This document shows, in pieces, positions 1 through 64,000 of a DNA stretch of 64,000 nucleotides. A model generated the notes under the pieces. It did not search any database. It saw only the letters and a program-made list of their open reading frames with translations, and was not told the origin of the DNA. The stretch's first letter is position 1. Each line of letters starts with the position of its first letter. Location of the stretch: positions 6,262,001 to 6,326,000 of the forward strand of contig NZ_CP097384.1 in NCBI RefSeq assembly GCF_024584705.1. Reading direction: 5' to 3'. Source of the stretch: Blastopirellula sp. J2-11. Lineage in GTDB: Bacteria; Planctomycetota; Planctomycetia; Pirellulales; Pirellulaceae. Made by a program: the position numbers and the translations under genes.

Positions 1-2
1 CC

Positions 3-617
3 GACAATATTGGCAAATGCCGTGTGCCTGTATCGGCCTATTATTGTCCTTCCGATCAGGTGGGCGCGATGCAAGATCAAACCGACTCGAACTGGCGAGT
101 TTTGGGCAACTATGTCGCCAACATGGGGAACACGCACTTGCATCAGCCCGCGGCTGATCAAGCGGTCTATACTGGCGCCCCCTTTGGCATTCACCACATC
201 TACAAGCTGAACCACATCATCGACGGACTCTCGAACACGGCCCTCTATTCAGAATTGATCATTGCGGCGCCCGGCGGATTGAGCGACACGCGCGGCGACA
301 TTTTGAATGACGACGGCTCGCCGGCGTTCATGTCGATTCTAACTCCCAACTCGTCGAGTCCCGATCACTGCGCAGCTTGTAAAGATTCGTCCGAGGATTC
401 CAGCAACAACGACTACCGGACGATTCCGTGCTATGAGGTCGGCACCGGTCCGACGCACAATCAAAGCGTCCAGGTTGCGGCCCGCAGCCGCCATCCCGGC
501 GGCGTGATCGTCGCGATGTGCGACGGTTCGGCTCGCTTCGTCTCGGAAACAATCTCTGAAACAATCTGGCAAGCGGCGGTTTCGAGCCGCGGCGGCGAAC
601 CGCAGCAACTTCCGTAA
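3..617 (+). CDS. DUF1559 domain protein, 5'-truncated by window edge
   Basis: This is the C-terminal 204 residues of a DUF1559 (SBP_bac_10) protein, the very large planctomycete family with a type IV pilin-like N-terminus. The frame is open from the first complete codon. The GTG at 24 lies inside the domain and is not a real start, so the pilin-like N-terminus is outside the window. The family signature H-x9-DG is present near the end (HPGGVIVAMCDGSARF). A cysteine in AYYCPSD and the phrase IIDGLSNTALYSE also match the family. Members are thought to be exported and cell-surface associated, but their function is not established. A small lipoprotein gene follows 112 bp downstream, the same arrangement as the pair at 15458-16859. 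Confidence 0.85.
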   Translation, partial: DNIGKCRVPVSAYYCPSDQVGAMQDQTDSNWRVLGNYVANMGNTHLHQPAADQAVYTGAPFGIHHIYKLNHIIDGLSNTALYSELIIAAPGGLSDTRGDILNDDGSPAFMSILTPNSSSPDHCAACKDSSEDSSNNDYRTIPCYEVGTGPTHNQSVQVAARSRHPGGVIVAMCDGSARFVSETISETIWQAAVSSRGGEPQQLP

Positions 618-729
618 TTTGGCGACTGCCATCCACTTCGCCAATCTTTTAACGCGTCGCCGACATCGCTCGTCGGCGCGTTGGAGCGTTCGCAATTCAT
701 TCTTTCATCTTAACGCTTGGTGAATTCCC

Positions 730-1161
730 ATGATCCGCTGGTACCCACTCTCATTCTTGGCGCTCTTCTGCGCAACCGTCGCAAGCATCGGCTGCGGCGG
801 AGCTCGCACTACCTTTGAAGTCCCCGTCAGCGGCATGGTCACCGTCGCCGGCGAACCGGTCACCAAAGGCGCGATTTCCTTCGTGTCGGTCGACGGCGAA
901 ACGCCTGCCGGCGGCGGCAGCATTCAAGACGGCGTCTATCGGGCGCAGGTCCCGCCGGGCGAAAAGATCGTCGTCATCCATGGCAACAAACTAGTCGGCC
1001 AACAAAAAGAGTTTCCCGACTTAGAGCAGAGCGCCATGCAAAACATCTATCAAAAGGTAACGCCGTCAGACTACGGCTTCAAACATCTCTCGCCGCTTAA
1101 AGTGACGATCGACGAAGCGCAAGAAGGTCTTGACTTCGATCTGCCCAAGGCCAAGAAATAG
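730..1161 (+). CDS. Small lipoprotein with transthyretin-like fold
   Basis: A 143-residue secreted protein. The N-terminus is hydrophobic (residues 5-20) and ends in SIGC with Cys22, a slightly non-canonical lipobox. The rest (VSGMVTVAGEPVTKGAISF, then DGVYRAQVPPGEKIVVI) has the look of carboxypeptidase-regulatory or transthyretin-like beta-sandwich lipoproteins, which in planctomycetes commonly follow DUF1559 genes. It has no catalytic motif. It is probably co-transcribed with the DUF1559 gene upstream. No strong ribosome binding site was seen, so the ATG was chosen because it precedes the signal peptide. Its role is unknown. Confidence 0.75.
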   Translation: MIRWYPLSFLALFCATVASIGCGGARTTFEVPVSGMVTVAGEPVTKGAISFVSVDGETPAGGGSIQDGVYRAQVPPGEKIVVIHGNKLVGQQKEFPDLEQSAMQNIYQKVTPSDYGFKHLSPLKVTIDEAQEGLDFDLPKAKK

Positions 1162-1165
1162 GAAA

Positions 1166-1200
1166 ACCGCAGCCGAATGGTTTCGACTGCGGTCGTTTCT
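1166..1200. terminator. Hairpin between convergent genes
   Basis: ACCGCAG (1166-1172) pairs with CTGCGGT (1187-1193) and is followed by CGTTTCT. It sits five bases after the lipoprotein stop and before the convergent peptidase gene. It probably acts as a terminator for the plus strand. The T-run is weak. Confidence 0.4.
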
Positions 1201-1226
1201 CTTTCGACCGTTGACTAGGCCGCCGG

Positions 1227-1907
1227 TTAGTCGCGGCGGCCCATGTAGATCATGATGTAGTACAGCAGCGTCAGCACCGCTTGCAGCGTTGCGGCGACGT
1301 AGGTCAACGCGGCGGCGTACAGCATGTTGCGGACCACGTGCATGTCTTCTTGCGGCACGATGTTGAGATCGACCAGGACTCGCTTGGCCCGTGCGCTAGC
1401 GTCAAATTCGACAGGCAAGTTGATCAGCTGAAACACAACGACGCAGCCGAACAGCACGATTCCAGCCAGCAGCAAAAAATTCCACTGGAAGATCATGCCG
1501 ATGATCAACAAGATCCAACTGGCGCTGCTGCCGAAGCTGGCGGTCGGAACGGCCAGATTGCGCAGCACCAACGGCGCGTAATGTTTGGCGTCTTGAATCG
1601 CGTGGCCCGCTTCGTGCGCGGCGATGCCGACTGCGCCCAGCGAACGAGATTGATAAACGTCAGGGCTCAGCCGCAACACTTTGGCGCTGGGATCATAGTG
1701 ATCCGAAAGCTGACCCGGGATTTGTTCAATCCGCACGTCCTGCAAACCGGCCGAATCGAGAATGTGCCGAGCGGCGGCGGCGCCCGACAACGGCGCCGGC
1801 TTTTTCATCGCCGACGCGTAAGTCGACTTCAGCCAGATCTGGGCGATAAACGCCAGCAGCAAGGCCGGAGCGATAAACAGAAAATACATCGGGTTGAACC
1901 AATACAT
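1227..1907 (-). CDS. Membrane zinc metallopeptidase, YugP family
   Basis: A 226-residue protein of the Zn_peptidase_2 (PF04298, YugP-like) family, which matches its usual length. The zinc-binding HEAGH is at residues 98-102 within VGIAAHEAGHAIQ. A third ligand is likely in the LPVEFDAS stretch further on. Hydrophobic segments lie at about 5-25, 130-165 and near the C-terminus, so it is an integral membrane protease. The substrate is unknown for the family. It is a single gene, convergent with the lipoprotein at 730 and divergent from the lipoprotein at 2175. Confidence 0.9.
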   Translation of the reverse strand: MYWFNPMYFLFIAPALLLAFIAQIWLKSTYASAMKKPAPLSGAAAARHILDSAGLQDVRIEQIPGQLSDHYDPSAKVLRLSPDVYQSRSLGAVGIAAHEAGHAIQDAKHYAPLVLRNLAVPTASFGSSASWILLIIGMIFQWNFLLLAGIVLFGCVVVFQLINLPVEFDASARAKRVLVDLNIVPQEDMHVVRNMLYAAALTYVAATLQAVLTLLYYIMIYMGRRD

Positions 1908-2174
1908 GGCGTATGTCTCGCCTTTCGATCGTTAACGGAAGTAACTCAGCCGTCTCGCCAGGACTTTTTCTGGCCAGGAGCTATTCGCCATCGGCTGCTC
2001 GGAATTATAGGCTCGCAAAATGGCAGGAACAGCTCCTTTCTTCCGTTATGAGCAAGTCACGTTCCACAATCGTCAAATTACCTAAATTACGCATTCGCTA
2101 GTTTCTCGCTAGGGCGCATGCTATAACGAAACGTCGGGGTTTTCGTTCTGACCTACTACGATTGAGCCGCTTCT

Positions 2175-3347
2175 ATGTCTTCGGTGCGATATGCCGGATT
2201 TTGTCTGGCTTTGGTTTTGGCGCTTCTTTTGGCCGGTACTAGCTGTCGCCCGTCCCTGGCTCCGCCTGCGGGACAGCCGCTGCCGACCGCAGAGGCGGAG
2301 ATCGATATGGACAAGCTGCGCGATCGAATCGACGCAGTTCTCGACTACACCCTGGCGCAGCGAAAGCTGAACACCAAAGATCACGCCGCCTGGCAGATTT
2401 TGCACGGGGCGCTCGCTTACCAAGATGTTTATCCGGTCGAGCACGAAGGAAAATTCGTTTCGGCCGTCGACCATCTCTTGCAGGGAGGCAAGATGACCGG
2501 CTGGACGATGGAGCGCGGTTCGCCGCTCCCGTTTGTCGGCGCGGATGGAGAAAAGCGCGTTGGACTACGAGCGTTGCTAGAACAAGGTTCCAAAACGGGC
2601 CAAGGTCACAACGACCAATGGCTCGCCATCTTGTCGCAGTGCGACCTTCCGCCGGAAACGACAATTCAGTTTGACGGTCACGAGTACACGATGGCCGACT
2701 TCATCGGTCAGGTGCAGCTCGACCTGTCGCGCAACTTTGATCGTGAATACAGCTGGACGTTGATCTCGTTGACCGCCTACTTGCCGACCACGGCGTCATG
2801 GGTTGACTCGACCGGCAAACAATGGAGCATCCCCGCTCTGGTTCAATCCGAAGTCGATCAAGGCTTTGGCAGCGGCGCCTGCGGGGGTACGCATCGCCTG
2901 ATCGGTCTTTCGATGGCCCTCAATCGCCATACGGCGCAAGATGGCGAAATGACCCCAGAGTGGGTCGCCGCCGATGGGCGAATTCAGGAAGCGATTACCA
3001 AAGCGCGCGATTACCAAAACCCAAACGGTTCGCTCAGTAGCAACTACTTCGGCCGGCCAGGCAGTTCGCCCGATCTGGCCGAAGATATCGGCACCACGGG
3101 ACACACGCTCGAATTTCTTTCGCTCTCTCTGACCGAAGACCAACTGCGAGAACCTTGGGTCGCCCGAGCGGCGCAGCACATGTGCAAGGTCTTTGAGCAA
3201 ACCGAAGGAGCTCCGCTAGAATGCGGCGCTCTCTATCACGCAGCTCATGGCTTGGTGCTTTATCGACAACGCGCATTTGGACCGCGCGAGTACAAGTTCG
3301 ATTTGACGTCTGGCCCCAAAGACCAAGAAGAAGTCGCCGCCAAGTAA
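2175..3347 (+). CDS. Lipoprotein of unknown function
   Basis: A 390-residue protein with a clear signal peptide (hydrophobic residues 9-20) and Cys24 in the sequence AGTSCRPS, so it is probably a lipoprotein. The mature part is mostly helical. It includes paired short helices around LRALLEQGSK, WTLISLTAYLP, GFGSGACGGTHRLIGLSMAL and GTTGHTLEFLSLSL, with conserved-looking His, Cys and Gly. That pattern recalls alpha/alpha-toroid proteins, but I do not recognise the family and give no function. It ends 10 bp before the 3' end of the convergent gene at 3358. Confidence 0.7.
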   Translation: MSSVRYAGFCLALVLALLLAGTSCRPSLAPPAGQPLPTAEAEIDMDKLRDRIDAVLDYTLAQRKLNTKDHAAWQILHGALAYQDVYPVEHEGKFVSAVDHLLQGGKMTGWTMERGSPLPFVGADGEKRVGLRALLEQGSKTGQGHNDQWLAILSQCDLPPETTIQFDGHEYTMADFIGQVQLDLSRNFDREYSWTLISLTAYLPTTASWVDSTGKQWSIPALVQSEVDQGFGSGACGGTHRLIGLSMALNRHTAQDGEMTPEWVAADGRIQEAITKARDYQNPNGSLSSNYFGRPGSSPDLAEDIGTTGHTLEFLSLSLTEDQLREPWVARAAQHMCKVFEQTEGAPLECGALYHAAHGLVLYRQRAFGPREYKFDLTSGPKDQEEVAAK

Positions 3348-3357
3348 GCCGAATCGG

Positions 3358-6300
3358 CTAATCTCGACGTCCCAATCGCAATCGTTTGGTGCTGCGATCG
3401 GCGATGCGGCGGTACTCGACCTCGACATCATCGCCGGGATTGAGCGAAGCGACGGCGGCCAACACGTCGCCGCGACTATGCACGTCGCGGCCATTCACCT
3501 TGGTGAGCAAATCGCCTACGCGAAAGCCGATCTCGGCCGCAGGTCCGCCAGCCCGAACGTCGGTCACTTCGACTCCGTTTTCCACCTGACGGATGGTCAT
3601 CCCCAACTGAGGACCGGCGCCGATGAGCCAGTCGCCGAAGACTTCGTTCCGTTTCAGGCGATCCATCTGCTTCCGAACGGGGTAGGGATTAACGATCACC
3701 GGCGATCCTCCGCTCAGCATTTCGACGCACAGCCCGCCGAGCCGCTGTTCGATCTCGATCGCTCCTTGCCCAATCGCAAACGGAAAGCTGGGAGGCGTGG
3801 TCCAAATCGCGCCAAAAAAGTCTCCTTCTTTGCGAACGACTTCGGCGGCCGGCTTTTGCTTAGCGTCGATGCCGACCGCCAACAGGATCTGCTGCCGCTC
3901 GTATTTTTCGCGATGGGTCAACTCAATCCAGGGCCAACGATCCTCCTGCGGCGGCTTGTCGGTGATCTGCAGCAGTCCCAGATCATGCTCACGGTCGACG
4001 CCAAAGGTCTTGCCTGCAAATGTTTGCCCATCCGCGGTGGTAATTTTGACGTCGCGCTGAGCGGGAAAGACTTGATGCCCTGGCGCGATCACCCATCCTT
4101 CACGCTCGTGGATAATAAAGCCGCGCCCCTGTTGATCGTCTCCGTAGTCGATGGTCACCGACGCGGCGAGCGCCCGTGGCAAGTTTTGCTCTCGGCGATC
4201 GCTCCAGTTCTCCCAGTTGTTGCGATCAGGACTTGGCGCGACGATCAACTCGTAGTCCGAATGCCGGCGTCCGAGATAGAAGTGGTCGAACAAACAAGGC
4301 CCGCCATCGACGACTCGCAGCGCGATCCCGGTGACTTGGATGTCTCCAAAATTGGCGAAAGGATCGGCGAAACCGATCTTCCACTCTTCCTTCAGATCGC
4401 TCCCTTCCAACACGACATAGCCAGGCTCTTTTTTCGAGCCTTTGCCCAACCGATATATGGCCGGCGTTTCGTCGTCTCCATCGTGCAACAGCCGGATCTC
4501 GATCTGCCCCCCTCCTTCTTTGCGATAGGCGAACCGGAGAAAGCGTAACTCGCCTAGCGCCGATCGTTCGGTGATCACCAGCGGCGGATCGAACTTGGCC
4601 ACTTCGACAAATTCGCCCGGTGCGATCCGCAGCGCCGGAGCGCCGATCATGCTGGGCGAATCAACCAACTCGACATTCGCTTTTGCGCCGGTGAGAGTTT
4701 TCATCTCGGCGACTTCTTCGGCAGTTGGATCCTCCAACAATGCGATCAACGTCATGCGTTCGGGACCGACGGCGATTTCGCGCCAATCGATCGGCATGCG
4801 AGCGTCGCAAGGGAACTGACGTATGATCACTTCGACCGGACCGCTCCTGCCCCCCAACGCAACATATCGGGGCGTTTGGCCAGACTCATGCCGCTGGCTC
4901 TCGGGGATTTCGCCTTCAAATGCGGTTGCGCCATCGAGCGACACTTCCAAGCGGGGTGCAGCGCCAAAATTTCCCCAACGATCGGTCGTGATCGTCAGCC
5001 AACGATCGTCCGCCGACAGGTCGACCGTGCGGCGCAGCTCAAACGGCTTGTGGATCGCCAGCGCCGCTAAGCGCCACTCGATCGGCTCGCGATCGACATC
5101 CCGGCGCATATTGACAATCCGAATCTCCCCTTCCGGTTGCGGCGCAACGGCCCAACCTTCCCAAGCGGTGATTTGCTGAATCGCTCGCAATCGCACTTCC
5201 TTTTCCAGCAACTCGCGATCGAGCTGAAACTGCGGCTCCAGCCAATTGGTCAAGTCGCGAATATCAAACGGATCAGCGCCGTCAGGGCGTTTCTCATGCA
5301 CGGGATCGACTTCCAAGTGAAGCTGTTTCGCCTGTTTGTCGGCCGTCCAGGTGAGCGCGCCGCTGTTGATCACTTCTTTCGAGCCAACAATCAACGGGCT
5401 CTCGAACAGCCGCTCGCCATCTAAAAAGATGCGCGCTTGCACGCAGCCACCGTCGCGGGCCGCATAGTCCAATCCGATCCGCGTTTGAAATCCGCGCACC
5501 AGCGGCGACAACGGCACGCTAATTTTGCTGGCCGCCAAAACGCCCAGCCCCCAGCCGAAGAGTTCGTCGCCTGTGCGGAGCGGGCCGCCGACCACGCTGC
5601 GATTGTTGCGCGTCGGCCAGCCATTTTCTGAGAAGTAGGCGCCGCTGCGATCTTCGCTGTGGGCGAAACGAACCAACGGCGGGCGATCTGGAGCAAAGCT
5701 GCGGCGCAAATAGCTGCGTGCGTTCGGAATCCAAAGCACATCCAGCGACCACGCCGGTTGCATCGCATGGACCCAGCGATCACTTTGGTTGTTGTCTCCT
5801 TGCGAGTCGGCGTCGAACCGCTGTAGCGACGTGGTCGCGACCAGACCGTCTGTCGATTCCCATTGCAACAACCGGGAAGTGCGCTGCTCGCTGAAACCGT
5901 TCGGCAGCAGCATGCCAAGTTCGTCGAGATAAACGTCCCAACTGTCCAATTCCGGCATGTGGAGTTCGGCCAGCTCGTCAAACCGAGCGACTCGACGTCC
6001 GTTGGCCAACAGCAGATGAGCGTCGCCGTCGACCAGCCGAATCGCGCGAAAGCGGACCTTGCGGCCATCGCGATAGTAAATCGTCGACGGCTCGTACCGA
6101 TCGACAGGACCTCCTCGTTTCCAGATGATCTTTTTGACAAAGCGATCGAGAACGCGGACCGAGTAATCAATCCGCTCATCGCCAGGGCGGCGAATATCGA
6201 TCGTCGGCTGCACTTCAAAGTGGGACGGTACGACCGAGCCTTGGACGGCGATGGTCGGCACGTAGCGCGTTACATCACCGGGCAAACGATCGCCGCTCAC

Positions 6301-6570
6301 CAGTTCAATATAGGCGGCTGGAGTTTCGCTGGGCTGCAGTGAGCGATCCAGCAGCCACCGCATCGAATTATCGCCGTCGATCAGAGTTCGACCGGCAAGT
6401 TGCGGCAGCGCGTTATTTGAGTACCAGTTGCGAATTTGATCGTCGACTAGGCGGTCCCCATTCTCCATCTGCGCCAGATATCGCTTTGCAGGCTCATCGG
6501 CAGCCGACAAAAAATTTGCGCCAGCGAGAGCCAACAGAACGGAGAAAGTGAATCGAATCGAAAACGTCAT
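3358..6570 (-). CDS. Secreted NPCBM-like, trypsin-like (probably inactive) and PDZ protein
   Basis: A 1070-residue protein with a signal peptide (residues 4-23, cleavage near SAADEP). Residues of roughly 330-450 (DELFGWGLGVLAASKI, GGCVQARIFLDGERLF) resemble an NPCBM carbohydrate-binding module. Residues about 800-960 look like an HtrA-type trypsin-like domain. The His is kept in VIAPGHQVFP (about 832) and the Asp in DREHDLGLLQI (about 863), but where HtrA has GNSGGP this protein reads QRLGGLC, so the nucleophile serine is missing (Leu at about 944). A PDZ domain fills about 984-1070 (GGPAAEIGFRVGDLLTKVNG). It is likely periplasmic or surface-bound and may bind rather than cut its partners. 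It is a single gene facing away from dprA. Confidence 0.8.
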   Translation of the reverse strand: MTFSIRFTFSVLLALAGANFLSAADEPAKRYLAQMENGDRLVDDQIRNWYSNNALPQLAGRTLIDGDNSMRWLLDRSLQPSETPAAYIELVSGDRLPGDVTRYVPTIAVQGSVVPSHFEVQPTIDIRRPGDERIDYSVRVLDRFVKKIIWKRGGPVDRYEPSTIYYRDGRKVRFRAIRLVDGDAHLLLANGRRVARFDELAELHMPELDSWDVYLDELGMLLPNGFSEQRTSRLLQWESTDGLVATTSLQRFDADSQGDNNQSDRWVHAMQPAWSLDVLWIPNARSYLRRSFAPDRPPLVRFAHSEDRSGAYFSENGWPTRNNRSVVGGPLRTGDELFGWGLGVLAASKISVPLSPLVRGFQTRIGLDYAARDGGCVQARIFLDGERLFESPLIVGSKEVINSGALTWTADKQAKQLHLEVDPVHEKRPDGADPFDIRDLTNWLEPQFQLDRELLEKEVRLRAIQQITAWEGWAVAPQPEGEIRIVNMRRDVDREPIEWRLAALAIHKPFELRRTVDLSADDRWLTITTDRWGNFGAAPRLEVSLDGATAFEGEIPESQRHESGQTPRYVALGGRSGPVEVIIRQFPCDARMPIDWREIAVGPERMTLIALLEDPTAEEVAEMKTLTGAKANVELVDSPSMIGAPALRIAPGEFVEVAKFDPPLVITERSALGELRFLRFAYRKEGGGQIEIRLLHDGDDETPAIYRLGKGSKKEPGYVVLEGSDLKEEWKIGFADPFANFGDIQVTGIALRVVDGGPCLFDHFYLGRRHSDYELIVAPSPDRNNWENWSDRREQNLPRALAASVTIDYGDDQQGRGFIIHEREGWVIAPGHQVFPAQRDVKITTADGQTFAGKTFGVDREHDLGLLQITDKPPQEDRWPWIELTHREKYERQQILLAVGIDAKQKPAAEVVRKEGDFFGAIWTTPPSFPFAIGQGAIEIEQRLGGLCVEMLSGGSPVIVNPYPVRKQMDRLKRNEVFGDWLIGAGPQLGMTIRQVENGVEVTDVRAGGPAAEIGFRVGDLLTKVNGRDVHSRGDVLAAVASLNPGDDVEVEYRRIADRSTKRLRLGRRD

Positions 6571-6794
6571 AAGCGCGATCTGGATCGATGGAATCAGGGA
6601 AGGGGAAGCAAGTTCGCCGAGCGCCGCAGCACTAGTTTATCAACATCGTATGAGCGCTGCCCGCAAATGGTTACGACGCCGATGGCCGAGAAAACGGCGT
6701 TTTGCCTGGCCATGCCGAAATTCTGGCTTCTCTGAGCCGACCCCGCTACAATGGCCGGCGTAAATACCCCAGCCGGATGGAGTGAGTCGCGCCG

Positions 6795-7925
6795 ATGAGC
6801 CTTCTCCCAGACCAGTTTGAAGATCCAGCATTTCGCGCCAAGTTGCGACTGGCGCTCGTCTCCGGCGTTGGTCCGCGAACCTCTCAGACGCTGCTAGAGC
6901 GGTTCGGAACGCATGCAGGCGTGCTGGCCGCTTCGCGCAGCGAACTAGAACGCGTGTCCGGCGTCGGGCCCAAGCTTAGCCAAAAAATCACGACGGCCGG
7001 CGAGATCGACATTGACCGCGAGATCTCGCTGTGCGTCGATTTTGGCGTCGACATCATGGCGCTGGAGGATGCTCGCTATCCGCACTTACTGACCGAGATC
7101 CCCGACCCGCCGAGCATTTTGTTTTTGCGCGGCGATCTTTCGCCGGCCGACGCAATGTCGGTCGCGATCGTCGGAACGCGACATGCTTCCAGCTATGGCC
7201 TGGCGCAGGCAGAGCGCTTTGGCTACGAACTGGCGAAAGCCGGCTTTACCGTGGTCAGCGGACTCGCGCGCGGAATTGACGCCGCCGCCCATCGCGGAGC
7301 GCTGCGCGCCGGCGGGCGCACCATCGCTTTTCTCGCCAGCGGTCTGCGTAGCATCTACCCACCGGAACATGAAACCTTGGCGGACGAAGTCGCCGAACAA
7401 GGAGCGCTGCTGAGCGAATCTCCGCCGCTGGCCAAACCGCTAAGCGGCGCCTTTCCGCAGCGCAATCGCCTGATCACCGGCATGAGTCTCGGCGTGATCG
7501 TGGTCGAAGCGGCGACGCGTAGCGGCGCACTTATCTCGGCCCGCTGCGCCATGGAGCAAGGCCGCGAGGTCTTCGCGATCCCGGGTCGCATTGATAACCC
7601 CAATGCCCGCGGTTGCCATCGATTGCTGAAAGACGGCGCCAAGCTCGTCGAGTCGATTGACGACGTGCTGGAAGAACTGGGGCCCCTCTCGCAACCGGCG
7701 AAAACCGCAGATGGCAAAACGATTCATGCTCCGATCGAACTGCAACTGAACGAGATGGAAACCGCGATCATGCAAGCGTTGGCCGATGGTCAGCCGACCG
7801 ATATGGATTCGGTGGTCAGTCGTAGCGGACTGCCGATCCAAAATGTCTTATCCACGATCTGCGTCCTTGAGATGCGGCGGCTTGTCCGACGCCTGAGCGG
7901 AGTCAGCGTCCAACGGGCCATCTGA
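6795..7925 (+). CDS. dprA: DNA processing protein DprA
   Basis: A 376-residue protein, the normal DprA length. DprA loads RecA onto incoming single-stranded DNA during natural transformation. A helix-hairpin-helix or SAM-like N-terminus (LVSGVGPRTSQTLLERFG, then VSGVGPKLSQ) precedes the Rossmann-type DprA fold, which has VAIVGTRHASSYG, VVSGLARGIDAAAHRGAL and FPQRNRLITGMS. A C-terminal winged-helix (DprA_WH) region covers about 310-370. The ATG follows a distant GGAG at 6778. It stands alone, with no other competence gene in the window. Confidence 0.95.
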   Translation: MSLLPDQFEDPAFRAKLRLALVSGVGPRTSQTLLERFGTHAGVLAASRSELERVSGVGPKLSQKITTAGEIDIDREISLCVDFGVDIMALEDARYPHLLTEIPDPPSILFLRGDLSPADAMSVAIVGTRHASSYGLAQAERFGYELAKAGFTVVSGLARGIDAAAHRGALRAGGRTIAFLASGLRSIYPPEHETLADEVAEQGALLSESPPLAKPLSGAFPQRNRLITGMSLGVIVVEAATRSGALISARCAMEQGREVFAIPGRIDNPNARGCHRLLKDGAKLVESIDDVLEELGPLSQPAKTADGKTIHAPIELQLNEMETAIMQALADGQPTDMDSVVSRSGLPIQNVLSTICVLEMRRLVRRLSGVSVQRAI

Positions 7926-8295
7926 TCGGCTCATCTGGTGCGACTTTGGCGCGCTGCTCGGCTGTGACTCTGGAGACTTCGGCGAGTCGCTGATGGTGAT
8001 GAGAAAGATATACTGTTCGGGGTGTTTTTCGCTCATGCCCCCCAATGTAGCCCTTGGGGGCGCCAACTAGCTGTCACTCTCAACGCAACTGTTCCGTCAG
8101 TACCGGTATTTCTACCGCTGGCAAGCGGCGTCTAACCCTGCGATGATTCAGGCTTTAACGACTATGCCGATCTCGCAAGGTCGATTCGAACCGGACGCGG
8201 CTCGCTGGCAGTTCGCCGCACGTTTGCCGCCGCGAGCGGCCGATGAAAGAAGTGACATTTCCCACTTTTGATTTGCCCCCCGACTTGCTTCCGCT
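7926..8295. other. Intergenic region, possible short reading frame
   Basis: No recognisable gene. A CCCCC...GGGGG hairpin (about 8038-8058) may terminate dprA. A 42-codon frame at 8143-8271 (ATG to TGA, beginning MIQALTTMPISQGRFEP) has codon use like its neighbours but no ribosome binding site, so I do not call it a gene. Confidence 0.3.
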
Positions 8296-9579
8296 ATGAA
8301 CGACTCCGCCGCGATCCAAGAGGACTTCGCGACCTTCGTCGCTTGGTCGCTTGCTGAATTAGGCGTTGTCGTCGTCGATCAGGGGGATGGTTTCTTTTTG
8401 GCCAGCGCGACCAATCCCCAGGCCGAATGGCCGCCGGCCGAGTTTCGCTTTCGAATCGGTTCGCAGGGAGAAGAGGCCGATCACGGCGCGGTTGTCATCA
8501 GTCCCGCCGGGACGCTCTGGCAAGACATTCTCCGCCGACTCGAACAGTTAGAGCCAGCTCCGCAATCGGCCCCAAGGGACGAGCCTTCCGGCGTTCCGGC
8601 ATTGGCCGAAGCGTTATTCGCTCCGTACGTGATCGAAGAGGGAAAGTGTCAATTGGGCGGCTGCCGTCTCGAAGAACGCCCACTCTTGCGCATCACAACG
8701 ATTCCTGCCGACGATTCGCCAGTAAAGCACCATTTTTTTTGGCGCACGGGAGAACTGCTAAGCAGCCACGAGATTATCGCTTTCGGGCTGAAGGATTTGA
8801 CGCCGCACCTGGCTTACACGCGTGACGCTCGAGCGAGCGTTCAGATTTTGCTAGAGCAATCGCATGATCGAATCCAAGAGGAGCAGGGGAGCGAACGAAA
8901 ATTGGCGACGATCGTTTGGTGCAAATATGCGATCGGCAAGATCGACATCTTGATCGGAGACGCCGCAACCAGTTTGCCGTTTGAAGGCTGGGCGCGGCAT
9001 TACGTCTCAGGAGACGTTTCGCCTCCACGGTTCCATTGCGATGCGACCGGACGTATCGGCTATCATCTGGCGGCGACCGACAACGGCGTGATCGCTCCGG
9101 TCGAGTCGATCGCAACGTGCGAGCTGACCGGCCGGCGCGTGCTTGAGTCTGAGCTCGAAACTTCGGTCGTCAGCGGAAAACGAGGCTGCAACGATCAATT
9201 CGCGACTTGTCCGGCCAGCGGCGATCGATTACTGACGACCGAATTGCAAAGCTGCACCAGTTGCGGACAACAGGTTTCGCCGCGTGCGCTGCGCGGCGGC
9301 GTCTGCCGCGTTTGTCGCAACTTGCGATCGATCAGCAAAGACGATCCGACCATGGCCCGAATCTTGGATGTTTATCCCGGACTGGACCAGTGGGGGAACT
9401 GGCGATTGGGAGAATCGCAAGATGCGTATGTACTGCGCGGCGGCGGATGGTGGAACGAGATCCGTTTGACGCTCGATCTGGCCTCGCTGCAACCGCATCG
9501 AGCCCAAGAACGGACGAAAGTCGTCGGTCGCTGGCGTCCGCTGCCCGATGTCGAATGGCGACGTCTGTTCGAGAAGTAG
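8296..9579 (+). CDS. Conserved-looking protein of unknown function with Cys-rich segment
   Basis: A 427-residue protein I do not recognise. It has no signal peptide and no membrane segment, so it is probably cytoplasmic. Residues about 275-350 hold a Cys-rich stretch (CELTGRR, GCNDQFATCPASGDR, SCTSCGQQVSPR, CRVCRNL) that could bind one or two zinc ions in a treble-clef or zinc-ribbon arrangement. The N-terminal 90 residues (FATFVAWSLAELGVVVVDQ) look like an alpha/beta region with an acidic surface. No enzyme motif was found. The ATG has no clear ribosome binding site. It is convergent with the membrane protein at 9590. Confidence 0.65.
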   Translation: MNDSAAIQEDFATFVAWSLAELGVVVVDQGDGFFLASATNPQAEWPPAEFRFRIGSQGEEADHGAVVISPAGTLWQDILRRLEQLEPAPQSAPRDEPSGVPALAEALFAPYVIEEGKCQLGGCRLEERPLLRITTIPADDSPVKHHFFWRTGELLSSHEIIAFGLKDLTPHLAYTRDARASVQILLEQSHDRIQEEQGSERKLATIVWCKYAIGKIDILIGDAATSLPFEGWARHYVSGDVSPPRFHCDATGRIGYHLAATDNGVIAPVESIATCELTGRRVLESELETSVVSGKRGCNDQFATCPASGDRLLTTELQSCTSCGQQVSPRALRGGVCRVCRNLRSISKDDPTMARILDVYPGLDQWGNWRLGESQDAYVLRGGGWWNEIRLTLDLASLQPHRAQERTKVVGRWRPLPDVEWRRLFEK

Positions 9580-9589
9580 CTCTACTACT

Positions 9590-10135
9590 CTATCCCCGTT
9601 TGCGTTTGCTGCCCAACACGGCGGCTCCGGCGACGATCGCCATACCGACCAAGCCGACGCCGAAGCAGGCCAGCGCAAAGTTAATTCGATTGCCGCGAAT
9701 GATATTGATCATTTCATTGCGCGTGCGGAAGTCGCGAATCTTTTCGAGATAGCCCTTCTCGGAGAATTCTCCCCACATCTGGACCAATTGTTCCGCCGGC
9801 AACTTCTGGAATTCGGACTCGACCTGTTCTGTGGGAAATGGCTCGACAACCGCCGCTTCCGGCAATCTCATCAAAATGTAGCCGCCCATCCCAAACCCCA
9901 GCAACAGCACGACAAACCCGACGGCGAAGAGGAGCCCAGCGGCGCGGTTCCATTCGCCGGACGCGGCCAATGGTCGGCTCTTCGAATCCGCTTCGTACAG
10001 CGGTAAGGATCGCAGCTCGCGCAGCGGCGGTACTTCTACCGTTCGACCGCTCGGGGTTTGAATCAGTTCCCCGGCTTGGGTCGAGTTGACGACAACTTGC
10101 TCACCTTCATCGGTCGTAAGCAGATATTTCAGCAT
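9590..10135 (-). CDS. Small membrane protein of unknown function
   Basis: A 181-residue protein with two hydrophobic segments, at about 67-88 (AAGLLFAVGFVVLLLGFGMG) and about 152-172 (FALACFGVGLVGMAIVAGAA). The N-terminus is soluble (LLTTDEGEQVVVNSTQAGE). A helical loop between the segments contains PAEQLVQMWGEFSEKGYLEK, and the C-terminal tail is basic (SKRKRG). It has no known domain. It ends 10 bp from the convergent gene at 8296. The role is unknown. Confidence 0.65.
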   Translation of the reverse strand: MLKYLLTTDEGEQVVVNSTQAGELIQTPSGRTVEVPPLRELRSLPLYEADSKSRPLAASGEWNRAAGLLFAVGFVVLLLGFGMGGYILMRLPEAAVVEPFPTEQVESEFQKLPAEQLVQMWGEFSEKGYLEKIRDFRTRNEMINIIRGNRINFALACFGVGLVGMAIVAGAAVLGSKRKRG

Positions 10136-10256
10136 AGATACGGACAGGCTAGCGAGAAGATGGAATCAAAGGCGATGCGTGTAAACTACTATCTTAAATC
10201 GAAAACTACCGGCGTGCGTCGCTCAAACGGCGGGATTCCCGTTTTTCGCTGATTCT

Positions 10257-11051
10257 TTACCCCGGCGCCGCCGATCCGCGATTTCCCCACCAGGGCAAAC
10301 TGATCCCTCCGTCGATCAACAAAGTGGCCCCGGTCATGTAACTATTGGCCGGATCGCATAGAAAAGCGATCGCTTCTCCCATCTCTTCCGGCGTGCCAAG
10401 TCTTCCCAGTGGAATTTTGGAGCCGCCGGTTTCCAACGTCTCCTCCGACGCGAATTTTCGCTCGCCTGGAGTATCCGTCCAGCCAGGCTGACAAATGTTC
10501 ACTCGAATGCCAAACTCGGCGACTTCGATCGCAGCCGTTTTGGCCATGTGATCGATCGCCGCTTTGGACATGTTGTAAGCCATCGCTCTAGGAGCTGGAA
10601 TAAACGCGTGGGGCGAGCTGACGAAGGTAATCACTCCTCCGTTTCCCTGCTTCATCATCTGCTGAGTCGCCGCATGCAGCAGATGAAAAGCGCCCCACAT
10701 GGTGACATCGATCGTCCGGCGAAATCCGTCGAGATCGGCCTCAAAATACCGCTGTCGATCGCTGTAAGCGGCGTTGCTGACGGCCACATCAAGACTGCCG
10801 AACCGCGCGACGGTCTGCTCTACCATCTTCTGCACCGACTCTAGATCCGAAACGTCCCCCTGGATGGCGATCGCCTGGCCGCCTAATTGCTCAATTTTCT
10901 CGACGACTTCGGCCGCTTTTTCTGGCTGAGAGCGATAATTGACGGCAATGCTGGCTCCGCGCTTGGCGAGTGCGATCGCTGCGGCGCGACCGATTCCGAT
11001 GCTGGCTCCCGTGACAAGAGCGGCTTTTCCAGCAAGATTGAGCGAATTCAT
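10257..11051 (-). CDS. Short-chain dehydrogenase/reductase
   Basis: A classical SDR of 264 residues. The cofactor motif TGASIGIGRA is at about residues 15-24, followed by SNAA in place of NNAG. The catalytic YNMSK motif (Tyr and Lys) and a catalytic Ser (TFVSSPH) are present, as is the SDR C-terminal IDGGISLPWW. The start at 11051 was chosen over an upstream in-frame ATG because GGGAG lies about 10 bases before it and the protein then begins directly with the Rossmann fold (MNSLNLAGKAALVTGAS). It is NAD(P)-dependent. The substrate cannot be inferred and no pathway neighbour helps. Confidence 0.9.
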   Translation of the reverse strand: MNSLNLAGKAALVTGASIGIGRAAAIALAKRGASIAVNYRSQPEKAAEVVEKIEQLGGQAIAIQGDVSDLESVQKMVEQTVARFGSLDVAVSNAAYSDRQRYFEADLDGFRRTIDVTMWGAFHLLHAATQQMMKQGNGGVITFVSSPHAFIPAPRAMAYNMSKAAIDHMAKTAAIEVAEFGIRVNICQPGWTDTPGERKFASEETLETGGSKIPLGRLGTPEEMGEAIAFLCDPANSYMTGATLLIDGGISLPWWGNRGSAAPG

Positions 11052-12245
11052 CCGTAGCAACTCCCGAATGTCGAGAAAAAAAAGAGGGGGGGCGTCTATG
11101 CTATCGAGCCCGATTGCGGCAAACAACTAGCGGACGTAACGGGTCCGATAGCGCGAAATATCAACCGTAATGTTGTCGATTGTCGCATGGATGAGAATCC
11201 GCCACGCCTAGGAAGTCTGGGTAATTTCGGCGGAAGTAAAATTCGCGACCTGCCGCAGCAGGAAATCCAAACTAAACTCTAGACCGAGCGGGTCCCCTAG
11301 TTAAAATTTAGAGACTGCAAAATTGAACAGAAGAAGTAGAGCAGCGCAAAACAGTTCCCATTTCGCTCCCTTAGCGACATCTTACCGCCGCGGCGATGGA
11401 TTGAGGAAGACGCTCAAATCCGAAGATGGAATACCAAGGGCCGCTAAATAGGTAGACGGAGGGGATTGCTGATTCGCTTTCGGTTCACCGCAGGTTATTG
11501 CGTCTTCCTAAGTCGTCGCATTCGGTCCAATTTGGCAGCAGAATTGTCTTTCGTTGTCAATCACCCCATAATTAGGTGGACAATGCGCGTTCGACGCAAG
11601 GAAAACTCGTGGAAACCGAACAATACGTTTGATTAGAATAGATGGCATAACCGATTCCTTAATATCCGCGATGCGTATTGGGGATATCAGTGAAGCGGAA
11701 AACAGCGGAACAGGCTTGTCATTCATGCGGGGTTTGTGAACAGAACCAATGGATGGCGAGTTTGGGGTGATTAGGCAATATTTGATTGGGCATTTGCGAC
11801 ATTGAACAAGCAGTTCGATTTCCTTTTGTCAAATTGGATGGGCAGGATGCCATCGCAAGACTCAAGAGTTGGCGGACGTAGCACGTAGGAAAAATACGGC
11901 GTCTTGGGGAAGCGGCGTGGTTACGGCAAATGGATCGAGGTCGTAACGCGTTTATGTCTAATCTCTTACCAAATGTCCACGGACGGCAATACGTTACTAG
12001 TTCGGTGGTAGACTTGCTTGGTTTGATGCCAAGCCGCCGCGAAACTCAACGAGAGAAGCACTGAGACGAATTGATCCTTTTCACCGCCTCATCAGTAGGT
12101 GGATCGCACCATCCGGACGCAACGCCTTGCCGCGTTACCTCGGCGTCGGACGGTGATCAAATTGGGTGGAAAGACGATTGATGATTTTTGGACGCTTCCT
12201 CGACTAGGAAATCCCAACTCACGTTTTGGCGAGTGAAGGAGTGCA
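11052..12245. other. 1.2-kb region without a convincing gene, upstream of rpoD
   Basis: No reading frame here has a ribosome binding site, domain or codon use that supports a gene. A 72-codon minus-strand frame at 11508-11726 is the longest and is probably chance. A 21-base stretch at about 11209-11229 resembles the tail of the repeats at 31538-31840 and may be a decayed copy. The composition is more AT-rich than the flanks. The rpoD promoter must lie here, but I could not fix it. Confidence 0.4.
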
Positions 12246-13805
12246 ATGTTGTACGACGCCCTGATTGACGATTTTGAAGACGATGACGCTCGCGTTCGCA
12301 GCCCCCGAGATTTCGACGCTTCGGTCGAAGTGTTGGATGGGGATAGCGACGACACCCCCTTGGTCGATGTCGATTCCGACAACGACAACAGCGTCGATGA
12401 TTCGTCCGACGAATTTCTTGGCGATGACGGCGAGACTTGGTCGGATGACCCGGTCCGCATGTACCTGACGCAGATGGGTGAAATTCCGCTGCTGACCCGT
12501 CAGGAAGAAATCTTTCTGGCTCGCAAGATCGAGCTGACTCGCGCCAAGTTCCGCGGCATGCTGCTGGAATGCGATTACGTCATTCAAGACGCGATCAAAG
12601 TTCTGCGTCGCGTTCAGGACGGCGAACTGCCGTTCGATCGCACCGTGCAGGTCTCGGTGACGGATCGCTTGGAGAAAGAGCAGATCCTCGGCCGTTTGCC
12701 CCACAATCTGAAAACGCTCGATACGCTGCTGAAACGCAACTATCGCGATTACCGCATCGCTACCAGCAAATCGCGTAGCGAAAGCCAACGCGCCGAAGCT
12801 TGGGTGCGTCTCGGTCGTCGTCGTCGTCGCTCGGTCAAACTGGTCGAAGAACTCGGTTTGCGTACGCAACGCATCGAATCGAAGATCGGTACGCTCGAAG
12901 ACTTCTCGAAGCGGATTGACGATCTGAAGGTTCGTATCGACGAGCATAAGAAGGCGAAAGGTCACGAGTCGGAACGAGCCGACTGGATCGCCGAATATCG
13001 CAACATCCTGGTCGCCACCCAGGAAACGCCGACCAGCCTGCGTCGTCGCGTCAATCAATTGAAGGTGATCTACTCCGAATATCAGCAAGCCAAACGCGAG
13101 CTGTCGGAAGGAAATCTTCGCTTGGTCGTCTCGATCGCCAAGAAGTATCGCAACCGCGGCCTTAGCTTCCTGGACCTGATCCAAGAAGGCAACGCCGGTC
13201 TGATGCGAGCCGTCGACAAGTTTGAATACCGCCGTGGTTTCAAGTTCTGTACGTACGCAACTTGGTGGATTCGTCAGGCGATTACTCGCGCCGTGGCCGA
13301 TCAAAGCCGCACGATTCGCATTCCTGTCCACATGGTCGAGACGATGTCGCGCGTTCGCAACGTCGCTCGCCAATTACTGCAGGAAAAGGGACGCGAACCT
13401 ACCTTGGAAGAAACGGCCCGTCGCGCCGGCACGACCGTCGAAGAAGCGCGTCGCGTGTTGGCCATGAGCCGCTATCCGATCTCGTTGGACCGTCCGGTCG
13501 GCAACAGCGAAGATAGCCAGTTTGGCGATTTGCTGCCCGATGGCGAAGCCGAAAGCCCGGCGATCGGCGCTGCTCAAGAGATGCTGCGGACCCGCATCAG
13601 CCGCGTGCTGAAGACCCTCAGCTATCGTGAACGGGAGATCATCAAACTCCGTTACGGTCTCGGTGATGGTTACAGCTATACGCTAGAAGAAGTGGGACAC
13701 ATTTTCAAAGTGACTCGCGAGCGTATCCGCCAGATCGAAGCGAAAGCGGTTCGTAAACTGCAGCAACCAAGCCGCAGCCAAGAGCTGGTCGGTTTCCTCG
13801 ACTAA
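12246..13805 (+). CDS. rpoD: Primary RNA polymerase sigma factor
   Basis: A 519-residue sigma-70 protein. The first 70 residues are very acidic (runs of Asp around 13-18, 37-50 and 55-65) and do not look like region 1.1. Region 1.2 follows ([17 protein letters not shown], about 75-95). A charged non-conserved insert of about 150 residues precedes region 2 ([36 protein letters not shown], then [14 protein letters not shown]). Region 3 and region 4 follow, the latter with the helix-turn-helix [24 protein letters not shown] sits 4 bases before the ATG. A strong hairpin terminator follows. This is the housekeeping sigma factor rather than an ECF type. Confidence 0.93.
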
Positions 13806-13836
13806 GCTTTCCGCTTAGCGCGAAATAACAATCGAT

Positions 13837-13875
13837 AAGCCGACGGCCGCATCTGGCGACGTCGGCTTTTTTTTT
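13837..13875 (+). terminator. Rho-independent terminator of rpoD
   Basis: A perfect 9-bp stem, AAGCCGACG (13837-13845) with CGTCGGCTT (13860-13868), with a 14-base loop and a run of nine T. It lies 32 bp after the rpoD stop and just before the next start codon. Confidence 0.85.
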
Positions 13876-13886
13876 GGAATGTGCGT

Positions 13887-14399
13887 ATGTCGATCGGCGA
13901 GCCCCCCAATCCATTCCGCTCGCCGGATGACAGCGGCTCGTCCGAAGCCGACCCGGCGACGCCGCCGTCGGTCGCACTCGTCTATCTCTTCTCCGCTCTG
14001 CTCACGCTCTTTCAGCTCTGCGTCGCTGTCGCGCTGGCCGTCAATGCGCACGATCGCACCCAGGTCGTCATGCTCTTCCCTTATCTACCGCTGATTTTAG
14101 CGGTGGGACTTTGGTTTGGCGGCCGCGCCGTCTGGGCGTCGGCTCGCTACTACCTGGCCTTCGCCACCGTCTCGTCGGCCCTCTTTTTTCTGGGCTCCAT
14201 GGCGATGGGGCACATTTGGCCCGCCGCCTATGCTGGGGTTAACACGCTGCTTTGCGCTTTGCTCTATTGGGAGCTTGGCCGCTCCGCCGCGCGCGCCTAT
14301 TTTGGTTTTATCTGTCCACGCTGCGGCGCTGATCGCCCGCGTGGGCTCGACATTCTGCAAATCGAAGTCCGCTGCCGTCAGTGCGACTTTCGCTGGTAA
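13887..14399 (+). CDS. Membrane protein with C-terminal zinc ribbon
   Basis: A 170-residue protein from ATG 13887; a GTG two codons upstream is also possible. A Pro- and Ser-rich N-terminus of about 30 residues is followed by roughly four hydrophobic segments: VALVYLFSALLTLFQLCVA, VMLFPYLPLILAVGLWFGG, YLAFATVSSALFFLGSMAMG and AAYAGVNTLLCALLYW. The last 30 residues carry two CxxC pairs (CPRCGADRP and CRQCDFRW), a likely zinc ribbon on the cytoplasmic side. The function is unknown. It is followed after 16 bp by a methyltransferase gene, so the two are probably one transcript. Confidence 0.7.
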   Translation: MSIGEPPNPFRSPDDSGSSEADPATPPSVALVYLFSALLTLFQLCVAVALAVNAHDRTQVVMLFPYLPLILAVGLWFGGRAVWASARYYLAFATVSSALFFLGSMAMGHIWPAAYAGVNTLLCALLYWELGRSAARAYFGFICPRCGADRPRGLDILQIEVRCRQCDFRW

Positions 14400-14415
14400 C
14401 GTAAGGAAATTTCCT

Positions 14416-15252
14416 TTGTCGAATGACGAAGCGCCAACCGAATCCTCTGCGAGTGCGCTCGATCAAAATCGAGCCGCTTGGGATCGCAAAGTAAGACAGC
14501 GCGATCGCTTTGCGCGCCCCGCGAATGACGAAGACTTTCGCGATCCGTTGGCGCTGGTCGATCGCTGGGGTTGGCTCGGCGGCAGTGTCGTTGGTCAGCG
14601 GATCCTTTGCCTGGGCGCCGGCGGGGGTCGGCAAGGTCCGCTTTACGCAGCCGCAGGCGCCGTCGTGACCATTGTCGACATCAGTCCCGCTCAGCTCGAA
14701 CTCGATCGTCAGGTCGCAGCCGAGCGGCGATTGGCGCTGACCACGGTCGAAGCGTCGATGGATGATCTCTCGATGCTCGGCACGGCCGACTTCGACGTCA
14801 TCATCCATCCGGTCAGCACGTGCTATGTCCCCGACCTCCGTCCGGTCTATGCCGAAATCGCACGGCTGCTGGGTGACGGCGGGCTCTACATCAGTCAGCA
14901 CAAAACGCCGACCAGCCTGCAAGCCGACATCCGCCGCAGTCCCGGCGGTTACGAGCTGATCGAGCCCTACTATCGCCGCGGCCCGCTGCCGCCGGTCGTC
15001 GGCAGTCGCCATCGCGAAGAAGGGACGCTCGAGTACCTGCATCGCTGGGAAGATCTGATCGGGCTGATGTGCCGCACCGGATTCGTGATCGAAGACCTGA
15101 TCGAACCGCTACACGCCAAAGAAGAAGCCGAGGCCGATTCCTTCGCCGACCGCTGCCGCTACGTCGCCCCGTACGTACGGATCAAAGCCCGCCGTACGGG
15201 TCAAACATCCAAGCAAGAGAGCCGCGGCTCGCTCTGGTTGCCAGGCAACTAG
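14416..15252 (+). CDS. Class I SAM-dependent methyltransferase
   Basis: A 278-residue methyltransferase. The SAM-binding motif I is ILCLGAGGGRQGPLYAAAG, followed by the acidic motif II VTIVDISPAQL, then DFDVIIHPVSTCYVPDL and a motif near LLGDGGLYISQHK. The frame is open further upstream, but that part lies inside the preceding gene. TTG at 14416 fits best because AAGGAAA (14403-14409) is 6-7 bases before it and it starts just after the previous stop. The substrate is unknown, possibly a small molecule. It probably forms a two-gene unit with the membrane protein. Confidence 0.85.
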   Translation: MSNDEAPTESSASALDQNRAAWDRKVRQRDRFARPANDEDFRDPLALVDRWGWLGGSVVGQRILCLGAGGGRQGPLYAAAGAVVTIVDISPAQLELDRQVAAERRLALTTVEASMDDLSMLGTADFDVIIHPVSTCYVPDLRPVYAEIARLLGDGGLYISQHKTPTSLQADIRRSPGGYELIEPYYRRGPLPPVVGSRHREEGTLEYLHRWEDLIGLMCRTGFVIEDLIEPLHAKEEAEADSFADRCRYVAPYVRIKARRTGQTSKQESRGSLWLPGN

Positions 15253-15457
15253 CTCTGGCGTGTCGATTTTTTGGACACTTACATCGAACAAACCGACACG
15301 CCCAGCCTAGAGACCTTCGTCAGACGAGGATCTCGCTCTGATATTTGGCCGGCATGACGCATAAATGCTCCTAATCTGCCGATTTTGTCGCATGGTACGA
15401 AACGTGCTTGCATGTCTTGCCTGGATTTTCTGGAACAGGCAACGGGATACTTTAGCA

Positions 15458-16453
15458 ATGCAACTTCGTCGCGGCTTTACATTGGTCGAATTATTGGTTG
15501 TGATCGCCATTATCGGCGTTCTGATCGGTCTCTTACTTCCTGCCGTTCAACAGGCTCGCGAGGCCGCCCGGCGGATGTCGTGTCAGAACAATCTGAAGCA
15601 GTTGGCGTTGGCGCTGCACAACTATCATGACACCTACCTTTCATTCCCTTCAGCACGGCTTTCGAGCAGTCCCAAGTACGGGCACATGGTCGGACTGCTG
15701 AACTTTATTGAGCAAGGGAACATCGCCGATCAATTTCAACACTCGGCGCCAGGCGGTTTCGCTGACCCATCGCACCAGCCGCTGCAGAACTTGGAAATCG
15801 AGATCGTACACTGCCCGTCGAATCCGATTTCCGAACCAATTCGGTTACGCAAGTCAAGCAGCACCGGAAATTCGTATGGCGCCTTTCTTACGACGACCGG
15901 CGACACAACTGACCCCAGCGATCCCACAATTCTGACAGGCTACGCGCTTGACTACTGGGTCAATCATACGATTAGCAGCTCCAGCTATAACTTGGTTGCA
16001 GTCGGCGGAGGCAGTCCGACGCCGATTTTTAAAGGCGATTTTCCCAAGATGGCGAAGGTGACTGACGGCCTATCCAACACCACGATGCTGCTGGAGCATG
16101 CCGGTTATGACCAGCACTTTGTCAAGGGCGTTGGAATGCCGATGCCAGATTCCGACGTGACGTTAGATCAACCCGGCGCTTGGGGCTCGTGGTTGGGATG
16201 GTGTGCATTTCAAGCATTCACCTATGACAACTACACTCCTGCAACATATCCGACAGATAGTGCGACGCCAGCTGGTTCTCAATGCGCCGTGAACTGCAAC
16301 AACTCGCAAGGGCTGTTTGGTTTTCACGCCGGCGGAGCGAATGTCGCGATGGCGGACGGCAGCGTCCAGTTTCTCTCAGAGAGCACCTCTCCTCAAACGT
16401 ACATGTATATGGTGACGCGCGACAGCGGAGAGGTAATTTCTGATGACAGCTAA
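15458..16453 (+). CDS. DUF1559 protein with pilin-like N-terminus
   Basis: A 331-residue DUF1559 protein, the usual length. The prepilin motif [17 protein letters not shown] is at residues 4-20, with the cleavage site expected after Gly. The hydrophobic helix continues to about residue 28 ([16 protein letters not shown]). The family motifs [13 protein letters not shown] and the C-terminal [13 protein letters not shown] (H-x9-DG) are both present. The start at 15458 puts the prepilin motif at the N-terminus; the frame is open further upstream without sense. It is likely exported through a type II secretion or pilus-like system. It overlaps the next gene by 11 bp, so translation is coupled. Confidence 0.9.
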
Positions 16454-16859
16454 AGCGAATCGTCGCCTCCTGCCTGCCTCGGCCTTGTTGTTCGCGGCGG
16501 CGTTGCTCTCGGCCGGATGCGGCGAGCCCCTAGACATACAGCACACTGTCTCCGGCAAAGTGCTGGTGAAAAACAAACCAGCGGCCGGATTGTACGTGAT
16601 GCTTTTCAGATCGAAGGCCGCCGACGCCATAGCCGTCGCTTCGGCGCGAACCAAGGAAGACGGCACCTTTGTGACGCAAGTGAGCGAGCCTGGTCGCTAC
16701 GGCGTGACATTCTTTTGGCCTTCGATGGTTACTGTTGATGGCGCAATCGAGGAAGGTCCCGATCGGTTTAACAATCGGTTGCGCGATCCGCGACATCCCA
16801 TGGCAGAAATTGATATTCACGAAGGGGAAAACCAACTGGAGCCCCTCGAAGTGAAATAA
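16443..16859 (+). CDS. Small lipoprotein with transthyretin-like fold
   Basis: A 138-residue lipoprotein with a basic N-terminus, a hydrophobic core at 11-24 and the lipobox LSAGC (Cys26). The mature part ([21 protein letters not shown], then [20 protein letters not shown]) is a beta-sandwich of the carboxypeptidase-regulatory type. Its ATG lies inside the end of the DUF1559 gene. The same DUF1559-plus-lipoprotein order is seen at the start of the window. The role is unknown, perhaps a partner of the DUF1559 protein at the cell surface. Confidence 0.8.
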
Positions 16860-16910
16860 CGGCGTTCCTCAATCCCTTCTTTCCTTTCCGCTATTTGGAG
16901 TTGCGAACAG

Positions 16911-19079
16911 GTGAAAACGTTCGTTCTATTTGCCCGTCCAATCTGCGTCATCTTGTTGACATCGCTACTTTCCGCGGCAACTGTCGCCAACGAAGCGACT
17001 ATAGTTCGTTCCACACAATCGGGTTCCTGGTCATCGCCAACAACTTGGGACTCTGGCAAAGCACCGCAGACCGGCGATAGCGTCGTCATCGGCAAGGATC
17101 ATCACATTCTGTATGACGTCGAGTCGAACAAGGTTCTGCGGCTGGTTCAAATCGCCGGCAAGCTCGAGTTCGCACGTGATCGCAATACGCTGTTAGAAGT
17201 GGGGCTAATTACGTTAACCTCAAGCGAAATTCCTACGGAAGAAGGTTTTGATTGCCTGGAGTTACCCACGCACATCCATCCGGGACAGCATCAGGCCGAA
17301 TTGTTAATCGGGACGCCAGACCAACCGATTCCGGTAGAGCATCATGCGACAATTCGCCTCCATTACGTTGAAGGGATGGACAAAGAGTCGTGCCCGGCGC
17401 TGCTGAATTGTGGTGGTCGACTAGAGATCCACGGCGAACCGATGCAGCGTACTTGGGTCAAGATGCACCGCGGCAGCGAAGTTGGAGACACGTCGGTCGT
17501 GGTTGACGAATCGGTCGCTGATTGGCGCGAGGGGGATCGAATTATTGTCACCAGCACCGAGCGCCAGCGCGATCGACGCGGATCACGCGGCGGCTTTTTG
17601 GACAACGCCCAAACCGAGATGCGGCAAATCGTCCGCGTCGGATCCAAAGATTTCACCGGCGGGTATCCAATCCGTTTTGACAAGCCACTGACGTTCGATC
17701 ATTACGCGGTCGGTGATTTTCGAGCGGAAGTCGCGAATCTGACGCGCAATGTGGTGATCGAATCGGCTCAACCCGATGGAGTACGCGGACATACCATGAT
17801 TCACGCTCATTCGTCAGGTTCGATCAGCTACGCCGAATTTCGCCATCTCGGCAAACGAGACCTGCTTGGTCGCTACAGTCTTCACTTCCACCTGTGTGGC
17901 GATACGATGCGCGGCAGTTCGGTGATTGGAGCGTCGATCTGGGACAGCCACAATCGCTTTCTGACTATTCACGGAACCGATGCGATCGTCGTCCGTGATT
18001 GCGTCGGCTACAAATCGATCGGGCATGGTTTCTTCCTGGAAGATGGAACCGAAGTGAACAACATCTTGGATCGCAATCTGGCGGTGACGGTTGGGCCGGG
18101 CAAGCCGTTGCCCAAGCAGGTGATTCCGTTTGACCCCAATCGCGGCGCCGGTTTTTGGTTCGCCAATTGCCAGAACGTTTTTACCCGCAACGTCGCTGCC
18201 GAGTGCGCCGAATACGGATATCGTTTCGATTGCAAAGAAGAAGATGGCTATGATCCGGTACGTCCGATTCGCCAACCGAACGGCGAGGTCGTACAGCAAG
18301 ACACGCGTGTGATGCCGTTCATTCGCTTTCAAGACAATGAAGCGCACACAATGAAGTTCTTCTGTCTCAACCTGCGCGGCGTTACTCGCCCCGAGGGAGG
18401 CGGCTTGGACATCTATAATCAAAACTTGACGCTCGCCAAAGAAGCGGCGGAGGCGATGCCGGCCGGAGGCGTTCCTTTCTGGATTCGGGACTTCCGCTGC
18501 TGGAAAGCGAATTGGGCCGTTCATCTGGGGACGACCGGCGTTTTTGTCGATGGACTCGATGTCTTCGATTCGGATGTCGCGATCTGGCGATCGATCATGG
18601 ATCGTTCTGGGTATCGCCGTATCACGACTGAGAAGATGCGGGTCAACGATATTCACAATCCACTGAGCATGGGAATGCCCGAGGAAGATGAAAACGAAAG
18701 CGGTTCGGAAGGAAGACGCCGATTTGGGGGGGTATCGAGCTTCAAAGACAGCATGCCGCCAACCACAATGATCACCAAAGCGGTTCGTGAGGGAAACCTG
18801 GTCCGAATCGAAGGCTCAGTCGCCGATACTAGCGATCTCAAGCAAGTGGTCGTCAACGGACGACTGGCTCGCTCGGTGCGTGACAGCTTCGTCCAGTGGG
18901 AAATCGTGCTTGAGGCCGAATCAGCGGCGCCGCTGCAAGTGATCGCGGCAGCTGAAGACGTCAATGGGCTTACCGAAGTCGTCCCGCATGAGATCTATGT
19001 TGGCTCTGGGGCAAGTTCGTCTGGCTCATCCCACCAGCATGTAAAGACGATGCCGGCGCATACGCACATCCACCAATAG
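16911..19079 (+). CDS. G8 domain and right-handed beta-helix protein, CEMIP/TMEM2-like
   Basis: A 722-residue secreted protein. After a signal peptide (to about residue 26), a G8 domain begins at GSWSSPTTWDSGKAPQTGD and runs to about 150. A parallel beta-helix region follows with the stretch GRYSLHFHLCGD, which is close to the diagnostic sequence of animal CEMIP (KIAA1199) and TMEM2 hyaluronan-degrading proteins. Near the end (about 610-705) is an Ig-like beta domain (MITKAVREGNLVRIEGSVAD). The tail is His-rich (HQHVKTMPAHTHIHQ). GTG 16911 has TTGGAG 11 bases upstream. It is 51 bp behind the lipoprotein gene, so probably in the same operon. It may act on an extracellular polysaccharide; the substrate is not known. 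Confidence 0.88.
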   Translation: MKTFVLFARPICVILLTSLLSAATVANEATIVRSTQSGSWSSPTTWDSGKAPQTGDSVVIGKDHHILYDVESNKVLRLVQIAGKLEFARDRNTLLEVGLITLTSSEIPTEEGFDCLELPTHIHPGQHQAELLIGTPDQPIPVEHHATIRLHYVEGMDKESCPALLNCGGRLEIHGEPMQRTWVKMHRGSEVGDTSVVVDESVADWREGDRIIVTSTERQRDRRGSRGGFLDNAQTEMRQIVRVGSKDFTGGYPIRFDKPLTFDHYAVGDFRAEVANLTRNVVIESAQPDGVRGHTMIHAHSSGSISYAEFRHLGKRDLLGRYSLHFHLCGDTMRGSSVIGASIWDSHNRFLTIHGTDAIVVRDCVGYKSIGHGFFLEDGTEVNNILDRNLAVTVGPGKPLPKQVIPFDPNRGAGFWFANCQNVFTRNVAAECAEYGYRFDCKEEDGYDPVRPIRQPNGEVVQQDTRVMPFIRFQDNEAHTMKFFCLNLRGVTRPEGGGLDIYNQNLTLAKEAAEAMPAGGVPFWIRDFRCWKANWAVHLGTTGVFVDGLDVFDSDVAIWRSIMDRSGYRRITTEKMRVNDIHNPLSMGMPEEDENESGSEGRRRFGGVSSFKDSMPPTTMITKAVREGNLVRIEGSVADTSDLKQVVVNGRLARSVRDSFVQWEIVLEAESAAPLQVIAAAEDVNGLTEVVPHEIYVGSGASSSGSSHQHVKTMPAHTHIHQ

Positions 19080-19095
19080 ATTGCAAAAATTTCAG

Positions 19096-19130
19096 GGCGG
19101 CCTCTTAAAATATGAAGCCGCCATTTTCCT
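19096..19130. terminator. Hairpin between convergent genes
   Basis: GGCGGC (19096-19101) pairs with GCCGCC (19117-19122) and is followed by ATTTTCCTTT. It lies between the ends of the G8 gene and the convergent AsmA-like gene. Confidence 0.4.
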
Positions 19131-19148
19131 TTGTCGCTCGAAGAGAAG

Positions 19149-22100
19149 TTACCGATTAAACAGTTCGTTCAATCCTTTGTTGATCCCCTTTTCGATCAGC
19201 CCTTGCGCCGCGCCGCCGATTGCCTGGCCGGCGATGTTTTCGATCGCTCGTGCGTCCAGCTTCGGGCTTTCCAGCGTTCCGCCGATCGGTACTTCCAACG
19301 TTTTGCCACGTAAGCCGGCGAGGGTAGGATTGCTTTGAATCCAGGCTTCTTGCACCGGAATCGTGGCGATCATATCGATCGTATGGTCGATTCCGACCGA
19401 ACCTTGCGTGACGATTTGCACCGAGTCGACCTGCATCGTCAGGTTCTGGTGAAAGACGCGGCCGCCGCTCATTTGAATCGGCACTTGCTGCTCGGGCATC
19501 CGCATCAGCACCGTCTCGTTCGGGTTGATCGCGCCGGGGAGCTGTTTCTTGGCGATCGCTTGAATCTGCTTGGCGATGACGACGTACTGATACGCCAACG
19601 GACCAGGACGAACTTCGGCGCCATGGATGGTCAACGTGCCCGACGCTTCACCACCCATCGGATTGAAGAGCGGGAAATCTCCTTGCTGTACGTCGAGCGA
19701 GAAGCGTCCTTCGGCGCGGGTCGAGTCGGCCAACAGCGGAGCGGCGAATTTCATCCAGCCTTGGCACATCTGCGGCGTGATCGCCAGATTCTCGACGATT
19801 CGGCTTTTCGGCAGTTGCAGCAGCGGAGGGTTCGAAAGGAGCGTCATCCGCGGCTGGGCGTTCAGCTTTCCGCCGCTGATATCCAATCGCAACGGATCAA
19901 ACGAAACGATCCCCTGGTTGAGATTCGCTTTCACGTTGGCGGCGCCAATCGGCACGCCGTACAACATCGCTTGTTGCCAACCAATCGAACCGGCGGCCGA
20001 CAGTTGCGGCGAAAGCCATGCGAAGGCGCCGGTCGACTCCGAGTCAGGCGTACTCAAAGGGCCCGAGATCTGGAACGGCGACTGCTGCTTGCCGGTCAGC
20101 TTGACCTCTTGGCCCGCAAACGCCGCGATCACCGGCGCGAGTTGATCCCAGTCGTAGTTGGCGTTGCCTTGCAAATTGGCGACCGGTGTGGTCGACCACG
20201 CTTGAATCTTTCCGGCTGCAGCGACTTGAACGGCGGTCGTCGACAATTGCATCGTTTCGATCGTCGCGGTATCGGCCGCATCGATCGCACAATTCAACTC
20301 GAACCCGACGCTCGGCTCGCGCCAGACGACATCGTACTGCGAACCGGCGGCGACATCGGTTCGAGTGCTCACTTGCTGCATCTGCGGGGTTGCTGTCCGC
20401 GACAAAGCGCCCAGCTGGAAGTTTTTGATCTCGCCGACGATTCGGGCGGTGACGCCGCTGGCGACTTGTTCAAAGTTCAAACTACCGGCCAATTCTCCCG
20501 ACGGGCGAAACGCCGGCTGCGAGGCCCAGCGCTTCCACTGCATCGTCCGATTCAAATCGAGCCGATAGGCGATACTGCCGACGGCTGAGCCTTTGCGAGC
20601 ATTGGTCGCCGGCAAGTAATTTACTTGCTTGCCGCGGGCCGAAACCGTAGTTCCCACCAACGTAAAGTTGGGCGCCAAGATGCGACCATCTTCTAACCCA
20701 TACGCCAGGTCTCCATCCAACTCGACATTCGGTTCAAAGAAATTCAGCGTCGGTGAGCTAATCGCCAGATTGCTAAGTGAAGCGCGAATGTCGGAGATCG
20801 CAACCTGTTGCGACGTCAAAGCGACGTTGGCGACAGCGGCGGTTGTTCCTTCGAGTCGCAAGTCGCCGAGATTCATGAGCCCCGCCAGGCGACCTTGCCA
20901 GTGAGCCAACGAGCCGTTGAGCTGCAACTTTAGCTGCTTCGGCTCGACGCCGCCGATCGTGATCGGCGCCGCCAGTTCAAGCATTAACAAATCGTTGCCG
21001 GCGATCCAACTTAACGAACCCGTTTCGATCAGCGAGTTATCTCGAATCGTCGAATTGAATTTGATTTCGGCGGCGTTGTCATTCCAGATGTCGACCCCGT
21101 CGCGGGTGGCCCGCATGTTGGCGCCGCGGAACGAACCGGCCAAACTGGCGCTGTTGGCGCTTTGACGATGGATTTGCACCAATCCGTCGGCGAAGCCAGA
21201 GAGATCGACTCCTAGATCCACAAACTGCGCCAGTTCGGTCGACAACTTCGCCAGATCGATGGACGCATGAATCTGGGCGCCGCTGGCGTCTCCCGTTCCA
21301 TCCGCTTGTAAAAAACTAGCGGTCGCTTCGGCTCGTTGCAGTTGCAAACCGGCCGGACCTTGCACCAACGTCAAGTTAACCGCCAGCGGATCGCGCCAGG
21401 TCACTTGTTGACCAGAAACGAGCGCACCGACATCGCTGACATTGCCGGTCGCCGAGATCAGTCCCGGTTGCTGCGGATCGTGCGCAAGCTTGAAGACCGC
21501 TTGACCGGATTGAATCACGGCGTCGTCGCGGAGTCGCATCAGTTGCGGAAAGCGGGCCCCCATTTTTTCGAGATCGATCGTCCCGCCTAAGCGCCAAGCC
21601 TGATTGCTGGCGGCGATCGGCGCGGCGGTAAAGTCGGTCAATTGCGAGATCGGCACGTCGCCGTCGGCGACAAAATTGGCGCCAAAATCGGTCATCACGG
21701 CGACCTCTTCGGCCTGCAGGCGTCCCGCGCCATGCAGCATCTTGCCGCGAAATGCGACCTGTCCGCCGCTCACCTGTTCAGGACCCAGCACCGCTGGCCA
21801 TTGCACGCCGCCGATGATCGCTTGCATATCGCCGGAGACCGAATTCCCCTCGCTTGATTGCGCCAGTCGCAGTTTGCCATCGAGCTTGCCTTGCGTGCGC
21901 AATTCGGTTTCCAGTCGCGTTGCAATCGCTTGGGCTAATCCAAGCGGCACGCTTTCGGCGATCACATCGACCGTCGCTTCGCCGCCGGCCAAGAGTCCTT
22001 GCGCTTGTAGTCGCCCTGTTTGTTCTCCTTGTTTCACCGCCGTTTGCAAGGTGAAGTTTTGCACGACGCCCCCTTCGGCAGTCGTCGTGGTGGCGAAATC

Positions 22101-22703
22101 TATCGCGCAATCATCGAGCGACCATTGGTCGCTCGAGGTCGTTTCACGGATTCGAATCGAACCTTCACGAACCGTCAGGTCCATTTTAGGAATCGCAGAC
22201 GTGGTCGCGGCGACGGCGACATCTTCCGAACTTTCATACTCGGCCGGCGGAAAGAGGATCGCTTCCAAATTGCTGCTACCCGGCGAAACGACAAGGTCGG
22301 CGCTGGGACGCAAGACTTCGATCGTGCCTAGATCGTCTTGATTCCAGATCAAACTGAGGAATGATTTACTGAGCTTCAGTTCTTCGACCGTTGCGACAAC
22401 GTTTCCCTCGACATCGGCGAGCGTGACGTCACGTACGATGGTCGGAGACATCCAACCCAGCGAAGCGCCGCCAACGGTCGCTTTGCCGTTGATCCCGCCG
22501 GCGGCGCTGGAAACGGCGACCCCTAACAGCGGAGTCATCGCGATGATGCTGGGCGCGAGGTAGAGCCCGGCTAGCACCATGACCAGCAGCAACCAGCGCC
22601 AGCTGCCGCCGCTACTTTTGCGGGATCTTTTGCGCTTCGGTTTCTTCGAACGATCGTATTCGTCGTCGTAGTCTTGCTCGCGCGATTTCCGGTTCAGCGC
22701 CAT
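19149..22703 (-). CDS. Large AsmA/TamB-like envelope protein
   Basis: A 1184-residue protein. The N-terminus is highly charged (RKSREQDYDDEYDRSKKPKR) and followed by one membrane segment (RWLLLVMVLAGLYLAPSII, about 38-57). The rest is long repetitive beta-rich sequence with AsmA-type phrases (VGGASLGWMSPTIVRDVTLA, LDISGGKLNAQPRM, MGGEASGTLTIHGAEV, GTLESPKLDARAIENIAGQA). AsmA and TamB family members form periplasmic bridges that move lipids or outer-membrane proteins between the membranes. ATG 22703 was chosen over an upstream TTG because AGGA lies 8 bases before it. It is a single gene. The subfamily is not certain. Confidence 0.82.
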   Translation of the reverse strand: MALNRKSREQDYDDEYDRSKKPKRKRSRKSSGGSWRWLLLVMVLAGLYLAPSIIAMTPLLGVAVSSAAGGINGKATVGGASLGWMSPTIVRDVTLADVEGNVVATVEELKLSKSFLSLIWNQDDLGTIEVLRPSADLVVSPGSSNLEAILFPPAEYESSEDVAVAATTSAIPKMDLTVREGSIRIRETTSSDQWSLDDCAIDFATTTTAEGGVVQNFTLQTAVKQGEQTGRLQAQGLLAGGEATVDVIAESVPLGLAQAIATRLETELRTQGKLDGKLRLAQSSEGNSVSGDMQAIIGGVQWPAVLGPEQVSGGQVAFRGKMLHGAGRLQAEEVAVMTDFGANFVADGDVPISQLTDFTAAPIAASNQAWRLGGTIDLEKMGARFPQLMRLRDDAVIQSGQAVFKLAHDPQQPGLISATGNVSDVGALVSGQQVTWRDPLAVNLTLVQGPAGLQLQRAEATASFLQADGTGDASGAQIHASIDLAKLSTELAQFVDLGVDLSGFADGLVQIHRQSANSASLAGSFRGANMRATRDGVDIWNDNAAEIKFNSTIRDNSLIETGSLSWIAGNDLLMLELAAPITIGGVEPKQLKLQLNGSLAHWQGRLAGLMNLGDLRLEGTTAAVANVALTSQQVAISDIRASLSNLAISSPTLNFFEPNVELDGDLAYGLEDGRILAPNFTLVGTTVSARGKQVNYLPATNARKGSAVGSIAYRLDLNRTMQWKRWASQPAFRPSGELAGSLNFEQVASGVTARIVGEIKNFQLGALSRTATPQMQQVSTRTDVAAGSQYDVVWREPSVGFELNCAIDAADTATIETMQLSTTAVQVAAAGKIQAWSTTPVANLQGNANYDWDQLAPVIAAFAGQEVKLTGKQQSPFQISGPLSTPDSESTGAFAWLSPQLSAAGSIGWQQAMLYGVPIGAANVKANLNQGIVSFDPLRLDISGGKLNAQPRMTLLSNPPLLQLPKSRIVENLAITPQMCQGWMKFAAPLLADSTRAEGRFSLDVQQGDFPLFNPMGGEASGTLTIHGAEVRPGPLAYQYVVIAKQIQAIAKKQLPGAINPNETVLMRMPEQQVPIQMSGGRVFHQNLTMQVDSVQIVTQGSVGIDHTIDMIATIPVQEAWIQSNPTLAGLRGKTLEVPIGGTLESPKLDARAIENIAGQAIGGAAQGLIEKGINKGLNELFNR

Positions 22704-22931
22704 GACTTGCGTCCTGCGATAGGTAGCTATCAATAAAAAGAGATCTAGGCGCTGGAACTTCTACCGAAATCCCCCCCCAGACGCCAGACCAAGCCGAACT
22801 GCTAGCACCGGAAGACTTTTCTCGCGGCCGCCGGATTCGCTAAAGTTTCCGAGCCTGGTTGCCGGGGTTGGGTTTGACAGCCGCTTTCAATTGCTTTATT
22901 TACCTCACGTCGTCGGCGCGCTGCCGACAAA

Positions 22932-23894
22932 TTGTTCTCCGTGCGAACCAGTAAACAAGTGATTCGACCTCGCCTGATAACTTTGCTCATCGGAATGTTT
23001 TGCGTGCTGGTTCTTTCCGGCTGTCGCAGCGATCCGAATGTCGCCCTGTTGGAGCGTGATTTGCGCTACCTTGAGGACAAGGTCTATTCGCTGCAAGATG
23101 TCGTCGAAGAGAAAGATTCAGAGATCAACTCGATCCGGCGCGAAAATGAAACGCTGCGCAAGCGTCTCGGTCTCCCCGACTTGAACGACGACTTCCAATC
23201 GAGAAACGACTTGCCCGAGACGCCAGAGATGCTGATGGCGACCGGGTTGCGCCCCGTTACGCGTTCCCCCGCACTACAAGCTCCCACGATCGACTTGGGG
23301 ATGTCGCTCGACGCCGATGAGGCCGAGGTCATCGATCGCCATGTCACGGCGATTCAAATCAATCCACGCTTGAGCGGCGGCTATGACTTTGACAAGAAGC
23401 CCGGTGATGAAGGGGTAATGGTCGTTATCGAACCTCGCAATCGCAACGGCCAATATGTCGATGAAACCGGTCAGTTGTCGGTCGTCGTCCTTGATCCGGC
23501 GCGCGAAGGTAAAGACGCCTACGTGGCGCGGTGGGACTTTGACTCGATCGACGCACAAGCCAAGATGAAGCGTTCGCTGTTGGGGAAGGGGATCCATTTG
23601 CAATTGCCCTGGACCTCCGGATATCCCGAACACGAAACGCTGGTTTTGTTTGTCCGCTACGAAACTCCGGACGGACGCAAGCTGGAGCAGAAGAAAGAGA
23701 TTCGCGTCCAATTGCCGGCGACCATCTCGTCTCGCTGGACGCCTGCGATGCAAGACTTACAGCCGCGGATGTCGCATGCGCCGCGGATCAATGTGCCGTC
23801 GGTCGTCGATTTGACGCCGCCTGCCGATTCTCCAGAAATTTCGACACCCGCCGTTCGCACGGCGACGGCTCCTGAGTGGAAACCGTATCGCTAA
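22932..23894 (+). CDS. Lipoprotein with N-terminal coiled coil
   Basis: A 320-residue protein with a signal peptide and lipobox LSGC (Cys31 if TTG 22932 starts the protein; GTG 22941 is equally possible). Residues about 38-75 form a heptad-rich coiled coil (LLERDLRYLEDKVYSLQDVV, then EKDSEINSIRRENETLRKRL). A globular beta-rich C-terminal domain follows (ITAIQINPRLSGGYDFDKKP, then LVLFVRYETPDGRKLEQ). The coiled coil suggests it forms oligomers on the membrane. I do not recognise the C-terminal domain. Neither start has a good ribosome binding site. Confidence 0.72.
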   Translation: MFSVRTSKQVIRPRLITLLIGMFCVLVLSGCRSDPNVALLERDLRYLEDKVYSLQDVVEEKDSEINSIRRENETLRKRLGLPDLNDDFQSRNDLPETPEMLMATGLRPVTRSPALQAPTIDLGMSLDADEAEVIDRHVTAIQINPRLSGGYDFDKKPGDEGVMVVIEPRNRNGQYVDETGQLSVVVLDPAREGKDAYVARWDFDSIDAQAKMKRSLLGKGIHLQLPWTSGYPEHETLVLFVRYETPDGRKLEQKKEIRVQLPATISSRWTPAMQDLQPRMSHAPRINVPSVVDLTPPADSPEISTPAVRTATAPEWKPYR

Positions 23895-23982
23895 AAAGTC
23901 GAGCGCCGCAGCGCGATGACTTCTTTCAGCGGCAAGCTGAAATGGGCGCATCGCGCAACGACTCTGACGACGGGAACAAGCC

Positions 23983-24417
23983 TTATTTGGCCTCTTCAAC
24001 CGTGACCTTGATCATCTTGTCACCCTGCTTGATCGCGTCGACCACATCCTGACCTTCGGTCACTTTACCGAAGACGGCGTGCTTGCCATCGAGCCAGTCG
24101 GTCTTCGTATGGGTGATGAAGAACTGCGAGCCGTTCGTGTTTGGGCCCGAGTTGGCCATCGACAACACGCCGGGACCGTCGTGCTTCAAGTCGGGATGAA
24201 ATTCATCTTCAAACTTGTAGCCGGGACCGCCGGTGCCGGTGCCGTTGGGGCAACCTGTTTGGACCATGAAGTCGTTGATCACGCGATGGAATTTCAGTCC
24301 ATCGTAGAAGCCGTCGGTGGCGAGCTTCTCGAAGTTGGCGACCGTCTTCGGCGCCTTGTCGTCGTGCAACTGAACTTTGATCGTACCTTTGTCGGTCTCG
24401 ATGGAAGCGACTTTCAT
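23983..24417 (-). CDS. ppiB: Cyclophilin-type peptidyl-prolyl isomerase
   Basis: A 144-residue cyclophilin. The active-site regions [35 protein letters not shown] and [13 protein letters not shown] contain the expected Arg, Phe, Gln and His residues. There is no signal peptide, so it is cytoplasmic and helps protein folding by proline isomerisation. GAGGAG 6 bases before ATG 24417 fixes the start, even though the frame is open nine codons further upstream. It is a single gene. Confidence 0.95.
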
Positions 24418-24510
24418 CGCGTCTCCTCTTTGCGCTAAATACACGGTGGGGCAATATCAGAATCCCCTATTTTAGCCCTTCAACGATTGCTGCGTAACCG
24501 GTCGCAATAG

Positions 24511-24576
24511 CGTAGGGCTGGCCGTGCCTGCGGGAATCGCAGGAGAATTCATTCGGCAGGCATGGCCTGCCCTACG
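24511..24576. repeat. REP-like inverted repeat, copy 1
   Basis: The left arm (CGTAGGGCTGGCCGTGCC) and the right arm (GGCATGGCCTGCCCTACG) are nearly complementary, with a short loop. The same arms occur at 59061-59152. It is intergenic, between the DUF2063 gene and the cyclophilin. It is probably a dispersed palindromic element that could also act as a transcript-end hairpin. Confidence 0.7.
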
Positions 24577-24577
24577 T

Positions 24578-25450
24578 CTACGGCTTAACCAATTGAATGA
24601 AAAAACCTTCCCCAGCGAAGCGTTGAAACCAATGGGGCAGATTGCGGGCAAACGCATCAAAATCGGCCGCTTGTTCCGCCGCCGCTTCGATCGCTGCGCC
24701 AACGCTCATGCCGGCGATAAGCGATTGTAAAAGCAGGAATTCACTCTCCTCAAGCGGGATCCGCCGCACGATAAACTCGCGCCGTGAAAGGGCCAACCAA
24801 GTCGCTGCGGCCGGCGGAATGGTCAACGGTCGGCCTGCTCGAAAGTCGCTGAAGTAGGCGTTCACCGGAAAGCGATAGGCGTGCAAGCTCAGACAAGGCG
24901 CCGCGATCAATTTCGTCTGCGGCCAATCGTCTGGCGAGACTTGCGCCAGATCGTCCGGCGTGATGACGCCCACTTGTTCGGTACCGGGGCCATCAAACGT
25001 TTGGGCGACGCTCCATTCGAATGAAGCGAGATCGATCAGAAAGTCCGCCCAGCCCGGCGCATCGCTCTCGGCCGCTGGACGGGTCGCTTCCAGATGAGCG
25101 ACAAACTGATCGGCCAAGCGGGCGAGCGTATAGCTGGTCGACGGACGTTTGTCTAAATAGTCGAGCGCAAACCCGTCAAACAGTTCTTGCCCCAATGTTT
25201 CGCACAGCGCTGGAAACTGCTCACGCATGCACTCGACCAACCGGGCGAAGTACGCGTTGCCATACACTTGCAGTCGTTCAATGCTCGTGCGTTTCTGGCT
25301 ACGGGCGATCACTTGCTCGACGTCGTCACTCGCGATATCGATCCACTGACGCGCGGCGGCGTTGTCGATGCCGGCGGAGATTCCGCGTGGACTCGTAATC
25401 ACGCTTTGCATCCAGCGCTGTAGCGTCGTTAACGAGTGCGAGTCGCTCAT
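24578..25450 (-). CDS. bufC: DUF2063 partner protein of a bufferin operon
   Basis: A 290-residue protein of the DUF2063 family (PF09836), the BufC/HvfC type. The family core is visible at about residues 60-115 ([20 protein letters not shown], then [20 protein letters not shown]). Such proteins pair with MNIO enzymes and are thought to hold the precursor peptide; the binding mode is not proven for most. The start codon overlaps the end of the MNIO gene by 4 bp, so the two are translationally coupled. It is the third gene of the operon that begins at 26904. Confidence 0.88.
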
Positions 25451-26364
25451 TCGATCTCCGGCGTCACAAAGTGAAGCGGATGCGGCGCAGGTGCGTCTGC
25501 GTTGTTGGTGGCGATCGGCTCGGGCAACTCTCCTAACTGCGCAGCGATATGGCCACGCGCCTTCAGCACTTCGGCATGCATCACGTCAAAGGACGGTATG
25601 TTGGCGTCCCACTCTAATAGCGTCGACGCGCCGCCGGTCAACTCATACGCAAGCTGATAAAGTCGCCATACCGGGTCGATCACCGCGGCGTCGTGCGTGT
25701 CGATGCAGTAGTCGCCCATGTTGGTGTGGCCGGCCAGATGAAACTGCACGATCCGCTCGTGCGGCACGCCGCGTACATATTCGGCTGGATCAAAATCATG
25801 ATTGACGCCAGAAACATAGACGTTGTTCACGTCCAACAGCAGTCCGCAATCGGCCTCTTTGGCCATCGCGGAGAGAAACTCCCATTCAGTCATTGTCGAC
25901 GCGGCGAAGGTGATGTACGAACTGGGATCTTCCAGCACCAGCGGACGTTCGAGAAACTCCTGCACCGTTTTGATCCGCGCGACGACATGCGCCAGCGACT
26001 CTTCGCTGTACGGAATCGGCAATAGGTCGTGCGAATTGCGTCCGGCGACGCCGGTCCAACAAAGATGGTCCGAGATCCACCGCGCGTCGATCTCGCCAGC
26101 CAAGCGTTTCAACTTGGCGAGATAGTCGAAGTCGAGCGGATCGGTGCTGCCGATCGAGAGCGATACGCCGTGCATGACGAGCGGATAGCGCTCGGCGATT
26201 TGATCGAGCACATAACGCGGTCGCCCCTGCGTGTCGATGTAGTTCTCACTGATGATCTCAAACCAATCGACCGCCGGCCAATGCTGCAGAATGTGGCCGA
26301 AGTGGACCGAGCGCAAGCCGACGCCGAGTCCCAGGTTTTGATGGCCGAGCCGCGCCGCGGTCAT
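25447..26364 (-). CDS. bufB: MNIO-family (DUF692) peptide-modifying enzyme
   Basis: A 305-residue DUF692 protein, now called MNIO (multinuclear non-heme iron dependent oxidative enzyme). It has a TIM-barrel fold with conserved metal ligands: [52 protein letters not shown] and LLEWD. Family members oxidise cysteines of a partner peptide, for example into thiooxazole-type rings, to give copper-binding peptides (bufferins, HvfA-type products). It sits 81 bp after a Cys-rich precursor gene and overlaps the DUF2063 gene, which is the classical A-B-C order. I infer that it modifies the product of 26446-26904. Confidence 0.92.
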
Positions 26365-26445
26365 GGCGTTCTCTCTCGGATGCGAATACCGGCGCAGCCA
26401 AACGCGGCGCCGGAAAAAGTTCCACAGGCAAGCAAGGGGGGGGAA

Positions 26446-26904
26446 CTACGCTTTCGGTTCCGGCGCCGGTTTGACCTCTTTGCCTTCTTCCTTCATGCGG
26501 GCTTCAAACTTCTCGCGAGCGCCGTCCCAGGCTCCTTCCATCAACGGAATCGCGCAACCGCCTTTGCCTTTGCACTCGTTCGTGCCGACTTCGTTGTGGC
26601 AACCTCCTTGGCCTTTGCATTCATTGTGACCGCCGCAGGCATGGGCTTCCAACGTCGCACAAGCGCCGGCGCCGGCGCAATCGTTGTCGCCTCCTTTTCC
26701 TTTTCCCTTGCACTCATTCAAACCGCGACAGAGGTGCCACTCCGCTGTTTTCTCTTCACCGGCAGCATCGCCCCCGGTTGCGGCGACATCGGTCTTGGTT
26801 TGACCACAGCCGAGCGCGGCGCCTCCCAGCATTCCTCCCAGCGCGGCGGCGGAAAGACGATTGAAGTCGCGACGATCGAGATGGCGTTTGTCGTTGGTAG
26901 TCAT
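26446..26904 (-). CDS. Cys-rich bufferin-like precursor peptide
   Basis: A 152-residue protein. Residues 8-34 form a signal with a twin-arginine motif (DRRDFNRLSAAALGGM) and a possible lipobox, ALGC (Cys33). The mature part is Gly/Cys/Lys-rich with Cys at 59, 65, 76, 82, 90, 96, 102, 111 and 117. Most are spaced as C-x5-C, with NECKGKG, NECKGQGGC and NECKGKGGC repeats like BufA2-type bufferin precursors. A charged tail without Cys follows (EGAWDGAREKFEARMKEEGK). AGGA lies 9 bases before the ATG. It is the first gene of an A-B-C operon with a DUF692 enzyme and a DUF2063 protein. I infer a copper-binding RiPP; the modified residues are not known. Confidence 0.85.
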   Translation of the reverse strand: MTTNDKRHLDRRDFNRLSAAALGGMLGGAALGCGQTKTDVAATGGDAAGEEKTAEWHLCRGLNECKGKGKGGDNDCAGAGACATLEAHACGGHNECKGQGGCHNEVGTNECKGKGGCAIPLMEGAWDGAREKFEARMKEEGKEVKPAPEPKA

Positions 26905-27216
26905 GTCGAAGGGTCCTGATGGGATTTGGGGAAAAGACAGACGTGCCGTCTTTTAAGGGCAATCCAAGAGAGATACCCTACCGGCGGCGTTGTTAGAAGT
27001 CTAGCAACTACCGCCGCTAGAGGATTGTGGATAAACCTACAAATTTTTGGTTAAGATCGCCGAAATCCGCGGCGCCCAACCATGGTTTGACTGCCAAAAC
27101 GAATCCAACTTTCTTCTAATATTGATCGTACACGCGAGAAAGCGACGTCGCTTTCGCTGCAGTTACCGCGTTCCTTGCTGCGCCAAACCGGCCGGCGCTG
27201 ATTTCGGGCGGATTGG
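26905..27216. other. Divergent intergenic region
   Basis: It lies between the bufferin-like operon and the small membrane protein at 27217, and the operon promoter must be here. I found no clear -35/-10 pair, operator or riboswitch. Confidence 0.35.
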
Positions 27217-27510
27217 ATGAACACGACACCAAGACAATCGCCACGAGGATCGACGCTCAGGCTCGTCTATAACCTCTTCACCGATCTCTTCTTCGGGCCA
27301 AATTTCCGCTGGAAAGATAACCTGCTGCAGGGAATCATCGTCGCCGCGTTTCTAGGTATAGGCGCCGTTTATGGCTTGCTCATCGCCGAAGATCCCTATC
27401 AAGGCGTTTTGGTCGGCAGTCTGATCGGCATCGTCTCTGGCGGACTAGGCAGCGGTTTCTCGCTGATGATCTTCCGCGGGCTGCGGCATCTACTGGGGCG
27501 TCATGATTAA
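27217..27510 (+). CDS. Small two-helix membrane protein
   Basis: A 97-residue protein with two Gly-rich hydrophobic segments (IIVAAFLGIGAVYGLLIA, about 41-58, and GVLVGSLIGIVSGGLGSGF, about 65-83). An amphipathic N-terminus with aromatic residues (LVYNLFTDLFFGPNFRWK) and a basic C-terminus flank them. No family was recognised. The ATG was chosen because codon use becomes typical there. It is a single gene between the bufferin-like operon and gap. Confidence 0.55.
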   Translation: MNTTPRQSPRGSTLRLVYNLFTDLFFGPNFRWKDNLLQGIIVAAFLGIGAVYGLLIAEDPYQGVLVGSLIGIVSGGLGSGFSLMIFRGLRHLLGRHD

Positions 27511-27916
27511 AAATGAATTTTTCTTCGTGAAGTTCGGCATATTCTGGCATTTTGGTTCTCTGTGCTGTTAGGTGCGTGAGATAGAACGCCGATAACCGCT
27601 GCTTGCCAGCTGACAGTTGCCCGCAACCAGCAGTTACCCCACCTTTCGGACTATTGCTACGGCTACCCCTTACGCCCGTTGTGATGCGGTTTTAAGGGCA
27701 GTATAATCGCCTTCTTCTACTACCGGTTTCGTAGGCGATCGACGAAGCCAGCTACGGATCAAAAGAAGCGACGGACCCGCTGACAGCGTTTCGCATGACA
27801 GAGCTTTCGCAAGCGGCGATCGAACGTCCGCTTGAGTTGATACATCACTAGACGAGTTTGCGTCGCACGTGGTCGTTGCACCCCAGACCGCGGCGCTAGT
27901 TCAAGGAGAAATGACA
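27511..27916. other. Intergenic region with gap leader
   Basis: No gene. It contains the gap promoter at 27679-27707 and a leader of about 200 bases with several imperfect inverted stretches. No known riboswitch was recognised. Confidence 0.45.
27679..27707 (+). promoter_or_regulatory. Sigma-70 promoter of gap
   Basis: TTGTGA (27679-27684) and a perfect TATAAT (27702-27707) are separated by 17 bases. Transcription would start near 27714, about 200 bases before gap. Confidence 0.7.
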
Positions 27917-28936
27917 GTGGCAGTTCGTGTTGCAATCAATGGTTTTGGACGCATCGGTCGTTTGACCTTTCGTAATCTCATCGCTCGCGGCAAAGAGTTC
28001 GAAGTGGTCGCGATCAACGACCTGACCGACAACAAAATGCTGGCGAACTTGCTGAAATATGACAGCACGCATCGTCGCTTCCCCGGCACGGTCGAATACG
28101 ATGCCGAAGGTTTGACCGTCAACGGCACCAAGATTCGCGTCTTTGAAGAGCGTAACCCGGCCGCGCTGCCGTGGGGCGACTTGGGCGTCGACGTCGTCGT
28201 CGAAAGCACCGGCGTCTTCACTTCGCGCAAGACCGACGCCAAAGCTGGCTACGACTCGCACTTGGACGCCGGCGCCAAAAAGGTCGTGCTGAGCGCTCCG
28301 GCCAAAGACGCTCCTGACTTGACCTGCGTGCTGGGCGTGAACGACAACGAACTGACCGCCGACATGAAAACCGTGTCGAACGCCAGCTGCACGACCAACT
28401 GCTTGGCCCCGGTCGCCAAAATTTTGAACGACTCGTTTGGCCTGAAGAATGGTTTGATGACCACGATTCACGCTTACACGAACGATCAGCAAGTGCTGGA
28501 CCTGCCGCACGCCGATCCTTACCGTGCTCGCGCCGCGGCCCTCAACATCATTCCGACCTCGACCGGCGCCGCCAAAGCGGTCGGTCTGGTGATTCCGGCC
28601 CTCAAAGGCAAGCTGACCGGTATCTCGATGCGTGTTCCGGTTCCGACCGGCAGCGTCGTCGACCTGGTCGCCAACCTCGACAAGTCGGTCACCAAGGAAG
28701 AAATCAACGCCGCGATGAAAGCGGCCGCCGATGGCCCGATGAAGGGCATCCTGTGCTACACCGAAGACCCGATCGTTTCGTCGGACATCATCGGTGATCC
28801 GCACAGCTCGATCTTCGCCGCTCCGCAGACCGAAGTGATCGACGGTTCGCTGGTGAAGATCGTCTCGTGGTACGACAACGAAGCTGGCTACTCGGCTCGC
28901 ACCGCTGACCTGGTTTCCAAGCTGGGCAATATGTAG
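27917..28936 (+). CDS. gap: Glyceraldehyde-3-phosphate dehydrogenase
   Basis: A 339-residue type I GAPDH, which oxidises glyceraldehyde-3-phosphate to 1,3-bisphosphoglycerate in glycolysis. The NAD-binding [15 protein letters not shown], the acidic INDLTD (an NAD preference) and the catalytic Cys in [15 protein letters not shown] are all present, as are HAYTNDQ and [10 protein letters not shown] near the end. The start is GTG 27917, because AAGGAG (27903-27908) is 8 bases before it but only 2 before the in-frame ATG 27911. It is a single gene with its own promoter and terminator. Confidence 0.96.
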
Positions 28937-28966
28937 TCACGTCGATTACATCGCAAAAATACAAAG

Positions 28967-28998
28967 CCCTCGTCGCAAATCGCGACGAGGGTTTTTTT
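28967..28998 (+). terminator. Rho-independent terminator of gap
   Basis: A 10-bp perfect stem, CCCTCGTCGC (28967-28976) with GCGACGAGGG (28982-28991), and a 7-T run, 30 bp after the gap stop. Confidence 0.92.
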
Positions 28999-29129
28999 GT
29001 GCGCTGGTTCAAACTAAGGTAGTTTTAATGGGGTAGTGCGGCCGCATTCGCGTCATTTCTACACCCAACACCCCCCGGTCAAGGGAAGCAATTTCCTCCG
29101 GATTCGGCAAGGCTAGGAGTCCTTACTCA

Positions 29130-31451
29130 ATGGCGAAAACAACTCGACGCGTGGCGATCAAAGCAATGACGGCAAGCGCCGCTTTGATCAGTCTTCAAAA
29201 TTCGGACGTCCACGCGCAGGAGGCCGCCGCAACCGACAAGTCGTCGTCGGTCAGTCGACTCGAAAATCGTCATGACCGCGTCTGGTTGGGCGAAGAGTAC
29301 TGGGCCAATCCGATGGAGGACTGGCGCATCGTCGACGGCGCCGCCGAATGCCAAACGACCGGCGGTGATCGCAACGTGCAGTTGCTGACTCATCAACTGA
29401 CCAACGCCCAGGGTGCATTGATGATGTCAGTGAAGCTGCGCCAGGTCGAAATCAACAAAGCCGATGGCGGCGCCGGCTTTCGGATCGGCGTACGTAGCGA
29501 CATCAACGAACATCGCAGTAACTGCTTCGCCAAAAATGGTATCGACGCCGGAGTCGCGGCCGGCGAGCTGATCCTGGGAAGCGCGCGAAAACCTCTCGGC
29601 AAGAAACTGGCTGACCAAGAGATCCTGCTGTCGCTCTCGGGTAAGCCCGGCGAGAAAGGGTACCAGCTGACCCTCACCGCAGCGACGCCCGATTCAGACC
29701 AGCCGCTCGCGACGCTCACCGAAACGGTTCCCGCCAATTCGGTTCTCGGCAACGTCGCCCTGGTCAATAACTTCAACAAGATGTCGGCCAACAAACGCGG
29801 CGCCCGGTATCGATTTTGGAATTGGGACGTCAGCGGCGACGCGCTGACCGAAACGGTCGAGAACAAGTTTGGCCCGATCTTGTGGTCGATGTACTCGCTG
29901 AGCGATTCGCGCTCGGATGAAGGCTTTGTCCTCAAATTGAGTGCGTTGACCGGACCGCTGGGTGAACAAGATAACCAGACCGTCGAACTGCTTGTGCAAA
30001 AGAACGATCAATGGACTTCGCTGGGGACGGCCGATCTGGACAAAGACGCTTGGGTTGCGACGTTCCGAATTCCGAACTGGGACGAAAAGGTCGCAACGCC
30101 GTTCAAGCTGGTCTATCGCGAAAGTCTTCGTGACGGCGGCGTCAGCGAGTCAGACTGGACCGGCACGGTGAAGGCCAATCCCGTGGGTCGCCCGCTGCGC
30201 GTCGGTGCGTTGACCTGCCAGAACGACTACGCGTTTCCCTACGAGCCGGTCTGCAACAACCTGTTGGCCCTCGATCCCGATATTCTCTACTTCTCGGGCG
30301 ATCAGCTTTACGAAAATCATGGCGGCTACGGGCTCATCCGTGATCCGGCCGACCCGGCGATCCTCAACTATCTGCGCAAGTACTATCAGCATGGCTGGTC
30401 GTTCCGAGAAGCGATGCGCGATCGCCCGACCCTCTGTCTGCCGGATGACCATGACGTCTTTCAAGGCAATATTTGGGGCGAAGGGGGAGCGCCGATGATC
30501 AAGGGCGATACTTCGTCGGCCGGCGGTTATCGCGAACCAGCGCGCATGGTCAACGTCGTCCACAAGACGAATACCGCTCATCACCCTGATCCGTTTGATC
30601 CAATTCCTTGCTTGCAGGACATCAGCGTTTACTACGGCGATGTTGTTTACGGCGACGTTAGCTTCGCCGTGGTCGCCGATCGTCAGTGGAAGAGCGGGCC
30701 CGATCATGTTGACACCGGCGGCGGTCGCCCTGACCATGTGCCGGATCCTGATTTCGATACGTCGGTGCTCGACAAAGAAGGCCTCATCCTGCTGGGCGAG
30801 CGGCAAGAAGAGTTTTTGAAGCAATGGGTCGACGATTGGCGCGGGCATGGGCTCAAGGTCCTGCTGAGTCAAACCGTCTTTGCCGGCGTTGCGACGCACC
30901 ACGGAGGATACGACGGTTATCTAAAGGCTGATCTCGACTGCGGCAGTTGGCCGCAAACGGCTCGCAACCGGACTATCGATATCATCCGCAAAGGAATGCC
31001 GCTGCATATCAACGGCGATCAACATCTGACGACGCTGGTGCAATACGGCGTCGAGAAACAACGCGATAGTTGCTGGTCGTTTTGCACGCCGGCCATCGCC
31101 GTCGGTTATCCCCGCTGGTGGCGCCCTGACGAACTCGGGATGCCGCACCAGAACCGTCCGAAACATGGCCTGGCCGATACCGGCGAGTACATCGACGGCT
31201 TCGGCAACAAAGCGTACGTCTACGCCGTCGGCAATCCAGAGGTCGCCACAAAACGGAACCGTTACGAGCGCGCTCACCAAAAAGGAAGCGGCTTCGGCAT
31301 CGTCACCATCGACACCGCCGCGAAGACCTACAAGCTCGAGTCGTTCAAATTTCTGGTCGACGCGACCGACGGCAAAGCGTCGAACCAATTCCCTGGCTGG
31401 CCGATCACGATCCAGCAACAAGAAAACGGCGGACAAAACGTGATCGCGTAA
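29130..31451 (+). CDS. PhoD-like secreted phosphatase/metallophosphoesterase
   Basis: A 773-residue exported protein with a Tat-like N-terminus ([18 protein letters not shown]). About 300 residues of beta-sandwich (LamG- or Ig-like) precede the catalytic part. From about 350 the PhoD-type metal-binding motifs appear: [27 protein letters not shown], and near the end [13 protein letters not shown]. PhoD enzymes hydrolyse phosphate esters outside the cell using Ca and Fe; here the substrate is unknown. The N-terminal beta domain is longer than in classical PhoD. It is a single gene with a repeat-rich spacer downstream. Confidence 0.82.
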
Positions 31452-32124
31452 CTCCCGCCGCGTCGGCAGCGCTCGCGTCTTCATCCCTATCCGAAGCGCG
31501 AGTGACGACGGCAATGCGTCCGCAAGCAAAAAAGGTAGGACCGGACCGCTGCGCAAATTTTCTATCCGATTACCCAGTCTTCCCAGGAGGAAGTTTGGGT
31601 GATTTAGGAATCGAATCTGCCCCCCAAGATCACCCAGCGAACCCACAAGCAGGGCCAGATCTACGGACCGGACCGCTGGACAAATTTTCTATTAGGCTAC
31701 CCAGTCTGCCTGTGCGGCAATTTGGGTAATTTGCAAAGTTCTTCGAGGTCCCGAATAGGACCGAAACGTCGGACCGGACCACTGCGCGTTTTTCTATCAA
31801 ACTACCCAGTCTGCCTGGATGGAAATTTGGGCCGCTTAGAGGGTCGCACCGAAGTCATCACCGGACCGGACCGCCGAATTGGTACCCGAGATTAGAATGC
31901 GGTCTTGCTGTCCCATTGGTCTTGGTGACGCCGTGGTCCGCGTGAGATCTTGCCTCCGAATTGTCAAAGAACCCCGTCGGCGACCAGCATGCCGCCTGAA
32001 TGCTCTTTCCCGAGCGAGAGATGCTTTTGCAGTGTCACGATTCCCTGCGCCAAGCGAATCGACCACGAATCCGTGTGCAATGTCAAGGGACAACCTAGCG
32101 TGTGATCTCGACCGAAATAAGAAG
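31452..32124. other. Intergenic region carrying a repeat cluster
   Basis: No gene is supported. It holds three copies of an element of about 70 bases and a fourth partial copy (separate entry). The minus-strand frames here do not look like coding sequence. Confidence 0.5.
31538..31885. repeat. Three and a half copies of an intergenic element
   Basis: Copies start at 31538, 31665 and 31771, each about 65-70 bases. They open with GGACCGGACCGCTGCG or close variants, then an AATTTTCTAT-like stretch, then CTACCCAGTCTGCCTG, and end with ATTTGGGTAATTT-like sequence. ACCCA and TGGGT can pair within each copy. A fourth partial copy (head only) begins at 31865. Spacing is irregular (127, then 106 bases), so this is a cluster of dispersed elements rather than a strict tandem array. 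The head resembles the end of the array at 61461-61480. Confidence 0.8.
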
Positions 32125-32784
32125 TCACGCCATGTAGGCGGTCGGATCGCTCAGCCCATGTTTGGCGAACGCTTCTTTTCGTTCGACGCAGGCGCCGCAT
32201 TTGCCGCAGTGCTCTTCGAGCCCTTTGTAGCAGGTCCAGGTCCGTTCGTACGGGACGCCTAGTTGGGCTCCGCGCTGGGCGATGTCTCCTTTGTCGATGT
32301 CGACGAAGGGGCGCCAGAGTTCGACGGCGCTCCAGTCGCACAGCTTGGCCGCCTGGTCCATCGCGGCGGCGAACTCCGGCCGGCAGTCGGGATAGATTGC
32401 GTGGTCGCCGCTATGAGCGCCATAGGCGACGGCGACACATTCTTGGCTGATCGCCCAGGCGATCGAGACTGACAGCAAGATCATGTTGCGGTTAGGCACC
32501 ACCGTCAGCTTCATGTTCTCTTCGGCGTAGTGCCCTTCGGGGATCTCGATCTCGCGGCCGCTTAGGCTGTTAGCTCCAAACAACGGATTGATCGCCGAGA
32601 GATCGGCGACAATATGCGGCACGCTGACCTGCTCACAAAGCTGACGCGCATAGTCAAGCTCTTTCACATGTCGCTGACCATAGTTGATCGAGATGCCGCG
32701 CACATCGTGCCCGGCGTCGATCAGGTGATAGAGCAACGTGGCGGAGTCCATACCTCCGGAAACGACGGCGACGACTTTGGGCAT
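32125..32784 (-). CDS. queC: 7-cyano-7-deazaguanine synthase
   Basis: A 219-residue QueC, which turns 7-carboxy-7-deazaguanine into preQ0 using ATP and ammonia in queuosine synthesis. The PP-loop motif SGGMDSATLLYHL is at residues 9-21, and the zinc-binding Cys cluster (CYKGLEEHCGKCGACVERKE) is near the C-terminus. It has the normal family length. No other queuosine gene lies next to it. Confidence 0.96.
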   Translation of the reverse strand: MPKVVAVVSGGMDSATLLYHLIDAGHDVRGISINYGQRHVKELDYARQLCEQVSVPHIVADLSAINPLFGANSLSGREIEIPEGHYAEENMKLTVVPNRNMILLSVSIAWAISQECVAVAYGAHSGDHAIYPDCRPEFAAAMDQAAKLCDWSAVELWRPFVDIDKGDIAQRGAQLGVPYERTWTCYKGLEEHCGKCGACVERKEAFAKHGLSDPTAYMA

Positions 32785-33103
32785 GGGGAAGACTTCGAGT
32801 GCAATCCGGAAAACGGGAGAGGAACGCTCTCGCGCAGTATACTACAATACCGCGAGTCGCCTAAAGAGATGCAAAGAACCTGGGAGTCGAACGTAACGGC
32901 AATGGATCTTGCCGAGCGAAGCGAGCGGCGAATTTTTTGGCGTCCGTCAGAATGTAGCGGCGCCAAATGAAGTTTCCTGGTCCGCATAGCGACCCCTACG
33001 ATTTCGTGGACGCTCACCAAAAAACGCGGCCGTCCAACAGGACGACCGCGTTTTGTATCTTCTGCGCAGCTCAAGCGGTCGTTCAACCGCTCCAGCGAGG
33101 CGA
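32785..33103. other. Intergenic region between queC and ilvC
   Basis: It holds the queC promoter region (a TATACT-like -10 at about 32836 on the minus strand; no confident -35) and the ilvC terminator. Nothing else was found. Confidence 0.4.
33019..33054 (-). terminator. Terminator of ilvC
   Basis: A 15-bp stem with one mismatch (33021-33035 with 33040-33054) and a 4-base loop. Read on the minus strand it ends in six T. It lies about 50 bp after the ilvC stop. Confidence 0.85.
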
Positions 33104-34108
33104 TTAAACTTCTTTCGAATCGATCCAGGTCATCAGCTTGCGAAGGCGCTTGCCGACTTGCTCGACCTGGTGATCGCGTTCGCGGCGGCGGATCGCTTTG
33201 AAGCGGGGAGCGCCGGCTTTGTTTTCCAGGATCCAATCGCGGGCGAAGGTGCCGTCTTGGATTTCGGTCAGGACGCGCTTCATTTCGGCCTTGGTTTCGG
33301 CGGTGATGATCCGCGGACCGGTCGAATAGTCGCCGAACTCGGCGGTGTTCGAGATGCTGTACCGCATGTAGTTCAGACCGCCCTGATAGAGCAGATCGAC
33401 GATCAGCTTCAGCTCGTGCATGCACTCAAAGTAGGCCATCTCTTCTTGGTAGCCTGCTTCGACTAGCGTTTCAAAACCGGCTTTGACCAGCTCGCTGACG
33501 CCGCCGCACAGCACGACCTGTTCGCCGAACAAGTCGGTTTCGGTCTCTTCAGCGAAGGTGGTTTCGATGACGCCGCCGCGGGTGCCGCCGATCCCCTTGG
33601 CGTAGGCCAGGCCGATCTTGCGGGTTTCTTCGCTAGCGCCTTCGCCCAGCGCGATCAGCGACGGAACGCCGCCGCCGGCGACATATTCGCTACGAACCAA
33701 GTGGCCCGGACCTTTCGGCGCAACCAGCAGCGAGTCGATGCCCTGGGGCGGTTCGATCTGGCCGAAGTGGATGTTGAAGCCGTGCGAGCACATCAGCACG
33801 TCGCCCGGTTTCAGGTTGTCGCGGATGTGGGCTTTGTAGATGTCGCCTTGGACTTCGTCGGGGAGCAGAATGTTGATGACCTGGGCCTTCTTGCAGGCCT
33901 CTTCGATCGACATCGGCTCGAAGCCGTGCTCTTTGGCCAGATCGTAGTTGGCGCTGCCAGGACGCTGCCCGATTACGACATTGCAGCCGCTATCGCGCAG
34001 GTTCTGAGCTTGGGCGTGTCCTTGCGACCCATAACCCAAAATAGCGATCGTCTTATCCTTCAAGACGGAAAGGTCGGCATCATTGTCGTAGTAAATCTTG
34101 GCGGGCAT
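33104..34108 (-). CDS. ilvC: Ketol-acid reductoisomerase
   Basis: A 334-residue class I KARI, which makes the dihydroxy acid precursors of valine, leucine and isoleucine. The NADPH motif [19 protein letters not shown] is at about 21-39 and the SHGFNIHFG motif follows; acidic Mg ligands lie in the C-terminal helical domain ([18 protein letters not shown]-like region). ATG 34108 has AGGA 9 bases upstream; an in-frame start 30 codons earlier is less likely. It lies 131 bp after ilvN on the same strand, so the two probably form a branched-chain amino acid unit. The partner ilvB is not in the window. Confidence 0.95.
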
Positions 34109-34239
34109 TGAAAAATTCCTGTAACGCAACAAAACGGGTATACGGAAAGCAGAGCGACCCCAGGCCGGAACCCTGCGAGCATGCAAAAGAACAGCCAAGA
34201 CGCGCGGTGCGTCTCGACAAATGGTTTATTCGATGGGCT

Positions 34240-34728
34240 TTATTCGATGGTGCAACCGCTACGGACAATCGCGATTCGGCCGGTGCGAACCAGTTCGATA
34301 ATTCCGAACGGTCGTACGCTTTCGATAAACGCGATGATCTTGTTTTCGGTCCCTGACATTTCGACCACGACTTCTTCGGCGCCGACGTCGACAATGCGAC
34401 CGCGGAAGATGTCGGCCAACTCGCGAACTTCACTTCGCTTGCCGCCGGCGGTCGAAACCTTGATCAACATCAAGTCGCGTTCGACAAAGTCTTGCGAGCT
34501 GACGTCCAGCACGCGAACGACCGTGACGATCTTTTCGAGCTGCTTGCGTACCTGCTCGAGCACCTGATCATCGCCTACGACTACAAAGGTCATCCGCGAC
34601 AGGTTGGGTACGTCGGTTTCCCCTACCGCCAGCGAATCGATATTGTAGCCACGCGAAGCCAGCATCCCCGAGATGTGCGCAAGCACCCCGGGCACGTTCT
34701 GGACGACCGCCGAAAGGACGTGTCGCAT
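34240..34728 (-). CDS. ilvN: Acetolactate synthase small (regulatory) subunit
   Basis: A 162-residue ACT-domain protein. The N-terminal ACT domain (LSAVVQNVPGVLAHISGMLA, then GYNIDSLAVGETDVPNLSRM) is typical. It binds valine and gives feedback inhibition of the large subunit. The C-terminal part (DLMLIKVSTAGGKRSEVREL) also matches the family. Its own promoter lies at 34762-34790. The catalytic ilvB gene must lie elsewhere. It is followed by ilvC. Confidence 0.93.
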   Translation of the reverse strand: MRHVLSAVVQNVPGVLAHISGMLASRGYNIDSLAVGETDVPNLSRMTFVVVGDDQVLEQVRKQLEKIVTVVRVLDVSSQDFVERDLMLIKVSTAGGKRSEVRELADIFRGRIVDVGAEEVVVEMSGTENKIIAFIESVRPFGIIELVRTGRIAIVRSGCTIE

Positions 34729-34761
34729 CAGTTTCTCCCAGTAGAGTCAGAATAAACCCGC

Positions 34762-34790
34762 ATGATAGCTGCCGCTGTAAGCGGGAACAA
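34762..34790 (-). promoter_or_regulatory. Sigma-70 promoter of ilvN-ilvC
   Basis: On the minus strand TTGTTC (34785-34790) and TATCAT (34762-34767) are separated by 17 bases. The start site would be near 34755, giving a leader of about 27 bases. No peptide leader or attenuator is visible. Confidence 0.6.
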
Positions 34791-34917
34791 GTAGACGAGA
34801 CCCCCAAAAGCCCCCTAGGTTCACCTAAGAACGCAGGAACTTCACGCGGACGTAAAGTTAGATTTCAGGGGGATTTAAGGTTGAAGAAGACCGCCTTCGT
34901 AAAGGAATACCGTCACT

Positions 34918-34946
34918 TTGCGTCACCGCTAAAGAGGGGGTATGAT
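34918..34946 (+). promoter_or_regulatory. Sigma-70 promoter of the HipA-like gene
   Basis: TTGCGT (34918-34923) and TATGAT (34941-34946) with a 17-base spacer ending in GGGGG. An almost identical promoter is at 40172-40200. It rules out starts upstream of about 34953 for the kinase gene. Confidence 0.65.
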
Positions 34947-35003
34947 CAGACGATCCGAATGCAGCGTGACCAAAGGTGTTCAGAACATCACGTAAAGTAT
35001 TTG

Positions 35004-35855
35004 ATGATGAGCCAACGATGGCAGCCAACGGAAATTCGCCGATTTATACGTGGTTTCTCAAGTAGCGCACGAACCGCGCTAGTGGACACCGATTCAGGTC
35101 GCGGATACCTGAAAGCAATGGGAGGGCCCGAGGGACCGCATACCTTAGCAGCTGAAGTAGTTGCTACACAGTTGGCGGCTTGGTTTAAGTTGCCGGTTTT
35201 TGATTGGGCAATCGTCCGTGTCGACGAGTTTACGGAAATACCATTTTTCAATCCCAGTGGGGAATTTGAAAGAAATGCGGAACAAGGTCCGGCATATATC
35301 ACTCAAGAAGAATCTGGAGCGCCCTGGAACGGTGGTGAACGCCAACTGAAGATGCTGATGAATCCGGAGGCAATTTCCCGATTGGTAGTATTTGATACCT
35401 GGGTTTTGAATTGCGACCGTTATTCCGAAAGACTGGACTCTGTCGTTCCACAGACAAGAATAAATAGAGACAATGTGTTCCTCAGTGGAGAAGCTCCAAA
35501 GGGGGAGTATTTATTGAAGGCGATGGACCATACGCACTGTTTCTCGTGTGGGCGTGAGTGGACGACAAAGCTGTCGCATCTGGACAGAATTCGAGTTCAG
35601 CGATCGTTCGGACTGTTCCCTGAGTTTCGTAAGTACTTACGAATAGATGCTGTCGCAGATGCCGCAGCGGATCTAAAATTGATTCATGAGCCGACAGTTC
35701 GTGAGTTTGTAAGCGTTATCCCCGTAGAGTGGGAAGTCTCAAGACAAGTAGCGGATGCTCTGATTGATCTGATTGTCAGACGTGCGGGCTATGTGGCGGA
35801 TAATGCAAAGCGCATTATCTGGCCGCAAGGGCAACTGTTTGACGAAGATTTGTAA
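35004..35855 (+). CDS. HipA-like kinase domain protein
   Basis: About 283 residues of a HipA-like (HipA_2 type) protein. The ATP-handling N-lobe looks like DSGRGYLKAMGGPEGPHTLA, with a following helix AAEVVATQLAAWFKLPVFDW. The catalytic region reads VVFDTWVLNCDRYSERLDS, with the expected Asn and Asp, and a later metal-binding Asp/His site (LLKAMDHTHCFSCG). The start is uncertain: the promoter at 34918-34946 excludes the upstream TTG, and ATG 34959, 35004 or 35007 remain; none has a strong ribosome binding site. A DUF3037 gene follows 15 bp later. Compared with its neighbours this pair is AT-rich, which suggests transfer. Confidence 0.75.
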   Translation: MMSQRWQPTEIRRFIRGFSSSARTALVDTDSGRGYLKAMGGPEGPHTLAAEVVATQLAAWFKLPVFDWAIVRVDEFTEIPFFNPSGEFERNAEQGPAYITQEESGAPWNGGERQLKMLMNPEAISRLVVFDTWVLNCDRYSERLDSVVPQTRINRDNVFLSGEAPKGEYLLKAMDHTHCFSCGREWTTKLSHLDRIRVQRSFGLFPEFRKYLRIDAVADAAADLKLIHEPTVREFVSVIPVEWEVSRQVADALIDLIVRRAGYVADNAKRIIWPQGQLFDEDL

Positions 35856-35870
35856 AGGAGCTGAGAGAAA

Positions 35871-36689
35871 ATGACCACCGAAAAAGGCTATTACAGCGTT
35901 ATTCAGTACTGTCCCGATCTTGGTCGTTTTGAAGCGGCCAATGTAGGCGTTTTGTTGTTTTGTCCGCAAAGCGGATTTCTTCAAGCATTGACATCAAAAA
36001 GCAATCGCCGCATCAAGAAATTTTTTGGAAAGATCGGTCACGACTGGAAACGAATCGATGCGATCAAAAAGTCGCTCGAAGAATCCTTGGCGAACGGCTC
36101 GTCCAAAATCGATTCGCTAGAGGCGCTGCAAAAGTTCATCGCGACGCGTGCAAATGCTATCCAGCTGTCCGATCCAAAACCAATTCGTGTTACGAATGCG
36201 GCGGACGACCTGCAAGCCTTATACAATGAACTTGTCGGAGAAACTCCCGGGCCTGCGAAACGAGAGAATCTCACGAAGCAGTTAGATCGAAGATTTCTCG
36301 ACGCTGGAATCGGCGATCGGATCGTTCATGAGATGAAAGTGGAAGTTCCCATTCTGGAAAAAGAGATCGAAATTCCCTTCGGGTTCCAAAATGGTCGCTT
36401 CAATTTAATCACGCCGGCGCGCTTTCAAGGCGCGACGCCAGACGCATTGTTGAGCACCGCATTCAAATGGGCTGTCGAGGGTCGATCGATTTATAACTAT
36501 AAAGACCCTGCCCGCGGGCATCAAAAACTTGTTGTCGTAGGACAGTTTCTCGAGGGAGATAAAGAGTCTTCTGCAGCAGTACGTCGCGTTCTTCAAGCAA
36601 ACGATGTCAAACTCTATTCGACGGAAGAATTACCGGAGCTTATCGACGAAATTCGACGGACCGGCAAGATAATGCACGTCGAAAACTGA
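35871..36689 (+). CDS. DUF3037 family protein
   Basis: A 272-residue protein. The DUF3037 signature is at the N-terminus (GYYSVIQYCPDLGRFEAANV, then GVLLFCPQSGFL). The middle is Lys-rich and helical (NRRIKKFFGKIGHDWKRIDA). AAGGAG lies 11 bases before the ATG. DUF3037 genes are often found next to HipA-like genes, which is the case here, with the pair 15 bp apart and surely one transcript. A toxin-antitoxin or defence-like role is possible but unproven; no DNA-binding domain is obvious. Confidence 0.78.
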   Translation: MTTEKGYYSVIQYCPDLGRFEAANVGVLLFCPQSGFLQALTSKSNRRIKKFFGKIGHDWKRIDAIKKSLEESLANGSSKIDSLEALQKFIATRANAIQLSDPKPIRVTNAADDLQALYNELVGETPGPAKRENLTKQLDRRFLDAGIGDRIVHEMKVEVPILEKEIEIPFGFQNGRFNLITPARFQGATPDALLSTAFKWAVEGRSIYNYKDPARGHQKLVVVGQFLEGDKESSAAVRRVLQANDVKLYSTEELPELIDEIRRTGKIMHVEN

Positions 36690-36704
36690 CTTGAAATACG
36701 ATAT

Positions 36705-39266
36705 CTAACTCTGATCTTCTTCCTGCTTTTCCGCCCCCGGCCGATGGCGCCCGATCAATCGCGTCACGTCGGCCAATACTTGCGGCAGCGCCCAACCTCC
36801 TGGCGACGCCAGATAGCGGGGAGCCCAGATCGGTTTGAACTTGGATTTGTAGGCCCGCAGGCCTTCAAAGCTGTAGAAATGGTCGCCGTGGCGATAGACC
36901 AGGCCGGCCACTTTGTTCCAGAGCGGCGCCAGATGGCGATCCTCGATCCCAGACAGCGGCGCCATGCCAAAGTTGAACCATTCGAATCCCTCCTCCTTCG
37001 CCCAGAGCAGCAGTTCGATGAACAAAAAGTCCATCAGACCGGGGATCGAAGAGTCGTACCGCATCAGGTCAATCGACGCTTCTTCTTTGGGTTGATTCGC
37101 CAAGATGTTGGCGAACGCGACGATGTTCTCTTCGTTTCGAATCACGGCGATGTCAAAATGGCTCAAATAGGCCTCGTCAAAGTAAGCCAGCGAAAACCCT
37201 TTTTCGACCGCATGTTTCTCGGCGAGCCAGCCGTCCGAGATCTCGCGGAGTCGCGGCATCAGTTCGGTCGCTTGTCCATGCGGAATGATTTCAAACGTGT
37301 AGCCTGACTTTTGCAGCTTGTTGCGTGTGGAGCGCAGATTTTTGTAGTGACTGCCGGCGATCGAATAGTCGCGAACCGGCACGCGACCATCTTCCCCCAG
37401 TTTCAACAACGTCAAACCTTGATCGAGATAGATCGAAAGATTCTCCGGCGCAACCTGGTAGAAGACAGGCCAACCGTCGTAGTGATCGCACAGCTCTCGA
37501 TATTTCCAGATCAACTCTGGCCACTGCTGGACCGGACCAACGGGATCTCCCATCGCGATCCACGATCGTTTTTCGACCGCGTACATGAGGAACGCGCTGC
37601 GATCCTCGCTAAACAAGAAGCGTTTGTCCCCCAGCAGCGCCAGAGTCGACGTGACGCGCGGCGCTTGGGCGACGATCGCTTGGACCGCTTGCATCTCTTC
37701 GGCTGTCGGCGGCTGCGTACGCGGACCTGGCGCACGAGAGAGGAGTCTCCAGACGGTAAAGATCAATAGCACCGCCGCGATGCCGACGCTGGCGCGAAGA
37801 AAGCGGGGAGCATCGCCGTGAAAGGCGAAATCCCACCACAGGTCGTTCTGATAGTCGACATGACGATAACTGAAAAAACCGAGCCAGAGAGCGCTGAGAA
37901 GCGCCAGCGCCAGCATGCCGATCCAGCCCGGCGTGAACCGCTCCTGCACCAGCGAGCCCTTGCGATAGAAGCGGCCGCGGCTCGCCAGCAACGCGGCCAG
38001 CACCAGCGACAACAAGATCGCCGCTTCGTAGTCAAACCCCTTGAGCAGCGAAGTGACGACGCCGGCTGCCAGCAAGAGAGTCGCGGCCCACCAGGCCGAG
38101 TCAAGTTTCAGCTGCAGTCCCCGCGCCGTCAGCAACAGCGCAGCGCCGGCGACGCTGCCCAAAAAGTGAGACGCTTCTAAAAACGGCAGCGGCAGATAAT
38201 GCTTCAGCTCGGTAATGCGCGCTCCCACGACCGGCGTATTGCCCGCGAGCAGCAGGACCACGCCAGCCAAAAATGCGGCGAACGCAAGCAGGGTCGGCAA
38301 CACGGCGGCGGCGATTCGCACCGCTTGCATCGCCATCGGATCGACATGCTGGCGATGGACGCGATACTCTTGGGCGCCCAACAAAACGATCGCCGCGAAC
38401 AACGGCAGCAAATAATAAATCACGCGAAAAACTAGCAGCGCCGCAACCACATCATCTTTGGCGGTCGACTCGGTCAACGTGAGGATCACCAGTTCAAACA
38501 CGCCGATCCCGCCTGGCACGTGCGTCAACACGACGGCGATCGACGCCAACAAAAAGACCCCCAAAAACTGCGGATAACTCATTCCGATATCAGACGGCAA
38601 CAGCACGAATAAGCAGCCGGCCGCGATGACAATATCGGCCACCGCAACGCCCAGTTGCGCCGCTGCGATCTCTGGCCCCGGCAAGCGAATCTCTTGTCCT
38701 GCGACGTGAAAAGGCTTTTTCCAAAAGTAGGTCATCAGCATGTAGCTGGCCGCGATCACCAGCAACACCCAGCCGAAGCCATCGACCGTTTTGAACGGCA
38801 GATGCAGGTCGGGTGGAATCTGGAACGGATCGAAGACGAACGCGAGCCCTCCCGCCGCGAACACGCCGATCCAAAACGTGCCGCCGAGCATCAGCGTTAA
38901 CTGCAAAATTTCGACCGACGAGAGCCCTAGCACCGAATAAGAGCGATAACGAACCGGCGCCCCTCCTAATGTCGCGCCAAAGTTATAGCTCGCGGCGAAC
39001 CCCGTAAACGATGCAAAAGCGACCCGCGGCAGCGACAACCGCCGGCCGATCGCTTTCAGCGCCAACAGATCGTAACCGATCAGAACGACATAGTTGAGAA
39101 TCATCAGCGCCGCGCACAGCGCAATCTTCAGCGGCGGCATTGCGCTCAAGCTTTGCCGAACGTCGCGCCAATGGTAGTTTCGCAGCTCATGCCCCAACAG
39201 CCAGGCGGCGCCGCAAAATATCAAAACCGCCGCAAACGGCGTCAATCGTGAAAGCAGCCGTTTCAT
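36705..39266 (-). CDS. mprF: Phosphatidylglycerol lysyltransferase-type flippase/synthase
   Basis: An 853-residue MprF-like protein with two parts. The first 500 residues have about 12-14 membrane helices (flippase part, including YNFGATLGGAPVRYRSYSV and VVLTHVPGGIGVFELVILTL). The C-terminal soluble domain (LPG_synthase_C, about 540-835) carries FAFHGDAPRFLRASV, GDKRFLFSEDRSAFLMYAV, AMGDPVGP and FEWFNFGMAPLSG. MprF attaches an amino acid to phosphatidylglycerol and flips it, which lowers the negative charge of the membrane. ATG 39266 was chosen over a GTG 8 codons upstream. The amino acid used cannot be told from sequence. Confidence 0.9.
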   Translation of the reverse strand: MKRLLSRLTPFAAVLIFCGAAWLLGHELRNYHWRDVRQSLSAMPPLKIALCAALMILNYVVLIGYDLLALKAIGRRLSLPRVAFASFTGFAASYNFGATLGGAPVRYRSYSVLGLSSVEILQLTLMLGGTFWIGVFAAGGLAFVFDPFQIPPDLHLPFKTVDGFGWVLLVIAASYMLMTYFWKKPFHVAGQEIRLPGPEIAAAQLGVAVADIVIAAGCLFVLLPSDIGMSYPQFLGVFLLASIAVVLTHVPGGIGVFELVILTLTESTAKDDVVAALLVFRVIYYLLPLFAAIVLLGAQEYRVHRQHVDPMAMQAVRIAAAVLPTLLAFAAFLAGVVLLLAGNTPVVGARITELKHYLPLPFLEASHFLGSVAGAALLLTARGLQLKLDSAWWAATLLLAAGVVTSLLKGFDYEAAILLSLVLAALLASRGRFYRKGSLVQERFTPGWIGMLALALLSALWLGFFSYRHVDYQNDLWWDFAFHGDAPRFLRASVGIAAVLLIFTVWRLLSRAPGPRTQPPTAEEMQAVQAIVAQAPRVTSTLALLGDKRFLFSEDRSAFLMYAVEKRSWIAMGDPVGPVQQWPELIWKYRELCDHYDGWPVFYQVAPENLSIYLDQGLTLLKLGEDGRVPVRDYSIAGSHYKNLRSTRNKLQKSGYTFEIIPHGQATELMPRLREISDGWLAEKHAVEKGFSLAYFDEAYLSHFDIAVIRNEENIVAFANILANQPKEEASIDLMRYDSSIPGLMDFLFIELLLWAKEEGFEWFNFGMAPLSGIEDRHLAPLWNKVAGLVYRHGDHFYSFEGLRAYKSKFKPIWAPRYLASPGGWALPQVLADVTRLIGRHRPGAEKQEEDQS

Positions 39267-39299
39267 TCCCGTTGTTCCCACTTTCGGCACGACGTGTCG

Positions 39300-40013
39300 C
39301 TACGATCGACCAGACCCGCGGCTGGCGATCTCTTCCAAGAGATCGGTTTGCAACTGCTGAATCTCCAACAACCTTTGCCATTGATGAGTGAGCAGCAAGT
39401 CGAGTTTTGAGTGAAGATGGCGAATCTCAAGCTCCGCTTTCAAATTCACGCGATAGTCATGTTCGGCCCGCAGGCGATCTTTCGCCTCTTGACGATTCTG
39501 ACTCATCATGATGACCGGCGCTTGAATCGCTGCAAGACAAGATAACACCAGATTGAGCAAAATGAAGGGAAAGGGATCAAACGGCGTCGTCAGCAGCGTG
39601 ATCGAGTTCAACATGATCCAGACGACCAGCACCGCGCCAAACAGCAGGATAAAGGTCCAACTGCCGCCGAAACTAGCGACGCGATCCGCGAGTCGCTGCC
39701 CGAGCGACTTTTGCTCTTCAAATTCTTCGTCGGGGTTTTCCGCCAAAATCTCGTGCTGTCGCAGACTCTCGACGACCTGGTCTTCTAAGACTGACAGTTC
39801 GCCCCGCTCGGTCTCCAGCGAATGCTGAACATAGTCGGCCCGGAACCGATTCAAATCGGCGACGCAGATGTGGCTCGCGTCGTTCCAGGCAGGACACGCT
39901 TGCTCGATCAATTTGCCCACCGAAGCACGGACCAAATCGGCCGGCAGAACGGCATCGGCCGAGAACGACTTGCCGCAGATATCGCAACGGATTTCGAATT
40001 TGCGTTTCGCCAT
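39300..40013 (-). CDS. DUF1003 family membrane protein
   Basis: A 237-residue protein. An N-terminal CDICGKSFSADAVL segment with two Cys could be half of a metal site. The DUF1003 core (SLGQRLADRVASFGGSWTFI, then LNSITLLTTPFDPFPFILLN) has two membrane segments, at about 123-143 and 158-178. A helical, charged C-terminus follows (EHDYRVNLKAELEIRHLHSK, LLEIQQLQTDLLEEIASR). GAGG lies 5 bases before ATG 40013. It probably sits in the inner membrane. It may be co-transcribed with mprF, which starts 33 bp later. The function of DUF1003 is unknown. Confidence 0.85.
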   Translation of the reverse strand: MAKRKFEIRCDICGKSFSADAVLPADLVRASVGKLIEQACPAWNDASHICVADLNRFRADYVQHSLETERGELSVLEDQVVESLRQHEILAENPDEEFEEQKSLGQRLADRVASFGGSWTFILLFGAVLVVWIMLNSITLLTTPFDPFPFILLNLVLSCLAAIQAPVIMMSQNRQEAKDRLRAEHDYRVNLKAELEIRHLHSKLDLLLTHQWQRLLEIQQLQTDLLEEIASRGSGRS

Positions 40014-40171
40014 TTGAACCTCGCAGGCTCCCCGAAAATGCGACCGCTCGCGACGGCCAGTCGCCGCCGTCGTTTGGCGCCTAGACGACCTTAAAAGAAA
40101 ACGTTGTCGAAGCAGACCATACGCTGCGCTCCGCTGCAACCAATCTCCGGTTGGCGCAAATCGTCGATTTT

Positions 40172-40200
40172 TTGCGTCGCCGCAAAGCAGGGGGTATGAT
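40172..40200 (+). promoter_or_regulatory. Sigma-70 promoter of the SUFU-domain gene
   Basis: TTGCGT (40172-40177) and TATGAT (40195-40200) with a 17-base spacer ending in GGGGG. It lies 74 bp before the gene and nearly matches the promoter at 34918. Confidence 0.65.
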
Positions 40201-40273
40201 CAAACGACCCGGCGGCACTTTGCTTTCGGAGCCAACTTGCGATCTCTCTTCCACTGCGTGCGGAGTTCTCTCG

Positions 40274-41881
40274 ATGCCGATCGAATTTGCTTGCCCGGTC
40301 TGCAGTAAACGTTTCAAAGTGGACGACCAGCACGTCGGCCGTAAAACCACTTGCAAAGCTTGCGGCGCCGCGATCACCGTTCCCGAGCAAGGCGAGGCGC
40401 AGCTCGCCGGAAATTCGATCGGCGGCAGCACGCTGTACGATCATTCGCACAAGGTGAAGCAAGGGTTTGAGATCGCGACCGGAGATGATGATCTGATCGA
40501 AGCGGTAAGCCGACACATCGAAAAGCATATCGGCCCGGTCGAATCCGTATTTCACGAGATCATTTCGGAAACGGTGCATGTCGACATCTTCTACGTCAAG
40601 CCGACGCAAGATCGTCCGTACTACACGCTCATCACCTCTGGCATGGCCGAGCGTCCCATGACGACGCCGCCTGGCGCCGAAGAGTTGGCCTACGCCGAAC
40701 TGATTCTTTGCCTGCCGGCCAGTTGGCCCCTGACGGAAAAAGCCTTCCAAGACGAAGCGAACTATTGGCCGATTCGCTGGATGAAAATTTTGGCCCGCTT
40801 TCCACACGACTACGAAACCTTCTTTACCGTGTCGCACACGATCCCCGGGGGCAATCCGCCGGAAGAGTTTGACGCCAGCACGCCGATGGGTTGCTGGATG
40901 TTCATTCCGCCGATCATGTTTGATGAAGCGGCCTGGGAAATGGAGCATGACGGCCACACGGTTCATTTCCTCTACATGCTGCCGCTGCATCTTGATGAAA
41001 TGGAATTCAAATTGAAGGTAGGCTATGACGAAGCGACCGATCGATTGATGGATAGCTTTAGTATCATCGAATTGATCGACATGCAGCGTCCCAGTTTTTA
41101 TCAGCTGGAAGCTTCGGGACAACTTCGCGCAGCGCGCCAGGGGATCGTCGTCCATTGTCCCTGCGGTGCGACCTACGATGTCGAAACCAGCCTGGCCGGC
41201 CAAACGACCCCTTGTCGAAAATGCGGCCAGCCCGTTTATGCTTCGTGCTCGACGCTCGCGCTCTCTGGCAAACATCCAGCTGGGGCGGCGGCTTCACACC
41301 CAGCCGGCGTACGAATGAGCCTGTTTCGCTACTATTCGTATCGTCCGATAGAATATCTGTGGTGGTTAATTCCGCTCCTTCTCTTTCTGGCGCTGGGCGG
41401 TCTGCTGCATTGGGGATTTTTTGTTCTCGCGGCGCTGTTGTTGGTTCCCGCCGCGCTGCGACCTCGCGCTCTGCGCTATCACTTTATGGACGGCGATACC
41501 TGCGCGGCCGTGGTAGTTTCTCTGGAACCGCCGCTGCTGGCCGTGTTAACCGACGTCAATGCGACGGGGTTTGGCGATCCGCAGATGGTGATCAAGATCA
41601 TGTCGCACTACCTGCGCGAGCTCGACGGCGTACCGGTCAAGCTGGGCCAGAAGGTCGTCGCAGCCGCTTTTTATACGCAGGATTTTTCGGGTGAAGAACG
41701 AGACGGACCCAAACGCTGGGGCGACTTCGAGCCGCTTCCCATTCAATACGGCTCCGGCGATCCGGCCGCTCTGCGGCATGTGATGTCCCAGGTTTCCAAA
41801 AATACCTGGCGACAACTGCAAGAGGGCGTAAAGCAGATTCCGCGTCCCTTTCAGCCTGGCATTTACGACGTCGACGTCTAG
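40274..41881 (+). CDS. Suppressor-of-fused domain protein with zinc ribbons
   Basis: A 535-residue protein. An N-terminal zinc ribbon with two CxxC pairs (FACPVCSKRFKVDD and TTCKACGAAITV) is followed by a SUFU domain at about 70-300 (ISETVHVDIFYVKPTQDRPY, TLITSGMAERPM, ELILCLPASWPLTEKAFQDE). A second CxxC ribbon (VHCPCGATYDVETS, PCRKCGQPVYAS) comes next, then two adjacent membrane segments (YLWWLIPLLLFLALGGLLHW, FFVLAALLLVPAALRPR), and a C-terminal domain of about 140 residues. GGAG is 8 bases before ATG 40274, and its promoter lies upstream. SUFU domains in bacteria are often immunity proteins or sensors; here the partner is unknown. Confidence 0.85.
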   Translation: MPIEFACPVCSKRFKVDDQHVGRKTTCKACGAAITVPEQGEAQLAGNSIGGSTLYDHSHKVKQGFEIATGDDDLIEAVSRHIEKHIGPVESVFHEIISETVHVDIFYVKPTQDRPYYTLITSGMAERPMTTPPGAEELAYAELILCLPASWPLTEKAFQDEANYWPIRWMKILARFPHDYETFFTVSHTIPGGNPPEEFDASTPMGCWMFIPPIMFDEAAWEMEHDGHTVHFLYMLPLHLDEMEFKLKVGYDEATDRLMDSFSIIELIDMQRPSFYQLEASGQLRAARQGIVVHCPCGATYDVETSLAGQTTPCRKCGQPVYASCSTLALSGKHPAGAAASHPAGVRMSLFRYYSYRPIEYLWWLIPLLLFLALGGLLHWGFFVLAALLLVPAALRPRALRYHFMDGDTCAAVVVSLEPPLLAVLTDVNATGFGDPQMVIKIMSHYLRELDGVPVKLGQKVVAAAFYTQDFSGEERDGPKRWGDFEPLPIQYGSGDPAALRHVMSQVSKNTWRQLQEGVKQIPRPFQPGIYDVDV

Positions 41882-41954
41882 CCTGAGCCGCCAATTTTCG
41901 ATTTCGCAAGAACGATCAAGATCCGACTTTTTCCGGCGGCTAGAATTCGATCGT

Positions 41955-42815
41955 ATGAACGCGACACGCCAGCGATACGAAGCCAAGATTCTCCGCGTCC
42001 AGCTCTTCATCCAGAATCACCTGGACGAAGATCTGTCACTGGAACATTTGGCGGCGGCGGCCGATTATTCGCCTTGCCATTTTCACCGAATCTTTCGCGG
42101 TATCGCTGGTGAAAGCGCTGATGACTACGTCCGCCGGTTGCGAATGGAGCGTGCCGCTCAGTCGCTGCGGTATCGTCGTCGCTCGGTGCTGGACGTTGCG
42201 CTCGACGCTGGATACGGATCGCACGAAGCGTTTACCCGCGCCTTCGTGCGCACGTTTGGCGTCACTCCCAGCGACTATCAGACGCTGGAACATCCGCCTG
42301 CATCGATTAAGGAATCTCTCATGTCGACCCTCCAATACAGTTCGGCCAACGTTCGTATCGAAATCCAACCCTCGCGCCGGCTGGCCTACATCCGCGTCGT
42401 CGGCCAATACAATCACGAGAATCTAAATCCCGCGTTTGGCCGCATCATCCAGTTCGCCGCCGCAAACAACTTGATGACCGGCTGCACCGAGTGCGTCGGC
42501 GTCTATCACGACGATCCCGACGTCACCGCCCCTGAGAAACAAAGGGCCGATGTCGGCGTCACAGTCGACGAGACGTTTCAACCGATCGACGACATCCAAG
42601 TGCAAACCATCCCCAGCGGCCGCTGCGCCATTCTGCGGCACCAGGGACACTACGACACGTTACACGAAGCCTACCGCTGGTTCTTCGCAGTCTGGCTCCC
42701 CGACAGCGGCCACGAACCCGGCGACTTCCCGGCGTACGAAGTCTACGTAAACGACGCCAGCCAACTGCCGCCAGAAGAGTGGCTGACGGATATCTGCGTA
42801 CCGTTGGGGGAGTGA
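41955..42815 (+). CDS. AraC-type regulator with GyrI-like effector domain
   Basis: A 286-residue protein. The AraC DNA-binding domain is N-terminal (LSLEHLAAAADYSPCHFHRI and SVLDVALDAGYGSHEAFTRA, two helix-turn-helix units, residues about 12-112). The C-terminal half (residues 120-286) is a GyrI/Rob-like effector domain (RRLAYIRVVGQYNH, ILRHQGHYDTLHEAYRWFF). Such regulators bind lipophilic or drug-like ligands. It starts 73 bp after the SUFU gene and may share its transcript. No target operator can be named. Confidence 0.92.
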   Translation: MNATRQRYEAKILRVQLFIQNHLDEDLSLEHLAAAADYSPCHFHRIFRGIAGESADDYVRRLRMERAAQSLRYRRRSVLDVALDAGYGSHEAFTRAFVRTFGVTPSDYQTLEHPPASIKESLMSTLQYSSANVRIEIQPSRRLAYIRVVGQYNHENLNPAFGRIIQFAAANNLMTGCTECVGVYHDDPDVTAPEKQRADVGVTVDETFQPIDDIQVQTIPSGRCAILRHQGHYDTLHEAYRWFFAVWLPDSGHEPGDFPAYEVYVNDASQLPPEEWLTDICVPLGE

Positions 42816-43188
42816 GCAAAGAAAGATAGCGATAGCCTTCTTTACAAGTCTGAATTGTGCTCACTTCACTTCCGTTGATGAACGGATCTGCGCCTTGGCG
42901 CAGTTTCACGTATGTCGGAGCATAAATCCTGTGAAATGATCTTGAATCAAATCTGGAGAGTCGCCATAACCGAATTTCGCGGGGGGGAAAGCGCCCGTCG
43001 CGACTGAGACCCCACAGAATCGACATTCCACAATTCCCCCTATCAACTCGGACCTGTCGTGATGCAGCGACGGGGTTGCCAGGTAGCTCATTTGGCATTA
43101 TTTTGGCGGCGATTAACGTCCAGATTTCCTTACGGGAATTTATTAAGACGTAAAGGGGGCCTGGGCAGTCGATATAAAGTTTCTTTCC
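42816..43188. other. Intergenic region before the glycan cluster
   Basis: No gene. A possible promoter, TTGCCA at 43074 with TATTTT 17 bases later, is weak. No known RNA was recognised. Confidence 0.35.
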
Positions 43189-44457
43189 ATGCGACGATTC
43201 ACAATACTTATTGCAACCGATGTCAGTTTCTGGCTCGAAGCGCAAGGGAGCCATCAGCGCATCCTGGCGCTCACAGATTTCTTGCGTGAGCGCGGCCATG
43301 ATTTACATATTGCGTTTTCGGAATCGCTAAGCGCCGAGGCGACTTTCTTTTTAGGAAAACTGGGCTATTCGATTCACGACATATCGCCGCGACTGCCCAA
43401 ACAAAAATTCTTCCGGAAAAAAGCGGGACAAATAGGGCGGGAAGTAGTTCGGTTTCTTCGTCGTTTCGGTTGCTTCCTGCCGACTTTTGAAAAGTATTCC
43501 GAAAATTCGGGAAACCGGTTTCGAACGGTCGTCGATCAGATAAAGCCCGACGTGATTATTATTGAATACATGCGCCAGGCATATCTCACCAGCTTCCTTG
43601 ATGAGGATGTTCGTCGACGCACCAAATATCTGATTGATACGCACGATGTGATCTCAGAACGCTGTCAGGTTTTGTCAGAGCTAGGACTCTGGTCATTTGC
43701 CCCTGTCACTGCCGAGAACGAACGAAATGCGCTCAGCGTGGCGGACGCAATCATCGCGATTCAATCGCATGATGCGAGAAAGTTCCAAGCGTTGCTTCCG
43801 ACCTCTGAAGTCCTCGTCGCGATGCACCCCGTGCAAGCCCGCTATGTATCGCTTCCTTGCGAGATGGATGACTCGAATATTGCTCTCGGCTTTCTTGGCA
43901 GCACGAATGAACCGAATGTCGAAGCGATAAAGGACTTGATCGCGGCCATTTATCCAGCGGTGCGAGCTCGCACAAAACGAAGAGTGACGCTCTTGGTCGC
44001 AGGGCAAGTTTGCGATGCGTTTCGCAAAAAATACGCCCGAGAATATGCGGCTCGACCTGAAGGGGTTGAATTTCTCGGGTTTTTGACAGATCCTGAAGAG
44101 TTTTATCGACGCACTGACATTGTTGTTAATCCCGTGTCATGCGGGAGCGGGCTGAAAATCAAATGTGTTGAAGGCCTTGCCCGCGCTCGTCCGGTGGTTA
44201 CGACTCCCATTGGCGCGGAAGGTTTAGAGATTGCGATTGGCCACGGCTTGTTTGTATCGCCAACGGTCGAGCATTTCGCTCAGCATGTGCTCCAACTCAT
44301 CGACGACCCGAATCTACTCCGTCGATCTAGCTCGCAAGCCTACGACTTTGCCGAAGAACATCTATCGGCAAATGCAGTGTTTCGTAGCCTGGAAGAGTGG
44401 ATTAACTGCAATTGCGGCGATAGCCCCGTTCTGCAAGTCGCGAGTTCCAGTCACTAA
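43189..44457 (+). CDS. Glycosyltransferase, GT4-like (GT-B fold)
   Basis: A 422-residue glycosyltransferase. The N-terminal half has the acceptor-type Rossmann domain (ILIATDVSFWLEAQGSHQRI, DVIIIEYMRQAY). The C-terminal half has the donor-nucleotide domain with GFLGSTNEPNVEAIKDLI and the GT4 signature DIVVNPVSCGSGLKIKCVEG followed by RPVVTTPIGAEGL. It probably transfers a sugar onto a lipid-linked or peptide glycan. It is the first gene of a run of glycan genes on the plus strand. The region is more AT-rich than the flanks. Confidence 0.88.
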   Translation: MRRFTILIATDVSFWLEAQGSHQRILALTDFLRERGHDLHIAFSESLSAEATFFLGKLGYSIHDISPRLPKQKFFRKKAGQIGREVVRFLRRFGCFLPTFEKYSENSGNRFRTVVDQIKPDVIIIEYMRQAYLTSFLDEDVRRRTKYLIDTHDVISERCQVLSELGLWSFAPVTAENERNALSVADAIIAIQSHDARKFQALLPTSEVLVAMHPVQARYVSLPCEMDDSNIALGFLGSTNEPNVEAIKDLIAAIYPAVRARTKRRVTLLVAGQVCDAFRKKYAREYAARPEGVEFLGFLTDPEEFYRRTDIVVNPVSCGSGLKIKCVEGLARARPVVTTPIGAEGLEIAIGHGLFVSPTVEHFAQHVLQLIDDPNLLRRSSSQAYDFAEEHLSANAVFRSLEEWINCNCGDSPVLQVASSSH

Positions 44458-44511
44458 GCGCTTCTCGCAACCTCGTCACGCTGCTAACCCAACCAAGGAG
44501 CTTCGAGGTAA

Positions 44512-45615
44512 GTGAAGCCATCTCGAGCCGTATGCACGATCGTCACAAAATCGCACCTCGCGTACGCCAGGGGTCTTGCGCATTCTCTGAAAGAGCACGA
44601 GCCTGGCTTGACGCTCTATGTGTTGCTGGCCGATCGGATCGATGACTACTTCATACCGGAAGATGAACCCTTTCAGCTGGTACGACTCGAGGATCTTTAT
44701 TTTCAAGAGCCTCTAGTCCGAATGTCGTTCTACTATTCTCCTTTTGAGTTTTGTTGCGCAATCCGTCCCCACTTGCACCATTACATGATGGCGAGCACCG
44801 ATTGCGATCAGTGGATTTATCTCGACAGCGACATCATCGTCTGCGGCAAACTCGAACCGATCTTCGCCCAACTGCAACAATCGCCGCTGCTGATCAGCCC
44901 TCACTTGACAACGATCAACGACATGTCGCTTTCGGTCGAAGTTGGCGTGATTAAGTATGGAATCTATAACGGCGGTTGCATTGCTCTTCGCAGGTCGCAA
45001 CTCGCGGAGCGATTTATCGAATGGTTTCGCACTCGACTTGAGTTTTACGCTTTGAATCGGGATCGTCTTAGCGGAGACCAGCCTTGGCTCAACCTAGTTC
45101 CGATCGCGTTTCCAGAGATGCTGGAATTGCGACATCCTGGGACCAACGTCGGCTACTGGAATTTGCATGAACGACAGATCGATGTTGATGCAGACGGCAA
45201 CTTTACAGCTAACGGACAACCACTGATATTCGCGCATTTTAGCGGCGGCGACTTCGCAAACCCGGAACACGTTTTTACTCGCGGCAAACAGTTCGACGCA
45301 CCGATTACGGATGCATTGAGACAGTTGTTCCGCAAGTATGTCCACTATGTAACAAGTTCCGACCTTAGCACGACGAGCCAATGGCCATACACATTTAATT
45401 ACTTCAACGATGGCAGCGAAATCTCTCCGCAAATGCGAACCGGATACTACAAGCAGGCCCTATCGGGTACTGTCGCCACTTCGTCTCCCTTCGAACATCC
45501 ATTGCAATTCCGACCTGCCGCTGAAAAGCAGTTGCCACGAAAGCGTCTGAAAACCAAGGTTCGTGAATTCCTCAAATCGAGTTTCAATCTCTTTCGGTCC
45601 GCCCAAAGCATCTGA
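44512..45615 (+). CDS. Glycosyltransferase, GT-A fold, GT8-like
   Basis: A 367-residue protein. The N-terminal TIVTKSHLAYARGLAHSLKE and YVLLADRIDDYF, then the metal-binding DSD motif in WIYLDSDIIVCGKLEPIFAQ, show a GT-A fold. SGDQPWLNLVP and HPGTNVGYWNLHERQI follow, both also found in the minus-strand protein at 51656 in altered form. So the two are paralogues. GTG 44512 has GAGG 5 bases upstream and AAGGAG further away. It lies 54 bp after the GT4-like gene. Confidence 0.82.
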   Translation: MKPSRAVCTIVTKSHLAYARGLAHSLKEHEPGLTLYVLLADRIDDYFIPEDEPFQLVRLEDLYFQEPLVRMSFYYSPFEFCCAIRPHLHHYMMASTDCDQWIYLDSDIIVCGKLEPIFAQLQQSPLLISPHLTTINDMSLSVEVGVIKYGIYNGGCIALRRSQLAERFIEWFRTRLEFYALNRDRLSGDQPWLNLVPIAFPEMLELRHPGTNVGYWNLHERQIDVDADGNFTANGQPLIFAHFSGGDFANPEHVFTRGKQFDAPITDALRQLFRKYVHYVTSSDLSTTSQWPYTFNYFNDGSEISPQMRTGYYKQALSGTVATSSPFEHPLQFRPAAEKQLPRKRLKTKVREFLKSSFNLFRSAQSI

Positions 45616-45980
45616 TAAACGTCTGCTCCGAATTGACCATAAATAGGCGACGAACCGATGTCCGCCTCCAAGCTCAAAGCAGACGGCACGAGAAGCGTTT
45701 TGATTTCGTGGAAGCCCCCCTCACACAATCGTCTAACAATGTCGTTGAGACACGCAAACGATTTGCTGTAAATCGCTTCATGGTCATATCTTGCGTCGTT
45801 TTACCGCCCAGCTGATCGGGGTTGTGTATCGGCCCGGACCGCGTTCTAATGTCCGCCAGCGCTTTGATATGCGCGAGATTTCATCCGCGTCTTGTTCGCC
45901 CCTAACAGAGATGCGAAGTCCCAACGAAATATCGACGTCGTTTTTTGTCGGCCAGTGAATACTGTATTTAGGTTACCCAG
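45616..45980. other. Intergenic region inside the glycan cluster
   Basis: AT-rich spacer. No supported reading frame, repeat or RNA. The next gene probably has its own promoter here; a confident one was not found. Confidence 0.35.
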
Positions 45981-47756
45981 ATGTCTGAACAGCCTGTGTC
46001 CACATGGGAAGCCGGAGAAATTGGTTCCCTCGAAATCGCACCCTGCCCTCTATGCGGGGGCGAGAGCATCACGCCGCTGACGGTTGGTGATCAGCATAAT
46101 GTGGGCTTGGTGACAGTCTTATGCGACAAGTGCGGACAAGGTTTCTTACGAGCGCGTCCGACGCAAGCTTGGTATGAAGCGTTCTACCGTGATGCATACT
46201 GGCCGCGGTATTTCCGCGAATCGCGAGAGCAATTGCAACAAGCGGAAGTAAAACATGCGCAGTCAATTCTTAGTACGCTAGAAAACGCCTTCTCCTCTCC
46301 CGAAAAAGTCGCCCTTGATTTCGGCTGCGCACTAGGCGGCATGTTGTCGGCGATGAAGGAGATTTTTCCTGATGTGAAAGCCTGCGGATACGAAGAGTCG
46401 ACAGAAGCCGGAGCTTACTGTCGTTCGAATGGGTTCGACGTCATCGATCGTGATTTGGGAGAAATTGTTCGGCGGTACGAAGGAAAGTGCGATCTAATAA
46501 CATCCGTCAACGGGCTGAATCGTTTTGCACGTCTTGGCGATTGCTTAGCGGCGATTGCCGCATGCTTGTCCCCAACTGGGCAATTAATTCTGCAACTGCC
46601 TGACTTATCTTCGGATGCCTTGAGGGGAATCCAATTCTTCCAAATTGCTCATGTAAATTATTTCACGCCCCAATCGATCCATCGTGCGCTGGCCCGGCAC
46701 GGTATAAAAGTCGATAGCATTGAGCACGATCCGGAAGGAAACGGAACTTTGATGACGATCAAAGCTCGCAAATCTGCAAAGGCCCCCGAAGTTAGCGAGT
46801 GCGGACCGGAAGAATTACAAGCGATTCTCACGAATGTCGCTGAGTGTTGCATCAACATCAAAGCGTCCCCTAACTCTAAAGATTCAGTTCAACAGCGAAA
46901 ACGCAAGAAACCTCTAACGAGGGTCAGTAAGGCTATTTTCACTCCGATCATTCGAAAATTTTCGCGAATTCTCTACCAAGCTGATCCCGTAGAGACACTC
47001 GAACGATTGGCGATTCTCGAAAAGAAAGTGAATGCTTTAGAGATCGGGAATCGAGAAACTCTGCGTCGCATGGAAGTGATGGTAATGGCACAGGAGAATG
47101 CGGACTTAATGTGGTTGTACCAAAACCGTGAACATCGCATGGACGCAAATGTTCCCAACATCTTCAAAGAGAACCGCCGACAGTTCCACAAGAATCGGTA
47201 TCGCTTCGCCAGCGCATTGACTCGAGGTCGTCGAGTTGCCGATATTGCTTGCGGCGTCGGCTATGGATCTCATCTTCTCTTGCATCAGGGCGGGGCCGAG
47301 AGCGTCACGGGTATTGATCTTGATAACGAAGCGGTTGCATATGCTTCACGAGCCTATGGCGATCCGAAGATTCAATTTCTGTGCGCCTCTGGCGATCAGA
47401 CTCCACTCGAGACAAGTTCCATCGACGCCGTCGCTTCCTTCGAAACGATTGAACATGTCCCGTCTGATTCCGGATTACTCGCCGAGTTTCATCGCATATT
47501 GCGGCCAGGCGGCATATTGATCTGCTCGACGCCGAATGACTGGCCAGTAGAAGACGCTGAATTTCATGTGCGATCTTATGACTTGAAAGCGTTTGAAGCG
47601 GCAATTGAACAATACTTCCAAATCAAACAGATGTTCAATCAAAACTCCGGCGCCGATTGGCGTTTTAACCACCATCAGGCGCCCGGCATTACGGCCACTA
47701 CGCCCAAGAATCAACTCCTGGCCGAATGCTATATCGTCGTCGCCGAGAAAAAATAG
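45981..47756 (+). CDS. Protein with two SAM-dependent methyltransferase domains
   Basis: A 591-residue fusion. A small zinc-binding head (CPLCGGESITP, CDKCGQGF) starts the protein. The first methyltransferase (about 95-260) has VALDFGCALGGMLSAMKEIF and LSPTGQLILQLPDL. A linker of about 100 residues is helical and charged (PVETLERLAILEKKVNALEI). The second methyltransferase (about 400-590) has RVADIACGVGYGSHLLLHQG, VTGIDLDNEAVAYASRAYG, SFETIEHVPSDSGLLAEFHR and RPGGILICSTPNDWP. It probably methylates sugars of a surface glycan. It ends inside or just before the next gene. Confidence 0.85.
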   Translation: MSEQPVSTWEAGEIGSLEIAPCPLCGGESITPLTVGDQHNVGLVTVLCDKCGQGFLRARPTQAWYEAFYRDAYWPRYFRESREQLQQAEVKHAQSILSTLENAFSSPEKVALDFGCALGGMLSAMKEIFPDVKACGYEESTEAGAYCRSNGFDVIDRDLGEIVRRYEGKCDLITSVNGLNRFARLGDCLAAIAACLSPTGQLILQLPDLSSDALRGIQFFQIAHVNYFTPQSIHRALARHGIKVDSIEHDPEGNGTLMTIKARKSAKAPEVSECGPEELQAILTNVAECCINIKASPNSKDSVQQRKRKKPLTRVSKAIFTPIIRKFSRILYQADPVETLERLAILEKKVNALEIGNRETLRRMEVMVMAQENADLMWLYQNREHRMDANVPNIFKENRRQFHKNRYRFASALTRGRRVADIACGVGYGSHLLLHQGGAESVTGIDLDNEAVAYASRAYGDPKIQFLCASGDQTPLETSSIDAVASFETIEHVPSDSGLLAEFHRILRPGGILICSTPNDWPVEDAEFHVRSYDLKAFEAAIEQYFQIKQMFNQNSGADWRFNHHQAPGITATTPKNQLLAECYIVVAEKK

Positions 47757-49308
47757 AGAGCTATCGCGCTGGCCTGGAAAGATTCTCGATTGCTATTCGT
47801 GTCGCGACACCACCGATGCGAGCGTAGTCGAACGTCTCTTTCAACGCAATCGAGTTTGGATTCATGAAACGAATATCGATCCTGGTAGCATTCGCTATGA
47901 TCCGTTTCAAGATGCGTGCTCAACGGTTTGCGAAATTGACTTACTAGATATCTCTCTAGTGGATACGATCGGTGTTAAAACGCTGGCGCCAGTTGATTCG
48001 GTGGCAACCAACAACACATTATTTGCTGATTTGTCTCCCATGACGCACTCGCCTCACATAGTGATCCTCGATCTACAAGGACATAAGAGCCCGCTGTTTG
48101 AATGGTTGAGGACTTCGGATTGGTCGTGGTCAGTCGTCGAGCAATTTTTTACGGATGACTGGCAACCGCCAGCGGGAACCTCGTTAATTGTCACGGCTCA
48201 ACATTACGAGCAGCCATTTGTGAGTGTTCTGGCAAGACTGTTGAAACAAGATGCGATCCCGGTGTTGATTCTGGCCGATGGGATCCTGGAATATCGAAAT
48301 ACCTGGCTGCATCCCAGCATCGCACCCGGTGCTATTTTTCAGCCTGTATTTGGCCACAAGATCGCCTGTATTGGCCGTTCTCAGTCGCGTGTCCTAGAAT
48401 CGTGGGGAAATGTCGGCAAGTGCGAAGTTGTCGGTTCGCCGCGTTTCGACTCGCTTAGCGGCCAAAAGCGGAGAACGCGTTCCGCCGACCAGCCGTTTAC
48501 GATCCTCATCATGACCGCCAAGACGCCGGGCTTTACAGAGGATCAAATCCAGAACGTGCAGGATGGTTTAGCGGATCTGAAGAATTGGCTTTCCCAACAA
48601 ACCGATGTCCAACCGGTATGGCGACTTACCGGCGGACTGGATCAAAAGCTTGGCCTGATGCCGTCAGAATCCAATCTCCAGACCGTTCCGATTGCCGAAG
48701 TGATGAAACAGGTGGACGCCGTCATCACAACACCATCGACGGCGCAGTTGGAAGCGATGTATTGCGGCCTTCCGGTCGCACTACTCGACTATGGTAATTT
48801 TCCCCACTATGTTCCAGCCGCATGGACCATTTCCGCATCTCACCAAATCGCTTCGGTCATGTCTGAGCTGGCGAATCCACCAGCGGCACGCATGCTGTTT
48901 CAAGATGTTAGTTTGCACGATGCGTTGGAGTGTCGAACGCCTGCGACTCCTAGAATGTTAGAGCTCGCCAAGCAACTGATCGAAAAGGGAACTCAACGCG
49001 CCGCCGCGGGAAAGCCCGTCGGGCAGATCGAGCAAATCTTGCCCCTGGATGGTCGGGCTCCGCAAGTGCGCGAAGAACGCTTCGTGATGGCGGACCTCTA
49101 CCCGGAGCATCCCTTTTTCGCCGAAACGGACCGCGAACGCCTGCAAGTGGAGATCGGTCACCTAAAGCATCAACTGCAAAAGGTTTCCCAAGATCTGACT
49201 GCGTGCAAAGAGCAAATGCAAAAACAGTCGAACGGACGTCCACCGCGGATCAAACGGCTCTGGAAGTCGCTATCGAAACGGATAAAGCGAGTCTTTGCTG
49301 GGGGTTGA
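47593..49308 (+). CDS. GT-B-type glycan enzyme with C-terminal coiled coil, start uncertain
   Basis: About 515-570 residues depending on the start. Recognisable sequence begins near KILDCYSCRDTTDASVVERL, just after the previous stop at 47756. The middle (HIVILDLQGHKSPLFEWL, VLILADGILEYRNTW, KCEVVGSPRFDSL, VDAVITTPSTAQLEAMYCGL, VALLDYGNFPHYVP) has a GT-B or CDP-glycerol-transferase look. A coiled coil (ERLQVEIGHLKHQLQKVSQD) and a basic tail end it. No ATG, GTG or TTG occurs in frame between the previous stop and 47959, so either the start is ATG 47593 (a 164-base overlap) or a rare codon is used. The frame coordinates are given. Confidence 0.65.
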   Translation: MKRQLNNTSKSNRCSIKTPAPIGVLTTIRRPALRPLRPRINSWPNAISSSPRKNRELSRWPGKILDCYSCRDTTDASVVERLFQRNRVWIHETNIDPGSIRYDPFQDACSTVCEIDLLDISLVDTIGVKTLAPVDSVATNNTLFADLSPMTHSPHIVILDLQGHKSPLFEWLRTSDWSWSVVEQFFTDDWQPPAGTSLIVTAQHYEQPFVSVLARLLKQDAIPVLILADGILEYRNTWLHPSIAPGAIFQPVFGHKIACIGRSQSRVLESWGNVGKCEVVGSPRFDSLSGQKRRTRSADQPFTILIMTAKTPGFTEDQIQNVQDGLADLKNWLSQQTDVQPVWRLTGGLDQKLGLMPSESNLQTVPIAEVMKQVDAVITTPSTAQLEAMYCGLPVALLDYGNFPHYVPAAWTISASHQIASVMSELANPPAARMLFQDVSLHDALECRTPATPRMLELAKQLIEKGTQRAAAGKPVGQIEQILPLDGRAPQVREERFVMADLYPEHPFFAETDRERLQVEIGHLKHQLQKVSQDLTACKEQMQKQSNGRPPRIKRLWKSLSKRIKRVFAGG

Positions 49309-49507
49309 GATAACATCTGCTGGCTCGTCCCGGTCTAGATTCGATCGATACTGACTTCTTGCCGAACTCGGCCTGTTTAGTTTCTGAAAACTTGTAGATC
49401 ACGTGCTGGTCAGCACACGCAGGATCCATGGCTTTGCGACAGGGCGGTCGTTAGAAACAGAAGAGTTGGACGCGGCGACTGCACTCATCCTTGACCTGCA
49501 TAGCGAT

Positions 49508-51292
49508 CTATTCAGGACGCCTGAGCTTTGTTGCGCAGAGATCTTTACCTTGAATGTCATACGCATATCCATTCGATTCCAAAAGCGCAAAAGTGGCCAT
49601 CTTTTCAGCGCGTGGCAAGTTGTAGAATTCCATGTGAATTACTGACGGGACAAAGCGATGAAAGGGAAACGTCGCCAATACACGATAGTCGTGTCCTTCC
49701 GTGTCGATTTGAAGAACATCGACAGCTTGAACGTTATTCCTGACAAGCACATCAGCGAGCGGTAGCGTTTGAACCGATTCTTGCTGGATGTGGGGGATGA
49801 TTTTTTGAAAAGTCTCCTCGTCTATTTGATTGCCGCCTAGCGCATTTCGGTCGTTGTAGAACGAGGATAGTCCCGCGGCCCAAGACTCAAGTCCATACAG
49901 GGCAATCGCTTCCTCCGATATTCTAAACATGTCGCGAGCCCCCACAGAAGCGTCAATCGCCACATTCTCAAAAATGAGATTAGCACAATCGCGATACGTC
50001 TCTTTCAAGAGTTTGAACATGTCAGGTATCGGTTCGATCAACAAGCCAGGCAATTGATATTTGACCAACCAAGGGTGGAGCGGATCGAATCGAACGCCAT
50101 CCATTGCGCCAACTTCCACAACAAATGGAGCGGAGTTCTGTTGCTGATAATATTCGATCACAAATGTTAACAGCTGCTCGTATCGAAAATTTACGCCAGG
50201 CCAAGCCTTGAAATGATAGTTCTCGACGACATCGTGACGCTCGACGGAAGCGATGTCAGGCCAATGTTTACTATTTACCTTAGACAAAGATTGGCTCAAC
50301 TTAAACTCAGCATCAAATTCAGGCGCGATCTTGCTCTGAGTTTTGAATACTTCGCGCGAAGCTTGATGATGCACTATCCGCGGACGATGCCGACAAGATT
50401 GGTCCCACCATTTGTCGTTGTCAATCTTCGTATAATCTTGCGAAAGCCAGAAGGTTATCAGCCCGACATCATCGGCGCATGCTGCATGGGCTTTCTGCAG
50501 CAGCAACTGATCCCAATTCAGCGGTTCCTTCGTGCATAGATCAATCCATTTGTCGATGAGCGTCAATGCAGGTATTGAATACGCGAAAAAGGCCGTCCCC
50601 GAAGCGAATTGCCAACGATGGTGTCGATGGATAGCAAAATCTGCGAATTCGAAAAACGGATGGGCATGACAATTGTGGAGGGTAGCGTCAACGTCAATCC
50701 AAAGGACATTTTGTTTCAACTCGCACAATTTGTCTCGGATAAATTTCGCTTTAAAAGCGGTCGCTTCGTGCCAAGATTGAAATGATGGAATTTGAATTAG
50801 CGAGTAACTGGAAATCTCCAAGTCTTCAACGCTTTTCTGGAATCGAGCGGCATGACTTCGGTAGGGTTCGTTATCCGTAAAAAATGAGATAATGTGCGGC
50901 AAATTACCCCAAGATTTTGATTCTGCAGCCTCGCTCATTGCGAGTATTGTCGCAGGAGCAGCGCCAAACCATATCTGTTCGTCATTCTGCCGAGAACCGA
51001 TTTCCAGGATCGGAGCTAACGCATGCTTATGTTCGTCAAAATCGGATCGCCGATGATCCTCAATCCCCACTAGTGCGGAAAGGGTTTCATTCACCATCTC
51101 GAAATTTGCAGCGTCTTGAAGAAATTCAACTCTTTCCCATCTTTCTAGTTGCTGAAGCACGTCTTGCGTGCTCTGTGTTGTCCGCAAATCCTGAGAAGGG
51201 CCGACCACAACGGAGGTGGACGAGGGAGACACCGTCGTGTGACTCGGTCTGCGCCAAGTGCGTTTGCTAAACAGATTTCGCAACTTATTCAT
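49508..51292 (-). CDS. Fusion of a GT-A-like domain and an FkbM-type methyltransferase
   Basis: A 594-residue protein. The first half (about 80-350) has a GT-A-like fold (HIISFFTDNEPYRSHAARFQ, QNVLWIDVDATLHNCHAHPF with a DVD-type metal motif, WQFASGTAFFAYSIPALTLI). The second half (about 380-590) is an FkbM methyltransferase (PFVVEVGAMDGVRFDPLHPW, PGLLIEPIPDMFKLLKETY, VDVLQIDTEGHDYRVLATF). GGAG lies 6 bases before ATG 51292. It runs against the plus-strand part of the cluster. It may add and methylate a sugar residue. Confidence 0.82.
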   Translation of the reverse strand: MNKLRNLFSKRTWRRPSHTTVSPSSTSVVVGPSQDLRTTQSTQDVLQQLERWERVEFLQDAANFEMVNETLSALVGIEDHRRSDFDEHKHALAPILEIGSRQNDEQIWFGAAPATILAMSEAAESKSWGNLPHIISFFTDNEPYRSHAARFQKSVEDLEISSYSLIQIPSFQSWHEATAFKAKFIRDKLCELKQNVLWIDVDATLHNCHAHPFFEFADFAIHRHHRWQFASGTAFFAYSIPALTLIDKWIDLCTKEPLNWDQLLLQKAHAACADDVGLITFWLSQDYTKIDNDKWWDQSCRHRPRIVHHQASREVFKTQSKIAPEFDAEFKLSQSLSKVNSKHWPDIASVERHDVVENYHFKAWPGVNFRYEQLLTFVIEYYQQQNSAPFVVEVGAMDGVRFDPLHPWLVKYQLPGLLIEPIPDMFKLLKETYRDCANLIFENVAIDASVGARDMFRISEEAIALYGLESWAAGLSSFYNDRNALGGNQIDEETFQKIIPHIQQESVQTLPLADVLVRNNVQAVDVLQIDTEGHDYRVLATFPFHRFVPSVIHMEFYNLPRAEKMATFALLESNGYAYDIQGKDLCATKLRRPE

Positions 51293-51655
51293 GCTTTTCT
51301 CCGTACGATGATCAACGCGCGGCAACTAATCTGCTCCAAGATTCTGTGGAGCAAAATCAATCTCGTCATACCTCTCGCCAATCCTGGGTCGGGATGCTAA
51401 AGCCAAACGCCGCTGCGAACAATATCAATTTCTTTTTCAAATTCTGTTCCGGAGGCGGTCATCCAGCATTCGCTTGCATGCAAAGAATGGACTTCACATG
51501 GTCGCTGAATTTGTGAAATACGATAGGAACACATAAGACGGCATGAAAGCAGCATTCAGAGGACCCATCCGAAAATCTCTGGCGATTGTGGAGCCGCTCT
51601 CTTAGCTTGCTTGTGCAGTCGGTTGTTGCGTTTCTAAGAACCGAGGTGCGAAGCT
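51293..51655. other. Intergenic region inside the glycan cluster
   Basis: It lies between two minus-strand genes. No reading frame with support was seen, and no repeat or hairpin of note. It probably contains the promoter of the gene at 49508. Confidence 0.35.
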
Positions 51656-52837
51656 TTAACCCAGCCGTTTCAGATAGCGGAAAACCTTCTTTTTCCAGCT
51701 GTTGCGATGCAATTGGTTTTTCTTCTCTCCCGCATTTAATCCCGCCAGGCGCCAATCAACTCGCGAGTGGACGTAGGCAGGGGCAAGCTCTTGATAGACA
51801 ATCAGCATCTGCGGGTGCGAAATGTCGTCAAACGGGTTTTCCCATTTTTCCATCCAACCGTGGCGATGACGCATCGCTTCGCGCCATTCTCGCTGGATCG
51901 TTTCGCCGCTACGAAGCGTGTTGTAGAGATATTCGAGCTTTGAGTAGCCGCCGCTCACATCGCTCGCTTTGACACACTCGACGTACTCTGCGACCAGATC
52001 TGCCACAACCGGCATATCGGTGAGGGATAACCGGTTTTGATATTTGGAGAGCAGGCCGGGGTCGTCGAAATCAATGCCGCTGTAATGGAAAATCACCATC
52101 GGTTGACCGTTGACTGTGACTTGGCCTTCAGCGTCGCGTTGGATGTCGCAGTCGAGCAAATTCCAATAGGCGACATGCAGCCCGTCGCGACGGACGATGG
52201 TCACGTTATCAAATAGCGACGGAACTAGATCAATCCATTTCTGATCGACGTGCAGTCCGGCCGCGATGTCGACGATCGAATGGAACAGACACTTTTCGCC
52301 CCACCATTCGACGAACGATTGTCCCGTTTCGTCGTTCACAACGCCCAGGAATCCGCCGTTGTAGACGCCAGCCGTGAGAAAGCATTGCTCGATCGGCATT
52401 TTTCCGTCATCAGGCAGCGGCTTATAAATATGCGGCGTCAAACAGATCGAACTGTCGGGATGACTGTCGAACAATTGGTTCAAATCGCCATAGACCCGCG
52501 TATCGGTATCGATGTAAACGACTTTGCCATGCCCTGACTGCAGAGCATGCCGTACGATAAACGGTTTTAGTGCGCAGGAAAGCTCAAACGGCGTATAGCG
52601 AAAGAGAAACTGCTTGACTGCGGGGATCTTCAACGCTTCCGGATAGACGATTACAGCGTTGGGGGGCAGTTGTTTTTCCGGCGCCAGATGCGGCGGCATC
52701 CGATCGACCAGACAGATGTAGACCGTGACCTCTGGCTGCGTTTGATAAATGCTTTCCGCCCAAGCAACCGCGAATTGAAAGTAATTTCGAGTCACCACCG
52801 TAGCGGCGGCAAGTCCTTTGGTTGGTGATGATGTCAT
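51656..52837 (-). CDS. Glycosyltransferase, GT-A fold, GT8-like
   Basis: A 393-residue protein, paralogous to the one at 44512. It has AAATVVTRNYFQFAVAWAES, a metal-binding DTD motif (KVVYIDTDTRVYGDLNQLF), GVYNGGFLGVVNDETGQSF and LHVAYWNLLDCDIQRDAEG. The C-terminus is basic (SWKKKVFRYLKRLG). ATG 52837 was preferred because the extra 19 residues from the upstream ATG look unlike a protein start; neither has a good ribosome binding site. It transfers a sugar to an unknown acceptor. Confidence 0.82.
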   Translation of the reverse strand: MTSSPTKGLAAATVVTRNYFQFAVAWAESIYQTQPEVTVYICLVDRMPPHLAPEKQLPPNAVIVYPEALKIPAVKQFLFRYTPFELSCALKPFIVRHALQSGHGKVVYIDTDTRVYGDLNQLFDSHPDSSICLTPHIYKPLPDDGKMPIEQCFLTAGVYNGGFLGVVNDETGQSFVEWWGEKCLFHSIVDIAAGLHVDQKWIDLVPSLFDNVTIVRRDGLHVAYWNLLDCDIQRDAEGQVTVNGQPMVIFHYSGIDFDDPGLLSKYQNRLSLTDMPVVADLVAEYVECVKASDVSGGYSKLEYLYNTLRSGETIQREWREAMRHRHGWMEKWENPFDDISHPQMLIVYQELAPAYVHSRVDWRLAGLNAGEKKNQLHRNSWKKKVFRYLKRLG

Positions 52838-53244
52838 GAAATTACTTTGCTGTCGGGCCCTAAAATCCTGTAAGGATAAAGGGAGGGGAAGCATCGCATG
52901 ATTCCGGTTTTCCCTTCATCTATCAATATCAGTTCATCGAACATCCTCACAACATTCGCGACTTTTTCCTCTACCAGGCCGACAGTCCTGTGCGTTTTAC
53001 GCAAACTATTCGGATTGACTCAATTTGCTGTTCGCCGCAATTCTTCAAGCGCTAGCAGTGCCGTTATGACTTGGTGAACTTTCCGCCACCTCTCCCACCT
53101 TTTCTGGCATCGCACCGAAAATTGCCCGCATTGACCCGCTTTCAAATCTCTGGAAAATGTTGGGGTTCTTGAGGTTACAGTCTTCACCATAGCGCCTCGG
53201 ACATGATCCGCGGCAATTTTCGCCCCACAACTGAGGCAATTTTC
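52838..53244. other. Divergent intergenic region before lysS
   Basis: No supported gene. TTGACC near 53133 is a possible -35, but no good -10 follows at 17 bases. The lysS ribosome site (GAGG) is near 53231. Confidence 0.35.
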
Positions 53245-55305
53245 ATGGCCGCACCCGCCAAACGCCCCTCTAAGTACCATGTGTTCCTGCTCTGGTCGAA
53301 TGACACGGTCAAGGAATGCCGCGAAGTGCGGAAGTTCTTCAAAGAGTTCAACAAAACCGTCGTCAAACCGCAGTTTGGCGTCACCTTTGAAATCATCGAT
53401 CATTGCTTTGACACCGACGATCACGGGCATCCCGGCGCCGTGCCGTCGAAGGACTTGCTGGAAAAAGCCAAAGAGACGCTCGCGCTGACGATCGGACTGG
53501 GATCAGACAACGAAGCGTCGCTGAACCCCTACACGAAAGAGACGGCGCAGCACGAACTGGACATCGTGCTGGAGAGCGCCAAGCAAACGCAACTGCTGCA
53601 GTGCGTGTGGTTTATGAGAAATGACCACAACGGCAATCGTGAAGATGTGGCCGGCGAAATGTACGATTTGCTGCGTCTGCCGAGCGGCCTGAAGCCGCAG
53701 CGCGTCGAGCTGTACGAACCGCAAGACGACTTCAAAGAACTGCTGACACACGTCATCGGCAAGATGCTGACCGCCAAGGACCGCCCTTGGACGGTCTCCG
53801 AAGACGAAGCGAACCTGTCAGCGCTGGAAGCGGCTCGCCGCCAAAAGATGCAGCAGTTGGTCGATCTCGGAATCGATCCGTGGGGACAGCGGTTTGATGA
53901 CCAAATGGCGATCGCCGATGTTCGTGCTCGCGAGGCCGAAATCGTCGAAACGACCGAAACTCAGCATGGCAAAGAAGTCACTTCCTACGCGGGCCCCAAG
54001 GTTCGCATCGCCGGGCGAATCGTGCTGATGCGGCCGACCGGCAAGCTAGTTTTTGCCGATCTGCGCGATCGAACCGGGCAAATTCAGATCTTTATCGGAC
54101 AAAATCAGGTCGGGGAACGCAACTGGCAAATCGCCCAGTGTCTCGATCTGGCCGACATCATCGGGGTCGACGGCGAGCTGCGCAAAACCAAGACCGGCGA
54201 ATTGACGATCTTTGTCGAGCAGCTCCACTTTCTGACCAAGACGCTCGATCCGCCGCCCGAAAAGCACAAAGGTCTGACCGATCCCGAACTGCGTCAGCGG
54301 ATGCGTTATCTCGACCTGGCGCACACCGATGGAGCGATTGAGCGGTTCGTCAAACGAACCGAGATCGTCAAATCGATCCGCAAGACTCTGGCGGATCAAA
54401 ACTTCATCGAGATCGAAGGCCCGACGCTCCACGCGATCGCCGGGGGCGCCGCGGCTCGACCGTTTATCACGCATCACAACGCGCTCGGCATGGAGCTTTA
54501 CATGCGGATTGCGCTCGAACTGCATCTGAAGCGGCTGCTGGTCGGCGGCATGGAGCGCGTGTTTGAGCTGGGACGCGTCTATCGCAACGAAGGAATCAGC
54601 CCCAAGCACAATCCCGAGTTCACGATGCTTGAGGTCTACCAAGCTTACGGCGACTACCGCTCGATGATGGATCTGACCGAAGCGGTCATCTCCGGCGCTA
54701 TCAACGCTATCGGCGCCAGCTTTGAGCTGCCGTATGGCGAGACGATGGTCAACTTCGCGCCGCCGTTCGAACGTCGCACCTACGCCGAGTTGTTCCAAGA
54801 GAATACCGGCGTCGATCCGACCGACGACGCGGCGGTAAAGCTGTATGCGATCAATCTTGGTTTGGTGACTGACGGAAAACATCCCGACGTTATCCGCAAC
54901 GAAATATTCGAAGAGAAAGTCGAAGACCAGTTGAAGGGCCCCATCTTTGTGATGGACTACCCTGCTAGCATCTGTCCGCTGACGAAGCGCAAGACGGACA
55001 ACCCAGCGGTCGCCGAGCGTTTCGAGCTGTTCATCAACGGCATGGAAGTCGCGAACGCCTATACCGAGCTGAATGATCCCGACCTGCAAGACAAGTTGTT
55101 CCGAACGCAGCTAGACGGGCAAGCGGATGAAGACTCGATGGCCAAGATGGACCACGACTTTATCCGAGCGCTGCGCAACGGCATGCCTCCGGCCGGCGGC
55201 TTGGGAATTGGGATTGACCGGTTAGTCATGTTACTTACTAATACGCAAACGATCCGCGAGATTATTCTATTCCCCCTCCTGCGGCACGAAGCGTCGCACG
55301 AATAG
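53245..55305 (+). CDS. lysS: Lysyl-tRNA synthetase (class II) with unusual N-terminal domain
   Basis: A 686-residue protein. Residues from about 185 are a normal class II LysRS: anticodon-binding OB-fold (VRIAGRIVLMRPTGKLVFAD, LRDRTGQIQIF), motif 2 (ERVFELGRVYRNEGISPKHN, PEFTMLEVYQAYGDY) and motif 3 (GLGIGIDRLVMLLTNTQTIR). It joins lysine to tRNA. The first 175 residues (KYHVFLLWSNDTVKECREVR, TLALTIGLGSDNEASLNPYT, KETAQHELDIVLESAKQT) are not part of LysRS and look like an alpha/beta domain of the DUF4062 or TIR-like type, which is tentative. ATG 53245 has GAGG 9 bases upstream; ATG 53203 is an alternative. The frame is continuous, with no sign of error. Confidence 0.88.
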   Translation: MAAPAKRPSKYHVFLLWSNDTVKECREVRKFFKEFNKTVVKPQFGVTFEIIDHCFDTDDHGHPGAVPSKDLLEKAKETLALTIGLGSDNEASLNPYTKETAQHELDIVLESAKQTQLLQCVWFMRNDHNGNREDVAGEMYDLLRLPSGLKPQRVELYEPQDDFKELLTHVIGKMLTAKDRPWTVSEDEANLSALEAARRQKMQQLVDLGIDPWGQRFDDQMAIADVRAREAEIVETTETQHGKEVTSYAGPKVRIAGRIVLMRPTGKLVFADLRDRTGQIQIFIGQNQVGERNWQIAQCLDLADIIGVDGELRKTKTGELTIFVEQLHFLTKTLDPPPEKHKGLTDPELRQRMRYLDLAHTDGAIERFVKRTEIVKSIRKTLADQNFIEIEGPTLHAIAGGAAARPFITHHNALGMELYMRIALELHLKRLLVGGMERVFELGRVYRNEGISPKHNPEFTMLEVYQAYGDYRSMMDLTEAVISGAINAIGASFELPYGETMVNFAPPFERRTYAELFQENTGVDPTDDAAVKLYAINLGLVTDGKHPDVIRNEIFEEKVEDQLKGPIFVMDYPASICPLTKRKTDNPAVAERFELFINGMEVANAYTELNDPDLQDKLFRTQLDGQADEDSMAKMDHDFIRALRNGMPPAGGLGIGIDRLVMLLTNTQTIREIILFPLLRHEASHE

Positions 55306-55369
55306 AGCTTGCTGATTGATCCGCGTCGGCACGGAAGCCGCCGCCGTCGAGAAAGCCGAAGGACTGGCG

Positions 55370-57076
55370 ATGTACAAGCTGATACTCTGCCTGCGCTATC
55401 TGCGAACGCGCTATATTGCGCTCGCTTCGATCATCAGCGTCACGCTAGGCGTGGCGACCATGATCGTCGTCAACTCAGTCATGTCGGGCTTTGCGCACGA
55501 GATGCATTCGCGCCTTCATGGCATCCTTTCCGATATCGTGATGGAAAGCCACAGTCTGAACGGCTTCTATCACTGGGAAGATGAGCTCGCCAAAGTCAAA
55601 GAGGTCGCCGGGGACGACATCCAGGACGTCACCGTAACGGTGCATGTTCCGGCGATGCTCAGCATGAAAATTCGGGATCAATGGATGCCGCGTCATGTGA
55701 CGCTGGTCGGCATCGATCCAGAGTCGTACGCCAAAGTCAGCGACTTTACTCAATATCTAAAGCACCCCGCCAATCGCAAGCATGTCGATTTCGATCTGAA
55801 GGAATCAGGCTACGAAGGAGACGAAGGTTCTCCTCTGCGAGACGCCGGCTGGGGACATCGCCGCGGGAAAGTGATGTACGAGCGCGAGCTTGAAATGCAG
55901 CTTTCGCAGTTCCGCGAGTTCGAAGAAACCGGCCGCTGGCCCGACCAAGACCTGCTCCGCCAAAAGCGGATCGCCCAACCGGCGCCGATCGCTCTGGTCG
56001 ATCACGAAGAAGAAGTCGCCGAAAAAGCGATCTTGCCGCCGTTTGCGACAGATCCAGCGGCGCCTCCGCTGCCGGGGACGCGTCCCCAAGAGCTGAACAA
56101 GATGGCCAACGCTGAACTGTACGATCCGAACAAGAAGGGCGCCGATCCTTTCTCGTCGCGTCGCGGTTTGCCGGCCGAATCGACCTACGATCCTCTACAA
56201 CACCAAGCGACCGGTTTGATCCTGGGGATCGCGATCGGCAGCGTTCGTGATCGCGACAAAACGACCGGCGAAGTGAAGGATTTCTTCATGGTCCTGCCGG
56301 GCGATGATGTCAAACTGACCTTTCCGACCGCCGAAAATCCGCCGAAGGCGATGAACGCGACGTTCACCGTCACCGACTTTTACGAAAGCAAGATGAGCGA
56401 ATACGACGCCGCGTTCGCCTTCATGCCGCTCGATCAACTGCAACGTCTGCGCGGCATGATTCATCCCGAACATGGAACGGCGATCTCGTCGATCCAAATC
56501 AAACTGAAAGAAGGCGTCAGCCTGCAACAAGCGACCGACAAGCTACGCGCCGCGTTTCCGCCAGCGGCCAGTCCTTACCGCATTCAATCGTGGCGCGACC
56601 TGCAAGGACCGCTCCTCTCCGCCGTTGAGATGGAAAAAACGATCCTCAACATCCTGCTATTTTTGATCATCGGCGTCGCCGGCTTTGGCATCTTGGCGAC
56701 GTTCTACATGATCGTGGTCGAGAAGACCAAAGACATCGGCATTTTGAAATCGCTGGGCGCCTCAGGCGGCGGCATCATGAGCATCTTCGTCGCTTATGGC
56801 CTTTCGCTGGGCATCGTCGGTTCAGGCGTCGGCATGGTGCTGGGCCTGCTGTTTGTCGTCAACATCAACCGCATCGCCGCCGTGATCGAATGGATCACGG
56901 GGCGCGAAGTGTTCGATCCGACGGTTTACTACTTCCGCGAGATTCCGACCATCGTCGAACCGTGGAGCATTGCCTGGGTTGTCGCCGGCGCGATGTTGAT
57001 CGCCGTTTTGGCGAGCGTTTTGCCGGCGATGCGAGCCGCGCGACTTCATCCCGTAGAGGCACTTCGCTATGAGTAA
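55370..57076 (+). CDS. ABC transporter permease, LolC/LolE or MacB type
   Basis: A 568-residue permease. A first membrane helix (YIALASIISVTLGVATMIVV) is near the N-terminus. A long periplasmic part (about 50-420) follows, and three C-terminal helices (LNILLFLIIGVAGFGILATF, MSIFVAYGLSLGIVGSGVGM, WSIAWVVAGAMLIAVLASVL) include FtsX-type sequence (KTKDIGILKSLGASGGGI). LolC/E-type permeases extract lipoproteins from the inner membrane; other substrates are possible. The start at 55370 has AAGGA 7 bases upstream. It overlaps the ATPase gene by 8 bp. Confidence 0.9.
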   Translation: MYKLILCLRYLRTRYIALASIISVTLGVATMIVVNSVMSGFAHEMHSRLHGILSDIVMESHSLNGFYHWEDELAKVKEVAGDDIQDVTVTVHVPAMLSMKIRDQWMPRHVTLVGIDPESYAKVSDFTQYLKHPANRKHVDFDLKESGYEGDEGSPLRDAGWGHRRGKVMYERELEMQLSQFREFEETGRWPDQDLLRQKRIAQPAPIALVDHEEEVAEKAILPPFATDPAAPPLPGTRPQELNKMANAELYDPNKKGADPFSSRRGLPAESTYDPLQHQATGLILGIAIGSVRDRDKTTGEVKDFFMVLPGDDVKLTFPTAENPPKAMNATFTVTDFYESKMSEYDAAFAFMPLDQLQRLRGMIHPEHGTAISSIQIKLKEGVSLQQATDKLRAAFPPAASPYRIQSWRDLQGPLLSAVEMEKTILNILLFLIIGVAGFGILATFYMIVVEKTKDIGILKSLGASGGGIMSIFVAYGLSLGIVGSGVGMVLGLLFVVNINRIAAVIEWITGREVFDPTVYYFREIPTIVEPWSIAWVVAGAMLIAVLASVLPAMRAARLHPVEALRYE

Positions 57077-57935
57077 CGCAGAATCGCAAGGCATGTCCGC
57101 TCTCGAAATCCGTCTGCAGCGTGAAAGCGTGCTTCCCGATCACGAAGCGCGCCGCAAAGAACTGGCCGGCCCGCACATCAACACGGCCAAATTCGCGCAG
57201 CCCGCCGACGTCGCGAAGAAAACGCCGGGCGCAAAGAAAAAGAAACCGCTGCTCGAAACGCGCGCCCTCCACAAAAGCTACCGCAAAGGTCGGCTGACCA
57301 TTCCGGTGCTGCGCGGCGTCGATTTCGCCGCCGAAGAAGGCAAAATCACCTCGATCATTGGGCAAAGCGGCAGCGGCAAAAGCACGCTGTTGCACCTGAT
57401 GGGGACGCTTGACACGCCGGATGACGGCGAAATTCATTTCGCCAACACGCGAATCGACAAATTCAATTCGCGCCAGCGCGATTCGCTGCGCAGCCGCGCG
57501 TTCGGCATGATCTTTCAATTCTATCATCTGTTGCCGGAACTCTCGACGCTTGAGAACGTATTGACCCCGATCATGATCTCCCATGGCATGTGGCGCTATT
57601 GGTCGGCTCGCAAACAATTCCGCAAACGAGCCGAAGAACTGCTAGAGATGGTCGGGCTTAGCCACCGCACGACGCACAAACCTCGCGAGCTCTCTGGCGG
57701 CGAAATGCAGCGGACCGCCATCGCACGAGCGCTGATCGCGCAGCCGCGCATCTTGCTCGCCGATGAGCCGACCGGCAATCTTGATGAGCAAACCGGCGGC
57801 GAGATCATGGAGATCTTGAAGCGGCTCAATCGTGAGCAAAATCTGACGATCGTCATGGTCACCCATGACAGTTCGATCGCGGCGCAAGGGGACGACATCA
57901 TTCGCTTGGCCGGCGGACGCGTCGAAAAGCAGTAG
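57069..57935 (+). CDS. ABC transporter ATP-binding protein, LolD/MacB type
   Basis: A 288-residue ATPase. It has the Walker A motif IIGQSGSGKSTLLHLMG, the Q-loop, the ABC signature LSGGEMQRTAIARAL and Walker B RILLADEPTGNLD, followed by VTHDSSIA. The first 55 residues are an unusual hydrophilic extension (LQRESVLPDHEARRKELAGP). It works with the permease it overlaps, driving a LolCDE- or MacB-like transport step. The cargo cannot be read from the sequence. Confidence 0.93.
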   Translation: MSNAESQGMSALEIRLQRESVLPDHEARRKELAGPHINTAKFAQPADVAKKTPGAKKKKPLLETRALHKSYRKGRLTIPVLRGVDFAAEEGKITSIIGQSGSGKSTLLHLMGTLDTPDDGEIHFANTRIDKFNSRQRDSLRSRAFGMIFQFYHLLPELSTLENVLTPIMISHGMWRYWSARKQFRKRAEELLEMVGLSHRTTHKPRELSGGEMQRTAIARALIAQPRILLADEPTGNLDEQTGGEIMEILKRLNREQNLTIVMVTHDSSIAAQGDDIIRLAGGRVEKQ

Positions 57936-58063
57936 TGCGATTGTTAACTCTCGTAACAAATTCGCCAAAATCGGGCGATTGATCTGGCTGCTGGCGCCGC
58001 TCGTTTGATACCCTCCGCGCGCTATTGATTCAATTTCGCTCTCTGCACAGCAAGGAGGCTGCG

Positions 58064-59056
58064 ATGCGGGCCGCCCTACTCTCGTTCTTGGCATTTGTCG
58101 TCGGTTTGGCCTGTGCAGCAGGCTGTAATGTCGAGCAACTCGAAAAAGTCGCCGCTGAGATTGCCCAGCACCAGCAGCAAAACCAGTCGGCGCAAACGCC
58201 CGCCTCTGGAACGACAACCGGCGGCGCCACAGCGCCTCCGACCGGCGATAAGATCCGCATCGCTTCGTTCAACATTCAAGTCTTCGGTCAGTCGAAGATG
58301 AACAAGCCGGAAGTCATGCAGGTACTGACCGAGATCGTTCGCAAGTTCGATGTGGTCGCCATCCAAGAGTTGCGCAGCTCTGAACAGGATGTGATTCCTC
58401 GCTTTCTGCAGATGATCAATAGCACCGGCCGCAACTATGACTCGATCGTCGGTCCGCGGCTTGGTCGCTCCAGCAGCAAAGAACAATACGTCTTTCTCTA
58501 TGACAAAAATCGGATCGCGGTCGAACCCGACTCGGTCTTTACGATCAACGATCCCAGCGACTTGCTCCATCGCGAACCGTTGGTCGCTTCGTTTCACGCA
58601 ATCGGCGCCGATCGCTCGCGCGTTCCCTTTCGCTTCACCTTGGTCAACATCCATACCGATCCAGATGAAACGGATGAAGAACTCGACGCGCTGGGCGAAG
58701 TCTATCAACTGGTTCGTTATAGCGGGCCGGAAGACGACGTCATTTTGCTGGGCGACCTGAATGTCAGCTACAAGAAGCTTGGCGCCCTAGGTCAAGTTCC
58801 CGGTATTACTTGGACGGTCTCGGACGAAGCGACGAACACGCTCCGCAAATCGAGCTATGACAACCTGGTCTTTATCGCGGCCGATACCCGCGAGTTCACC
58901 GGAGTCGCCGCGGTCTACGACACGGAAAAAGAGTTTCGCCTAACGCGAGATCAAGCGCTGGACGTCTCTGATCACTTGCCGGTCTGGGGCGAATTTTCAG
59001 CGTACGAAGCCGGCCCATCCGCAATCGCCGCAGGCGCCGCAACACCAGTTCGTTAG
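58064..59056 (+). CDS. Endonuclease/exonuclease/phosphatase family lipoprotein
   Basis: A 330-residue secreted protein. Signal peptide residues 5-18 end in CAAGC (Cys21), a weak lipobox. A Gln- and Thr-rich linker (about 30-60) leads to the EEP domain: IRIASFNIQVFGQSKMN, VVAIQELRS (catalytic Glu), VNIHTDPDE, VILLGDLNVSY and SDHLPVWGEF, with the His and Asp of a DNase I-like active site. It could be a nuclease or a phosphatase in the periplasm or outside. AAGGAGG, 6 bases before ATG 58064, gives a strong start. Confidence 0.88.
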   Translation: MRAALLSFLAFVVGLACAAGCNVEQLEKVAAEIAQHQQQNQSAQTPASGTTTGGATAPPTGDKIRIASFNIQVFGQSKMNKPEVMQVLTEIVRKFDVVAIQELRSSEQDVIPRFLQMINSTGRNYDSIVGPRLGRSSSKEQYVFLYDKNRIAVEPDSVFTINDPSDLLHREPLVASFHAIGADRSRVPFRFTLVNIHTDPDETDEELDALGEVYQLVRYSGPEDDVILLGDLNVSYKKLGALGQVPGITWTVSDEATNTLRKSSYDNLVFIAADTREFTGVAAVYDTEKEFRLTRDQALDVSDHLPVWGEFSAYEAGPSAIAAGAATPVR

Positions 59057-59060
59057 AAAG

Positions 59061-59152
59061 TAGGGCGGGCCGTGCCTGCCGCTCTTTCCATTGCGGTTAC
59101 TTGCTCATGCATCAATCTTGCGAGCGGTTTCGGCAGGCACGGCCTGCCCTAC
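59061..59152. repeat. REP-like inverted repeat, copy 2
   Basis: Arms TAGGGCGGGCCGTGCCTGCC (59061) and GGCAGGCACGGCCTGCCCTA (ending 59151) are nearly complementary, with a loop of about 50 bases. The same arms occur at 24511-24576. It lies between convergent genes. Confidence 0.8.
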
Positions 59153-60933
59153 ACCAGCGGCATTAGCGTCGCCAGGATTAAGGTCGCCAGGAAGCTGACG
59201 CCGCCTAAAACCAACAGCAGCAGCGTCCACGACTTCAGCGCTTCCACTTCGGTCAATCCGCTCATTTTGGCGAAGACCCAGAAGCCGCTGTCGTTCATCC
59301 ATGATCCCATCAGCGATCCGCTGCCGATCGCGGTGGCGAGATAAACCGGATTGCAGCCGAGCGTCTCTGGCGTCGCCAATCCGCCCAACATCGCCGCGCC
59401 GGTGATCATCGCCACCGTGCTAGAACCTTGGGCGATCTTTAGCAGCGACGCGATCGAAAAGCCGAGCAGCAAAATCATGATCGCGCTGCCGCCGCCATCG
59501 CCGACGCTAAACATTTCCCGAATCGCCGGGCCGACGTTAGCGACGCCCAGCATCGCGCCAAACGCGCCGCCGGCACAGGTAATCAAGATAATTACGCCGC
59601 CGCTCATCAGCGCCACTTCGACCGATTGAGCCAGTTCTTTCAGCGATAATTTGCGTGACGAGGCCAGCGTCGCCATGGCGACGATCGCCGATAACAAGAG
59701 GGCGAAATTCGCATCGCCGAAAGCCGACGACCAATTCGCGGCGATCCGCGCATCGGTGTTCCAGACATGCGGTTTGATCAGATCTTCGCCGTAGGTCGAT
59801 TCCAACACCTGGCGATTCATCCGCTCGGCGTCGACCGGTTTCATCCGCGAATTGTCACCGTTCACTTTCTTGACCACGGCCGGCGGTAAGGAGCCTGGCA
59901 AGTCAACCGCCAACGGTTTGTGCGTCAGCACAAATTGATTGAGTCCCGCTACCAGCGCCTGTTGATCGTCGGTCGAGAGGGGAGCGTCGCGCAACAGCAG
60001 ATCGGCGATCTCGGCGCGGCGTTCTTGCTGGAACTCGCTTTCGCTGATCGTCGCGGCCATTCGCTTGCCCAACGTATCTTCGTCGGCTTTGTTTTCCGAC
60101 TGCACTTGAGCACGGAACGCTGGCCAGTCGATTTCTTCCGCTTTTAGCTGGGCGGCTCGTTGGCCGTCAGCGATTGTCGTCAGCACCGTATTGGTCGAGA
60201 TCAACAGCACCGGCAACAAAACCGGCAGCAGCGAAACGAAGAGACTCGGCAGTTGGCTGTCGGGCAATTCTTCCGGTTCCGGCTCGGCGCTGATCGGCCG
60301 CATCGGCAGCGGCATCCAACGATTCATCAGCATCGAGAACAACAACCCGGCGATCGCGCCCGGCAGCGCGACGCAGGCGCCGATCAAGATCATCAATCCC
60401 TTATCCACGCCCAGTTGATCCGCGACCACCAACGGACCGGGAGTTGGCGGAACCAACGTATGCGTGATTGCGCCGCCGGTAGCGATCGCCATCACGTAGA
60501 GCAGATAGTTTTTCTTGGTGCGGCGAAACAACGAGCGGGCCAGCGGCACGAGCAAGTAAAAGACGGTGTCAAAAAAGACCGGCACCGCCAAAATAAAACC
60601 GCTGCCCATCAGCGCAGCCGGTGCGCGCTCTTCGCCGCAGATGTTCATCATCCAGCGCACGACCCGATCGGCGGCGCCGCTATCGAGCATGCACTTGCCG
60701 ATGATCGCGGCCAACGCGATCACGATACCAACGCCGCCGGCCATGCCGCCAAACGCCGAAGCGACGCGGCTGAACTTGTCTTGCACACTGCCGTCGGCCA
60801 TCAAGCTGACCACCATCGCGGCGACCAGCATCGCGATAAACGCGTTGGCCCGCAGAAGGATAATCAGCCCCAACACCGTGGCCATGCCGACACCCAAACA
60901 GAGCAGGGCATAATTCGCTTCGTCAGGCGTCAT
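59149..60933 (-). CDS. GntP-family permease with large soluble insert
   Basis: A 594-residue permease; family members are usually about 440-460 residues. N-terminal helices (LCLGVGMATVLGLIILL, GMAGGVGIVIALAAIIGKCM, FDTVFYLLVPLARSLF) and the family stretch TGGAITHTLVPPTPGPLVVA, then C-terminal helices (GVIILITCAGGAFGAMLGVA, GSAIMILLLGFSIASLLKIA, QGSSTVAMITGAAMLGG), fit GntP-type gluconate or organic acid:H+ symporters. A hydrophilic insert of about 130-150 residues (about 260-405) separates the two halves. The substrate is unknown. The ATG has no clear ribosome binding site. Confidence 0.85.
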   Translation of the reverse strand: MTPDEANYALLCLGVGMATVLGLIILLRANAFIAMLVAAMVVSLMADGSVQDKFSRVASAFGGMAGGVGIVIALAAIIGKCMLDSGAADRVVRWMMNICGEERAPAALMGSGFILAVPVFFDTVFYLLVPLARSLFRRTKKNYLLYVMAIATGGAITHTLVPPTPGPLVVADQLGVDKGLMILIGACVALPGAIAGLLFSMLMNRWMPLPMRPISAEPEPEELPDSQLPSLFVSLLPVLLPVLLISTNTVLTTIADGQRAAQLKAEEIDWPAFRAQVQSENKADEDTLGKRMAATISESEFQQERRAEIADLLLRDAPLSTDDQQALVAGLNQFVLTHKPLAVDLPGSLPPAVVKKVNGDNSRMKPVDAERMNRQVLESTYGEDLIKPHVWNTDARIAANWSSAFGDANFALLLSAIVAMATLASSRKLSLKELAQSVEVALMSGGVIILITCAGGAFGAMLGVANVGPAIREMFSVGDGGGSAIMILLLGFSIASLLKIAQGSSTVAMITGAAMLGGLATPETLGCNPVYLATAIGSGSLMGSWMNDSGFWVFAKMSGLTEVEALKSWTLLLLVLGGVSFLATLILATLMPLV

Positions 60934-61175
60934 GACAGGCGTCTCTAGCGGCTATTTCAGAGAAGTGGGGTAATTTTCGTTTGCGCGGGGAAGTATGAGA
61001 ATGCCACACCGAGGCCCGAATATCAAGGGTTAGGATAGGAAATAGGGAGCGAAAACCGGCAAGAGCCAATGACAAATGCTTAAATCCGAATGTCGAAGGA
61101 AGGAGGAACCTGTCGATTCTCTCCTGTTCGCTACTCTCCAATCGATGAGCGGACCGGTCTCCTTTTTTTGCGAAT

Positions 61176-61470
61176 TGGACAGGACCGCCACGTTTTCTCG
61201 CTCGAAAGGTTGGACAGGACAGGACCACCGCGTTTTCCCGTTCAAAAGGTTGGACAGGACAGGACCACCGCGTTTTCCCGTTCAAAAGGTTGGACAGGAC
61301 AGAACCACCGCGTTTTCTCGTTCGAAAGGTTGGACAGGACAGAACCACCGCGTTTTCCCGTTCGAAAGGTTGGACAGGACAGAACCACCGCGTTTTCCCG
61401 TTCGAAAGGTTGGACAGGACAGAACCACCGCGTTTTCCCGTTCGAAAGGTTGGACAGGACAGGACCGCTG
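61176..61470. repeat. 40-bp tandem repeat array
   Basis: Six complete 40-base units at 61211-61450, preceded by a 35-base unit (61176-61210) and followed by a half unit (61451-61470). A unit begins TGGACAGGACAGGACCACCG and continues with CGTTTTCCCGTTCGAAAGGT. Units differ at only a few positions (GGACC or GAACC; CCCG or CTCG; CAAAA or CGAAA). Units 1 and 2 are identical, and so are 4, 5 and 6, which suggests recent expansion. No known mobile element lies next to it. Confidence 0.95.
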
Positions 61471-61714
61471 CGAGTTTTTTTGAGTTAGATCCATCACTCC
61501 CTCGCCCCCAAAACTCCCCAAGACCCACTTCCCAAACCGCGCAGCAAACAACCCCACCAGCCTCTCCCGAAGCTGGCGATCCAAACCACAGCGCGGCGCT
61601 CCAGCCAATGGAAGCGGGTCGCTCTGCGAACGAAAAGATGCGAAGAAAGTCTAACAAAAGACTAAGACATTTTCAACCCCCAAAGCAGGCGCCTTTCGCT
61701 CCGGCTTCTCTCAC

Positions 61715-61815
61715 AAAATCAGCCGCACGGCGTTAGCCGCGGTTTCTTGTCTTCAATTTTCCGTCGTCAAGGAGTTCCTGTCAGAAACCGCGGCTAACGC
61801 CGTGCGGCTGATTTT
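61715..61815. repeat. Perfect 33-bp inverted repeat
   Basis: Arm 1 (61715-61747) and arm 2 (61783-61815) are exact reverse complements over 33 bases, with a 35-base loop. The arms contain AGCCGCACGGCGTTAGCC. It is much stronger than a normal terminator and could be a MITE-like element or a cruciform. No gene lies in the loop. Confidence 0.9.
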
Positions 61816-61828
61816 GGGGGAGGTCTAG

Positions 61829-61975
61829 CGTGCGTCAAGACGCACCTGGAACCTGCTCAATCAACCGCCAATCCATCTAGCGTGACAACGCAAGGGATCG
61901 CAGCGATTGCGTCGCCACGCTTGGCTATTTGGCGGCTGGGTCGGCAGGACTTCGTGCGTCTTGACGCACCCTACG
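61829..61975. repeat. Pair of matching short palindromes
   Basis: GTGCGTCAAGACGCAC (61830-61845) and GTGCGTCTTGACGCAC (61954-61969) are each palindromic with a 2-base centre and are reverse complements of each other. They flank about 108 bases without a gene, so this could be a small element with terminal inverted repeats. Confidence 0.65.
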
Positions 61976-62096
61976 AAACTGGCTGGCTGGCTGCTAGCAC
62001 TTGGTAGCGATCGGGCTTGGTCGATTACGCCCTCTTCCGTTACATTAGCCTGCTATCAACTTTGGCTTCACAGCTCTCGCGAAAGAAAGCAACGCA

Positions 62097-63143
62097 ATGG
62101 GTGTCACACTCGGCCAACTGGCGTCTCTGGTCGAAGGGACGCTGCACGGCGACGCCCAGTTGGAAATCACCGGCGCGTCGATCATTCGCGACTCGCAGCC
62201 GGGCGAAATCACGCTGGCGGACCGTCCCGAACTCGCAAAAGAATTAGCGCGCTGCAGCGCCGCCGCCGTTCTCGCTTCAGGCGAGTTCGCTCCGGCCGGC
62301 ATGCCGGTGATTGTGGTCGCCAACGTTCATGAAGCGTTCGCCAAGATCGTGGCGCAGTTTCGTCCTAATCTTGCCCAAAATAAGCTCGGCGTTCATCCCT
62401 CGGCCGTCGTCTCCGACAGCGCGGTGATCGCCGCGGACGCGTCGATCGGACCGTTGGTCGTGATCGGCGAAGGGGTCAGCATTCAGTCAGGGGTCGTTAT
62501 CCAAAGCGGCGTGCAAATTGGCGCGGGCAGCGTGATCGGCGCCGGCTCGTTTCTGTTTCCCGGCGTCGTCCTCTATGAGAACACCATTGTCGGCGCCAAC
62601 TGTATTCTGCATGCTTCGTGCGTGCTGGGCGCCTTTGGGTTTGGCTATGAATCTGGAAGCGGCAAGCATCTCCTTTCCTCGCAACTGGGAAACGTGGTGA
62701 TTGGCGATTTTGTCGAGATCGGCGCCGCGACCACAATTGACCGCGGCACCTATGGCCCGACGGTGATCGGTGACGGGACCAAGATCGACAATCAAGTGAT
62801 GATCGCCCACAACTGCCGGATTGGTCGACACAATCTGATCTGTTCGCAGGTCGGCGTCGCAGGCAGCACCTCTACCGGCGATTACGTCGTGATGGCCGGT
62901 CAGGTCGGCGTGCGAGATCATGTTCATGTCGGCGATGGCGCCATCTTGGGCGCCAAAGCGGGCGTCGCATCGGATATCGGCGCCGGACAACATGTCATCG
63001 GCTCGCCCGCGATCCCAGCGAAAGACAAGAAACTGGAAGTCGCGCTGCTCAGTAAGTTGCCTGAAATGCGAAAGCAACTGAAGGCGCTGTTATCGCGTGT
63101 CACCGAATTGGAGAAGGAAGACGAACTGCGGAAAACCGCCTAA
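62097..63143 (+). CDS. lpxD: UDP-3-O-acylglucosamine N-acyltransferase
   Basis: A 348-residue LpxD, the third step of lipid A synthesis: it adds a second acyl chain to the UDP-glucosamine intermediate. The N-terminal uridine-binding domain ([20 protein letters not shown]) is followed by a left-handed beta-helix of hexapeptide repeats (from about 100 to 320), containing [14 protein letters not shown] and the catalytic His region MIAHNCRIG. The C-terminal helix ([20 protein letters not shown]) is typical. It is followed after 22 bp by lpxI, so both are part of a lipid A operon. Confidence 0.95.
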
Positions 63144-63165
63144 CGTCTTCTTACGCACGGACGCT

Positions 63166-64000
63166 ATGAATTCATCTGCGACTGACCGACAACCGCCGTT
63201 TGGCCTGCTGGCTGGCTGGGGGCGACTGCCGATCGAAGTGGCCACGGCGCTTCAGCGACATGGCTACGCGGTTCATACGCTGCTGATCAAAGACCACGCC
63301 GATCCGATCCTGGCCGAAATCTCCACTTCGCACGAGTGGATCGGACTCGGGCAACTTGGCAAATGCGTCCGCTTCTATCAGCGCCACCAGGTGACGACGG
63401 CGACAATGGTCGGCAAGGTCCACAAGGTGCGGCTGTTAGATCGCGGCGCACTCTGGAATCATTTCCCCGATTGGTACGGCGCGCGAATTTTCGGTCCCTT
63501 TATTTGGGGCAAAAAAGATCGCAAAGACGACACCATCCTGGGCGGCATCTGCCGCGCGTTTTCGAACAAAGGAATCGAGTTTGTGCCTGCGACCGATTAT
63601 GCCCCTGACCTGCTCGTAAAATTTGGACAACTATCCGGCAAACCGCTCAGCAAAAAACAGCTCGGCGACGTGCAATACGGCTGGGACCTGGCCAAAGCGA
63701 TCGGCAAGTTTGACACCGGGCAAAGCGTCGCGATCAAAGGGCAAATGGCGCTGGCGCTGGAAGCGGTCGAAGGGACCGACGAGTGCATTCGCCGCGCTGG
63801 TCAGCTCTGTCGCTCGGGCGGGTTCACCATCGTCAAAGTCGCCAAGCCGCAGCAAGACATGCGATTTGACGTGCCAACCATCGGCGTCGGCACGATCGAA
63901 ACGATGGCCGCGTCCGGCGCCGTCACGCTGGTGATCGAAGCCGATAAGACGATCATCGTTGACGAGCCCGCAGTCATCGCGCTGGCTAATAAGCTGGGCG
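63166..64000 (+). CDS. lpxI: UDP-2,3-diacylglucosamine pyrophosphatase LpxI, cut by window end
   Basis: An open frame from ATG 63166 to the end of the window, 278 residues without a stop. It reads PFGLLAGWGRLPIEVATAL at the N-terminus, IGLGQLGKCVRFYQRHQV, MVGKVHKVRLL, KGQMALALEAVEGTDECIRR and, near the window end, IGVGTIETMAASGAVTLVIE. This is the LpxI (DUF1009) family, which cleaves UDP-2,3-diacylglucosamine to lipid X, the fourth step of lipid A synthesis, and replaces LpxH. It starts 22 bp after lpxD. Only a few C-terminal residues can be missing. Confidence 0.92.
   Translation, partial: MNSSATDRQPPFGLLAGWGRLPIEVATALQRHGYAVHTLLIKDHADPILAEISTSHEWIGLGQLGKCVRFYQRHQVTTATMVGKVHKVRLLDRGALWNHFPDWYGARIFGPFIWGKKDRKDDTILGGICRAFSNKGIEFVPATDYAPDLLVKFGQLSGKPLSKKQLGDVQYGWDLAKAIGKFDTGQSVAIKGQMALALEAVEGTDECIRRAGQLCRSGGFTIVKVAKPQQDMRFDVPTIGVGTIETMAASGAVTLVIEADKTIIVDEPAVIALANKLG

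Follow-up and report, generated by a model that had tools for sequence, protein, structure and literature searches.

A bufferin-like RiPP operon of a marine planctomycete whose precursor carries a Tat-type, probably lipoprotein, signal

Introduction

Copper binding has been described for several systems close to the operon reported here, namely Buf1 bufferin (PMC12452194) and the oxazolin and fontiphorin peptides (PMC13097082), and the captophorins are presented as copper-linked 5-thiooxazole peptides in which the signal peptide of HvfA serves as leader (PMC13097082, PMC13419390). That role is visible as a difference in mass: full-length HvfA loses about 20 Da with HvfBC, whereas signal-less HvfA loses 2.5 Da, and the same source cites Junger et al. 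2026 for a signal peptide acting as leader in bufferin (PMC13419390). The available text of Antoine et al. 2025 (PMC12452194) has Sec signals as the rule and sorts precursors by a predicted Sec signal; about 16% of Buf2 are given as predicted lipoproteins, and MerC fusions and gold-induced operons are described. Its discussion raises the question of what keeps Sec-signal precursors from being exported unmodified, and the text contains neither 'tat' nor 'twin'. No mention of a twin-arginine (Tat) signal on a RiPP precursor was found in the openly licensed literature, with an earlier mention elsewhere being possible, and within that literature, as far as the accessible text of the sources extends, planctomycete MNIO enzymes appear only in the DAG-RiPP preprint (PMC12636315).

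Operon layout and genome setting

The window analysed is a 64-kb stretch (64,000 nucleotides) of Blastopirellula sp. J2-11, a marine planctomycete near Blastopirellula marina with a genome of a single 6.43-Mb contig. Among the best 80 of 254 loci, the closest named relative is B. marina DSM 3645, whose precursor (L061) is 90% identical. Reading of the open reading frames places a Cys-rich precursor (A), a DUF692 (MNIO) enzyme (B) and a DUF2063 protein (C) in the order A-B-C on one strand (Table 1), just as the initial annotation had them, including the 4-bp overlap of the last two genes (25447-25450); 81 bp separate A from B. A profile search of the genome returns one PF05114 match, and A is the sole match there of precursor alignment A2, which comprises the window and 66 named loci and required an RR motif, an ATG start, fewer than 200 aa and likeness below about 90%.

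Table 1. Features of the operon (positions within the window)
Feature	Position	Strand	Description
A	26446-26904	minus	152 aa; Cys-rich RiPP precursor with Tat-type signal, lipobox-like site, nine core Cys and C-terminal helix
Twin-arginine motif RRDF, residues 11-14 of A	26863..26874	minus	RRx[FL] kept in relatives
GxxxG (G24-G28) in hydrophobic stretch of A	26821..26835	minus	in A2, invariant at G24 and at least 90% at G28
Lipobox-like ALGC	26806..26817	minus	lipidated Cys would be C33; lipobox-like site in 27/34 Tat-type census precursors
Core, nine conserved Cys (residues 59-117), NxCKGxGGC repeats	26554..26730	minus	conservation in A2; weak BufA2 match
C-terminal segment xPLxxxAWxxARxxFExxM	26488..26553	minus	W126 and R130 invariant in A2; predicted helix 123-139
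GC-rich hairpin between A and B	26389..26413	minus	7-bp arms, no T-run
B	25447-26364	minus	305 aa; MNIO enzyme (PF05114; BufB)
A254 of B, beside proposed catalytic Asp D253	25603..25605	minus	from the MNIO alignment
C	24578-25450	minus	290 aa; DUF2063 partner with RRE-like fold

The hairpin between A and B is weak (z of -1.1 in the window and -1.9 in B. marina), and a similar repeat occupies this place in three of four Blastopirellula-group genomes; no known RNA family scored above threshold in the window. Upstream of the precursor, 10 of 11 regions share a TAGACT box, replaced by TAGAAT at L063, which in its letters is most like a -10 element, and no known metal-regulator box was identified in these 11 regions. 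Pfam searches found neither DoxX nor a copper gene among the scanned neighbours of the operon. Neighbours of its relatives vary: in the 89 of 141 ORFs listed around them that the scan covered, the commonest Pfam match is YHS (4/89), and no copper gene recurs among the 25 commonest of 136 families. A, B and C had no match to phage families at E<=0.01, MNIO had none in phage records by tblastn at 1e-5, and a Buf2-type precursor had none in plasmids by tblastn at 1e-3, the low-complexity filter perhaps masking the query in this last search.

The enzyme and its partner

The assignment of the second and third genes to PF05114 and PF09836, suggested by the initial annotation, is borne out by profile searches. 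B matches PF05114 at E 1.5e-108 (362.5 bits, cut-off 25) and passes the NCBIfam BufB equivalog NF050167 (356.6 bits, cut-off 310), with 269.9 bits on the HvfB model, under its cut-off of 360. H65, H100, E145, D178, H209, H224 and E251 of B are the same residues in 3bww, TglH and MbnB, D99 and D253 are shared with 3bww and MbnB, and H213 with 3bww only. Across 108 MNIO rows, H65, D99, H100, E145, D178, H209, H213, E251 and D253 are conserved in 104 to 108, and some of these conserved polar residues we take to be metal ligands. The Asp proposed as catalytic base is Asp249 in FonB, for which an adjoining site is also described (PMC13097082). At this adjoining site B has Ala, four Pseudomonadota Buf2-type enzymes (L142 to L145) have Asp and 3bww has Phe. 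The residue was considered as a marker of export route and rejected: Ala predominates in the Tat rows (75 of 81), yet 8 of 25 Sec rows have it as well.

C reaches 64.6 bits on PF09836 (E 1e-17, cut-off 27.2) and 61.9 bits on the HvfC equivalog NF050145, where the cut-off is 142. The best fold matches of its model (pLDDT 94) are TglI (8hi7) and NGO1945 (3dee), at E about 1e-5 and TM 0.64 and 0.68 by target, with RiPP leader-binding proteins among the weaker matches; by its PF09836 match and predicted structure, C is a PME-type 1 partner with an RRE-like fold. PF09836 is found at E<=0.001 in all 38 members of alignment A3, which were chosen as relatives of C, and the C-terminal domain of NGO1945 in 23 of them as well. 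The Tat-type precursors sampled here therefore go with PME-type 1 partners, as Sec-type precursors are described to do in PMC12452194.

The precursor

The core cysteines of A (residues 59, 65, 76, 82, 90, 96, 102, 111 and 117) agree with the C-x5-C core proposed at the outset, the spacing being exactly x5 in five of eight successive intervals. Over the 67 rows of A2, eight of the nine are invariant and C65 almost is; further invariant positions are A21, G24 and some Gly, Asn, Pro, Trp and Arg residues. The AlphaFold model of A is poor (pLDDT 54) and shows helices over residues 11-23 and 123-139 and little else, the second of these with moderate confidence (pLDDT blocks of about 68-83). Several shorter Buf2-type precursors of the phylum stop soon after GGCAVP, without the C-terminal segment.

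The initial annotation had also proposed a comparison of the precursor with known BufA families, which gave at most a weak match. On the NCBIfam BufA2 model (NF050166) A scores 24.5 bits against a cut-off of 60, the best stretch being residues 73-116; A is not recovered when that model is run on its own genome at 1e-3; and DUF2282 is absent, the sole Pfam match of A at E<=10 being a sub-threshold Tat-signal model. The BufA2 model finds matches in 31 of 294 Planctomycetota genomes, above cut-off in 9, and at E<=1 it picks up 66 of the 67 A2 members (best 1.8e-8). At 21 loci of a family-level sample, and at many named Planctomycetota loci, a related MNIO is immediately preceded by a precursor with the Cys pattern of A, and because of this recurrence the pairing of A with an MNIO is not due to chance. 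Since A falls below the BufA2 cut-off, lacks DUF2282 and carries a Tat-type instead of a Sec signal, it is, on its sequence, a bufferin-like member of a divergent Buf2-type branch and not a standard bufferin. Of the bufferin-type operon named in the initial annotation, the gene order, the BufB equivalog and the DUF2063 partner, with a predicted fold closest to those of TglI and NGO1945, thus stand; the precursor, sub-cut-off and without a Sec signal, departs from the type.

A twin-arginine signal and a lipobox-like site

Judged by motif, A presents RRxF/L ahead of a mild hydrophobic stretch in a host that encodes TatC (206.9 bits), and where published bufferins have a Sec signal it has a twin-arginine motif instead. 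We read this signal as Tat-type and probably that of a lipoprotein, a feature, together with the lipobox-like site, on which the initial annotation was silent. C33 is not invariant in A2, the signal of some relatives ending in an AxA-type site. ALGC falls short of an ideal lipobox, and some relatives are without any lipobox.

Among the named loci, taken as the best 80 of 254 by alignment A1, 79 carry RRx[FL]. That ranking used the whole precursor including its signal, even though the DNA patterns lay in the core, and favours Tat types. The remaining locus, L093, is broken: it encodes SRRDFNRLTAAAFGG upstream, but the frame is stopped ahead of the core, and that stretch offers no ATG. A census across the phylum was therefore based on the enzyme, and both it and the family-level sample avoid this signal-based bias. 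In the family-level sample (36 of 149 genomes positive for MNIO, 30 loci taken, a core-recognised precursor in 21), RRx[FL] precedes the core in 21 of 21 precursors, all chosen by core motif alone; the sample sets overlap, L017 and L061 being the same genome. The census started from PF05114 matches in 110 of 392 Planctomycetota genomes and took 83 MNIO loci in the BufB-like range (at least about 271 bits). A motif-based rule classified an adjacent precursor at 53 loci as 34 Tat, 18 Sec and 1 ambiguous, counts that omit the 30 of 83 loci without a pattern-classified precursor; L214 was left out as ambiguous, and L213 was counted as Sec since its RR precedes the likely start. Among the omitted 30, inspection by eye picks out Tat-like signals at L215, L242 and L238 (the same place as L056), a Sec-like one at L249 (the same place as L036) and an ambiguous one at L240 (the same place as L032). 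As a control, RRx[FL] occurs in 6 of 77 signal-like ORFs drawn from 714 other ORFs of 94 loci, and by eye none of seven Pseudomonadota plasmid-record loci (L142 to L146, L148, L150) has it before the hydrophobic stretch.

Tat signals are expected to have a milder hydrophobic stretch. The Tat types of the census do: their mean Kyte-Doolittle value is 1.64, against 2.08 in Sec types (Mann-Whitney p 5e-6, a value that, like the Fisher values, is inflated by ignoring kinship), which counts for the Tat reading. By contrast, curated Tat-signal profiles respond weakly: PF10399 gives A 10.6 bits, below its cut-off of 24, and at E<=1 TIGR01409 misses A itself and hits 18 of 67 A2 members, the best at 8e-4. 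Since A2 rows were chosen with RR, neither this fraction nor the invariance of R11 and R12 is independent evidence.

Within the hydrophobic stretch, GxxxG is found in 45 of 52 census precursors, in Tat types (29/34) and Sec types (16/18) alike, as against 11 of 77 controls; by eye, it is absent from four Pseudomonadota Buf2-type signals. We propose it as a candidate leader element that outlasted the change of export route, and infer that the enzyme pair reads GxxxG and the export machine RRxF.

Export route on the MNIO tree

The MNIO tree (108 rows, built by a quick method, with 31 of 100 inner branches open) has at its base Pseudomonadota, whose Sec labels were assigned by eye, together with several planctomycete Sec types. 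One clade (SH-aLRT 97) joins 73 Tat rows and a Pseudoalteromonas row, L141, on a long branch, and a second group (SH-aLRT 96) is mixed, 7 of its rows being Tat and 4 Sec. Once ambiguous rows are removed, the tree needs at least 4 changes of route (the group table gives 5 for Tat). One of them is due to the faulty row L067, a stretch of 330 residues from the end of a 657-aa ORF that holds both MNIO and DUF2063; the placement of this row, at a branch length of 10, is meaningless. The arrangement, with Sec types basal and Tat types divided between a large clade and a mixed group, suggests that Tat use arose secondarily within Planctomycetota and that the route switched more than once.

Split operons

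At 28 of the 80 named loci no MNIO was found, but in 4 cases the contig stops within about 1.3 kb. For the remaining 24, the genome holds a PF05114 match in 23 cases and a full-length BufB-like MNIO elsewhere in 21, and a pattern search found no precursor upstream of any of these 21 MNIOs. A DUF2063 ORF lies within 1.5 kb at 14 of the 21; on 14 longer stretches, 13 of them from split-operon genomes, DUF2063 sits beside the MNIO in 8. The BufB-like MNIO of one genome (G453) contains a stop codon, and in another (G462) a second MNIO is accompanied by a precursor (L178). Where the operon is split, the enzymes may act in trans.

Proposed mechanism and competing explanations

We think it likely that this is a Buf2-type RiPP operon with a Tat-exported, lipid-anchored, copper-binding precursor product, where we infer modification, leader reading, Tat dependence, lipidation and copper binding. 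In the cytoplasm, B and C would convert core cysteines of A by oxidation, most likely into 5-thiooxazoles, with C recognising the signal peptide of A through its RRE-like domain and the hydrophobic stretch that bears GxxxG serving as the likely contact; the Tat-type signal may in this way double as leader. The finished peptide would then exit via Tat, be cut and lipidated at C33 and, held on the membrane in the periplasm, bind excess copper there. The operon probably works like a bufferin, and binding of copper by its product is plausible.

The motif on which this mechanism turns could be read differently, with the twin arginine a mere part of the leader bound by C and export proceeding by Sec as in other bufferins. 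In its favour, this family does use signal peptides as leaders (PMC13419390), RRx[FL] has hardly any exceptions, same-phylum Sec-type relatives share GxxxG and A itself has no TIGR01409 match; we nevertheless consider it unlikely, in that the kept unit is RRxF/L, the Tat consensus, beyond RR alone, and the stretch behind it is milder than in Sec-type relatives. Those relatives, moreover, have related enzymes and lack RR, and the enzymes are therefore not in general dependent on it. It is harder still to favour a standard Buf2 bufferin operon with the host phylum as sole novelty. The Tat-type signal, the precursor at 24.5 bits against a cut-off of 60, Ala rather than Asp beside the catalytic Asp and the additional conserved C-terminal segment all speak against such an operon, even with the gene order, BufB equivalog and DUF2063 partner in its favour and lipoprotein signals published for about 16% of Buf2 (PMC12452194).

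The split operons bear on whether A is modified at all. At 24 of the 80 named loci the precursor stands, with enough downstream contig, without a nearby MNIO, as it might if A were an unmodified metallothionein-like lipoprotein and B and C acted on another substrate. Yet 21 of these 24 genomes have a full-length BufB-like MNIO elsewhere with no precursor found upstream, so that lone precursor and lone MNIO look like split parts of one system, and in the genome studied here the one precursor and the one MNIO are adjacent; an unmodified product is thus very improbable. A somewhat better case, if still on the unlikely side, can be made for a modified peptide with a different metal as its ligand, or with a role in redox or sulfur stress: no copper gene is seen beside the operon and none recurs beside its relatives (25 commonest of 136 families), and MerC fusions and gold-induced operons are on record (PMC12452194). 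Set against this are Buf1 (PMC12452194), oxazolin and fontiphorin (PMC13097082), which bind copper.

Tat moves folded proteins after their synthesis. If it is used here, Tat-type precursors would have another answer to the puzzle of premature export posed by Sec-signal precursors, and a functional Tat signal in place of Sec would alter how bufferin-like peptides exit the cell. One could go further and imagine a lineage that switched from Sec to Tat while keeping its leader, exporting only folded, perhaps copper-loaded peptide on a lipid-anchored carrier that removes metal as holo-peptide, a scenario that we regard as doubtful. The phylum also offers matched pairs, since it includes Sec-type relatives whose enzymes are related, and the GxxxG stretch common to both types may separate the part of the signal read by the enzymes from that read by export. 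Surveys that demand Sec signals may miss Tat-type precursors or file them as signal-less.

Comparison with known systems

Captophorins (fontiphorin, the oxazolin HvfABC system and gonophorin) share with the present operon an MNIO and a DUF2063 partner; they differ in EGKCG-type repeats, a Sec signal (HvfA) and Phe at the specificity site (FonB). The DAG-RiPPs DybA and NedA resemble it in being cytoplasmic RiPPs that are then lipidated via the lipoprotein pathway, with features of their own in that DybA is modified at a CPACGMG motif and NedA at EGKCG repeats (PMC12636315); 'tat' and 'twin-arginine' are absent from the available text of that preprint. Adjamnio-I precursors, at 122-293 aa with 8 to 21 Cys and as a set without predicted signal peptide (PMC12452194 Table 2, in the portion available), are also similar, but are probably set apart by their pairing with PME-type 2, whereas the 38 partners here, chosen by likeness to C, carry PF09836, type 1. 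Closest is Buf2 (BufA2/BufB/BufC), with the same A-B-C order, BufB-type MNIO, DUF2063 partner and Cys-Lys-Gly repeats. Unlike the present precursor, with its Tat-type signal and nine core Cys, Buf2 has a Sec signal and 6 or 12 core Cys, and the present operon further stands apart in its C-terminal helix, a BufA2 score below cut-off, Ala beside the catalytic Asp and no DoxX seen alongside. What is new here, as the motifs read, is a Tat signal and a lipobox-like site on a bufferin-like precursor, served by an enzyme set of ordinary bufferin type.

Precursors, enzymes and their separation

Precursors do not always lie beside an MNIO: at 24 loci (L065, L066, L070, L073 and 20 others, from the best 80 of 254 loci, which were those fetched) there was no MNIO near the precursor, and among these 24 genomes, all with sufficiently long contigs, 21 encoded a full-length BufB-like MNIO elsewhere. 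A single 657-aa ORF 3' of a Tat-type precursor (L067) matches both the MNIO enzyme B and its DUF2063 partner C and, judged by these matches, is a natural MNIO-DUF2063 fusion.

Some precursor ORFs were themselves unusual. Those of L044 and L041 contain 24 and 28 Cys respectively, with many CKGKGGC-like repeats, the latter ORF probably including non-coding upstream sequence. In L093, a precursor gene encodes a Tat-type signal followed by an in-frame stop and lacks an ATG there, and this broken gene represents either a pseudogene or a sequencing error.

Sequence context of the operon

A hairpin similar to that between A and B occurs in three of four Blastopirellula-group genomes and may set the precursor-to-enzyme ratio. 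The TAGACT box upstream of A, perhaps a -10 element, recurred in 10 of 11 aligned upstream regions, with TAGAAT in the eleventh. As in the window, cyclophilin is the next ORF 3' of C in B. marina.

Features of the window and of related loci
Feature	Location	Strand	Remarks
Cyclophilin gene	window 23983-24444	minus, as C	133 bp 3' of C
GC-rich hairpin	window 26389-26413		between A and B; no T-run
TAGACT box	window 26905-27164 (region upstream of A)		from aligned upstream regions
Fusion ORF	L067:5705-7678
Broken precursor gene	L093:6000-6320
Region with Ferritin-like ORF and MNIO	L141:103-3394		ORF directly 5' of MNIO
SAM-methyltransferase-like ORF	L190:4062-5255	minus	directly 5' of MNIO

Proteins adjoining MNIOs

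On a plasmid of Pseudoalteromonas sp. NC201 (L141), the MNIO (57.8% identity to B) is directly preceded by a Ferritin-like protein (PF12902) of 775 aa. Within it lies a bufferin-like stretch, CKGSNDCKAQGGCG...GGCAVPI, making this large protein a possible MNIO substrate. In L190, and likewise in L021, the BufB-like MNIO ORF directly follows and slightly overlaps one for a protein that resembles SAM methyltransferases (PF13847, 1.9e-26) and has GDSCCEEGGCGG at its C-terminus; the Tat precursor of the L190 genome (L070) lies on a separate contig from the MNIO. More distant MNIOs (L024, L025, L027, L030, L179) are preceded by membrane-protein-like ORFs that have CGG-rich C-terminal tails and resemble published TIGR04222 proteins.
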